Assembly: GCA_029012285.1 (NCBI GenBank)
Contig: JAQXLU010000158.1
Location: 1 to 35,493 of the forward strand
Source: Clostridiales bacterium
GTDB lineage: Bacteria > Bacillota > Clostridia > Christensenellales > Aristaeellaceae
DNA length: 35,493 nucleotides
Direction of reading: 5' to 3'
Shown: positions 1-35,493 of the stretch, piece after piece
Layout of the letters: each line of letters opens with the position of its first letter
Position numbering within the stretch: the first letter of the stretch is position 1
Notes under the pieces: model-generated
Databases searched by the model: none
Told to the model about the DNA's origin: nothing
The model's input: the letters and a program-made list of their open reading frames with translations, nothing else
Made by a program: the position numbers and the translations under genes

Positions 1-589
1 GAATTGGCCAGTATCCTGGGCGATTTCAACCCACGCACCCCGCGAGGGGTGCGACGGCATATTACTCCTCTGGCATATCCACTTGTGTATTTCAACCCAC
101 GCACCCCGCGAGGGGTGCGACAAGCATGACCTATAACACCAACAGCAATAAGGTTATTTCAACCCACGCACCCCGCGAGGGGTGCGACGGAGCTTGGTCA
201 GTTCATTGTCTCCTACATAAATTTCAACCCACGCACCCCGCGAGGGGTGCGACATCATGTACATAAATATCTTTCGTTTTATCAAACATTTCAACCCACG
301 CACCCCGCGAGGGGTGCGACTTCAGGTCTTTTTTCATTTCCGCAAACAGGTCGTAATTTCAACCCACGCACCCCGCGAGGGGTGCGACGCCGAGACGGGG
401 CGGCTAAACACCGGAGAAAAGATTTCAACCCACGCACCCCGCGAGGGGTGCGACCGGAAAGGAGCGACTATGACATTAGGGCAGATATTATTTCAACCCA
501 CGCACCCCGCGAGGGGTGCGACTCAGCACCTCGTCCAGCATGTGGGAATAGCTTTTATTTCAACCCACGCACCCCGCGAGGGGTGCGAC
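1..589 (-). CRISPR. Type I-C CRISPR array, nine repeats, left end outside window
   Basis: Nine identical 33-nt repeats lie at 23-55, 89-121, 156-188, 221-253, 288-320, 356-388, 422-454, 490-522 and 557-589, separated by eight unique spacers of 32-35 nt. Positions 1-22 are part of a further spacer, so the array continues to the left. Each repeat holds a perfect 8-bp stem, CGCACCCC with GGGGTGCG around a GCGA loop. On the minus strand the repeat begins GTCGCACCCC and ends TGGGTTGAAAT, the usual type I-C pattern, so the array is read leftward, in the same direction as the cas genes. The leader is therefore at 590-743, and the spacer at 523-556 is the newest. The repeats show no decay. Spacer targets cannot be determined from the window. 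Confidence 0.98.
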
Positions 590-743
590 TGCAAAAAGCG
601 CCAACACTTCATCGTGAGAATGCAGCACTTTTGCTAAAATTCATCCCAGCGCATCCTCTGCGCGTGCAGCGGATGGCAGAAGTTGACCGCGTTTCCCAGT
701 GCGAAGGGTGGCGCTTTTGATGAGCGCTTCCGTTTCGCACCGG
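590..743 (-). promoter_or_regulatory. CRISPR leader region
   Basis: This 154-nt stretch separates the cas2 stop codon from the first leader-proximal repeat and holds no credible gene, so by position it is the leader that drives the array and receives new spacers. Read on the minus strand it contains a hairpin (GCGCA, five-base loop, TGCGC) followed by TGGGATGAATT at about 641-664, which resembles the stem plus 3' handle of the genuine repeat. No strong promoter hexamers are evident. Assignment rests on position. Confidence 0.7.
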
Positions 744-1034
744 TTACAGCATCAGGACGCCTTCCGGGTCGTAGCCCGGCTTCGCGCCAATATGATCTAC
801 CTTTGTCTGGTAATGATTGCCCAGCTCGTAGAAGCGCAAACTGTCATGCGCCTGATCAATCAACGCGCTCAGCTCGGCCTTCAGCTGTTTGTATTGGGCA
901 GCGTCCAGCAGACACTCAAAGACGGAGTTCTGTACGCGATGACCATGCGCTGTGCACTTCTTCGCAACCTGCCGCAGCCGCCGTTTGCCGCCGCTTTCGG
1001 TGGTGTTGACATCGTAGGTGATCAGAATCAGCAT
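744..1034 (-). CDS. cas2: CRISPR-associated endoribonuclease Cas2
   Basis: The 96-residue protein begins MLILITYDVNT, the typical Cas2 first beta strand with its metal-binding aspartate (Asp8), and ends in the usual short beta strand. Its length matches type I-C Cas2 (about 96-97 residues). An upstream in-frame extension exists, but the family start is the ATG at 1034, 4 nt after the cas1 stop codon. Cas2 forms the central dimer of the Cas1-Cas2 integrase that inserts new spacers at the leader end of the array. It is the last gene of the cas5c-cas2 operon and directly precedes the leader. Confidence 0.96.
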   Translation of the reverse strand: MLILITYDVNTTESGGKRRLRQVAKKCTAHGHRVQNSVFECLLDAAQYKQLKAELSALIDQAHDSLRFYELGNHYQTKVDHIGAKPGYDPEGVLML

Positions 1035-1038
1035 ACGT

Positions 1039-2070
1039 TCACTTCCATAAAAAGGGTGGATATTGATCCAGGTCGCCGCACAGACAACGGGATAGCAGAA
1101 GCGCTTGAACATAGGGGACAAGCCCCCAGTACAGCTTCTCCTTTAAGAACGGATGGGTGATCTCCTCGCGCTTGCGGGCTTGCCATAAGGTGAGCACCTG
1201 CTTGCGGCCTTCATCGTTGAGCAGCACAGCGTTGTTTTCGTGTCGCTTGAAATGCTCCCGGCGGATGGCGTGGGTGTTGATGAGCGTCAGGACAAACCGG
1301 TCCGCAACGGCCGGGCGAAGCTCTTCCATCAGGTCGAGTGCTAGCGATTGGCGTCCCGGGCGATCCCGGTGGAGAAAGCCCACATAGGCGTCCAGCCCGA
1401 CAGCTTCCAGCGCCGATGCGCAATCGTGGGATAGCAGCGTATAAACAAAGGAGAGCAGCGCATTGACCCGGTCGACGGGGGGACGGCGGTTGCGATCCTC
1501 AAAGTGGAAGGCTTCCTTTTGATTGAGGATCAGCTCGTCAAAAACGCCGAAATAGGCGGCGGAGGTCAATCCTTCAAGGCCGCGCAGGCGATCCGGCTCC
1601 GTTTGCTGCAGGATATCCTCCAGCGAATTGGCCAGGCGCTGGCTGACGGCCTTCAGCCGCGGTGCATCCACACGCAGCGCATGGTCGCGCAGGGTGCGCT
1701 CGATGACCCAGCGGCTGTTGTAAACCTTGCCGAAGATGCAGCAGCGGGCGATCCGGCAGCTGTCAGCGGCGTTGTCCGCCATGCGGTACTGCGTCCGGCG
1801 CAGGAGCACATTACCGCGCTCCCAGCCGCAGGTGCGGGCCAGGTAATGGCCGTTCGGGGTCAGAAAGCAGAGGCTCACACCGCGCTCTGCACAGGCGCCC
1901 ATCAGCGCTGGACTGGCCCCCTTGTAGGAAAAGCAGACGATGCTCTCCAGGATCAGCAGCGGGTATTGCCCCTTTCGCTCAGCCCCGCAATGAATGACCA
2001 CGTTCTCGTTTTCCAGCGACAGATAGGCATCCTCGGAGGTGACAAAGAGCGTATTCAGCAGCTTTCTCAC
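1039..2070 (-). CDS. cas1: CRISPR-associated integrase Cas1 (type I-C)
   Basis: The 343-residue protein is the metal-dependent integrase of spacer acquisition. The expected active-site residues are visible: Glu166 in GLEGLTSAAYFG, His234 in GFLHRDRPGR, and the acidic cluster Asp246/Glu249 in LALDLMEELRP. An in-frame extension of 100 residues upstream is only cas4 read out of frame. The start is the GTG at 2070, giving VRKLLNTLFVT, and it overlaps the cas4 stop codon as GTGA, so the two genes are likely translationally coupled. Length and sequence match the type I-C branch. It acts with Cas2 and Cas4. Confidence 0.97.
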   Translation of the reverse strand: MRKLLNTLFVTSEDAYLSLENENVVIHCGAERKGQYPLLILESIVCFSYKGASPALMGACAERGVSLCFLTPNGHYLARTCGWERGNVLLRRTQYRMADNAADSCRIARCCIFGKVYNSRWVIERTLRDHALRVDAPRLKAVSQRLANSLEDILQQTEPDRLRGLEGLTSAAYFGVFDELILNQKEAFHFEDRNRRPPVDRVNALLSFVYTLLSHDCASALEAVGLDAYVGFLHRDRPGRQSLALDLMEELRPAVADRFVLTLINTHAIRREHFKRHENNAVLLNDEGRKQVLTLWQARKREEITHPFLKEKLYWGLVPYVQALLLSRCLCGDLDQYPPFLWK

Positions 2071-2729
2071 GGTGCGTCCTCCTTCTCCTGAAGATGCGCG
2101 CGCAGATACGCCGCCACGCTGGCGCTGCCCTGGGTGCGCGGTAGGCATAGCTCCCGCAGCGAGCAATCGGAACAGCCGCGATGGGCGCGTACCTGCGGCG
2201 TGTGGCCGCGGCCAAACAGGGCGTGCATCTCTGCAAAGGAAGCTTCCACCAGTGCCCGGAGCTCCGGCGTGAAGGCCACGCGGGTGCGCCTTCTGGTCTC
2301 GCCGTAGAACAGGCTGCCCTCTGGAATCTCGCACAGCAGCATTTCCTCCAGACACATGGCCTGAGCGCATAGCTGCGCTTCGTCTGCCTGATGCTGCTTG
2401 GGTGCGCCCTTCTTGTATTCCACCGGATAGACGCGCCAGAGCCCCTCGCGGTTGGATAGCCGAACTCCATGGACATCCCGGTAGAATTCCACCACGTCGC
2501 AGATGCCACTCACATTCATTCGCCGGGACTGCACCCGCAGCCCGCGAACGGTCAGCACATCGCCGCGCAGCTCTGTCTGCTTATCATCATGGGTGCGCGT
2601 GTGGAAAACGGCGCCGTCGGCTGTGTGCTCGTTTTCGGCCCACTGCTGCTCCAGGTGAATCAACGCCCACTGCCTACGGCAGTAGAGAAAGTGCTGGAGG
2701 CCTGAGAGCATGAGCGGTTCGCTGTCCAT
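2067..2729 (-). CDS. cas4: CRISPR-associated exonuclease Cas4
   Basis: The 220-residue protein is a RecB-like nuclease of the Cas4 family. Four cysteines placed to bind an iron-sulfur cluster are present: Cys17 in YCRRQW near the N-terminus and Cys186, Cys189 and Cys195 in the C-terminal CSDCSLRELC motif. The central VEYKKG motif supplies the nuclease lysine. In type I-C systems Cas4 trims prespacers and selects those next to the correct PAM before Cas1-Cas2 integration. The start used is the ATG at 2729, one base after the cas7 stop codon. MLSGLQHF (ATG at 2711) is an alternative. It overlaps cas1 by 4 nt. Confidence 0.95.
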   Translation of the reverse strand: MDSEPLMLSGLQHFLYCRRQWALIHLEQQWAENEHTADGAVFHTRTHDDKQTELRGDVLTVRGLRVQSRRMNVSGICDVVEFYRDVHGVRLSNREGLWRVYPVEYKKGAPKQHQADEAQLCAQAMCLEEMLLCEIPEGSLFYGETRRRTRVAFTPELRALVEASFAEMHALFGRGHTPQVRAHRGCSDCSLRELCLPRTQGSASVAAYLRAHLQEKEDAP

Positions 2730-2730
2730 G

Positions 2731-3639
2731 TCAGATCATCCGGATGCAGCGAACGCCTTCTGGCAGCGCGGCTTCATCCACGGTCACGGCATAGTCGGCG
2801 TAGCAACGAGGTGCATCAGGCTTCACGCGGCTGACCCTCACGGTGTCGAACAGCTTATAGGCTGGGGCTTCACCCAGCTCGCTGTCATGCTTGAACACAA
2901 TCAGCTCCCGAACAGCCATCTTGCCCCGTGCGGCGCTACGATCCTCCTCAAACATGTTGATGATGGCTTTCCACAGGAGCGACAGATCCTCCTCATCAAA
3001 GCCGGTGGTCTTACGGGCAAGGTTGGCGGATACAAAGCCCTCTGCCCGGTACAGGCCATAGGGAACGACGTATTTCCGGCCCATTTCGGTGCCCTTGCGC
3101 TCCGCATCACTCTCGGTGGTAATGGCCACACGGGTGATGGTCACCTCCTGGGGCACGATGGGATCAATCGAGCGGGCAAATCCCAGCTGCACTGGGCCGC
3201 GCACCTGACCGCAGTTCAGCGCGGCCTTGACAAAGGTCGTCATTACAGCGCCGAAGGTGCGCACATCGTAGAAGTTGCGGCACATGAAATCGCGAAGTTT
3301 CCTGTCCAGATCGGGATCATCCTTCTTGGCCTTCTTCGCATCGGTCACGCCGTAGTAGCGATAAGCGCGTTCATCGCTGCGGTTCAGCGGTACGTTGTCC
3401 TTGATGTAAATCTGATAGCCCTTGCCGCCCTCTGGCGCGTCCTCGGCGGGCTCCTCGTCCTTGACCATTTCCACATAGTTGCGGATCTTGCGCTTGAGGC
3501 ACACGTCCGTCACAATGCCTAAACCGGTTTCAGGGTCAATACGCGGCATGTTGCCCGCATCCGGGTCGCCGTTGGGATTGCCGTTCTCCACATCAAACAG
3601 GATCACAAAGTCGTAACGGTTCTTAATCGGTTCACTCAT
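2731..3639 (-). CDS. cas7c: Cascade backbone protein Cas7 (Csd2), type I-C
   Basis: The 302-residue protein is the Csd2/Csh2-type Cas7 that polymerises along the crRNA spacer as the backbone of Cascade. The N-terminal segment YDFVILFDVENGNPNGDPDAGN is the family hallmark. The start at 3639 has an AGGAGG site inside the end of cas8c, and the two genes overlap by 8 nt (3632-3639). Cas7 flips out every sixth crRNA base in type I complexes. This matters here because the predicted regulatory RNA mismatches its target at exactly those positions. Confidence 0.96.
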   Translation of the reverse strand: MSEPIKNRYDFVILFDVENGNPNGDPDAGNMPRIDPETGLGIVTDVCLKRKIRNYVEMVKDEEPAEDAPEGGKGYQIYIKDNVPLNRSDERAYRYYGVTDAKKAKKDDPDLDRKLRDFMCRNFYDVRTFGAVMTTFVKAALNCGQVRGPVQLGFARSIDPIVPQEVTITRVAITTESDAERKGTEMGRKYVVPYGLYRAEGFVSANLARKTTGFDEEDLSLLWKAIINMFEEDRSAARGKMAVRELIVFKHDSELGEAPAYKLFDTVRVSRVKPDAPRCYADYAVTVDEAALPEGVRCIRMI

Positions 3640-4030
3640 CGCGGTTGTCCTCCTTCTTCTGATAGCGCTTCTGCGTCTGATGATAGTAGCCCAGCTGGAA
3701 GATGCCCTGATCGGTCAGGTTCAGCCTGGCGGGGTAGGATTCGTCCATCATGCCCATGAGCGTTTGCAGCTGCTGCTGGAAATGGATGGACAGACCAGTA
3801 TCCAGCTTCTTCAGGTGCGCCTGACTGAGCCGGATCAGGGTGGGAAACACCACCTGGGGCGTGCAGCAGGCAGAATTGAAGTAGCGGTCGCGGATGGTTG
3901 CGTTGATGCCGGGATTCGCGGCTTGCTGCAAGCCTTCCAGCACCGCAAACAGACGGCCCAGCACATAGGGCGTATAGGCAGTGTCCTCGTTCAGTTTCAC
4001 TTGAGCCACCTCCGATATGATTTCTTTCAT
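3632..4030 (-). CDS. cas11c: Probable internal small subunit Cas11c inside cas8c
   Basis: Type I-C systems are known to make the small subunit Cas11c by internal translation from the cas8c message. In this gene the in-frame ATG at 4030, beginning MKEIISEVAQVKLNE, would give a 132-residue protein of about 15 kDa, the size expected for Cas11c. The segment is predicted to be mostly helical, as in Cas11 proteins. The upstream sequence CCCAGGGCAAC gives only a weak ribosome binding site, so the exact start is uncertain. Function follows from the family; the start is inferred. Confidence 0.55.
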   Translation of the reverse strand: MKEIISEVAQVKLNEDTAYTPYVLGRLFAVLEGLQQAANPGINATIRDRYFNSACCTPQVVFPTLIRLSQAHLKKLDTGLSIHFQQQLQTLMGMMDESYPARLNLTDQGIFQLGYYHQTQKRYQKKEDNRDE

Positions 4031-5386
4031 GTTGCCCTGGGACAAGTTTTTGAGGAGATATGCCTTGATGATGGACGCTTTACCCCAGGAGATGACATGT
4101 TCGGACCGGATGCGCAGCTGGGTCTGCTGGTAGAGCGTGGCCGGGTAGGGCGTGTCCGTCATGATGGAGCGCAACACGTCGCCGGTCATTTGGGGGGAAG
4201 CGTTCTTGTTGCTGGCATTGGGGTTCACGGTTTCCCGCAGCATTCCATAGATGGAGAGCGTTTCGTATTTCTCATAGGACGGGCGCTGAAGCTCCAGGCG
4301 CTTCTGATGGGCAATCAGGTGTGTGGCCAGATCGCCGAAGCTGCTTTGCAGGAAAAAGCGCACGGATAACCGGGCTGCGTTGGGCGCCAGTCCCAGAATG
4401 AAGAAGCGGTTATCCGGCTGCATGGGGAAGCGATCCCAGGTGGCCTCCAGCCCTTGACTGAGCCGCTCCAAGGCAAGCTGCAGTGCGGTATCGCGCACCT
4501 CGCTCGTGCCCATGAAGGCCGCGAAGGCGTCCGCGTATACGGTTTCTGCCGTCTCTGCCCAGAACACCATGGTCGTATCGCCGAAGAACAGGGTATGGTC
4601 GCGGTCAGCCAGCAGGTGGTTGAGCGCTGCGCCATAAGCAAATGCGGCCTTTTTACTGACGGGTGCGTTGCGCCCCTGTTCCTCATCGTGACCATAGGAT
4701 TCAAAGGCCCGGGCGTTGAAGCCCACCAGCGATGCACCCACGGACTGAGCCTCCCGCACGCCCTTGATGGAGGGATGCAAGCGAGCAATCTCCGCCACTT
4801 CGCCGGTGACCAGACAGCGCTGCCTCGCGTCATCCTCTGGCGACGCGTCATAGTGGTTCTGCCATGCATGCTGGATGGAGGGAACCTCATGGGCGTAGGT
4901 GTTTCCAAGACGGAACACCAGGTTGGCCGCTGATAGCTCCTTGAGCAGGGGGGCAAGCAGCGGATGCTCTGCGGCCTTCTGGGGCTCCCAATGCTGAAAG
5001 AACGCCAGGATCGCCTTTGCAAAGGGCTCGTCCACATCGTGCAGCAGCTTCTGATGCAGCGCGGCGCAGGCCTGAAAGCACTGAATGGAGCGCTCTGGCT
5101 TGCCCTTGCTGTCGATGCCCAGCATGTAGGCTGCGTTGTCGAAGAGGAAATTGGACTGAATTCCGACGGTGCGCTTTAACGGTTCGGGAACGGTCATGCT
5201 CTTGGGCGTCATGACCTTCTTTTTTCCCTGCTCCTTTTCCTCCCGCACATCCATTACCGCCATCAGCTGGCCTTCCTCATTCAGCCGCAGGGCATAGGAT
5301 ACCTTGACAGATAGCCAGCCGGGGCGTTCCAGCCTTCCCTGTTGCGCCAGCTGGTCGTAATAGCTGGCCAAAGCTTGCAGTATCAT
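3632..5386 (-). CDS. cas8c: Cascade large subunit Cas8c (Csd1)
   Basis: The 584-residue protein is the type I-C large subunit that reads the PAM and helps open target DNA. Its N-terminus MILQALASYYDQLAQQG is characteristic of Csd1. An upstream in-frame extension belongs to cas5c read in another frame. The start at 5386 overlaps the cas5c stop codon as ATGA. It lies third-to-last in the effector order cas5c-cas8c-cas7. The 3' part of the gene also encodes the small subunit from an internal start in known type I-C systems (see the Cas11c entry). Confidence 0.96.
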   Translation of the reverse strand: MILQALASYYDQLAQQGRLERPGWLSVKVSYALRLNEEGQLMAVMDVREEKEQGKKKVMTPKSMTVPEPLKRTVGIQSNFLFDNAAYMLGIDSKGKPERSIQCFQACAALHQKLLHDVDEPFAKAILAFFQHWEPQKAAEHPLLAPLLKELSAANLVFRLGNTYAHEVPSIQHAWQNHYDASPEDDARQRCLVTGEVAEIARLHPSIKGVREAQSVGASLVGFNARAFESYGHDEEQGRNAPVSKKAAFAYGAALNHLLADRDHTLFFGDTTMVFWAETAETVYADAFAAFMGTSEVRDTALQLALERLSQGLEATWDRFPMQPDNRFFILGLAPNAARLSVRFFLQSSFGDLATHLIAHQKRLELQRPSYEKYETLSIYGMLRETVNPNASNKNASPQMTGDVLRSIMTDTPYPATLYQQTQLRIRSEHVISWGKASIIKAYLLKNLSQGNMKEIISEVAQVKLNEDTAYTPYVLGRLFAVLEGLQQAANPGINATIRDRYFNSACCTPQVVFPTLIRLSQAHLKKLDTGLSIHFQQQLQTLMGMMDESYPARLNLTDQGIFQLGYYHQTQKRYQKKEDNRDE

Positions 5387-6030
5387 CGGTACACCTCGCA
5401 ATCCGTCAGGTCGAGGACCCCGTTGGTGAGCTGCGCCCGGAAGAACATGGGTGTGATGTCGTTCGGGTCGCTGTAATCCATGTCGTAGAGCATGAAGCCC
5501 AGGTCGCGGGTTTCGGGGATGGATGGGATCTCGCCACCCTCCCACAGGCGGAAGTGAGCGGTGCATTCCCGCGTGCCCAGATAGGGCTGGGAGTAGCACG
5601 TCCCCTTCCGCAGCCTACGCTTGATGATGTCCTGGAACTTGCCGGGATTATCCCCGGGGGCTGCCTGATCGGTCATGTCGAAATGCGCCTCGATGACGTA
5701 GTGCACATCCTTGAGCATCATGGCGGCACGCTGTTGGATGTCGTTGGATGTGGCGATGTACAGGGGCGCGTTGCTTGTCCCCATCATGGCCGAGCGCGCA
5801 GAGCTGGCCAGTAGCTTGCTTTTGACCTCGTTGCGCCGCATGTTGGTGAACCGGATGGGGTTCAAGACATAGATCCTGCGGATGTGCCATTTCAACCCTG
5901 GGTGATAGTATACACTTTCGATCATGCCACGGGCTGCGCTTGGGGTAGGGACATCGTACGACACACGTTCAACCTTCATTTCAGGCCGTGTAAACAGTGC
6001 GTAGTCTCCCCAGACTTCCATCCGAATCAA
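5383..6030 (-). CDS. cas5c: crRNA-processing Cas5c (Cas5d), TTG start
   Basis: The protein (215 residues from the chosen start) contains MEVWGDYALFTRPEMKVERV and VPTPSAARGMIESVYY, the hallmark of type I-C Cas5. In this subtype Cas5 replaces Cas6: it cuts the pre-crRNA at the base of the repeat hairpin and stays on the 5' handle within Cascade. The start is best placed at the TTG at 6030, because AAAGGAGG lies at 6040-6047, nine bases upstream; the ATG at 6021 is too far from it. A longer frame back to a GTG at 6120 coincides with the predicted transcription start and adds 30 residues unlike Cas5. First gene of the Cascade-adaptation operon. Confidence 0.93.
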   Translation of the reverse strand: MIRMEVWGDYALFTRPEMKVERVSYDVPTPSAARGMIESVYYHPGLKWHIRRIYVLNPIRFTNMRRNEVKSKLLASSARSAMMGTSNAPLYIATSNDIQQRAAMMLKDVHYVIEAHFDMTDQAAPGDNPGKFQDIIKRRLRKGTCYSQPYLGTRECTAHFRLWEGGEIPSIPETRDLGFMLYDMDYSDPNDITPMFFRAQLTNGVLDLTDCEVYR

Positions 6031-6076
6031 GGTCTGATTCCTCCTTTCGTTGTTGAATTCGTTGACATGTATTGTG

Positions 6077-6100
6077 TTCAGCCGCATAGCTGCGGCTGAA
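6077..6100. repeat. Perfect 10-bp inverted repeat in the cas5c leader
   Basis: TTCAGCCGCA at 6077-6086 is the exact reverse complement of TGCGGCTGAA at 6091-6100, with a four-base loop. It lies between the predicted transcription start (about 6120) and the TTG start of cas5c, so it would form a strong hairpin in the mRNA leader. It could equally be a DNA operator for a dimeric protein. It does not resemble the CRISPR repeat stem. Function unknown. Confidence 0.7.
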
Positions 6101-6126
6101 TACCGGGTACGTGTGATCACAAAGAC

Positions 6127-6155
6127 AATATATCACAGGTTCATTGGCTTGTCAA
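6127..6155 (-). promoter_or_regulatory. Promoter of the cas5c-cas8c-cas7-cas4-cas1-cas2 operon
   Basis: On the minus strand a perfect -35 box TTGACA (6155-6150) is followed after exactly 17 bases by TATATT (6132-6127), predicting a transcription start near 6120 and a leader of about 90 nt before the cas5c TTG codon. Without repression this should be a strong sigma-70 type promoter. Its -35 box sits 4 bp from the PAM-like TTT of the site matched by the repeat-like RNA, so a Cascade bound there would be expected to block RNA polymerase. Confidence 0.85.
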
Positions 6156-6159
6156 TTAC

Positions 6160-6179
6160 TTTATGTTATTGGTATGTAA
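6160..6179 (+). promoter_or_regulatory. Predicted Cascade target site for autorepression
   Basis: Positions 6163-6179 match the first 17 nt of the spacer-like segment of the small RNA (6283-6299) at 15 of 17 positions. The two mismatches are at positions 6 and 12, and pairing ends at position 18. Type I Cascade flips out every sixth crRNA base, so all bases that can pair do pair. The three bases on the PAM side (6160-6162) are TTT; the canonical type I-C PAM is TTC, so this would be a suboptimal PAM. The site is immediately upstream of the cas5c -35 box. Seed-length pairing like this is known to allow binding without target destruction. Confidence 0.75.
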
Positions 6180-6220
6180 AAATTTATGATTAACAATGTG
6201 CATGTGGCAAGAATCACCCC

Positions 6221-6249
6221 TTGGATTCTCCACGAACATATGCTATAAT
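6221..6249 (+). promoter_or_regulatory. Promoter of the CRISPR-repeat-like small RNA
   Basis: On the plus strand TTGGAT (6221-6226) and a perfect TATAAT (6244-6249) are separated by exactly 17 bases. The start site predicted about 7 nt after the -10 box is at 6256, the first base of the repeat-like element. There is no ribosome binding site or reading frame after it, so the transcript should be non-coding. It faces away from the cas5c operon and toward the 3' end of cas3. Confidence 0.85.
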
Positions 6250-6255
6250 ACTCAG

Positions 6256-6341
6256 GTCGGACGAGTGTCCGTGGGTTGAAACATGTTGTTGGTCTGTAAG
6301 CCAAGCAGGGGACAGGAGGCGCGCGCCGCTTCCTGTCCTTT
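6256..6341 (+). ncRNA. CRISPR-repeat-like regulatory RNA (CreR-like)
   Basis: A single repeat-like element at 6256-6282 begins GTCG and ends CGTGGGTTGAAAC. It matches the array repeat in transcript orientation at both ends, including 10 of the last 11 bases that form the crRNA 5' handle. Its hairpin is shortened to CGGAC-GAGT-GTCCG, so it is 27 nt instead of 33 nt. A spacer-like segment starts at 6283 and runs into a hairpin terminator at 6308-6341 instead of a second repeat. The first 17 nt of the spacer-like part match DNA at the cas5c promoter except at positions 6 and 12. Small RNAs of this design that make Cascade repress cas promoters (CreR) or toxin promoters (CreA of CreTA) are known from other subtypes. 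The repeat, promoter and target match are directly visible; repression is inferred. Confidence 0.82.
6308..6341 (+). terminator. Terminator hairpin of the small RNA
   Basis: GGACAGGA (6310-6317) pairs with TCCTGTCC (6331-6338), and pairing continues inward to a 12-bp stem with a five-base loop, followed by TTT at 6339-6341. The T tract is short, so termination may be incomplete. The hairpin begins about 27 nt into the spacer-like segment, standing where a second repeat would be in a normal array, and lies between convergent transcripts from the small RNA and cas3. Confidence 0.65.
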
Positions 6342-6364
6342 GCTGTCAGGCATAATGCGGGGCA

Positions 6365-8476
6365 TCAGACCATGAACGCCATCCCGGCGTCACTGAGCAG
6401 CAGCAGACCCCGCTGGTGGTCGTAGCAGGAGGGGTCAGCCAATATCCAGTAGCCATCCTGCGTCCTTTCCAGCCGGCCGGCGCTGTACAGCTTGGAGGCA
6501 TCGCCTTGATATAGGGTGAGGCTATCCTGCTGGAGTCTCCGCAGCGTCCCCTTTGTGTACCAGCCTCCGCGCAGGGCGTCCAGCTCTTTGGCGTTATCAT
6601 CCGTGGGCAGATACAGGGTGACGGTGTCCTGATCGGCGATCAGGCGGAATCTGTCGGCCACCTCCCTGAACTGATAGCCCTCGCAGCACTTTATGATCTC
6701 CCTCTTGTCGATGGCATCGCCCTTTGTTTTCAGCAGCGCTTCAAAGTAGGAATGAATGGTGTCCAGCGCGTCCATGGCGCGTTCGCCCTCGATCGCCTGC
6801 TGGAAGGCGTCGGTTTGCTGGCGGAAGTTCACCGCGCCAGCGCCTTGCAGACGGAACACATGCACAATGCTGTCCTCCATGGGGCGCTTTCCTTCGCGGT
6901 TGCAGCGGCCTCCGGCCTGCAGGATTGCGTCCAAACCGGCTTCCTGACGCCACACGGTGGGGAAGTCCAGATCAACGCCGGCCTCGATCAGGCTGGTGGA
7001 CACCACATGGCAGGGCAGATTGTCCGCCAGGCGGCTGCGAATGTTGGCAATCGCTTTGCGCCTGTCCGTCGGCGTCATCCAGGTGGACAGGTGGAAACGG
7101 CTTTGGCAGGGCAGTGCGTCATAGAGCTGCTGGGCCAGCTTGCGGGAATTGACGATGCATAGCCCCTGACGCTCCGACAACAGACCGGAGAGCAGCGCCT
7201 CCCGCGTCAGCGTCCCCTCCATGCGGTAGGTCGTGCGGCGGAAAAAGCGGTAGAGTGTATCGCGGTCGCGCATGATCTCCCGGACGGGCTGTTCTGGCAG
7301 GTATTCGCCAAACAGGGGATTGAGCGCAGGCTGCGTGGCGGTGCAGAGGACGGCGGTCACCCGATAATGCTTCACCAGCTCCGCGATGGCATACACGCAG
7401 GGGCGCAGGAAATCCAGCGGTATCATCTGTGCTTCATCAAAGATGATAACGCTGTTTGCGATGCTGTGGAGCTTGCGGCACTTGCTGGTTCGGGCAGCGA
7501 ACAGGGATTCAAAGAACTGCACGGCTGTGGTCACAACCACGGGGGCGTCCCAGTTCTCGGTGGCAAGGCGCTTTCGCTGGTTGGCAGCGTTCAGCTCCTC
7601 ATCCTCGCCATCGTCCCCATACTCCACGCCGCTGTGATGCTCCAGTACGTTCTCACTGCCCAGCATTTCGGCAAACTTTGCAGCGTTCTGCTCGATGATG
7701 CTCGTGTAGGGGATCACATAGATCACCCGGCTGCAGCCATGCTTCACCGCATGCCGGAGCGCAAACATCATCGAGGATACGGTCTTGCCGCCGCCAGTCG
7801 GAACAGTCAGGGTATACAGGCCTGGCTCGCCGTCCCCCGCCTCGGCGCAGTTGTCCAGGATGGCGCAGCGCTGGACATTGATGGGCTTCTCCGGCGGATA
7901 CCACCCCTGTACATACTTTTGCAGTCGCGATAGCAGAACGGACATTGGCTCGCTATTGGTATTCCGGGTTTGCTGCTGATTCATGAAGGCTTCGGTGTCC
8001 AGAAAATCGGCATCCACCAGGCAGGAATAGAGCATCCGCGCGTAAAAGCTGCCTGTCAGTGGATCGCGCTCTGCCCATTGCGGCGCGAGGTAGCCTGCCT
8101 TCGGGCTGATTTCCCGCTGAAAAGCGGAGTAGTCCTGTGGCTTGTAGCGGAACTTTCCATCCAGCAGCTTCTCTTTGTCCATCAGTCCGCCGTGGTGTGC
8201 GGCGATGGCGAACATGCCAGCAATATCCCGCAGCCGACTGGCCTCCTGCGTACCGGCGGAGGTATGGTTAATCTTGCTGACATGCTCGGGGTCCTGCATG
8301 CGGCGTTGTACATCCGGCGCGTATTTGCCAATGTCGTGCAGCAGTCCGGTGCGGTATGCGTGCTCAGCCGCGCCAAAGGCCCTGCCAAAGCTTGCGGCGA
8401 GCCTTGCCGTTCCCTCCAGGTGGTTCAGGACGGACTGGGTTCTCCCGTCCTCTGTCTTGTGCGCAATGTATGCCAT
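6365..8476 (-). CDS. cas3: CRISPR-associated helicase-nuclease Cas3 (type I-C)
   Basis: The 703-residue protein has an N-terminal HD nuclease domain (His47-Asp48 in GLLHDIGKYAPD, then IAAHHGG) and a superfamily 2 helicase domain with PTGGGKT as Walker A, DEAQ as the DExx box, TATQPAL as motif III and a C-terminal helicase lobe. It is recruited by target-bound Cascade to nick and degrade invading DNA. The start is the ATG at 8476 (MAYIAHKTEDG), 8 nt after GGAAAGGA; a TTG 18 nt upstream lies in the same frame but has no ribosome binding site. Unlike many type I-C loci, cas3 is separated from cas5c by 334 bp and has its own strong promoter. Confidence 0.97.
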   Translation of the reverse strand: MAYIAHKTEDGRTQSVLNHLEGTARLAASFGRAFGAAEHAYRTGLLHDIGKYAPDVQRRMQDPEHVSKINHTSAGTQEASRLRDIAGMFAIAAHHGGLMDKEKLLDGKFRYKPQDYSAFQREISPKAGYLAPQWAERDPLTGSFYARMLYSCLVDADFLDTEAFMNQQQTRNTNSEPMSVLLSRLQKYVQGWYPPEKPINVQRCAILDNCAEAGDGEPGLYTLTVPTGGGKTVSSMMFALRHAVKHGCSRVIYVIPYTSIIEQNAAKFAEMLGSENVLEHHSGVEYGDDGEDEELNAANQRKRLATENWDAPVVVTTAVQFFESLFAARTSKCRKLHSIANSVIIFDEAQMIPLDFLRPCVYAIAELVKHYRVTAVLCTATQPALNPLFGEYLPEQPVREIMRDRDTLYRFFRRTTYRMEGTLTREALLSGLLSERQGLCIVNSRKLAQQLYDALPCQSRFHLSTWMTPTDRRKAIANIRSRLADNLPCHVVSTSLIEAGVDLDFPTVWRQEAGLDAILQAGGRCNREGKRPMEDSIVHVFRLQGAGAVNFRQQTDAFQQAIEGERAMDALDTIHSYFEALLKTKGDAIDKREIIKCCEGYQFREVADRFRLIADQDTVTLYLPTDDNAKELDALRGGWYTKGTLRRLQQDSLTLYQGDASKLYSAGRLERTQDGYWILADPSCYDHQRGLLLLSDAGMAFMV

Positions 8477-8561
8477 GACAGGATTCCTTTCCAAACCATG
8501 TGCGGTATATAAAATGACGGTTATGCATGCATTCTGTCAGTCGCTGTATGCTTCTGTAAGT

Positions 8562-8590
8562 ATTATACCGTTGCATACAATTCCTGTCAA
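8562..8590 (-). promoter_or_regulatory. Promoter of cas3
   Basis: On the minus strand a perfect TTGACA (8590-8585) and a perfect TATAAT (8567-8562) are spaced by exactly 17 bases, about 85 nt upstream of the cas3 start. This is the strongest promoter sequence in the window. No match to the spacer-like segment of the small RNA was found around it, so cas3 appears not to be under the same control. Confidence 0.85.
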
Positions 8591-8618
8591 GAAGACGCAT
8601 ATACAATCATGCCCATAC

Positions 8619-8668
8619 AAAAAGGGGCTATGAAAGAATGCGCCCGCATCCTTTCACAGCCCTTATCA
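8619..8668 (-). terminator. Rho-independent terminator after the ABC exporter
   Basis: On the minus strand an imperfect stem of about 18 bp (GGGCTGTGAAAGGATGCG pairing with the inverse copy at 8624-8642) is followed by TTTTT at 8623-8619. It ends the exporter operon just upstream of the cas3 promoter. Confidence 0.85.
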
Positions 8669-8670
8669 AA

Positions 8671-10563
8671 TCAGGCCAGCTGCAGCTGGTATAGCTTCTT
8701 GTAGATGCCGTCCTGCTCCAGCAGCTCCTGGTGCGTTCCGGATTCGCGGATCCGCCCGTGGTGCATCACAATAATCCGGTCGCAATGCTGAATGGTGGAC
8801 AGACGATGCGCCACCATGATCGACGTGCGCCCCTCCATCAGCGTCTTCACCGCGTCCTGAATCCACTGCTCTGTCTCCGTGTCGATGTTGGCAGTGGCCT
8901 CATCCAGGATGAGGATGGTCGGGTCATGGGCCAGCGTCCTGGCAAAGGACAGCAGCTGGCGCTGACCGGCAGAGAAGGTCGCGCCGCGTTCGGTCACCCG
9001 CTCGTCATACTGGTGGGGCAGCCGCTCGATGAACCGGCTTGCGTTGGTGTTGTGGGCGGCCTCCCGAATGGCCGCGTCGGAAATCTCCTCGTCCCGCAGG
9101 CGGATGTTGTGCTTCACATCCCCGGTGAAGATGAACACATCCTGCTGCACCTGGCCGATGGCGGCGCGGATCTGCTCCCGGCTCATGTCGCGCACGTCCA
9201 CACCGTCGATGCGGATGGCGCCCTTCTGAATGTCGTAATAGCGCCCGATCAGGTTCAAGATGGAGGACTTGCCCGCGCCCGTCGCGCCGACGAAGGCCAC
9301 CTTCTGCCCGGGCTCAATCACGAAGGATACATCCCGCAGCACCCAGTTTTCGTTGCCGGCGTTCTCCGGTGTGGGGGTCTTGCCGTCCTTGGTTTCGTAG
9401 GCAAACCAGACGTGGTCGAACTCGATCCGGCCGCGAATCTCCTTCGGGCGGACGGGGTTGTCCTTCTCCTTGACGATGGGCTCCACGTCCATCAGGGTGA
9501 AGATCTTCTCCGCCGAGGCGATGGCGCTTTGCAGCGTGGTGAACATTTCCGCCAGCTCCTGGATGGGCTGGAAGAGCTGGCTGATATACTGGGTGAACAT
9601 GTACAGCGTGCCGATGGAGATGGCGCCGGTGAGCACCTGGGAGGAGCCGCCGCCCAGGATGATGGCGGTGGCCACGATGGAGGCCAAGTAGATCAGCGGG
9701 CGGAAGATGCCAAAGATCATCATCTCGCGGAAGCCTGCCTTGTATAGCGCCAGGTTCTTTTCATCAAATTCGTCGCACTTTTCCTTTTCCCGGTGGAAAA
9801 TCTGAATCACCCGCATGCCGGATAAATGCTCGGACAGGAAGGTGTTCAGCGCGGTGACGCGGGTTTTGACCACCTGATAGCACCTCCGGGACAAGCGGCG
9901 GAAGATGAACGTCAGCACCGCCACCACCGGAACCATCACCAGGGAGAGCAAGGCCATCTTCATGTCCAGCATCAGCATGACCACAATCAGGCCGACCACC
10001 TTGATCACGTTGCGGAATAGTCGCACGATGATGTTGGAGTACAATTCGTTGATGGCCTCGGTATCGTTGGTGATGCGGGTGACGATGCGGCCCACCGGGG
10101 TGGTGTCGAAGAAACGCATGCTCAGGCGCTGCACGTGGGCCATCAGCTCCATGCGCAGCGTGTAGACGATCTTCTGTCCCATCTCCTGGATCATCAGGTA
10201 TTGCATGCGGTTGCACACAAAGGCGACGAGCATCACCCCGATGTATAGGGCGGCGGTTTTCAATATACCCTGCCAGCGCTCGTCGGGGGTGAGGGTTGCG
10301 GCGGCGGAGAGCTCCTCCTGGGTCAGATCGGTATCGGAGGACACCATGCCGTCCTCCAGGGTGAGGATGTATTTGTCGATGGCGTTGCCGATGAGCATGG
10401 GCCGGTAGAGGTCAAGGGCGGTGAGGATGGCGACCAGCACCAGGCAGAGCAGCACCGTCCGGATATAGGGCTTCAAATACGCCATCAGCCGCAGGAAGGC
10501 GTTGCCCTTGTATTGCAGATCGTTGCTTTCCTTGTCCTTCAGGCCGCGGACGAATTCAGACAT
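8671..10563 (-). CDS. ABC exporter subunit, YheH-like
   Basis: The 630-residue protein is a half-transporter with six predicted membrane helices fused to an ATPase domain. Walker A is GATGAGKSS and Walker B is ILILDEAT with the catalytic Glu, whereas the signature is FSAGQ instead of LSGGQ. The start is the ATG at 10563 after AGGAGG. It overlaps the stop codon of the preceding gene by one base, so the two subunits are co-translated. The pair matches the heterodimeric multidrug exporters such as YheI-YheH and LmrCD, in which this type of subunit supplies the working Walker B of the competent site. The exported substrate cannot be named. Confidence 0.92.
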   Translation of the reverse strand: MSEFVRGLKDKESNDLQYKGNAFLRLMAYLKPYIRTVLLCLVLVAILTALDLYRPMLIGNAIDKYILTLEDGMVSSDTDLTQEELSAAATLTPDERWQGILKTAALYIGVMLVAFVCNRMQYLMIQEMGQKIVYTLRMELMAHVQRLSMRFFDTTPVGRIVTRITNDTEAINELYSNIIVRLFRNVIKVVGLIVVMLMLDMKMALLSLVMVPVVAVLTFIFRRLSRRCYQVVKTRVTALNTFLSEHLSGMRVIQIFHREKEKCDEFDEKNLALYKAGFREMMIFGIFRPLIYLASIVATAIILGGGSSQVLTGAISIGTLYMFTQYISQLFQPIQELAEMFTTLQSAIASAEKIFTLMDVEPIVKEKDNPVRPKEIRGRIEFDHVWFAYETKDGKTPTPENAGNENWVLRDVSFVIEPGQKVAFVGATGAGKSSILNLIGRYYDIQKGAIRIDGVDVRDMSREQIRAAIGQVQQDVFIFTGDVKHNIRLRDEEISDAAIREAAHNTNASRFIERLPHQYDERVTERGATFSAGQRQLLSFARTLAHDPTILILDEATANIDTETEQWIQDAVKTLMEGRTSIMVAHRLSTIQHCDRIIVMHHGRIRESGTHQELLEQDGIYKKLYQLQLA

Positions 10564-12341
10564 CACGCCTCACCTCCTTCCGCGTGGTCCTCATTCAGCT
10601 GCTTTTCCAGCTGCTGCTTGTCAAACAGGGATTTGTACAGCCCCTGCTTCGAGAGTAGCTCTGCGTGGGTGCCGTACTCCGCCACCTTGCCGTCGTCCAG
10701 CACAAGGATGTGATCCGCGTCCTGGATGGTGGAGATGCGGTGTGCCACGATGATGGTGGCCCGCTCGCCCCCGCGCACCTGTCGCAGGTTGCCCAGGATG
10801 CTGCGCTCGGTATCGGTGTCCACGGCGGAGAGCGCGTCGTCCAGGATCAGGATGGGCGCGTCCTTCATCAGCGCCCGGGCGATGGAGGAGCGCTGCTTCT
10901 GTCCGCCGGAAAGCGTCACGCCGCGCTCGCCCACCACGGTCTGGTACTGCTCGGGGAATTCCGCGATGTTGTCGTGGATGCAGGCCAGCTTGGCGGCATG
11001 CTCTACGGCGGATAGCGATTTCTCCGTGCTGCCAAAGGCGATGTTGTTTTGCAGTGTGTCGGAGAAGAGGAAGCTGTCCTGGGGGACATAGGCGATATGC
11101 TCGCGCAGCACGCCCAGGGGGATGGTCTTCAGGTCGTGCCCGTCGATGGAGAGCATGCCGTCCGCCACGTCGTAGAGGCGCACCAGCAAGCTGGGCACCG
11201 TCGATTTGCCCGAGCCCGTCCGGCCTAGGATGGCCAGGGTTTCTCCGGGCCTCACGGTGACGGAAACATCCTGTAGCACGTTCACATCCGGCATGTCGGG
11301 GTAGGCGAAGGTCAGGTGGTTGAGCTGGATTTCGCCTCGCAGCTGGGTGATGCGCTGGTCGGTCTGCGCGCCGTCGGTGATTTCGGGCTGCTCGCGGAAG
11401 ATGCCGAAGATGCGCCCCAGTGACGCCAGACCCTGGCTGATGGAGGTGATGCACTCACCCACGGCCATCATCGGCCAGACCAGCATGCCCACATAGCTGT
11501 TGAAGGCTACGAACTGCCCCACCGTGATTTCCCCGTGGATGGCCAGATAGCCGCCGTAGAGCAGCGTCAGCAGCGTGGAGGTGCCCACAACCAGATCCAT
11601 CAGGGGCATCATCAGCGCCTGGAGGCGCACGACGTGCAGATTCTTGTCCTTGGCGTTCTCGGTGGTTTTGGCAAAGGCAAGGAGCTCCTTGCGCTCCTGC
11701 ACGAAGGCTTTGATCACCCGGATGCCGCTGATGCTTTCCTGCACCTGGTCGGTCAGGGTGGAGAAGGCCTCCTGGCGTGCCCTGAAGCGCTTGTGCATGA
11801 TCTTGCCGTAGAAGAAGTCGCCCACGGTGATGATCAACAGGGGAATGACGGCCACCACGGTCAGCTTGGGGCTGACATAGTGGATCATGTTCAGCAGCAC
11901 CAGCAGCAGCATGACGGTTGCATCAAAGGCGGTGATGACGGTCATGCCCAGCAGCGTGCGGACGCTGTTGAGGTCATTGGTGAAATGGGCCATCAGGTCG
12001 CCGGTTTTGTGCTGGTTGTAGTAGTTCATGTTGAGCTGGGAGAGGTGGGCGTACATGTCGCCGCGCATCTCGCGCTCGATGGATCGGGCCGCGCCGAAGA
12101 TGAAGAAGCGCCAGCCGAAGCGCCCGATGGCGATGATCAGGCCCATGCCCGCGATCATCCACACGATCCGCATCGCGCCCTGCATATTGAGGCTGCCGTC
12201 GGTCAGCCCGTCGATGATCCGCCCGGTGAACTCGGGGACATACACGTTCACCCAGTCCACCATGTACAGCGCCGCGATGCCCAGCAGGTATTGCCACCAG
12301 TGCCGGACGATGTAGCGGGCCGCGAATTTCAGCTGCTTCAT
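10563..12341 (-). CDS. ABC exporter subunit with degenerate ATP site, YheI-like
   Basis: The 592-residue protein has an N-terminal six-helix membrane domain and a C-terminal ATPase: Walker A GRTGSGKST (373-381), signature LSGGQ (477-481) and Walker B ILILDD (497-502). Asp502 replaces the catalytic glutamate. This is the expected degenerate subunit of a heterodimeric exporter: its intact LSGGQ complements the partner's Walker motifs, while its own Walker B is inactive. It is the first gene of a two-gene operon with a well-placed AAGGAGG site and an extended -10 promoter upstream. Multidrug or lipid/peptide export is typical of the family. Confidence 0.92.
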   Translation of the reverse strand: MKQLKFAARYIVRHWWQYLLGIAALYMVDWVNVYVPEFTGRIIDGLTDGSLNMQGAMRIVWMIAGMGLIIAIGRFGWRFFIFGAARSIEREMRGDMYAHLSQLNMNYYNQHKTGDLMAHFTNDLNSVRTLLGMTVITAFDATVMLLLVLLNMIHYVSPKLTVVAVIPLLIITVGDFFYGKIMHKRFRARQEAFSTLTDQVQESISGIRVIKAFVQERKELLAFAKTTENAKDKNLHVVRLQALMMPLMDLVVGTSTLLTLLYGGYLAIHGEITVGQFVAFNSYVGMLVWPMMAVGECITSISQGLASLGRIFGIFREQPEITDGAQTDQRITQLRGEIQLNHLTFAYPDMPDVNVLQDVSVTVRPGETLAILGRTGSGKSTVPSLLVRLYDVADGMLSIDGHDLKTIPLGVLREHIAYVPQDSFLFSDTLQNNIAFGSTEKSLSAVEHAAKLACIHDNIAEFPEQYQTVVGERGVTLSGGQKQRSSIARALMKDAPILILDDALSAVDTDTERSILGNLRQVRGGERATIIVAHRISTIQDADHILVLDDGKVAEYGTHAELLSKQGLYKSLFDKQQLEKQLNEDHAEGGEA

Positions 12342-12379
12342 TGGGGAAAGTCCTCCTTCTGCATGCTTGCAGTCCTTTC

Positions 12380-12388
12380 ATTATAGCA
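12380..12388 (-). promoter_or_regulatory. Extended -10 promoter of the exporter operon
   Basis: On the minus strand TGCTATAAT occurs about 40 bp upstream of the first exporter gene, a perfect -10 box with the TG extension. No good -35 box is present at the expected distance, which extended -10 promoters can do without. Confidence 0.6.
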
Positions 12389-12474
12389 CATCGTGCCTGA
12401 TTTGGGTAGATTCGCGATGAAAAAAGTACAATATGCGCAATCCGTTGCACTCGTGCGGGCGATTTGGACAAACG

Positions 12475-12504
12475 AAAAGGCATCCGGAGGCGTCCTCCGA
12501 ATGC
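12475..12504 (-). terminator. Rho-independent terminator after the MFS gene
   Basis: On the minus strand GCATTCGGAGG pairs with CCTCCGGATGC around a three-base loop (one mismatched pair), followed by CTTTTCG. It lies 14 bp after the stop codon of the MFS transporter. Confidence 0.85.
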
Positions 12505-12517
12505 TTTGTATGTCGGT

Positions 12518-13723
12518 TCACGCACGGGAAGCCTTGCTTGCCTGGTGCTTGCGGGAGTACCGTCGCATGACGATCAGGCCGATCATCAGGCCGATGGGGA
12601 AGATGCACCCTACGCTCAGCCCGGCGCGCAGTTGGTCGCCGCATTGCTGGGTGACGTAGCCCACCAGGCTCGGGCCGAGGGCGCCACCCAGGTCACCCGC
12701 CATGGCCAGCAGCGCGAAGAGCGCCGTACCGCCCAGCGGGATTCGGGCCGAGGTGATGCTCAGCGTGCCGGGCCACATGATGCCCACCGAGAAGCCGCAG
12801 ACGATGCAGCCCACCAGCCCCCAGATGGGCCTGGCCGTCATGGAGGCAAGCATGTAGCACACCAGGCACAGCGCGCCCGAGCCCAGCATGAAGCCGGTCA
12901 GCTCAATCTTCTCACCGAATTTGCCGTAGAGCACCCGGCTGATGCCCATCGCGATGGCGAACAGGCAAGGACCGGTCAGGTCGCCGATGACCTTCGTCAG
13001 GCCCAGCGCGTCCTCCGCGTAGGCGGAAGCCCATTGCGCCATGGCCAGCTCCGACGCGCCGGAGCACACCATCAACACCACCGCCACCCAGAACAGGGGC
13101 GTTTTACACAGCTGCCCGATGGTCATGCCCTGACCGCCCTCGACCAGATGCTCAATGGGGCAGCGCAGGAAGTTGCCAATGTTGTACAGCGGCACGATGG
13201 CCCAAAGGCAGGCAAGGATGCGCCAGTTCTCCACCCCGAAGGCCAGGAAGAACAGCGTGGACACAAGCACCGTACCCACCGAGCCCCAGCAGTAGAACGA
13301 GTGGAGCAAGCTCATGACGGATTCCTTGTTGTCAAAGGGGCATGCCTCGACGATGGGGCTGCCCAGCACCTCAATCAGGCCGCTGCCAAGGGCATAGACG
13401 ATCACACTGAGGATGATGCCGATGAAGGGGTCGGGAAATAGGTCGGGCAGGAAGGCCAGGCCGATCAGCCCGGCGGCGGAGGCCACCTGCGATGCGACGA
13501 TTCCCCGCCTGTAGCCGAGCTTGTCCACATAGCGGGCGCACAGGGCGTCCACAATCAGCTGGGCCAGGAAAAAAGCTGTGGGGATCAGCGCGATCCTTCC
13601 CAAGGAGATGTGATAGTTCGTGTGGAAGGTCAGAAACAGGAGCGGCGCGAAATTCGCGGCGATCGCCTGGGTGATGAAGCCGAGATAGCAGGCCTTCAGC
13701 GTCAGTCGGTAGTTCTTTTGCAT
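12518..13723 (-). CDS. Major facilitator superfamily transporter
   Basis: The 401-residue protein has about 12 hydrophobic segments. The loop between helices 2 and 3 reads DALCARYVDKLGYRRG, matching the MFS motif A region with its Arg-rich end. It would move a small solute across the cytoplasmic membrane using an ion gradient. The start is placed at the ATG at 13723 (MQKNYRLTLKAC) because GGAAGG lies 7 nt upstream; an ATG 15 nt earlier is possible. It follows the acetyltransferase gene by 48 bp and may be co-transcribed with it. Substrate unknown; a sugar is plausible from the surrounding genes. Confidence 0.85.
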   Translation of the reverse strand: MQKNYRLTLKACYLGFITQAIAANFAPLLFLTFHTNYHISLGRIALIPTAFFLAQLIVDALCARYVDKLGYRRGIVASQVASAAGLIGLAFLPDLFPDPFIGIILSVIVYALGSGLIEVLGSPIVEACPFDNKESVMSLLHSFYCWGSVGTVLVSTLFFLAFGVENWRILACLWAIVPLYNIGNFLRCPIEHLVEGGQGMTIGQLCKTPLFWVAVVLMVCSGASELAMAQWASAYAEDALGLTKVIGDLTGPCLFAIAMGISRVLYGKFGEKIELTGFMLGSGALCLVCYMLASMTARPIWGLVGCIVCGFSVGIMWPGTLSITSARIPLGGTALFALLAMAGDLGGALGPSLVGYVTQQCGDQLRAGLSVGCIFPIGLMIGLIVMRRYSRKHQASKASRA

Positions 13724-13771
13724 AGCAGTGCCTTCCATTCTGGAATGTGATGCAGGGTCGGGGCTTGCCCG

Positions 13772-14398
13772 TCAGAACAGCTGGCCCGGCAGCTTCAGCT
13801 TCTCCTTGGGCGGAAAGAGCTTGTCGAATTCCTCCGCGGCGGCTTCGTCCACAAAATAACCCTTGGGTGTGGCGTATTCACCGGTGATGCCGCTCAGGTA
13901 GCCGCTTTGCAATTCCCTGCACAGGAAGAAGGACGCATCCTCGCCCTCGGGCAGCCCGTGGTAGCGGATGCCGTACTCGCTGGCATAGGTGAAGCCGCTC
14001 TTGCCATAGAAGTCGATGTTGCCCTCAAAGCACAGCGCGCCGCAGCCCAGCGCCTTTGCCTGCTCAATGGAGTAATCCAGCAGCATCTTGCCATAGCCCT
14101 GGCGCTTGAGCTCAGGGGTGATGCAGATGGGCCCCATGGTCATGATGGGGATGTCCTGGCCATCATCCGCCTTGATAACGGCTCGCATGAACATGTTCTG
14201 CCCAATCAGCTGGCCGTCCCTTTCCATCACGATGTCCAGCTCCGGGACGAAGGCCGGGTCGTCCCGCAGCAGATGGAGCACATAATGCTCCAGGCAGCCC
14301 GGACGGTACACATTCCAGAAGCTCTCCCGCACCATATGCTCCACGGCTCGGTGCTCCTCCTTCCGTTCCAGGCGGAAGGTCACATGGCTTTGATTCAT
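13772..14398 (-). CDS. GNAT family N-acetyltransferase
   Basis: The 208-residue protein has the GNAT fold signature ITPELKRQGYGKMLLDYSIEQAKALG, in which RQGYGK is the acetyl-CoA pyrophosphate-binding motif, followed by FYGKSGF typical of the YhbS-like group. The C-terminal 50 residues (YFVDEAAAEEFDKLFPPKEK) are a conserved tail seen in this subgroup. It would transfer an acetyl group to an amine; the substrate is not predictable. AAAGGAAA precedes the ATG. It lies between the SGNH hydrolase and the MFS gene on the same strand. Confidence 0.88.
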   Translation of the reverse strand: MNQSHVTFRLERKEEHRAVEHMVRESFWNVYRPGCLEHYVLHLLRDDPAFVPELDIVMERDGQLIGQNMFMRAVIKADDGQDIPIMTMGPICITPELKRQGYGKMLLDYSIEQAKALGCGALCFEGNIDFYGKSGFTYASEYGIRYHGLPEGEDASFFLCRELQSGYLSGITGEYATPKGYFVDEAAAEEFDKLFPPKEKLKLPGQLF

Positions 14399-14534
14399 GG
14401 TTGTTTTCCTTTCGTGTCGGTCGGTTGGTGCGCGCCACGGGAAGCCACGCTACCGTCTTTTTCATGATAGCATATGGGGAGCGGGTTTTCATGAGGGGAG
14501 GGGAGGAGCCGCGTTCCTGTTGCGCAGGGGGGAC

Positions 14535-15188
14535 CTATGCTTCCAGGATGGCCTTGCGGACATCCGGCCAGATAGCGCGATACCCTTCCTCGCGGATGTG
14601 CATGCCCTCAATGGTGTACTCCGCGCGGAGGTTGCCCTCCGCGTCGGTGAGGGGCGCGTTGAAATCGGCATACCGCTGGTGATGGCGCTCCGCCAGGGCC
14701 TTGACGGCCACGTTGGCAGCCCGGATGCGCTCGTTGTTGCGGATGCGGAGGGTGGCCTTCATGCCCTCATCCGCCGCCTGCGCGTTGACGGGATAATAGG
14801 CCATGAGGGTGATGGCGACGCCGGGGACGCAAGCCTCAATTTGCGTGAGGATGCGGTCGTAGCGGCTGATGAGCGCGTCGATGGTGACGGTGGGGTCGGA
14901 GAGGTCGTTGGTGCCGATGTTGATGAACAGCTTGCGGGGCATGAGATCCGTGACGAGCACATCCAGCATGGGGAGCATATCATCGGTGCGCCAGCCGCCC
15001 ACGCCTCGGTTGTACACCGTGGGGAAGTCCGGCCCCTGCTCCTTGGCAAAGGCCTCCACAGGGAACATCTCCATCAGCGACGAGCCGGCAAAGACGATCG
15101 CGCCCTTCTCGCAGCGCTGGTTTTCACTTCGCCAGCGTTCAACCATGCGGTACTTTTCCTGCTTCCACGTAGGGATGCTTGCAGTCAT
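14535..15188 (-). CDS. SGNH/GDSL-type hydrolase
   Basis: The 217-residue protein carries the SGNH blocks: VFAGSSLM with the nucleophile Ser37, the block II glycine in NRGVGGW, GTND at 92-95 (block III Asn94) and the C-terminal EGMHIREEGY with His197. The usual Asp three residues before the His is Glu194. Such enzymes are esterases, often removing acetyl groups from carbohydrates, or lipases. There is no signal peptide, so it should act in the cytoplasm, for example on an imported acetylated sugar. It ends in TAG, which shows that TAG is an ordinary stop codon in this genome. Confidence 0.87.
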   Translation of the reverse strand: MTASIPTWKQEKYRMVERWRSENQRCEKGAIVFAGSSLMEMFPVEAFAKEQGPDFPTVYNRGVGGWRTDDMLPMLDVLVTDLMPRKLFINIGTNDLSDPTVTIDALISRYDRILTQIEACVPGVAITLMAYYPVNAQAADEGMKATLRIRNNERIRAANVAVKALAERHHQRYADFNAPLTDAEGNLRAEYTIEGMHIREEGYRAIWPDVRKAILEA

Positions 15189-15336
15189 GGGGGATTCCTC
15201 CTTGATGAATCAGGGTTGTCAGCCGTGTCACAGGGGGGATGGTTTCCTGGATGGCCTCCCGTTTGGCTGCTATTGGCGGGATTCGATGCCTGGATGCTTT
15301 TCCTACGTCCCCTGTGCCTGTTTACCTGATAGCGCT

Positions 15337-15345
15337 ATTATATCA
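15337..15345 (-). promoter_or_regulatory. Extended -10 promoter facing the SGNH hydrolase gene
   Basis: TGATATAAT on the minus strand combines a perfect -10 box with a TG extension, about 150 bp upstream of the SGNH start codon. No convincing -35 box was seen. Confidence 0.45.
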
Positions 15346-15453
15346 CATGATTCGCTTGTGCGGATGGGGGAATAGCCCAGAGGTTGCATTGCTTCAGTGC
15401 GCGTGCCAAGCGAGCCCTGTACGCAGGGCGTCGTTCCCATGGCTTTGATGGTA

Positions 15454-15470
15454 TCAGACAGATTGTCTGA
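15454..15470. promoter_or_regulatory. Operator-like palindrome
   Basis: TCAGACA and TGTCTGA form a perfect 7-bp inverted repeat around three bases. It lies between the two divergent promoters of the SGNH and AraC genes, a usual place for a regulator binding site. The protein that binds it is unknown. Confidence 0.4.
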
Positions 15471-15563
15471 CGCTGCGGGTGCCACATGCCATCATGCGCC
15501 CATCCGATCTGCTCAGACGGATGCAATCCGGCGCGGAAGGGATAGACGCCATTGCGGGAAGCT

Positions 15564-15593
15564 GTTGACAACTGAGCCCAAATGTCATATAGT
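15564..15593 (+). promoter_or_regulatory. Likely promoter of the AraC-family gene
   Basis: A perfect TTGACA (15564-15569) is followed after 18 bases by TATAGT (15588-15593). Transcription from here would give a leader of roughly 235 nt before the AraC start codon. Confidence 0.5.
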
Positions 15594-15836
15594 GGACTTG
15601 TCTAATGATGAGAAAGCGATGAATCCGGTTTGCAAATACGTCAATATCCTTTGCTGATGGTACAACAGGTTCATCGGCAGGGCTGGTTCCGGTGCCGTAG
15701 GAACAGCGCTGGTGTCCCTGGTGCAAAGGACCGGCACAGGGACATCCTCCGGGATGGGGAGACGCCGAATTCGCAGCTGCGACTGTGAGAACCATTCGGT
15801 GCTTGACATGCAAAGAATCAGTGTGGAGGGCAGATG

Positions 15837-16619
15837 ATGAAAGCATTCCTTGAGCAGCGAGATTGCCAGCTCTTTACCGGCGCGATGTTTCCACTGCCGT
15901 ATCCGCTGCATGTGCATGAGGTGGTTGAGCTGGTGAGCATCCGCACTGGCTCATGCCGCATGCGGATTGGGCTGGAGCATTATGATTTGTCCGTGGGCGA
16001 TGTGGCGATTGCCTTTCCCTTCATGCCCCACAGCTACGTCAAGGTGACCGATGATTTGAGCGGCTTTGCCCTGTTCATCTCACCGAATGAGATCAGGGAA
16101 TTCGCGCGTCTGTTTGCGGAGGAAACACCGCTTTGCCCTGTGATCAGGGCAAAGGATGTGATACCGGAGCTGCAGCAGTCCATCGATCGCCTCTATGCAA
16201 TACCGGAATCCCAGCCGCATCCGTACCGTCTGGCCTATGTGCATCTGCTGCTGGCCCAGCTGCTCAATACATTGCCGATGACCCAATACGATGGCATGAC
16301 AGACCGTTCGATCGCCCTGCAGATTATCCGCTATATTGACTGGCATGTGCTGGAGCCGCTTTCACTCAAAGGAATCGCGCAGGCGCTGAATATCAGCCCT
16401 TCACACCTGTCCCATATCATCTCGGACCAGTTGAAGACCAACCTCCGCCATATGATCAACGGGATGCGGATTGGTCGGGCGATCATCCTGATGCGCGAGT
16501 CCCATAAGACATTGACGGACATTTGCTACGAATGCGGATATGAGAGCATCCGTACCTTCCGTCGGGCTTTTGTGTCCCAGACGGGTATGCTGCCGAAAGA
16601 ATTCATGAAAAAGCTGTAA
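15837..16619 (+). CDS. AraC-family transcriptional regulator
   Basis: The 260-residue protein has an N-terminal cupin sensing domain (HVHEVVELVSIRTGSCRMRIG, then PFMPHSYVKV) and a C-terminal pair of helix-turn-helix motifs (LSLKGIAQALNISPSHLSHII and ICYECGYESIRTFRRAFVSQTG). It would bind DNA in response to a small ligand, probably a sugar. The start is taken as the second of two adjacent ATGs (15837), because GGAGGG lies 6 nt upstream of it. It is divergent from the SGNH-GNAT-MFS cluster and convergent with the beta-helix operon. Which of these it controls is not decided by the sequence. Confidence 0.9.
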   Translation: MKAFLEQRDCQLFTGAMFPLPYPLHVHEVVELVSIRTGSCRMRIGLEHYDLSVGDVAIAFPFMPHSYVKVTDDLSGFALFISPNEIREFARLFAEETPLCPVIRAKDVIPELQQSIDRLYAIPESQPHPYRLAYVHLLLAQLLNTLPMTQYDGMTDRSIALQIIRYIDWHVLEPLSLKGIAQALNISPSHLSHIISDQLKTNLRHMINGMRIGRAIILMRESHKTLTDICYECGYESIRTFRRAFVSQTGMLPKEFMKKL

Positions 16620-16646
16620 ATGAACACCTCGCGAATGGATACATGC

Positions 16647-16680
16647 AGCCCCACGGCCGAACAAGACCGTGGGGCTCTTT
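16647..16680. terminator. Bidirectional-type terminator between convergent genes
   Basis: AGCCCCACGG (16647-16656) pairs perfectly with CCGTGGGGCT (16667-16676) around a 10-base loop, followed on the plus strand by CTTT. It ends the AraC gene and may also stop transcripts of the beta-helix operon coming from the right. Confidence 0.75.
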
Positions 16681-16703
16681 GAAACTATGCGCCGGGGGAC
16701 GTT

Positions 16704-18650
16704 TTACAGCATCTCCTCCTGCACCAGGTTGTATTCATCCTGAACTGCTGCAAAGGGCCCAGGCAATACGGCATCTGCCCGCCGGGGGTGGCCGAAGTAG
16801 TCTACCTCAACACCGGGGACAGGGCTGACCAGCGGCAGCTCTGACAGGCTGTGCCGGAAGCCCATGCGCTGCACACCGTCGCCGGGCATGAAGGGGAGCG
16901 CTGCTGATGGCTTGAGGCGCAGGGTCTGTCCATCGGTCTCCATGTCGAACCAGCCGTTTTGCCCATGCAGGTCAAAGCCGCAGAACTCCTGCCAGGCACT
17001 CAGGTGCAGGCAGACCTCTGGCTCGGGATACATCACGCGCAGATAACCGCCGGTCATCTTCACATAGACGTTCCCCTCAGCCTCGTTATCCATGGTTGGC
17101 AATACGATGGCAGCCTCGCCACAATCGTAGAAGAGATTGTTGAGTAGCTGTGCCTTGCGGGAGGTGCCGCCCCGGTCAAAACCCAGGCGGAAGGGGACTG
17201 GCTTGGCGTAGTAGCCGCTGTGACGGCATTTGCCGATGAGATTGTGCACAATCTGCAGCCGGTCAGTGCCCTCGCCGTAGATGGCATAACCGTTGACCAC
17301 ATCGTGCTCGCGCAGCTTGTACCAGCCGGAGGAGCCGGGCTCCACAGGCACCTTCGCCGGATCAAAGCGGCCCTCCACGTTCCAGATGATGTTGTTGTCA
17401 ATCAGGTTCACGCCGTCGCGCGTGCACTCGATAAAGATGGCCTCCCGTTGCTTGATGCCGTCCAGAAAGCGGTTGGCTGTGATGCGGTTGTTGATATTGC
17501 CGCAGTCCAGCCAGAGATGATCTGCCCAGTAGGTGCGCTGGAACAGGTTGCGGCGGATGAGGCCGTTTACACTGTTGTGCAGCTTGATGGCGCCGGCCTC
17601 CCAGCTCAATTCCATATGCTGCCAGCCCGTGCCGGTGATCTCATTGTCCTCGATGAGCATGTGCGTGGCAAATAGTCCCGCAATGCCGCATACGCCCGCA
17701 TCCCGGATCTGGCAGCCGCGCACCACGGAGTGACCAATCACCTGATCGGGGAGTAGCTCGTGATGCCAGCATTCGTTGCCCACATCAATGGCTACCGCGT
17801 TGCTCCAGTTGACCTGACAATCCTCGATGATCCAGTGATGGCCGCGGTAGCAGGAGATCGCGCCGCGCTGGGGCACGGGTGCGCCTGTGGCAGCATGCTC
17901 GCAGATCAGCCCCTTGACGCGGATGTAGTTGAGAAAGGGCGTTTCCGGGGCGAAGCACTGCTCCCGGACGGTCAGCTCGATGCAATGATCCTGGGGAGAT
18001 TCACCGTCGCGCAGGCGGAAGTGAACCTTCTGCCCGTTGGCCTCGACCCAGTAAGTGTTCTCCTGTTCGGATAGTTGGTTGTATAGTGCCACTTGCCGGA
18101 GCGCCACGCCATCGCAGAACACGCAGCCCCGCCGGTTCAGGTAGGGGGTCATGTCGGTCTTATCATATTCGATGAACAGCCGGTCGTGAAGGATGTTCAC
18201 CGCACAGAAGGGATTGTAGCCCCGGAACATGTCGGGGTCAAGGCTGTGCTCCCAGATGGGCACGGGCTGCGGGGCCGGGGAGGGCCCACGGGACAGCCGC
18301 CATCCCGTGCTGGGGATAAAGTCTGTCACCTGCTCGGAGGCTCGGATGATGGCATCTCCTTCCCCCCAGGCCTCATACGAGATCATATGCGCGGGGTCGG
18401 TGCCACCCATGGCAGGATGTACGCATTCCCGGTAGATGCCCGGATGGATGAGCACCCTTGTGCCGGGCGTGGCGATGCGCGCTGCGGCGTTGATGGTTCG
18501 CAAGGGCCGATTTGCACTGCCGTCGTTTTCGTCCGATGCGGCGGGATGAGTACAGTCCACATGGAGCGCATGCGGGTATTCGCCCTCCACCTCCCAGAAA
18601 TCAAAGGAGGTTCCGTCCGGCAAAATGGCCGATAAATCCTGGTTTTTCAT
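16704..18650 (-). CDS. Right-handed parallel beta-helix glycan-active protein
   Basis: The 648-residue protein opens with a DUF1565-like segment (PLRTINAAARIATPGTRVLIHPGIYREC) that commonly begins parallel beta-helix enzymes. It continues with many short repeats of the type IEDNEITGTG, IRRNLFQRT, ITANRFLDG and IIDNNIIWN that form the coils of the helix. Such folds occur in polysaccharide lyases and glycoside hydrolases such as GH120 and GH141. The family here is not certain. No signal peptide is present. It is the last gene of the fucosidase operon, overlapping or closely following it; ATG 18650 has GAGGGGAG 8 nt upstream, while an ATG at 18668 overlaps the fucosidase stop codon. Confidence 0.75.
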   Translation of the reverse strand: MKNQDLSAILPDGTSFDFWEVEGEYPHALHVDCTHPAASDENDGSANRPLRTINAAARIATPGTRVLIHPGIYRECVHPAMGGTDPAHMISYEAWGEGDAIIRASEQVTDFIPSTGWRLSRGPSPAPQPVPIWEHSLDPDMFRGYNPFCAVNILHDRLFIEYDKTDMTPYLNRRGCVFCDGVALRQVALYNQLSEQENTYWVEANGQKVHFRLRDGESPQDHCIELTVREQCFAPETPFLNYIRVKGLICEHAATGAPVPQRGAISCYRGHHWIIEDCQVNWSNAVAIDVGNECWHHELLPDQVIGHSVVRGCQIRDAGVCGIAGLFATHMLIEDNEITGTGWQHMELSWEAGAIKLHNSVNGLIRRNLFQRTYWADHLWLDCGNINNRITANRFLDGIKQREAIFIECTRDGVNLIDNNIIWNVEGRFDPAKVPVEPGSSGWYKLREHDVVNGYAIYGEGTDRLQIVHNLIGKCRHSGYYAKPVPFRLGFDRGGTSRKAQLLNNLFYDCGEAAIVLPTMDNEAEGNVYVKMTGGYLRVMYPEPEVCLHLSAWQEFCGFDLHGQNGWFDMETDGQTLRLKPSAALPFMPGDGVQRMGFRHSLSELPLVSPVPGVEVDYFGHPRRADAVLPGPFAAVQDEYNLVQEEML

Positions 18651-18664
18651 GCCTGATGCTCCCC

Positions 18665-20110
18665 TCATTCAAAGGTGATCTCCAGTGCAGCGGCATATTT
18701 GCCCGGCATGCGTTCTGGCAGGTCGATGGTCAGCACGCCACAGTACTGGCGGAAGGGAACCTCGCCCGTCCCCAGCAGACGCACGCTGCGCACACGCTCC
18801 GCCTCGGTGAGGGAAGTGATGACGGTGTGCTGGCGATGCTCGGGCTTCATCACAAAGGCATAGAGCCTGCCGTCCTTCTGCACAAAGCGGAAGTCGTCGT
18901 CCTGCCAATTGACCTGCTCCTCGGTGAACCCGGCGATGGTGACGAAGGAGTGCCCCTCGCCGGACACCCGCCAGGGCCGGGTGCCATACACGGCCTCGCT
19001 GTTGATGGCAAACCAGTCCGCCAGCTCGTCCAGAATCCAGCCGGCCTGCTCGTCGATGGTGCCGTCGGGCCGCTGGAGGATGTTTAGCAGCATGGTGCCA
19101 TTTTTGGCGATGCTGTCAATGAGGATGTCGATGATGTGCTGCGGGTGCTTGTAGACGGCGCGGGTGTCGTAGAACCAGCCGCCGATACAGGTTTCCGACT
19201 GCCACGGCACCGGGCTGATGTCGGGCAACTGGCTGCGCTCAATGTCCAGCACACCGACCCGGTAGATGCTTTCATCCCTGCATTTCTGGGTATAGACGGC
19301 CTGATTCCTGCCATACAGCTTTTCCGACTGGTTGTACAGCGCGGCCACCGCTTCCAGGCCATAACGGTAATCCTCCGGGGGCACGTTGTACCCCTCGGCA
19401 AAGGGAAGGTTGCTGTCGGAGTAGAGCAGATCCGGCTCGTAGCGCTCAATGATCTCCTTCATCACCTTCAACCAGTATTCCCGGAACTCCCGGTTGGAGG
19501 TCAGCCAGGTCCATTGGGCGGGATCCTGGGACTGCCCCACATGCTCGAAGTTGTTGTGATAGAAGTCCCGGTAGGCGGGGTCGTTGCCGTCGTAGGGGAT
19601 ACCGGCCCAGGGGCCGTCCTTGTCGCAGCCCTTGTTGGGCCACCACCAGGAGAAGGATGCGCCCAGGTGCTCCGTCATGCCAAAGGGCATGTTCAGCTTC
19701 TTGGCGGCAGCCTTCCACATCCCGCAGATGTCCTTGTGCGGGCCGACCTTCACGGCGTTGAAGCGGTTCAGGTCGGAATTGAAGTTGAAGAAATGGTCGT
19801 GATGCACAGCCTGCGCCACAAAGTAGCGCGCGCCGGCCTTGTGGTAGCGCTGCATCAGCGCGTCGGGGTCAAAGTTTTCGGCCTTCCACAGGGCGCATAC
19901 GTCCTTCCAGCCGAACTCGGAGGGGTGTCCGTAGGTGCGCAGGTGATGCTGGTACTGGGGCGTGTGCTGCAGGTACATATTCCTGGCGTACCAGTCGCCG
20001 CACATGGGCACGGACTGCGGACCCCAGTGGCTCCAGATGCCGAACTTCGCATCCCGGAACCATTCGGGGCATTCAAAGGTGCGGAGCGATTCAAAGGATG
20101 CCTCAAACAT
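18665..20110 (-). CDS. Alpha-L-fucosidase, GH29
   Basis: The 481-residue protein matches GH29: the N-terminal CPEWFRDAKFGIWSHWGPQSVP, the active-site HHDHFFNF motif and DLLYSDSNLPF, in which Asp232 fits the catalytic nucleophile. It removes alpha-linked L-fucose with retention of configuration. It lacks a signal peptide, so it should act on imported oligosaccharides. The start at 20110 (MFEASFESLRTF) has AGGTGA 8 nt upstream; an in-frame GTG at 20122 is less likely. It follows the binding-protein gene across a terminator hairpin and precedes the beta-helix gene. Fucose specificity is inferred from the family, which also contains enzymes with wider specificity. Confidence 0.85.
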   Translation of the reverse strand: MFEASFESLRTFECPEWFRDAKFGIWSHWGPQSVPMCGDWYARNMYLQHTPQYQHHLRTYGHPSEFGWKDVCALWKAENFDPDALMQRYHKAGARYFVAQAVHHDHFFNFNSDLNRFNAVKVGPHKDICGMWKAAAKKLNMPFGMTEHLGASFSWWWPNKGCDKDGPWAGIPYDGNDPAYRDFYHNNFEHVGQSQDPAQWTWLTSNREFREYWLKVMKEIIERYEPDLLYSDSNLPFAEGYNVPPEDYRYGLEAVAALYNQSEKLYGRNQAVYTQKCRDESIYRVGVLDIERSQLPDISPVPWQSETCIGGWFYDTRAVYKHPQHIIDILIDSIAKNGTMLLNILQRPDGTIDEQAGWILDELADWFAINSEAVYGTRPWRVSGEGHSFVTIAGFTEEQVNWQDDDFRFVQKDGRLYAFVMKPEHRQHTVITSLTEAERVRSVRLLGTGEVPFRQYCGVLTIDLPERMPGKYAAALEITFE

Positions 20111-20145
20111 GGGGGGAATCACCTCATCATTGGAAATTGGCTTTG

Positions 20146-20174
20146 AAAAAGGGGCACCCCGGAAAAGGTGCCCC
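20146..20174 (-). terminator. Terminator or attenuator between binding protein and fucosidase
   Basis: On the minus strand GGGGCACC and GGTGCCCC form an 8-bp stem followed by TTTTT (20150-20146). Its place inside the operon suggests partial termination, giving more binding protein than enzyme, a common arrangement in ABC importer operons. Confidence 0.8.
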
Positions 20175-20194
20175 CTGCTTTTAGGAATCGGGGA

Positions 20195-21883
20195 TTACTT
20201 GGTGAAAGCTTCAGCAGCAGCCACCTTGGCGTCCACTTCGACCTGCCACTTGGCGCAGTCGAATTCGTACAGGCTGTTGTAGTCGAGGCCTTCCATCTCC
20301 TTGACCATCTTGGCCCACAGGGCATCGAACTGGTCGTCGGTCTCAGCGGCGAACATCTGCCAGGTGTACTTGCACAGCACCTTGTTGATGTCGTTGCGGA
20401 TCAGGGTGATGTCGTTGGTGTCAACGGCCAGGCTGACGCTCACGTTGGGGCTGGCCAGCAGCTTGCCGTTCTTCTCCATCCAGTCAACCGCGTGCTTGGC
20501 GTCGAAGTGAGCCATCCACTCGCGCTTCATGTCGGTCATGGTCTTCTCGATGTAGGAAGCCCAGAACTTCACGTCGTAGGTCTCGCCGGTGGCGGGGTTG
20601 GTGCAGATGGAAGCGCACAGCCACTGGTTGATCTGGTTGTTGCCGTCCTGGTAGCCGCCGCCGCCGTACTCAGCGGGAGTGGGCAGGTTGTCCATCAGGG
20701 CGTTGTCGTTCAGCTGGGAGTAGGTGCCGTCGGCGTTGACTTCGTAGTTGAAGCCTTCAATGCCGATGTGCTGGAAGACCAATCCTTCGGGGCTGGCCAG
20801 CCAGTCGAGGAGTTCCATGATGCGGTCGTACTTGGCGCCTTCCACCTTGGAGCCAACGCCCCAGGCGCGGGTGGAGCCGTAGTAGGAGTCAGCATCGGCG
20901 TAGAACAGGCCGTCCTCCAGAGGGATCACCTGGAAGGCAGTGCCGTTGTCCATGCGCTCCTGGCTGTTCCAGAAGCCGATTTCCCAGTTGTACCAAATCA
21001 GGTCCACCTGGCCGTTGGAGATCTTGGAGCAGACGGAGTTCCAGTCCTGCTCGAAGGACTCGGGATCGACCAGACCCATCTGATAGGCCTTGTTGATGAA
21101 CTTGGTGATCTTGTAGTAGCCGGCGGTTTCGTCGGTCAGCTTGGTGAAGGTGTTGTCGGGCTTGAGGATGGCCGCGCCCTTGACCTTATCGCCGAGCCAG
21201 GTGGTCAGCTGCACCACGTTGGCGGGGCCGGACATGTTGTCGTTGTTGTCCCAGTCGGGCCAAAGGGTGAAGGGGTAGGCGGGGTCGCCAGCCTCGTTGG
21301 TGGGATGGATCTCGTGGATCTTGGCCAGCAGGTCCAGCAGGCCGTCCAGGTCAGCCACCTTGGGAGCGCCGGCAGCCTTGTACAGATCCCAACGGATCTG
21401 GGGCTGGGAGTAGACCATTTCAGCGGTCAGGGTGACGGGGCTGGTGTCGGTCATCTGATCGGGGATGCCGTAGTACACGCCCTCGGCCTTGCCCAGATTC
21501 TGGTTGAAGGTGTCGATCTGCAGCTTGTACTGCATGATATTCTCGCAGCCAGGCAGCTTGTCGCTGATGTCCTTGACCAGACCGGCTTCCACGCACTCGG
21601 CGAAGCGGTTCTTGTCCATGATCAGCACGTCGCCCAGGTTGCCTTCGGCGGCGCGGGTTGCGTAGACGGCTTCACCGGCCACCTGGGGCGCGATGATGTT
21701 CAGTTCAACGTTGAAACGATCCTTGATGACCTTGGCAAACCAACCGGTCTGGATACCGTGATAGTTTGCGGCTTCGTCGTAGAAGTCGATGACCAGGAGC
21801 TCCCGCTCCTCAGCCATTGCACCGATCGTGCACATGGACAGCAGCATGGCAGCGGTCAGCAGCAGAGCCAACATTTTCTTCAT
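20195..21883 (-). CDS. Sugar ABC transporter extracellular solute-binding protein (LplA/YtcQ-like)
   Basis: The 562-residue protein has a Sec signal peptide (MKKMLALLLTAAMLLSMC to about AMA at residue 24) followed by a periplasmic-binding-protein fold of the large, approximately 500-550-residue class that pairs with LplB/YtcP permeases for complex oligosaccharides. Cys18 is not in a proper lipobox (LSMC has Met before the Cys), so lipid anchoring is doubtful. AAGGAGG precedes the ATG. It lies between the two permease genes upstream and the GH29 and beta-helix genes downstream, so it probably binds a fucosylated or related oligosaccharide. No ATPase gene is in the operon, so a shared MsmX-type ATPase elsewhere is likely. 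Confidence 0.9.
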   Translation of the reverse strand: MKKMLALLLTAAMLLSMCTIGAMAEERELLVIDFYDEAANYHGIQTGWFAKVIKDRFNVELNIIAPQVAGEAVYATRAAEGNLGDVLIMDKNRFAECVEAGLVKDISDKLPGCENIMQYKLQIDTFNQNLGKAEGVYYGIPDQMTDTSPVTLTAEMVYSQPQIRWDLYKAAGAPKVADLDGLLDLLAKIHEIHPTNEAGDPAYPFTLWPDWDNNDNMSGPANVVQLTTWLGDKVKGAAILKPDNTFTKLTDETAGYYKITKFINKAYQMGLVDPESFEQDWNSVCSKISNGQVDLIWYNWEIGFWNSQERMDNGTAFQVIPLEDGLFYADADSYYGSTRAWGVGSKVEGAKYDRIMELLDWLASPEGLVFQHIGIEGFNYEVNADGTYSQLNDNALMDNLPTPAEYGGGGYQDGNNQINQWLCASICTNPATGETYDVKFWASYIEKTMTDMKREWMAHFDAKHAVDWMEKNGKLLASPNVSVSLAVDTNDITLIRNDINKVLCKYTWQMFAAETDDQFDALWAKMVKEMEGLDYNSLYEFDCAKWQVEVDAKVAAAEAFTK

Positions 21884-21947
21884 GATGGGTTACCTCCTTT
21901 TTTTTGTATCTCATGGGAACACGTCCCATAATACCGACAGGGGGGAA

Positions 21948-22886
21948 TCATCCCTTCACAGCGCCAATCATGATGCCCTTGGTGAAGAAACGCTGGAAGA
22001 AGGGATAGACGCACATGATGGGCAGCACCACAATCACCGTCACGGTCATGCGGATGGAGGTGGCAGTGGCGGCGTGCGCCAGGCTGGCCATCATGGCAGT
22101 GGAAGAGGTGCTGTTGCTGACCAGTGCCTTCAGGCTACTGGCCTGGTTGATGTACTGGTACAGCATGTACTGCAGCGTGTAGAGCTAGGGATCGGACATC
22201 AGCAGCAGGGTATCCTGGAAGGAGTTCCACTGGTTGACGGCGGTGAACACCGCGATGGTGGCCAAAATGGGCTTGATGACGGGCAGCATGATGCAGAAGA
22301 AGATTCGCAGTGTACCTGCACCGTCGATCTCCGCAGCCTCCTGCAGCTCCCGGGGCACCGATTCCACATAGGTCTTGCACAGCACGATGTAGAACGGCTG
22401 GATGATCATGGGGAAGATGTAGCCCCAGAAGTTGTTTTTCATCCCCAGCAGGTTCATGGTCAGCACCCACGGGATGATACCGGCGTTGATGTACATGGTC
22501 ACCGTGACGAAGCGATACCAGAACTTGCGCTTCCACATGGTATCGCGGGTAAACATGAAGCCCAGGAAGGCCGCGATGATGACGGCCAGCGCGGCGCCCA
22601 CCACTGTGCGTAGCAGGGACATCTTAGCCGCGTCAAGCAAACCGGGGAGATTGAGCACATTGGAGTAATTCTTGAAATGAATCTCCATGGGGTACAAAAG
22701 CACCTTGCCGCGCTCGCTGAGGTTGTTGGCGCTGATGGAGTTGATGATGATGTAGTAAAACGGATAGAAGCACACAAATGCGAAGATGGCGTATACGATG
22801 TAGGTGATGACGCTGATCAACCTGTCGCCAATGCTTGTGTGGATGGCTTTTCGCTTAGGCGCTTTCGCCTGTTGTTTCGCGGTCAT
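21948..22886 (-). pseudogene. Sugar ABC permease (YtcP/LplC-like) interrupted by an amber codon
   Basis: The reading frame encodes a six-helix importer permease with an EAA motif (ELQEAAEIDGAGTLRIFFCIMLPVIKP) but contains an in-frame TAG at 22185-22187, between LLLMSDP and LYTLQYMLYQY. The frame then continues without shift to a normal end (PFFQRFFTKGIMIGAVKG, stop at 21948). Relatives usually carry Lys or Gln at this point, so a single base change from AAG or CAG explains it. The truncated protein would lose its last membrane helices, which should inactivate the importer unless TAG is read through or is a sequencing error. The start at 22886 follows GGAGG. Confidence 0.85.
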
Positions 22887-22921
22887 AAAATCGCCTCCGT
22901 CCTTGAAATGCGGTACTGCCA

Positions 22922-23854
22922 TCAGATGAAGCCTTCGCCGCGCACCAGCTTGGACACGGTGTTGGTGACAAACAGCAGCACAACGCTGACCAGGCTCTTG
23001 AGAATGCTGATGGCTGTACTAAGCGGGTACATGCCTGTACCGCTGACAGACATGTTGTACACATACAGATCCAGCACCTCAATGTAGTCCTGGTTGAAGG
23101 CGTTCTGGAACACGAAGTACTGCTCCATGCCATTGGACAGGAAGTTGGCCAGGTTCAGCATGACGATGACGAAATAGGTGGGCAGCAGGCTGGGCAAGGT
23201 GATGTGCCAGATGATCTGCATGCGGGTGGCGCCGTCCACCTTGGCGGCCTCGATCATCTGATCATCTATGCCACTGATGGCCGCCAGGTACATGATGGCG
23301 GCCCAGCCGGCGTTCTTCCAGGTGAGCCAGAGCCACATCTTGAACCAGATATGCTCGGAGGATTTCAGGAAGGCGATGGGCTTGGTAACCAGTCCCAGCT
23401 CCATCAGCACGGAATTCACCGCGCCGGAGGTGGAGAACAGGCTGAAAGCCAGCGCGTACACCAGCACCCAGCTGATGAAGTTGGGCAGGGTGGTGACCGT
23501 TTGTACAAACTTCTTGAAGGGCTTGCACTGAATCTCATTCAGGAATACGGCAAACACCATCGGAAACCAGCTGAAGGCCAGCGAGATGCCGCTCATGGCG
23601 AAGGTGTTGCGCAGCACGCGCAGGATGTTTTCCAAACGGACAGGATTGTTGACGATGGTGGCAAACCACTTGAACCCTACAAAGGTTTCGCTGGAAATCG
23701 GGAAGGGCGGCCGATAATCGTGGAATGCATAGATCCATCCATACAGAGGGAAATACGAAAACAGTGCCACAATGATTAGAAATGGTAGGATATAGAGGAA
23801 TTCCCTGTAGGAACGAAGTTTCCTCTCGCTGAGCTTATGGAGCCTGCGCTGCAT
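22922..23854 (-). CDS. Sugar ABC transporter permease, LplB-like
   Basis: The 310-residue protein has six predicted membrane helices and the EAA loop MIEAAKVDGATRMQIIWHITLPSLLP that contacts the ATPase. It matches the LplB/YtcP class of oligosaccharide importer permeases. It is the first gene of the five-gene glycan operon (two permeases, binding protein, GH29, beta-helix). AAGGAGGAGG precedes the ATG. Transcription probably starts near 23972, giving a leader of about 115 nt that carries an operator-like palindrome. Confidence 0.92.
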   Translation of the reverse strand: MQRRLHKLSERKLRSYREFLYILPFLIIVALFSYFPLYGWIYAFHDYRPPFPISSETFVGFKWFATIVNNPVRLENILRVLRNTFAMSGISLAFSWFPMVFAVFLNEIQCKPFKKFVQTVTTLPNFISWVLVYALAFSLFSTSGAVNSVLMELGLVTKPIAFLKSSEHIWFKMWLWLTWKNAGWAAIMYLAAISGIDDQMIEAAKVDGATRMQIIWHITLPSLLPTYFVIVMLNLANFLSNGMEQYFVFQNAFNQDYIEVLDLYVYNMSVSGTGMYPLSTAISILKSLVSVVLLFVTNTVSKLVRGEGFI

Positions 23855-23908
23855 ATACTCCTCCTCCTTTCAATGGTCGATGATGTCGTGTTGACATGAA
23901 TAATGATT

Positions 23909-23927
23909 GTTAACGCTATGTGGTAAC
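23909..23927. promoter_or_regulatory. Operator-like inverted repeat in the operon leader
   Basis: GTTAAC and GGTAAC form an imperfect inverted repeat around 7 bases, downstream of the predicted start site and upstream of the first permease gene. A repressor bound here would block transcription. It overlaps a weak catabolite-control (cre-like) match, which is not good enough to claim. Confidence 0.35.
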
Positions 23928-23978
23928 GTGAAACGCACCAGCATCTTTTGTGGCTGATACTGTTGTAATGTATTGATT

Positions 23979-24007
23979 ATTTTACCATATACAACATGAT
24001 TGATCAA
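23979..24007 (-). promoter_or_regulatory. Promoter of the fucosidase operon
   Basis: On the minus strand TTGATC (24007-24002) and TAAAAT (23984-23979) are spaced by 17 bases. The -35 box lies inside the perfect palindrome ATTGATCAAT (23999-24008), which may be a regulator site. The imperfect -35 box fits a promoter that needs an activator such as the divergent AraC protein. Confidence 0.55.
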
Positions 24008-24617
24008 TGCCAATTCTGTCTAAGTAAGGGACAAAAATTGCTGACACGATGGTATGGAGGCAATGCCGTGACCGGCCGCCGAGCGCATCGACATGAACGT
24101 TTTTTCGTGGACCGTTGCCAAGGGCAGCGCAGGACCAACCGCTGTGTGAATGGAAGTGATGCGATAAAGAGAGCCGTTTGTGAAAACGCCTACCAATGAT
24201 GGTAGCCATCCCACAAGGCCCATGGGGTCCCCCGTTGGGATTGCCGCTCTGTCCTATGACGGGTAGCTGATAGAGAAGCCCCTTTTTTCCATGCAACCGA
24301 GTATCAGGACTACATGATTTCAGTTACTGATCCTGACATTTATTGGTTTGCCACCAATGAGATACATCCGGAGTATCTCAAAGGAGCGCCGCCGGGTAGA
24401 GATTTCATCCAGATGATTCGTTGGCCACCCCTCGATCACCATCTGATATGTCGGAATAGGATTCTCCTTGCTCAGCCAGGATGAACTGTGCAACAGATAC
24501 CTTGAGCAGCATGGCATACAAGCAGGGCAGGGGATTTATAAAATCGCACAACACACCAGATAGGCCATTGCCGCGGATTGCTGCCTGGTGTATGCTGATG
24601 GCAAGGGGGTGATGCGC

Positions 24618-25451
24618 ATGCTCCATTTCACGGTGGATAACCTGGGGGTGGATACGGTTCATCGGGCAAGCTTTTGTCACGAGCTGCCGAACGGGTTTCC
24701 CTTCTGGGTGTATGTCCAGGCCAATACGCCGATGTTGCTCAATATGGCGGGGTCGGAGACCTATCTGGTGGAGGCGGGCACCTGTGTCCTCTATCCGCCG
24801 GACTGCCCGCGCTATGTCTATTGCCCCAAGGGACAGGAGTACACGTCCAACAACTGGATTCACTTCTCCTGCTCGGACGACGAGGCGCTTAAGGAGATTC
24901 TTCGTCAGTACCGCATCCCTATCCAACAGTTCTTCACGCTGCGTCAGTTCATGCCGGTGACGGCCATCCTGCAGGAGCTGATCTACGAGCGCAACACCGA
25001 GCAGATGCGCAAGGACATCATGTGCTCGCTGCTCATCGAGCAGATGCTGCTGCAAATCAGCCGCAACATCCTGCCCCTGGATAAAAAAACGGACAGCAGC
25101 GCCATGGCCCACCTGCACACCTTTGAGCTGCTGCGCAAGCAGCTCTATGCCACGCCGGAAAGGGAATGGTCGGTCAAGGACATGGCCGGACAGGTGTATC
25201 TGGGCGCGAACCAGTTCATCAATCTGTACCGTTGCTTCTTTTCCGTTACCCCAAAGCAGGACCTGATCCATGCCCGCATCGCCAAGGCAAAAACGCTCTT
25301 GTCCTCCCGCGTGGGGCCCAATGAAGCCGCCATCACGTTGCGGGATGTGGCGCTTTTGTGCGGCTTCAAAAACGAATACTACTTTTCATCCGCCTTCAAG
25401 AAGGTCACGGGTATTCCACCGGGGCAGTATGTGCCCAGACGGGACATATAG
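24618..25451 (+). CDS. AraC-family transcriptional regulator
   Basis: The 277-residue protein has an N-terminal cupin-like sensing domain (FPFWVYVQANTPMLLNMAG and VEAGTCVLYPPDCPRYVYC) and a C-terminal AraC DNA-binding domain (WSVKDMAGQVYLGANQFINLY and ITLRDVALLCGFKNEYYFSSAFKK, then VTGIPPGQYV). The start is taken at the ATG at 24618, 8 nt after AGGGGG; in-frame GTG 24588 and ATG 24612 are alternatives. It is divergent from the fucosidase operon and convergent with the beta-glucuronidase gene, so it likely activates the former in response to an imported sugar. It ends in TAG. Confidence 0.92.
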   Translation: MLHFTVDNLGVDTVHRASFCHELPNGFPFWVYVQANTPMLLNMAGSETYLVEAGTCVLYPPDCPRYVYCPKGQEYTSNNWIHFSCSDDEALKEILRQYRIPIQQFFTLRQFMPVTAILQELIYERNTEQMRKDIMCSLLIEQMLLQISRNILPLDKKTDSSAMAHLHTFELLRKQLYATPEREWSVKDMAGQVYLGANQFINLYRCFFSVTPKQDLIHARIAKAKTLLSSRVGPNEAAITLRDVALLCGFKNEYYFSSAFKKVTGIPPGQYVPRRDI

Positions 25452-25465
25452 CGGCATGATGATAC

Positions 25466-25491
25466 AAAAAGGCCCGGCAAGGAAGCCGGGC
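25466..25491 (-). terminator. Terminator of the beta-glucuronidase gene
   Basis: GCCCGGC (25472-25478) and GCCGGGC (25485-25491) form a perfect stem around AAGGAA. On the minus strand it is followed by CTTTTT, so it ends the glucuronidase transcript. Confidence 0.8.
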
Positions 25492-25494
25492 GCA

Positions 25495-25523
25495 GGCCAG
25501 GGGAATCCCCCTGGTCATTTTTT
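25495..25523 (+). terminator. Terminator of the AraC gene
   Basis: On the plus strand CCAGGGG and CCCCTGG form a stem of 7 bp followed shortly by TTTTTT at 25518-25523. It overlaps the last codons of the convergent glucuronidase gene. Confidence 0.7.
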
Positions 25524-27269
25524 GAAGTTGTTCCAGCGCTGGCGGAAGTAATGCGCAGCCATTTTGGGCTTGCGGTCGCGGGTGAAGAGTCCCTTGCGGT
25601 TGCCGCCGGAGCGCATGGGGCTGGGCTGCGTGCCGAAGTCCGCATAATTCCAGGGCAGCTCACCGATCACATAGGGGCGCTCGTCCAGGCATTCGTGCAT
25701 GGCGGTGTAGTAGTCGATCTGGAATTCCTCGGTGAACATCTCCGCCACCACGCCGTGCAGCCCGTTGATGGTGTCCGCGCCGTATTCGGAGAGGATCATG
25801 GGCTTGCCTACCTGATCCCACCAGTCCAGCTCCATGCGGAAGGCGTACTTGGCGGCATCTAGGTCGCCGGAGAGGTTGTACCAGCCGTAGTAGCGGTTGA
25901 TGCATACCACGTCCATCGCGGGGATGATCAGATCCTTGGTGTAGTCATTCTGACAGCCCACCAGCGTCACGGGGCGGTTTTGCGGGTCGAGCTTGTGGGC
26001 CAGGTGGTACAGCGGCATCCAGTAATCATAGGCGGATTGCGGGAAGTGCTCGGTGTCGGGCTCGTTGCCCAGGCTCCACATGACCACGCAGGGATGGTTC
26101 TTCTCCCGCTCGATCATGGCGGTCAGCATCTGGGCATGATAGGGGGCAAGCTCCGCACCCCATTCGGTGTAGGGGTCGTGCGCAGCGCCGGCGCCGATGC
26201 CCACGGCAGGCGTTTCATCAATGATGACGATGCCCTCCCGGTCGCACAGGGCGTACATTTCCTCCGCGTAGGGGTAATGGCTGGTGCGGAAGGCGTTGGC
26301 GTGCAGCCAGTGGAACAGGCTGATGTCCGCCACGTTCAGCACCTGATCCAGCCCGCGGCCGTGGATGTTGGAATCCTCGTGCTTGCACGGCCCGTGGAAG
26401 TGGAAGGGCTTGCCGTTGATGAGGAACTGCGTGCCTTTGACCTCCACCGAGCGGATGCCGAAGGTCTGCTCATACTGATCCTCGCCGCAACGGATGTGCG
26501 CGGTGTACAGATAGGGTACGCCAGGCCAGGGCTCCCACAGGTGGGGATGGGGCACCTGTAATGTACAGTCAGCGCCCGTGCCCTCCGCTACGGGATGGCC
26601 CTCCGCGTCCTTGATCGTGATGCGCACCTCGCCGTCCCCGGTGGTCTGCACCGTGCAGCGCACCGTGCCGTCCACATCAGCCGTCACGGTCACGTCCGTG
26701 ATATGCTCTTCCGGCACGGTATACAACCGGACGGGGCGGATGATGCCCGCATAGTTGAAGAAGTCGAAATTGGGCAGATTGATGCCCCGCTCAGCTTGCC
26801 AACGCTTGCCCGCCTCCACGCTGGGGATGCCCGGGTTGTCCGAACCGAAAAAGGCGATCGCGCCCTCGTTGCCAATGGGCAGAGAACGGTGATTGATGGT
26901 GTTGTCCACCTCGAGCAGCAGCTCTGCGGTGGCACCGGGGGCAATCACGTCAGTCACATCGGCTTCAAAGGGGAGAAATCCGCCTTTGTGCTCACACAGC
27001 AGCTGCCCATCCAGGAACACCCGCGCGGTGTGCGTCACCGCGTCAAAGCGGAGATACCGTCGCTGGGATGCCCACAGAAGCGGAATGGTCACCCGGGTGC
27101 GATACCAAACCGGGCCCACGTGATTGCGGAAGGCAGGCTCAGCCTTCTGGTCGTTATAGGAGGCAGGCACAGCGATGCTCTGCCAAGCATCCCCCTGATG
27201 GAGCCTGAAATCCCACACGCCGGACAGATCCATCACCGTGCGGGAGGCATTGCTCTGCGGATACAGCAT
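25515..27269 (-). CDS. uidA: Beta-glucuronidase, GH2
   Basis: The 584-residue protein has the GH2 sandwich, immunoglobulin-like and TIM-barrel domains. The acid/base Glu403 (SLGNEPDTE) and nucleophile Glu495 (ILSEYGADT) are in place. The glucuronidase-specific Asn557-x-Lys559 pair (GGNRKGLF), which contacts the sugar carboxylate, separates it from beta-galactosidases. The loop after VIIDETPAVG is short, so it resembles the gut enzymes without a long active-site loop, which act on larger or varied glucuronides. No signal peptide. The start at 27269 follows AGGAAAGG. It is divergent from the uronide operon and has its own promoter. Confidence 0.95.
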   Translation of the reverse strand: MLYPQSNASRTVMDLSGVWDFRLHQGDAWQSIAVPASYNDQKAEPAFRNHVGPVWYRTRVTIPLLWASQRRYLRFDAVTHTARVFLDGQLLCEHKGGFLPFEADVTDVIAPGATAELLLEVDNTINHRSLPIGNEGAIAFFGSDNPGIPSVEAGKRWQAERGINLPNFDFFNYAGIIRPVRLYTVPEEHITDVTVTADVDGTVRCTVQTTGDGEVRITIKDAEGHPVAEGTGADCTLQVPHPHLWEPWPGVPYLYTAHIRCGEDQYEQTFGIRSVEVKGTQFLINGKPFHFHGPCKHEDSNIHGRGLDQVLNVADISLFHWLHANAFRTSHYPYAEEMYALCDREGIVIIDETPAVGIGAGAAHDPYTEWGAELAPYHAQMLTAMIEREKNHPCVVMWSLGNEPDTEHFPQSAYDYWMPLYHLAHKLDPQNRPVTLVGCQNDYTKDLIIPAMDVVCINRYYGWYNLSGDLDAAKYAFRMELDWWDQVGKPMILSEYGADTINGLHGVVAEMFTEEFQIDYYTAMHECLDERPYVIGELPWNYADFGTQPSPMRSGGNRKGLFTRDRKPKMAAHYFRQRWNNFKK

Positions 27270-27341
27270 ACAGGTCATCCTTTCCTATTTCATTTGTCAG
27301 ATGCTTCCATGGGCAGCCGCTGCGCCCGAAGCCTTAAGAGC

Positions 27342-27370
27342 ATTATAGCAGGGCAAAACAGCGCTGGCAA
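27342..27370 (-). promoter_or_regulatory. Promoter of the beta-glucuronidase gene
   Basis: On the minus strand TTGCCA (27370-27365) and a perfect TATAAT (27347-27342) are spaced by exactly 17 bases, about 75 bp upstream of the gene. Confidence 0.75.
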
Positions 27371-27470
27371 GGTCCATCGGGTGCATCCGCCGAAATTTTG
27401 TAAGAAATCATCCTCTTTATAAAAAATCAACATCCTTGCCTGCCCAATGAGGAAATCATGACAAAAAATA

Positions 27471-27499
27471 TTGACAAAGACTTTCCGCTTGCTTATAAT
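27471..27499 (+). promoter_or_regulatory. Promoter of the uronide transport operon
   Basis: A perfect TTGACA (27471-27476) and a perfect TATAAT (27494-27499) are separated by exactly 17 bases, predicting a start near 27506. This full-consensus promoter suggests strong expression controlled by a repressor rather than an activator. Confidence 0.88.
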
Positions 27500-27660
27500 A
27501 ATCACAAGTGGATGAGAAAAGCAATGATTGTATTCTTGCGCCCTGCAGTTGTTTTTTCCGCAGGGGGAGAAGCGGGGGAGAAGGCTTGACAGGCCTTTGC
27601 AGCTTGGATCAGACGGGCAGCGTTGTCCGTTATGATAATTATTGAAGGAGGGAATCCCGT

Positions 27661-28905
27661 ATGAAGAAACTGTTTGCTCTGGCTATGGCGATGATCATGG
27701 TGCTGTCCATGGTGAGCTTTGCCGCGGCCGAGGACACCACCCTGACCATCGTGACCTGGGACGTGAACACCACCGGCTATCTGACCGCGCAGAAGGAAGC
27801 CTATGAGGCAACCCATCCCGGCGTGAAGATCGAGTACATCGACGTGTCCTCCCAGGACTACGACATCAAGGTCGGCGCCATGCTGGCCGCTGGCGACACC
27901 AGCGACATCTTCATGATCAAGACCATCCCCGGCCTGATGAACTGGAACGAAGCCGGCTACGCCATGAGCCTGAATGACTACATCGCCGACAGCAACTACG
28001 ATCTGTCCGGCTATGTGGGCATGGAAGCCAACTACAATTATGACGGCCAGCAGGTCGCCCTGCCCTTCCGCTCCGACTTCTGGGTGCTGTTCTACAACAA
28101 GACCCTGTTTGACAACGCGGGCGTGGCTTACCCCACCAACGACATGACCTGGGAAGAGTACAAGGAAAAGGCCATCGCGCTGACTGGCAACGGCGTGTAC
28201 GGCGCTCACAATCACACCTGGCTGTCCTGCACGGCCAACTGGACCGTGTGCGACGGCGTGAACACCATGATTGATGGTGACTATGCTGACTTTGCGTACT
28301 TCTACCAGATGATCCAGGATCTGGAGGATGCTGGTGCCATCATGCCCTACACCGAGATCACCGCTTCCGGCCTGCACTACTCCGGCGCGTTCGGCAACGG
28401 CAACATCGGCATGCTGCCCATGGGTTACTGGTACGCTGCGACCCTGATGGCCAACATCAAGAGCGGTTCCTACAACGTGACCGACTGGGGCATCACCGCT
28501 GTGCCTCATAAGGAAGACGTCAAGGCTGGTTCCACCTTCGGTAGCCTGACCGGCGCCATGATCAACAAGAAGGCCAAGAACGCCGATGCCGCTTGGGACT
28601 ACATCGCCTGGCTGTGCGGCGAAGAAGGCTCCAAGGTGACCGCCTCCACCGGCAACCGCCCCGCGTGGGTGTCCGAGGGCGTGGCGGCCGTCATGGCCTC
28701 TGCGGATGGCTTCCCGCAGGATGAAACCAGCAAGGCTGCCCTGCTGCCCTCCTATGTGGCCATCGAGATCCCCGGTGACCCCAACGCTTCCGCCATCTCC
28801 TCCATCCTGGGCGAGGAGCACAGCGCCATCATGACCCGCGAGCTGTCCATCGAGGAAGGCATCGAGGAAATGAATGATCGCGTGCAGGAGCTGCTGAACA
28901 AGTAA
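27661..28905 (+). CDS. Sugar ABC transporter solute-binding protein (family 1)
   Basis: The 414-residue protein has a Sec signal peptide (MKKLFALAMAMIMVLSMVSF, cleavage near AAA at residue 23) and a MalE-type binding fold (TLTIVTWDVNTTGYLTAQK, MLAAGDTSDIFMIK). It contains no cysteine near the cleavage site, so it is not an ordinary lipoprotein. AAGGAGGG lies 8 nt before the ATG. It is the first gene of an operon with two permeases, a DUF2264 protein and a GH88 enzyme, so it probably binds a uronic-acid-containing oligosaccharide. No dedicated ATPase is encoded here. Confidence 0.93.
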   Translation: MKKLFALAMAMIMVLSMVSFAAAEDTTLTIVTWDVNTTGYLTAQKEAYEATHPGVKIEYIDVSSQDYDIKVGAMLAAGDTSDIFMIKTIPGLMNWNEAGYAMSLNDYIADSNYDLSGYVGMEANYNYDGQQVALPFRSDFWVLFYNKTLFDNAGVAYPTNDMTWEEYKEKAIALTGNGVYGAHNHTWLSCTANWTVCDGVNTMIDGDYADFAYFYQMIQDLEDAGAIMPYTEITASGLHYSGAFGNGNIGMLPMGYWYAATLMANIKSGSYNVTDWGITAVPHKEDVKAGSTFGSLTGAMINKKAKNADAAWDYIAWLCGEEGSKVTASTGNRPAWVSEGVAAVMASADGFPQDETSKAALLPSYVAIEIPGDPNASAISSILGEEHSAIMTRELSIEEGIEEMNDRVQELLNK

Positions 28906-28929
28906 TCATTCCACAAGCGTAAACATCCT

Positions 28930-28966
28930 GAGGGGGGAATGGGGATCACCTCGCCATTCCCGCCTC
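28930..28966 (+). terminator. Stem-loop after the binding-protein gene, possible attenuator
   Basis: GGGAATGG (28935-28942) pairs with CCATTCCC (28954-28961), extended by GAGG with CCTC after one mismatch. The following sequence has no clear T run, so it may stabilise the upstream mRNA end or terminate only partly before the permease genes. Confidence 0.5.
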
Positions 28967-29016
28967 TTCCTATTTCCGGGGCTGCGGCAGCCCGTGGCCT
29001 GAAAGGAGCTACAACC

Positions 29017-30009
29017 ATGGCAGAGAAAGCGGCTGTGCGCAAGCAGCCAAAGAAGTACAAGATGGGGCGGCTGGAAAGAAGGAATACCCTGGTTGCATTG
29101 TCCTTTATCGCGCCGAACTTCATCGGTTTTGCCATCTTCACCCTCATTCCCGTGGTGATGTCCGTCGTCATGTCCTTCATGGACTCCAAGACAGGCGCGA
29201 TTTCCGGCGCGCAGTGGGTTGGCCTGGCGAACTATGCGGAGATCTTCAACGTGGCGAAGGTTTCCACCAAGATGGCCGACGGCGGCTTCTGGGCCGGACT
29301 GTCCTACTTTTTTAACCGCGTTGACCTGGGCATCGCGCTGAAGAACACGGTGTTCTACACCATCGTCACCGTTCCGCTGACGCTGATTTGCTCCATCGTC
29401 CTGGCGCTGGTGCTCAACCGGGCGGTGAAGGGCGCGGTCGCCTTCCGTGCCGTCCTGTTCTTCCCGTATGTGGCGTCCATGGTGGCTATCTGCGTGTGCT
29501 GGAACTTCATGCTGATGAAGGACGGCCCCATCAATCAGATCCTGATGAGCCTGGGCAGCACCTTCAACAAGAGCTGGACGGCTGACTCCACCATGGCCAT
29601 GTGGGCCATCATCCTGGTCAGCGTGTGGCGGAGCATGGGCTACTACATGGTTATCTACCTGGCTGCCCTCCAAGGTGTGCCGCGCGAGCTGTATGAAGCT
29701 GCAACGGTGGACGGCGCCAACAAGTGGCAGCAGTTCCGCCATGTGACTATTCCCCAGCTGCGCCCCACCACCTTCTTTGCTTCCATCATGTTGATTATCG
29801 GCTGCTTCAAGATCTACGACACCGTCGCCATCATGACCGGCGGCGGCCCGGGCCGCGCCACCAAGATGCTGGTGACCTATATCTACGATAAGGCCTTTGT
29901 GCAGTACAAGTATGGCACCGCCAGCGCCATCGCCATGGTGCTGCTGGTGATCGTGCTGCTGGTCACGGTGATCCAGTTCAGCATGGAAAAGAAATTCGCC
30001 AATGATTGA
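29017..30009 (+). CDS. Sugar ABC transporter permease (MalF/UgpA-like)
   Basis: The 330-residue protein has six predicted membrane helices and the EAA loop ELYEAATVDGANKWQQFRHVTIPQLRP. It starts at the ATG at 29017 (MAEKAAVRKQPKK), 7 nt after AAAGGAGC; a frame extension to 28939 is part of the intergenic stem-loop. With the next gene it forms the membrane channel of an importer of the carbohydrate uptake transporter 1 class. Confidence 0.93.
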   Translation: MAEKAAVRKQPKKYKMGRLERRNTLVALSFIAPNFIGFAIFTLIPVVMSVVMSFMDSKTGAISGAQWVGLANYAEIFNVAKVSTKMADGGFWAGLSYFFNRVDLGIALKNTVFYTIVTVPLTLICSIVLALVLNRAVKGAVAFRAVLFFPYVASMVAICVCWNFMLMKDGPINQILMSLGSTFNKSWTADSTMAMWAIILVSVWRSMGYYMVIYLAALQGVPRELYEAATVDGANKWQQFRHVTIPQLRPTTFFASIMLIIGCFKIYDTVAIMTGGGPGRATKMLVTYIYDKAFVQYKYGTASAIAMVLLVIVLLVTVIQFSMEKKFAND

Positions 30010-30027
30010 GAAAGGAGGTAGCTGAAT

Positions 30028-30891
30028 ATGTCCGAATACAAGCTGAAATCCGTCCGCAGCGATAACAAGACGCTGCAAAGGATCAACAAGGTGCTGATCT
30101 ACATCGCACTGATCGCCCTGTCGATTTTTACACTCATTCCCTTCGTTTGGATGCTCTCCTCCTCCCTCAAGCTCGACCGGGAGGTGTTCGCCTTCCCCAT
30201 GCGGTGGATTCCCGAAATCTGCCATTGGGAGAACTATGTCGTCATCTGGACCAAGGTGCCCATGCTCACCTTCTTCAAGAACACGGCCATCGTCGCGCTG
30301 AGCGTCACCCTGATTCAGACCCTCACCTCCTCCTTTGCGGCCTATGCCTTTGCCAAGCTGCATTTCCGCGGGCGGGATACGCTGTTCCTGTGCTACATCG
30401 CCACCATTGCCGTGCCGTGGCAGACCTATATGATTCCCCAGTTTGTGGAGATGCGCGCCTTCGGGCTGTATGACAACCTGTATTCCATCATGGTGCTGCA
30501 GGCGTTCTCGGCCTTTGGCGTGTTCCTGATGCGCCAGTTCTACCAGGGCATCCCCACGGAATTGTGTGAGGCAGCCCGCATCGACGGCTTGTCCGAATAC
30601 GGCATCTGGGCGCGCATCATGCTGCCCCTGTCCAAGGCGGCCATCGCCACTCTGGTGATCTTCACCTTCATCGGCACATGGAACGACTACATGGGCCCGA
30701 TGATCTACCTCTCCCATGATTCGGTCAAAACCGTACAGGTTGGTCTGCGGCGCTTCATTCAGGAGAACTCCAGCGACTATCACCTGATTATGGCGGCCTC
30801 TATGGTGTCGCTGATTCCCGTTTCCATCGTTTTCCTGTGCTTGCAGAAGTATTTCATTGAGGGCATCGCCACCTCTGGCCTCAAGGGTTGA
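30028..30891 (+). CDS. Sugar ABC transporter permease (MalG/UgpE-like)
   Basis: The 287-residue protein has six predicted membrane helices and the EAA loop ELCEAARIDGLSEYGIWARIMLPLSKA; the C-terminal QKYFIEGIATSGLKG is typical of MalG-type permeases. AAAGGAGGT precedes the ATG. It pairs with the upstream permease. The intact end here gives a contrast to the broken permease of the fucosidase operon. Confidence 0.95.
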   Translation: MSEYKLKSVRSDNKTLQRINKVLIYIALIALSIFTLIPFVWMLSSSLKLDREVFAFPMRWIPEICHWENYVVIWTKVPMLTFFKNTAIVALSVTLIQTLTSSFAAYAFAKLHFRGRDTLFLCYIATIAVPWQTYMIPQFVEMRAFGLYDNLYSIMVLQAFSAFGVFLMRQFYQGIPTELCEAARIDGLSEYGIWARIMLPLSKAAIATLVIFTFIGTWNDYMGPMIYLSHDSVKTVQVGLRRFIQENSSDYHLIMAASMVSLIPVSIVFLCLQKYFIEGIATSGLKG

Positions 30892-30925
30892 TGGACAGAG
30901 GCGCGCCCCAGATGGAGGAATGTCA

Positions 30926-32728
30926 ATGGATTGTCTCAAGCAAAATCCCCTGCGCACCCGCCAGGACATGATTGACGCGGCGGTGGCCATCATCCGCCCC
31001 ACGATCAACTACCTCACCCCGGGCAAGTCCCGCCTGATGCTCTCTGCCACCTCGGCCCACTATGATGAGGGCATTGCAGGCATGGAGGGCTTCTCCCGGG
31101 TGCTGTTTGGCATCATTGCCCTGCTGGCGGGTGGCGCGCCGGAGGCAGAACCCCTCTGGGCCGATTGGCGCGAGGGCATCATCCACGGCGTTGACCCGGC
31201 CCATGTGGAATACTGGGGCGATATCGGGCCCTATGACCAGCGCATGGTGGAAATGGCCACCTATGGCATGGGCATGGCCCTGGCGCCCCAGCGGTTCTTC
31301 CATGAGCTGCCCTTGAGCGCCCAGGACAACATGTACCGCTGGCTCAATCAGATCAACCGATACGACATGCCGAAGAACAACTGGAAGTTCTTCCGGGTGA
31401 TGGTGAATGTGGGCTTCCTGGCGGTGGGGCGCGAGGCGGATGAAGCCATGCTGTCTGCCGATCTGGCCGAGCTGGAAAACCACTACACCCAGGATGGCTG
31501 GTACTTTGACGTACCCACCCAGCGGGATTACTACACCATCTGGGCGTTCCACTTCTTCAGCCTGATTTACGCGCGGGCGATGTCCGAGCGCGACCCCGAG
31601 CGCTGCGAACGCTTCCGGGAGCGCGCCCGGTTGATGCTGCCCCGCTTCGCCTGCTGGTTTGATGCGACGGGCCGCGCGTTGCCCTATGGGCGCAGCCTGA
31701 CCTACCGCTTTGCCCAAAGCGATTTCTTCTCCGCCTGCGCCCTGGCGGGGGTGGAAGCCCCTGGCCTTGGCTATGGTGAAATCAAGGGGCTGCTGCTGCG
31801 CAATCTGCGCACCTGGCTGAAACTGCCCATCTTTGACCGGGAGGGTATCCTCACCGTGGGCTATGGCTATCCGAACCTGGTGGCCTCCGAGGGCTACAAC
31901 GCCCCCGGCTCGCCCTACTGGGGGATGAAGGCCTTCATGGCCCTGGCGCTACCGGAGGATCACCCCTTCTGGCAATCGGAGGAAGCGCCCTATACCCCGC
32001 CTGAGCGCTTCTGCGACGAGCAGGTGCGCTTGCTCCTCACTCGCGATGCCGCAAACCATCAGGCGATCGCCTTCACTGCGGGCAACCATGCCACCGAGCA
32101 CATGCATGAGGACGAGAAGTACGAGAAGTTCGCCTACTCGACCAAGTTTGCATTCTCCGTCATCAAGGAACCCAGCACCTTGGGCAAGGGCGCTTTCGAC
32201 AGCATGCTGGCGGTGAAACGGGTGGGCAAGGAGCTGTGGCACGGCCGCAGTGGCTGCGATGATTTTGCCATCACTCCGGAGAAGGTCAGGTGCACCTGGC
32301 GGCCCATGGAGGGCGTGAGGATCGAAACCGAGCTGATCCCCGTGACCGGATTGTGGCATGTGCGGCGCCATGTGATCCATGCTGACTATGCTATTGAGGC
32401 GGCGGAGGCAGCCTTCGCCGTGTGCCGGGACAGGGCAGGGGAGCGATTGTGCGACCGGGTGCGTACCACTTGCGAAGCACAGGGCATTGCCGCGCTGGCG
32501 CACGGGCCCTTTGGCACCTCCTGCATCTACGGTCTGCGGGGCTATGACGAGGCGCAGACGGTTTACCCCGAGCCCAACACCAATTTGGTGGAGCCCCGAA
32601 CCGTGCTGCCAACGCTGCGCTGCACCCTCCAGCCCGGCGTGACGGAGCTGGTCTGCGCCGTGTTTGCTGCGGAGGGGGATGAACGGCCTGAGCGAATTCC
32701 GGAGGAGGTTTTGCGATATGCGCAATGA
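30926..32728 (+). CDS. DUF2264 family protein, probable uronic-acid glycosidase
   Basis: The 600-residue protein matches the DUF2264 family: an N-terminal alpha-barrel type half (SAHYDEGIAGMEGFSRVLFG, YWGDIGPYDQRMVEMATYG, RDYYTIWAFHFFSLIYA) and a beta-rich C-terminal half. From memory, some members are classed as GH154 beta-glucuronidases; this cannot be tested here. The surroundings (importer, GH88, GH2 glucuronidase) agree with action on uronic-acid oligosaccharides. No signal peptide, so it is cytoplasmic. The ATG at 30926 has GGAGG 7 nt upstream. It overlaps the next gene by 11 nt. Confidence 0.8.
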   Translation: MDCLKQNPLRTRQDMIDAAVAIIRPTINYLTPGKSRLMLSATSAHYDEGIAGMEGFSRVLFGIIALLAGGAPEAEPLWADWREGIIHGVDPAHVEYWGDIGPYDQRMVEMATYGMGMALAPQRFFHELPLSAQDNMYRWLNQINRYDMPKNNWKFFRVMVNVGFLAVGREADEAMLSADLAELENHYTQDGWYFDVPTQRDYYTIWAFHFFSLIYARAMSERDPERCERFRERARLMLPRFACWFDATGRALPYGRSLTYRFAQSDFFSACALAGVEAPGLGYGEIKGLLLRNLRTWLKLPIFDREGILTVGYGYPNLVASEGYNAPGSPYWGMKAFMALALPEDHPFWQSEEAPYTPPERFCDEQVRLLLTRDAANHQAIAFTAGNHATEHMHEDEKYEKFAYSTKFAFSVIKEPSTLGKGAFDSMLAVKRVGKELWHGRSGCDDFAITPEKVRCTWRPMEGVRIETELIPVTGLWHVRRHVIHADYAIEAAEAAFAVCRDRAGERLCDRVRTTCEAQGIAALAHGPFGTSCIYGLRGYDEAQTVYPEPNTNLVEPRTVLPTLRCTLQPGVTELVCAVFAAEGDERPERIPEEVLRYAQ

Positions 32729-33827
32729 TGTGAAGGCCGCTGCCGGAAAAGCGGCTGAAAAGTTCCGCCGTTCCGCCAGATTGGCTGCGGAGGCGGGCAT
32801 CCTGCCCTACAAGAGCGAGAACGGGCATTGGGTGACCTCCCCCTACGACGGCAACAGCTGGTGGACGGGCGGCTTCTGGCCCGCGCTGATGTGGCAGCTC
32901 TACGCCATGACCGGGGAAGAAGCCTATATGGCCGAGGCCCGCCGCGCGGAGGAGATGCTCACGGCGGAGTTTCGCAGCTTCACCTACCTCAACCATGATG
33001 TGGGCTTCATGTATCTGCTCTCCTGCGGTGCGGATTACAAGCTGACTGGCAACGCCCAGGCGAAAACGGACACCCTCCACGCGGCGAACCTGCTGCTGGG
33101 GCGTTTCAACCCGGTGGGGTATATCCGCGCGTGGAATGAGCCATACAAGATGGGCTATGCCATCATCGACTGCATGATGAACCTGTCGCTGCTCTTCTGG
33201 GCCACCCGGGAAACGGGCGATCCCCGCTTTGCCCATGTAGCGAAGATTCACGCGGACACCACGCTGCGGGAGTTTGTGCGCCCGAACGGCTCCTGTAGCC
33301 ATATCATTGAGTTTGACCCCCAAGATGGCAAGCGGGTGCAGGAGCATCCCGGCCAGGGATACACCCTGGGCAGCAGCTGGAGCCGCGGACAGGCCTGGGG
33401 GCTCTATGGCTTCACGCTGGCCTACCTCAACACGAGGGATGAACGCTACCTGGATGCTGCCACGAGGATTGCGGCGTACTTTGTCGACCACATCCGCCCC
33501 GACGGGCTGACGAACTGCGACTTCTGCCAGCCGGCAGGGGAGGAACGCATCGACAACATCGCCGGCGCCTGCGCGGCCTGCGGGCTGCTGGAGCTGGCGA
33601 AGATCACCGGGGACGCAGCATGGCGAACGGCTGCCGAGCGCTTGGTGGACGGGCTGCTGGACCACTGCTGCGACTGGACGGACGGTAGCTGCGGCATCCT
33701 GACCCACTGTACCGCCAGCTATCATGACGACGGTGCGGGCCGCCACACCAATATCACCTACGGCGACTACTTCCTGGTGGAGGCCCTGGCCAAGCTGAAC
33801 GGCACTGACCCGATGCTTTGGGTGTAA
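32718..33827 (+). CDS. ugl: Unsaturated glucuronyl hydrolase, GH88
   Basis: The 369-residue protein has the alpha/alpha-barrel pattern of GH88 with the two catalytic aspartates in their motifs: Asp94 in LNHDVGFMY and Asp151 in AIIDCMMNLS. It also has SSWSRGQAWGLYGF, strongly conserved in the family. GH88 hydrates the C4-C5 double bond of unsaturated uronyl residues left by polysaccharide lyases, releasing an unsaturated uronate. The start at 32718 has GGAGGAGG 9 nt upstream inside the previous gene. No lyase is visible in the window, so the lyase products must come from elsewhere or from other species. Confidence 0.92.
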   Translation: MRNDVKAAAGKAAEKFRRSARLAAEAGILPYKSENGHWVTSPYDGNSWWTGGFWPALMWQLYAMTGEEAYMAEARRAEEMLTAEFRSFTYLNHDVGFMYLLSCGADYKLTGNAQAKTDTLHAANLLLGRFNPVGYIRAWNEPYKMGYAIIDCMMNLSLLFWATRETGDPRFAHVAKIHADTTLREFVRPNGSCSHIIEFDPQDGKRVQEHPGQGYTLGSSWSRGQAWGLYGFTLAYLNTRDERYLDAATRIAAYFVDHIRPDGLTNCDFCQPAGEERIDNIAGACAACGLLELAKITGDAAWRTAAERLVDGLLDHCCDWTDGSCGILTHCTASYHDDGAGRHTNITYGDYFLVEALAKLNGTDPMLWV

Positions 33828-33841
33828 GGAGGAGCGCGCGC

Positions 33842-34621
33842 ATGCTGACCATTACCGCTTATTCGGCTGCCGGGGAGATGCTGGCCCGGGCTGAGCATCC
33901 AACCGAAGCGCTGCTGTGCGTCGACCGGGTCTATGAGGACGGCGACTTCATCCAGCTCCATTCGGATACCCCCCACCTGTGGGTGCAGCTGGACGCGACC
34001 CTCCTGCCGGGCGAGGTGTACCTCCCCGGGGGCGCCATGACCTGGCGCGTCCCCTTCGGGGAGCATCGCCTGGCTTACAGCCCGGTCGCCTTTCAGGGCC
34101 AGCGGCATATCGTGACAGCCCGGGCCATGAACGCAGCGGAAATCGCCGCTCGCCGCAACATCGCCTGCAATCCCGCTGATTTGCGGGGCGACACCGACTT
34201 CTTCCCCCACTGCACCGCCAATGTGGAAACCCGCAACGAGGCCTGCTTCTGCGCCCGCAATGTCATTGACGGCATGCGCCACAACACCTATCATGGCGAG
34301 TGGCCCTTCCAGAGCTGGGGCATTGGCGCGCGCGAGGATGCCTGGTGCCTGCTGGATTTCGGCCGCGAGGTGACGGTGGACGAAATGGCCCTGACCCTGC
34401 GTGCGGACTTCCCCCACGACGCATACTGGGTGGCGGGGCATGTGGTGCTCTCCGACGGCGCGGAGGTCGCCTTCGACCTGGCGAAAACCGGCGACAGGCA
34501 GCGCATCCCCCTGGGACGGCATACCCTGCGCTGGATGCGCCTGGAGCGCATGCAAAAGAGCGACGATCCCTCCGCATTCCCCGCCCTGGTGGAATGGGAG
34601 GTCTTTGGTTGCGACGCATAA
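33842..34621 (+). CDS. Unrecognised protein with possible sugar-binding domain
   Basis: The 259-residue protein is the last gene of the uronide operon; AAGGAGG lies 8 nt before the ATG, 14 bp after the GH88 stop codon. The N-terminal part (to about residue 110) looks like a small beta domain. The C-terminal part (NVIDGMRHNTYHGEWPFQSW, then DAWCLLDFGREVTVDEMALTLRADF and LRWMRLERMQ) has the order of motifs expected of a discoidin or F5/8-type jelly-roll that binds carbohydrate. No catalytic motif or signal peptide was recognised. Function is inferred only from context. Confidence 0.7.
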   Translation: MLTITAYSAAGEMLARAEHPTEALLCVDRVYEDGDFIQLHSDTPHLWVQLDATLLPGEVYLPGGAMTWRVPFGEHRLAYSPVAFQGQRHIVTARAMNAAEIAARRNIACNPADLRGDTDFFPHCTANVETRNEACFCARNVIDGMRHNTYHGEWPFQSWGIGAREDAWCLLDFGREVTVDEMALTLRADFPHDAYWVAGHVVLSDGAEVAFDLAKTGDRQRIPLGRHTLRWMRLERMQKSDDPSAFPALVEWEVFGCDA

Positions 34622-34944
34622 GGCAGGCGCGCTCTGCTGCAGATACTAATTCTCATCATAATCATCCCATATACATGGCGTCTATTTCGCCCTGGCATTG
34701 CATCGTTGTGCTCGCGCGTACTCCCAGTACGCATCGCTTCACACTGCCTTGCCAGGGCGAATTTTACGATGTTCGTAGCCGCTCTGTATGCCTATGGAAA
34801 GTCAGCATGATTTACCAATAGAGGGTCATGATACGACGCGAATGGCGCATTTCATCTGATCATTGGGGGTATTCAAAGGTGTCATAGCAATACGGCAACC
34901 AACCGGTTTGCTCTCGCAATTCGGTCGGGAAAAGAGAGGACAAG
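34622..34944. other. Non-coding stretch after the uronide operon
   Basis: No convincing gene is present. The main feature is a 76-nt palindromic element at 34686-34761 that may end the operon. The rest shows nothing recognisable. Confidence 0.6.
34686..34761. repeat. Long palindromic element, possible terminator or REP-like unit
   Basis: TTCGCCCTGGCA (34686-34697) and TGCCAGGGCGAA (34750-34761) are exact inverse copies. Between them GCGTACT and AGTACGC form an inner stem around CCC, and the middle parts pair partly. The whole can fold into one long hairpin. It may serve as the terminator of the uronide operon, although only ATTTTA follows it, or it may belong to a repeated extragenic palindrome family. 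Confidence 0.6.
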
Positions 34945-35178
34945 ATGCGCATTGATGCAGAGCACATCGGGGAGCATCCCGAAGGTCTGTACTCCCTCCC
35001 GGACAGCATGAAATCCGACATCAGAAAAGCCGGGGATTGCAAGAAGCTGACTGGCTTCACCTGTACACCAACATGCACTGCGGGTTACACCTTTGTTATG
35101 GATGGTCAGGAGTATCGAAAGTGCAAGAATATGGCTTTCTTCCATTCGCTGACCGCCGGGAATATGGAACATACCTAA
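34945..35178 (+). CDS. Small four-cysteine protein, unrecognised
   Basis: The 77-residue frame contains four cysteines (Cys32, Cys40, Cys44, Cys60; spacing C-x7-C-x3-C-x15-C) in DCKKLTGFTCTPTCTAGYTF and EYRKC, suggesting a zinc or other metal site. AGAGG lies 5 nt before the ATG. The charged, non-random composition suggests a real gene or the end of a former longer one, but no family was recognised. It stands alone between the uronide operon and the convergent glycerate kinase. Confidence 0.5.
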   Translation: MRIDAEHIGEHPEGLYSLPDSMKSDIRKAGDCKKLTGFTCTPTCTAGYTFVMDGQEYRKCKNMAFFHSLTAGNMEHT

Positions 35179-35224
35179 AATACAAAATTGGTGCGCTTAG
35201 TATTATCATAAAAGCAAAAGCGAA

Positions 35225-35246
35225 GGGACTGCCGTGCGGCAGTCCC
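35225..35246 (-). terminator. Terminator of the glycerate kinase gene
   Basis: GGGACTGCC (35225-35233) and GGCAGTCCC (35238-35246) form a perfect 9-bp stem with a four-base loop, followed on the minus strand by TTCGCTTTTGCTTTT. It lies just after the kinase stop codon. Confidence 0.85.
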
Positions 35247-35256
35247 GGTTGGAAGA

Positions 35257-35493
35257 TCATTCTATTGGATTCAGCAGGGCCACAGCCACGTCGTTGACGT
35301 TGGTGCCAGTGGGGCCGGTGATGATGAGGCCGCCGGATTCGGTCAGGGCGTGGTAGGCGTTGTTGTTTTTCAGCTCCTGGAAGGGGTCGATGCCCTTGGC
35401 AGCCAGGGCGGCGTTGGTTTCTCCGTCCACGTAGCCTCCGGCGGCATCGGTGGGGCCGTCGGTTCCGTCACTGCCCACACTGAACACGCATAC
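35257..35493 (-). CDS. Glycerate 2-kinase (MOFRL family), C-terminal part
   Basis: Only the last 78 or so residues are in the window; the gene continues past the right edge. [21 protein letters not shown] and [19 protein letters not shown] are the C-terminal MOFRL domain motifs of the TtuD/GckA class of D-glycerate 2-kinases, which convert glycerate to 2-phosphoglycerate. Glycerate is formed from tartronate semialdehyde in the breakdown of aldarates and some uronates, so the gene may belong to the same uronic-acid pathway as the neighbouring operon. That link is inference. Confidence 0.9.

Follow-up and report, generated by a model that had tools for sequence, protein, structure and literature searches.

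A solitary shortened CRISPR repeat with a cas promoter-matching guide in type I-C loci of Clostridia: a candidate CreR-type RNA

Analysis of a 35,493-nt contig of a Clostridiales bacterium (contig JAQXLU010000158.1 of assembly GCA_029012285.1, hereafter the window) revealed a small CRISPR-like element between the cas3 and cas5c genes of a type I-C locus. It is composed of a solitary shortened repeat, a guide segment and a closing hairpin, and the beginning of the guide fits the DNA next to the predicted promoter of the cas5c operon. Judging from the sequence of this locus and its relatives, we consider it very probable (roughly 0.9) that the element would be transcribed into a CreR-type RNA, which would be loaded into the I-C Cascade and direct the repression of Cascade's own cas operon.

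The window contains cas3, cas5c, cas8c, cas7, cas4, cas1 and cas2, in this order, together with a CRISPR array, the composition of a type I-C locus (Table 1). The cas5c gene starts with TTG, and AAAGGAGG is located at 6040-6047. A consensus scan identified a promoter facing cas5c, in which 11 of the 12 bases of the two boxes agree with the consensus.

Table 1. Positions of the small element, its target and the neighbouring features in the window.
Feature	Position	Strand	Remarks
CRISPR array	23-589	-	9 repeats; source of the canonical repeat
csd1/cas8c, cas7, cas4, cas1, cas2	744-5599	-	Pfam; remaining genes of the operon
Cas5c	5383-6030	-	PF09704, E 8.8e-37; first gene of the putatively repressed operon
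cas5c operon promoter (predicted)	6127-6155	-	-35 TTGACA 6150-6155, 17 nt, -10 TATATT 6127-6132
Target	6160-6179	+	PAM TTT 6160-6162, protospacer 6163-6179; 15/17 matched
Small-RNA promoter (predicted)	6221-6249	+	TTGGAT 6221-6226, 17 nt, TATAAT 6244-6249 preceded by TGC
Solitary shortened CRISPR repeat	6256-6282	+	stem-loop CGGAC-GAGT-GTCCG (5 bp), 11-nt handle 6272-6282
Guide	6283-6304	+	22 nt; fit to the cas5c promoter region over the first 17 nt (6283-6299)
3' hairpin	6305-6343	+	17 bp; closes the RNA; putative terminator and/or 3' protection; poor T-tract
Cas3	6365-8494	-	Pfam; upstream of the targeted promoter, convergent with the small RNA

Two features of the cas5c leader were recorded on the - strand: a 10-bp inverted repeat with a 4-nt loop at 6077-6100, with no T-run after it, and a reading frame of 13 codons at 6027-6068, found by eye, the stop of which overlaps the cas5c start (TTGA) and which may be there by chance. 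Elsewhere in the same genome, a second array stretch with the CRISPR repeat of the window array is located at C95:14493-14925; since the window array lies at the end of its contig, the two may be one array split by the assembly. A further Cas5-like protein, only distantly similar (46% over about 60 aa), is encoded at C91:52981-53493 and possibly belongs to another type I system.

The sequence-only reading had described a consensus promoter that starts a short RNA made of a repeat-like element, a spacer-like segment and a terminator. The element, the guide and the hairpin are present as described; the promoter and the terminator fit the description less well. The predicted promoter, with an RNA start at about 6256, has a perfect extended -10 box and a -35 box with only 3 of 6 consensus bases, for which reason the consensus scan did not list it. 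Only 2 T residues are found in the 8 bases following the hairpin and no terminator-like site was listed by the scan at this position, which makes a terminator role of the window copy uncertain. The 90-nt RNA was predicted to fold with -44.1 kcal/mol (z -4.49).

The repeat-like element lies in the cas locus, outside any array. Its handle is identical to that of the window's own array repeat in 10 of 11 bases, while the preceding 21 bases agree in only 6; in sequence terms, the long stem of the repeat is replaced by a 5-bp stem that has the same end point. A search of positions 1-9000 against Rfam gave no match at the gathering threshold.

That the start of the spacer-like segment matches DNA beside the -35 box of the cas5c promoter was borne out: 15 of the first 17 guide bases fit the target, and positions 6 and 12 alone are mismatched. 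Target and -35 box are separate: the site lies on the upstream side of the box, and its PAM starts 5 bases past it (4 bases in between). The guide is partly complementary to the promoter region of the cas operon next to a valid PAM, with pairing confined to the PAM-near part and positions 6 and 12 free. The second-best match of the 17-nt guide in the window reached 12/17. In the whole assembly (2.80 Mb, 169 contigs), a pattern of TTN plus the seed, leaving positions 6 and 12 open, had one exact site, that at 6160-6179, and one site with a single mismatch; the reversed control pattern had none on one strand and one on the other.

The accessible text of the literature agrees with this geometry. 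Positions 6 and 12, which type I Cascade does not read, can be mutated without effect in a CreA, contrary to the other ten of the first twelve (PMC8501985). TTC is given as the canonical I-C PAM, with TTT also among the I-C PAMs (PMC8482600), and I-C Cascade lacking Cas3 is described as repressing a promoter at a TTC site, the PAMs named being TTC and TTT (PMC10865793).

In order to compare the cas3-cas5c gap among relatives, loci were collected through Cas5c searches of overlapping genome sets: 18 genomes at the genus level (7 with a match), 300 at the family level (58), 396 at the order level (26 at E 1e-40) and 398 at the phylum level (72 at E 1e-40). From each search up to 30 loci entered the analysis, and from the genome_contigs collection the best 80 of at least 590 relatives were kept. 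Jointly, 130 loci were analyzed; 29 loci of the phylum search were treated separately. Only the handle was used to search for elements, in the gap between cas3 and cas5c, within 600 nt of cas5c and on the strand that does not carry the cas operon. This yielded 46 handles in the 130 I-C loci, which similarity reduced to 39 distinct guides; some loci represent one genome present in two collections. Not counted were L011-L021 (distant or partial Cas5 matches), L130 (a second copy of the window), the first handle of L077, seven minus-strand handles (one in L028, one in L108 and five from a real array in L114), and L023, whose handle has 2 off-consensus bases and whose guide scored 15.

The guides covary with the promoter region. 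When plain identity was counted over 17 nt, with every position included and no PAM required, at least 14 bases matched in the guide's own region for 30 of the 39 distinct guides, compared with 6 of the 1482 swapped pairings; the co-variation of spacer-like segment and promoter for which this comparison had been suggested was thereby found. The triplet preceding the site, although not asked for, was TTC in 26 of the 30, TTT in 3 and TTA in 1. The 30 guides have 65 mismatches, 40 of which are at positions 6 (17) and 12 (23). The others are at positions 17 (9), 7 (5), 13 (4), 16 (3), 14 (2), 1 (1) and 8 (1), and none at any other position.

Matches were also scored with +1 for a match and -2 for a mismatch, skipping positions 6, 12, 18 and 24; the handle motif and this score were fixed after the first loci had been seen. 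The guide's own region reached a score of 11 in 33/39 guides and of 9 in 36/39, compared with 6/1482 and 26/1482 for swapped pairings and with 2/39 and 7/39 for the own regions read backwards. Skipping by itself pushes mismatches to the skipped positions, and for this reason the test was repeated by plain identity, as above, and with the other phases: phase 6 gave 33/39 guides at score 11, the other five phases 6 to 13, and scoring without skipping 20. Among the 33 guides, position 17 was mismatched in 13 and positions 18-24 in 20-28, so that the mismatch profile has the pattern of a type I R-loop ending at about 16-17 nt.

All 32 distinct guides preceded by a consensus-fitting handle scored at least 9. 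The three guides with no match (L081, L084 and L146) each follow a handle with one off-consensus base, and three more (L092, L096 and L126) had low scores of 9-10. The site with TTA instead of TTC or TTT belongs to L073 and yet reached a score of 15. Coordinated changes were seen between the close relatives L031 and L032, where guide and target change jointly at position 10, between L034 and L035, likewise close relatives (joint change at position 10, with position 7 differing in the target only) and between L091 and L093 (joint changes at 4 and 8, single changes at 13 in the guide and 15 in the target). Most other pairs compared in this way are not close relatives and merely restate the matches.

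An element of this kind could be left over from a CRISPR mini-array whose spacer was self-derived, and have no function today. The three guides mentioned above, with off-consensus handles and no match, would suit such decay, and L077 suggests descent from an array: its repeat is near full length (19 of the 21 bases before the handle agree with the array repeat), and a second repeat, with a spacer of its own that has no match, lies 67 nt upstream. Continuing selection is indicated instead by the 39 distinct guides of one architecture with 30-33 of them matched, by the coordinated substitutions and by the near absence of mismatches at positions 1-5 and 9-11. We regard a functionless remnant as very improbable. 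L075 and L077 were also considered as two-repeat mini-arrays and rejected as such, the GTCGC that follows the guide being part of the closing hairpin.

A decoy that ties up Cascade, as the phage Racr RNAs do, would need no guide match at all, which leaves the match, the PAM and the covariation unexplained. A phage I-C Racr with a solitary repeat does inhibit a I-C system, according to the available text of PMC10651486; the exact handle-plus-guide pattern of the window was not found in viral_contigs. A decoy function appears to us extremely improbable.

The architecture of the predicted RNA recurs in the relatives. In 38 of the 46 elements, the base before the 11-nt handle is the last base of a stem of 4 bp or more, G-U pairs included, a count that has no shuffled control. 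On visual inspection, a 5-bp stem with a loop of 9 nt, beyond the limits of the script, was also seen in L039, in its copy L072 and in L089. An array was available in the locus of 21 elements: the handle agreed with the array repeat in 9-11 of 11 bases, partly by construction since similar motifs were sought, and the 21 bases before it agreed in 3-9 positions in 19 of the elements, the exceptions being L077 and L081 (15). The hairpin begins 16-32 nt after the guide start in 40/46 elements (median 24 over the 42 found, again with no shuffled control); none was found in L048, L091, L103 and L110, in L028 it begins at 12, and in L046 there is only a short one, at 69. At least 4 T residues follow within the next 8 bases in 30/46 elements. 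A permissive scan, with no shuffled control, placed a promoter-like pair ahead of 41 of the 43 matched elements of the family.

The site was compared with the best predicted cas5c promoter for the 33 matched guides. It lies within 15 nt of the promoter in 26/33 and within 25 nt in 30/33, where placing sites at random in that gap would give 56% and 67%; proximity is only moderately above random placement and is helpful rather than decisive. The position relative to the promoter bears on another reading, in which the bound Cascade activates transcription or shifts the start site. The site is upstream of the -35 box in 19 of the 33 distinct guides, as in the window, which would suit activation; it is downstream of the -10 box in 11 and touches or overlaps the core in 3, where a bound complex should block transcription. 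Activation or a shifted start is, in our judgement, highly unlikely.

We propose the following model for repression by the CreR-type RNA. The promoter ahead of the element would start a short RNA at about 6256. Cas5c would recognize its stem-loop and leave an 11-nt 5' handle; type I-C systems, as far as we know, have no Cas6. In type I-C Cas5 is the crRNA-processing nuclease, as stated in the available part of PMC10651486. The RNA would then assemble with Cas7 and Cas8c into Cascade, and the guide would bring the complex to the target directly upstream of the cas5c -35 box. With pairing ending after about 16-17 nt and the guide shortened by the hairpin, RNA polymerase would be blocked and the full R-loop required for attack by Cas3 would not form. 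A guide this short ahead of the hairpin points to a Cascade of reduced length. The outcome would be a negative feedback on cas5c-cas8c-cas7-cas4-cas1-cas2, relaxing when true crRNAs or inhibitors occupy Cascade; cas3, being upstream of the targeted promoter, would escape this control. Loading, repression and release are modelled on CreR RNAs of other subtypes, as outlined in the accessible text of PMC12737573. The earlier proposal that a solitary repeat RNA represses the cas operon is supported by the covariation of guide and target, with repression itself a prediction from sequence. Counting against a CreR, one-repeat forms of CreA are described as producing less RNA and repressing more weakly than those with two repeats (PMC8501985, in the text available).

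The distribution of the element among I-C loci depends on the gap. An element with a match was found in 0/43 loci with a cas3-cas5c gap below 150 nt, in 0/7 at 150-200 nt, in 22/33 at 200-300 nt, in 21/28 at 300-600 nt and in 0/10 above 600 nt, gap size being missing for 9 loci. L023 and, from the wider scans described below, L062, L104, L102 and L129 come in addition to these counts. One of the 29 phylum-search loci has the element (L154). The named carriers include Eubacterium barkeri VPI 5359 (L103, score 15), Faecalibacterium longum (L126, 10), Hydrogenoanaerobacterium saccharovorans (L092, 9) and Lachnoclostridium sp. An196 (L129, 12). When mapped on a tree of 121 Cas5c rows, the presence of the element in 44 carriers requires 32 changes, 23 of them forced by well supported branches; shuffling gave a mean of 36.0 changes, and 45 of 500 shuffles were as low as 32. 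This scattered presence implies that the element is dispensable and is gained and lost fast. A close relative by Cas5c (83% identical; L022/L050) has a 363-nt gap in which neither the element nor a match was found.

A whole-locus scan of the 86 loci counted as lacking the element gave TTC matches in L062 and L104; a CGC match in L064 was taken as chance. Both L062 and L104 have a solitary repeat in the gap, with a guide matching a TTC site that lies about 25 nt ahead of cas5c, and both have an antitoxin gene in the gap, HicB-like in L062 and RelB in L104. In L066, a frame of 372 aa, transposase-like by eye, is located in a 1.6-kb gap; no element was detected there. A looser scan of 15 loci, allowing up to 3 off-consensus bases in the handle and requiring TTN, yielded in addition L102 and L129 with a score of 12 and L121 and L124 with a score of 10.

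Five Lachnospiraceae I-C loci (L102, L111, L116, L124 and L129) have two extra reading frames before cas5c. In the L102 copy, these code for a DUF3990 protein, by Pfam, and a 146-aa protein with no Pfam match; the second frame ends 31-36 nt before cas5c in L102, L129 and L124. We take DUF3990 to be a possible toxin. The repeat-like elements of L102 and L129 have guides that match a TTC site ahead of the DUF3990 gene.

These two loci, together with the same build of CreA (PMC8501985, in the text available), are what would favour a toxin module. The element would then be the CreA half of a CreTA or CrePA pair, its guide repressing a toxin gene or RNA, and loss of Cascade would kill or arrest the cell. 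In the window, though, cas5c is the only frame of at least 80 aa after the targeted promoter, and the promoter faces it; even in L102 and L129, where 36 nt separate the end of the extra genes from cas5c, the same promoter may still drive cas5c. A toxin module is a decidedly unlikely account of the element. A variant is possible in which the cas5c leader contains a tiny toxin RNA.

For the CreR-type RNA, a broader picture can be offered tentatively, and we would not count on it: a brake of clostridial I-C systems in which the architecture is fixed while guide and target are repeatedly rewritten, the guide of about 24 nt (median) would form a short Cascade that binds and does not engage Cas3, and the operon controlled would in some Lachnospiraceae be headed by DUF3990. 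If this were true, loss or inhibition of Cascade in those Lachnospiraceae would free the DUF3990 gene pair together with cas expression. The CreR reading as such would extend RNA-guided self-repression of CRISPR effectors to type I-C. The roughly 30 natural guide-target pairs could reveal, for living lineages, the positions read by I-C Cascade and how short a match evolution settles on, and for tools based on native I-C systems, removal of the element or flooding with crRNA should alter cas expression.

Among known systems, the element most resembles CreR as reviews present it from Liu et al. 2023, in the parts available: a crRNA-like RNA with partial complementarity to a cas promoter and an autorepression model. 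It differs in its I-C context, its one strongly shortened repeat, its 22-nt guide and its closing hairpin. CreR autorepression is named for I-B, I-E and V-A in the accessible text of PMC13131331, and that of PMC12737573 speaks of "Type I and Type V-A" with no subtypes given. In literature listings on CreR, autoregulation, standalone repeats and type I-C, and in the texts cited here as far as available, we found no report of a CreR-type RNA in I-C. Shmakov et al. 2023 reportedly described repeats standing alone in cas loci, mostly of type I, whose spacers are in part complementary to cas promoters. I-C entries in that set are possible, in which case the window element would join a set already reported.

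CreA of CreTA shares the TTC PAM, the pairing at positions 1-5 and 7-11 with 6 and 12 free, and, in Haloarcula hispanica, a form with one repeat plus terminator (available text of PMC8501985); CreA, however, represses a toxin RNA, whereas the window target flanks a cas operon promoter. RacrIC1 is likewise a solitary I-C repeat made as RNA, that of the window being predicted, but it is a phage-borne inhibitor, and a promoter-matching guide is not mentioned in the accessible portion of its description (PMC10651486). The element studied here is located inside the cas locus, as in the relatives, and not on a phage, plasmid or prophage. A natural single-guide RNA of Cas9 is said, from the work of Workman and colleagues in 2021, to provide RNA-guided repression of a cas promoter by its own effector in type II. 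The likeness would be that the system's own effector represses the cas promoter; the difference is that the effector there is Cas9 of type II and would here be the I-C Cascade.
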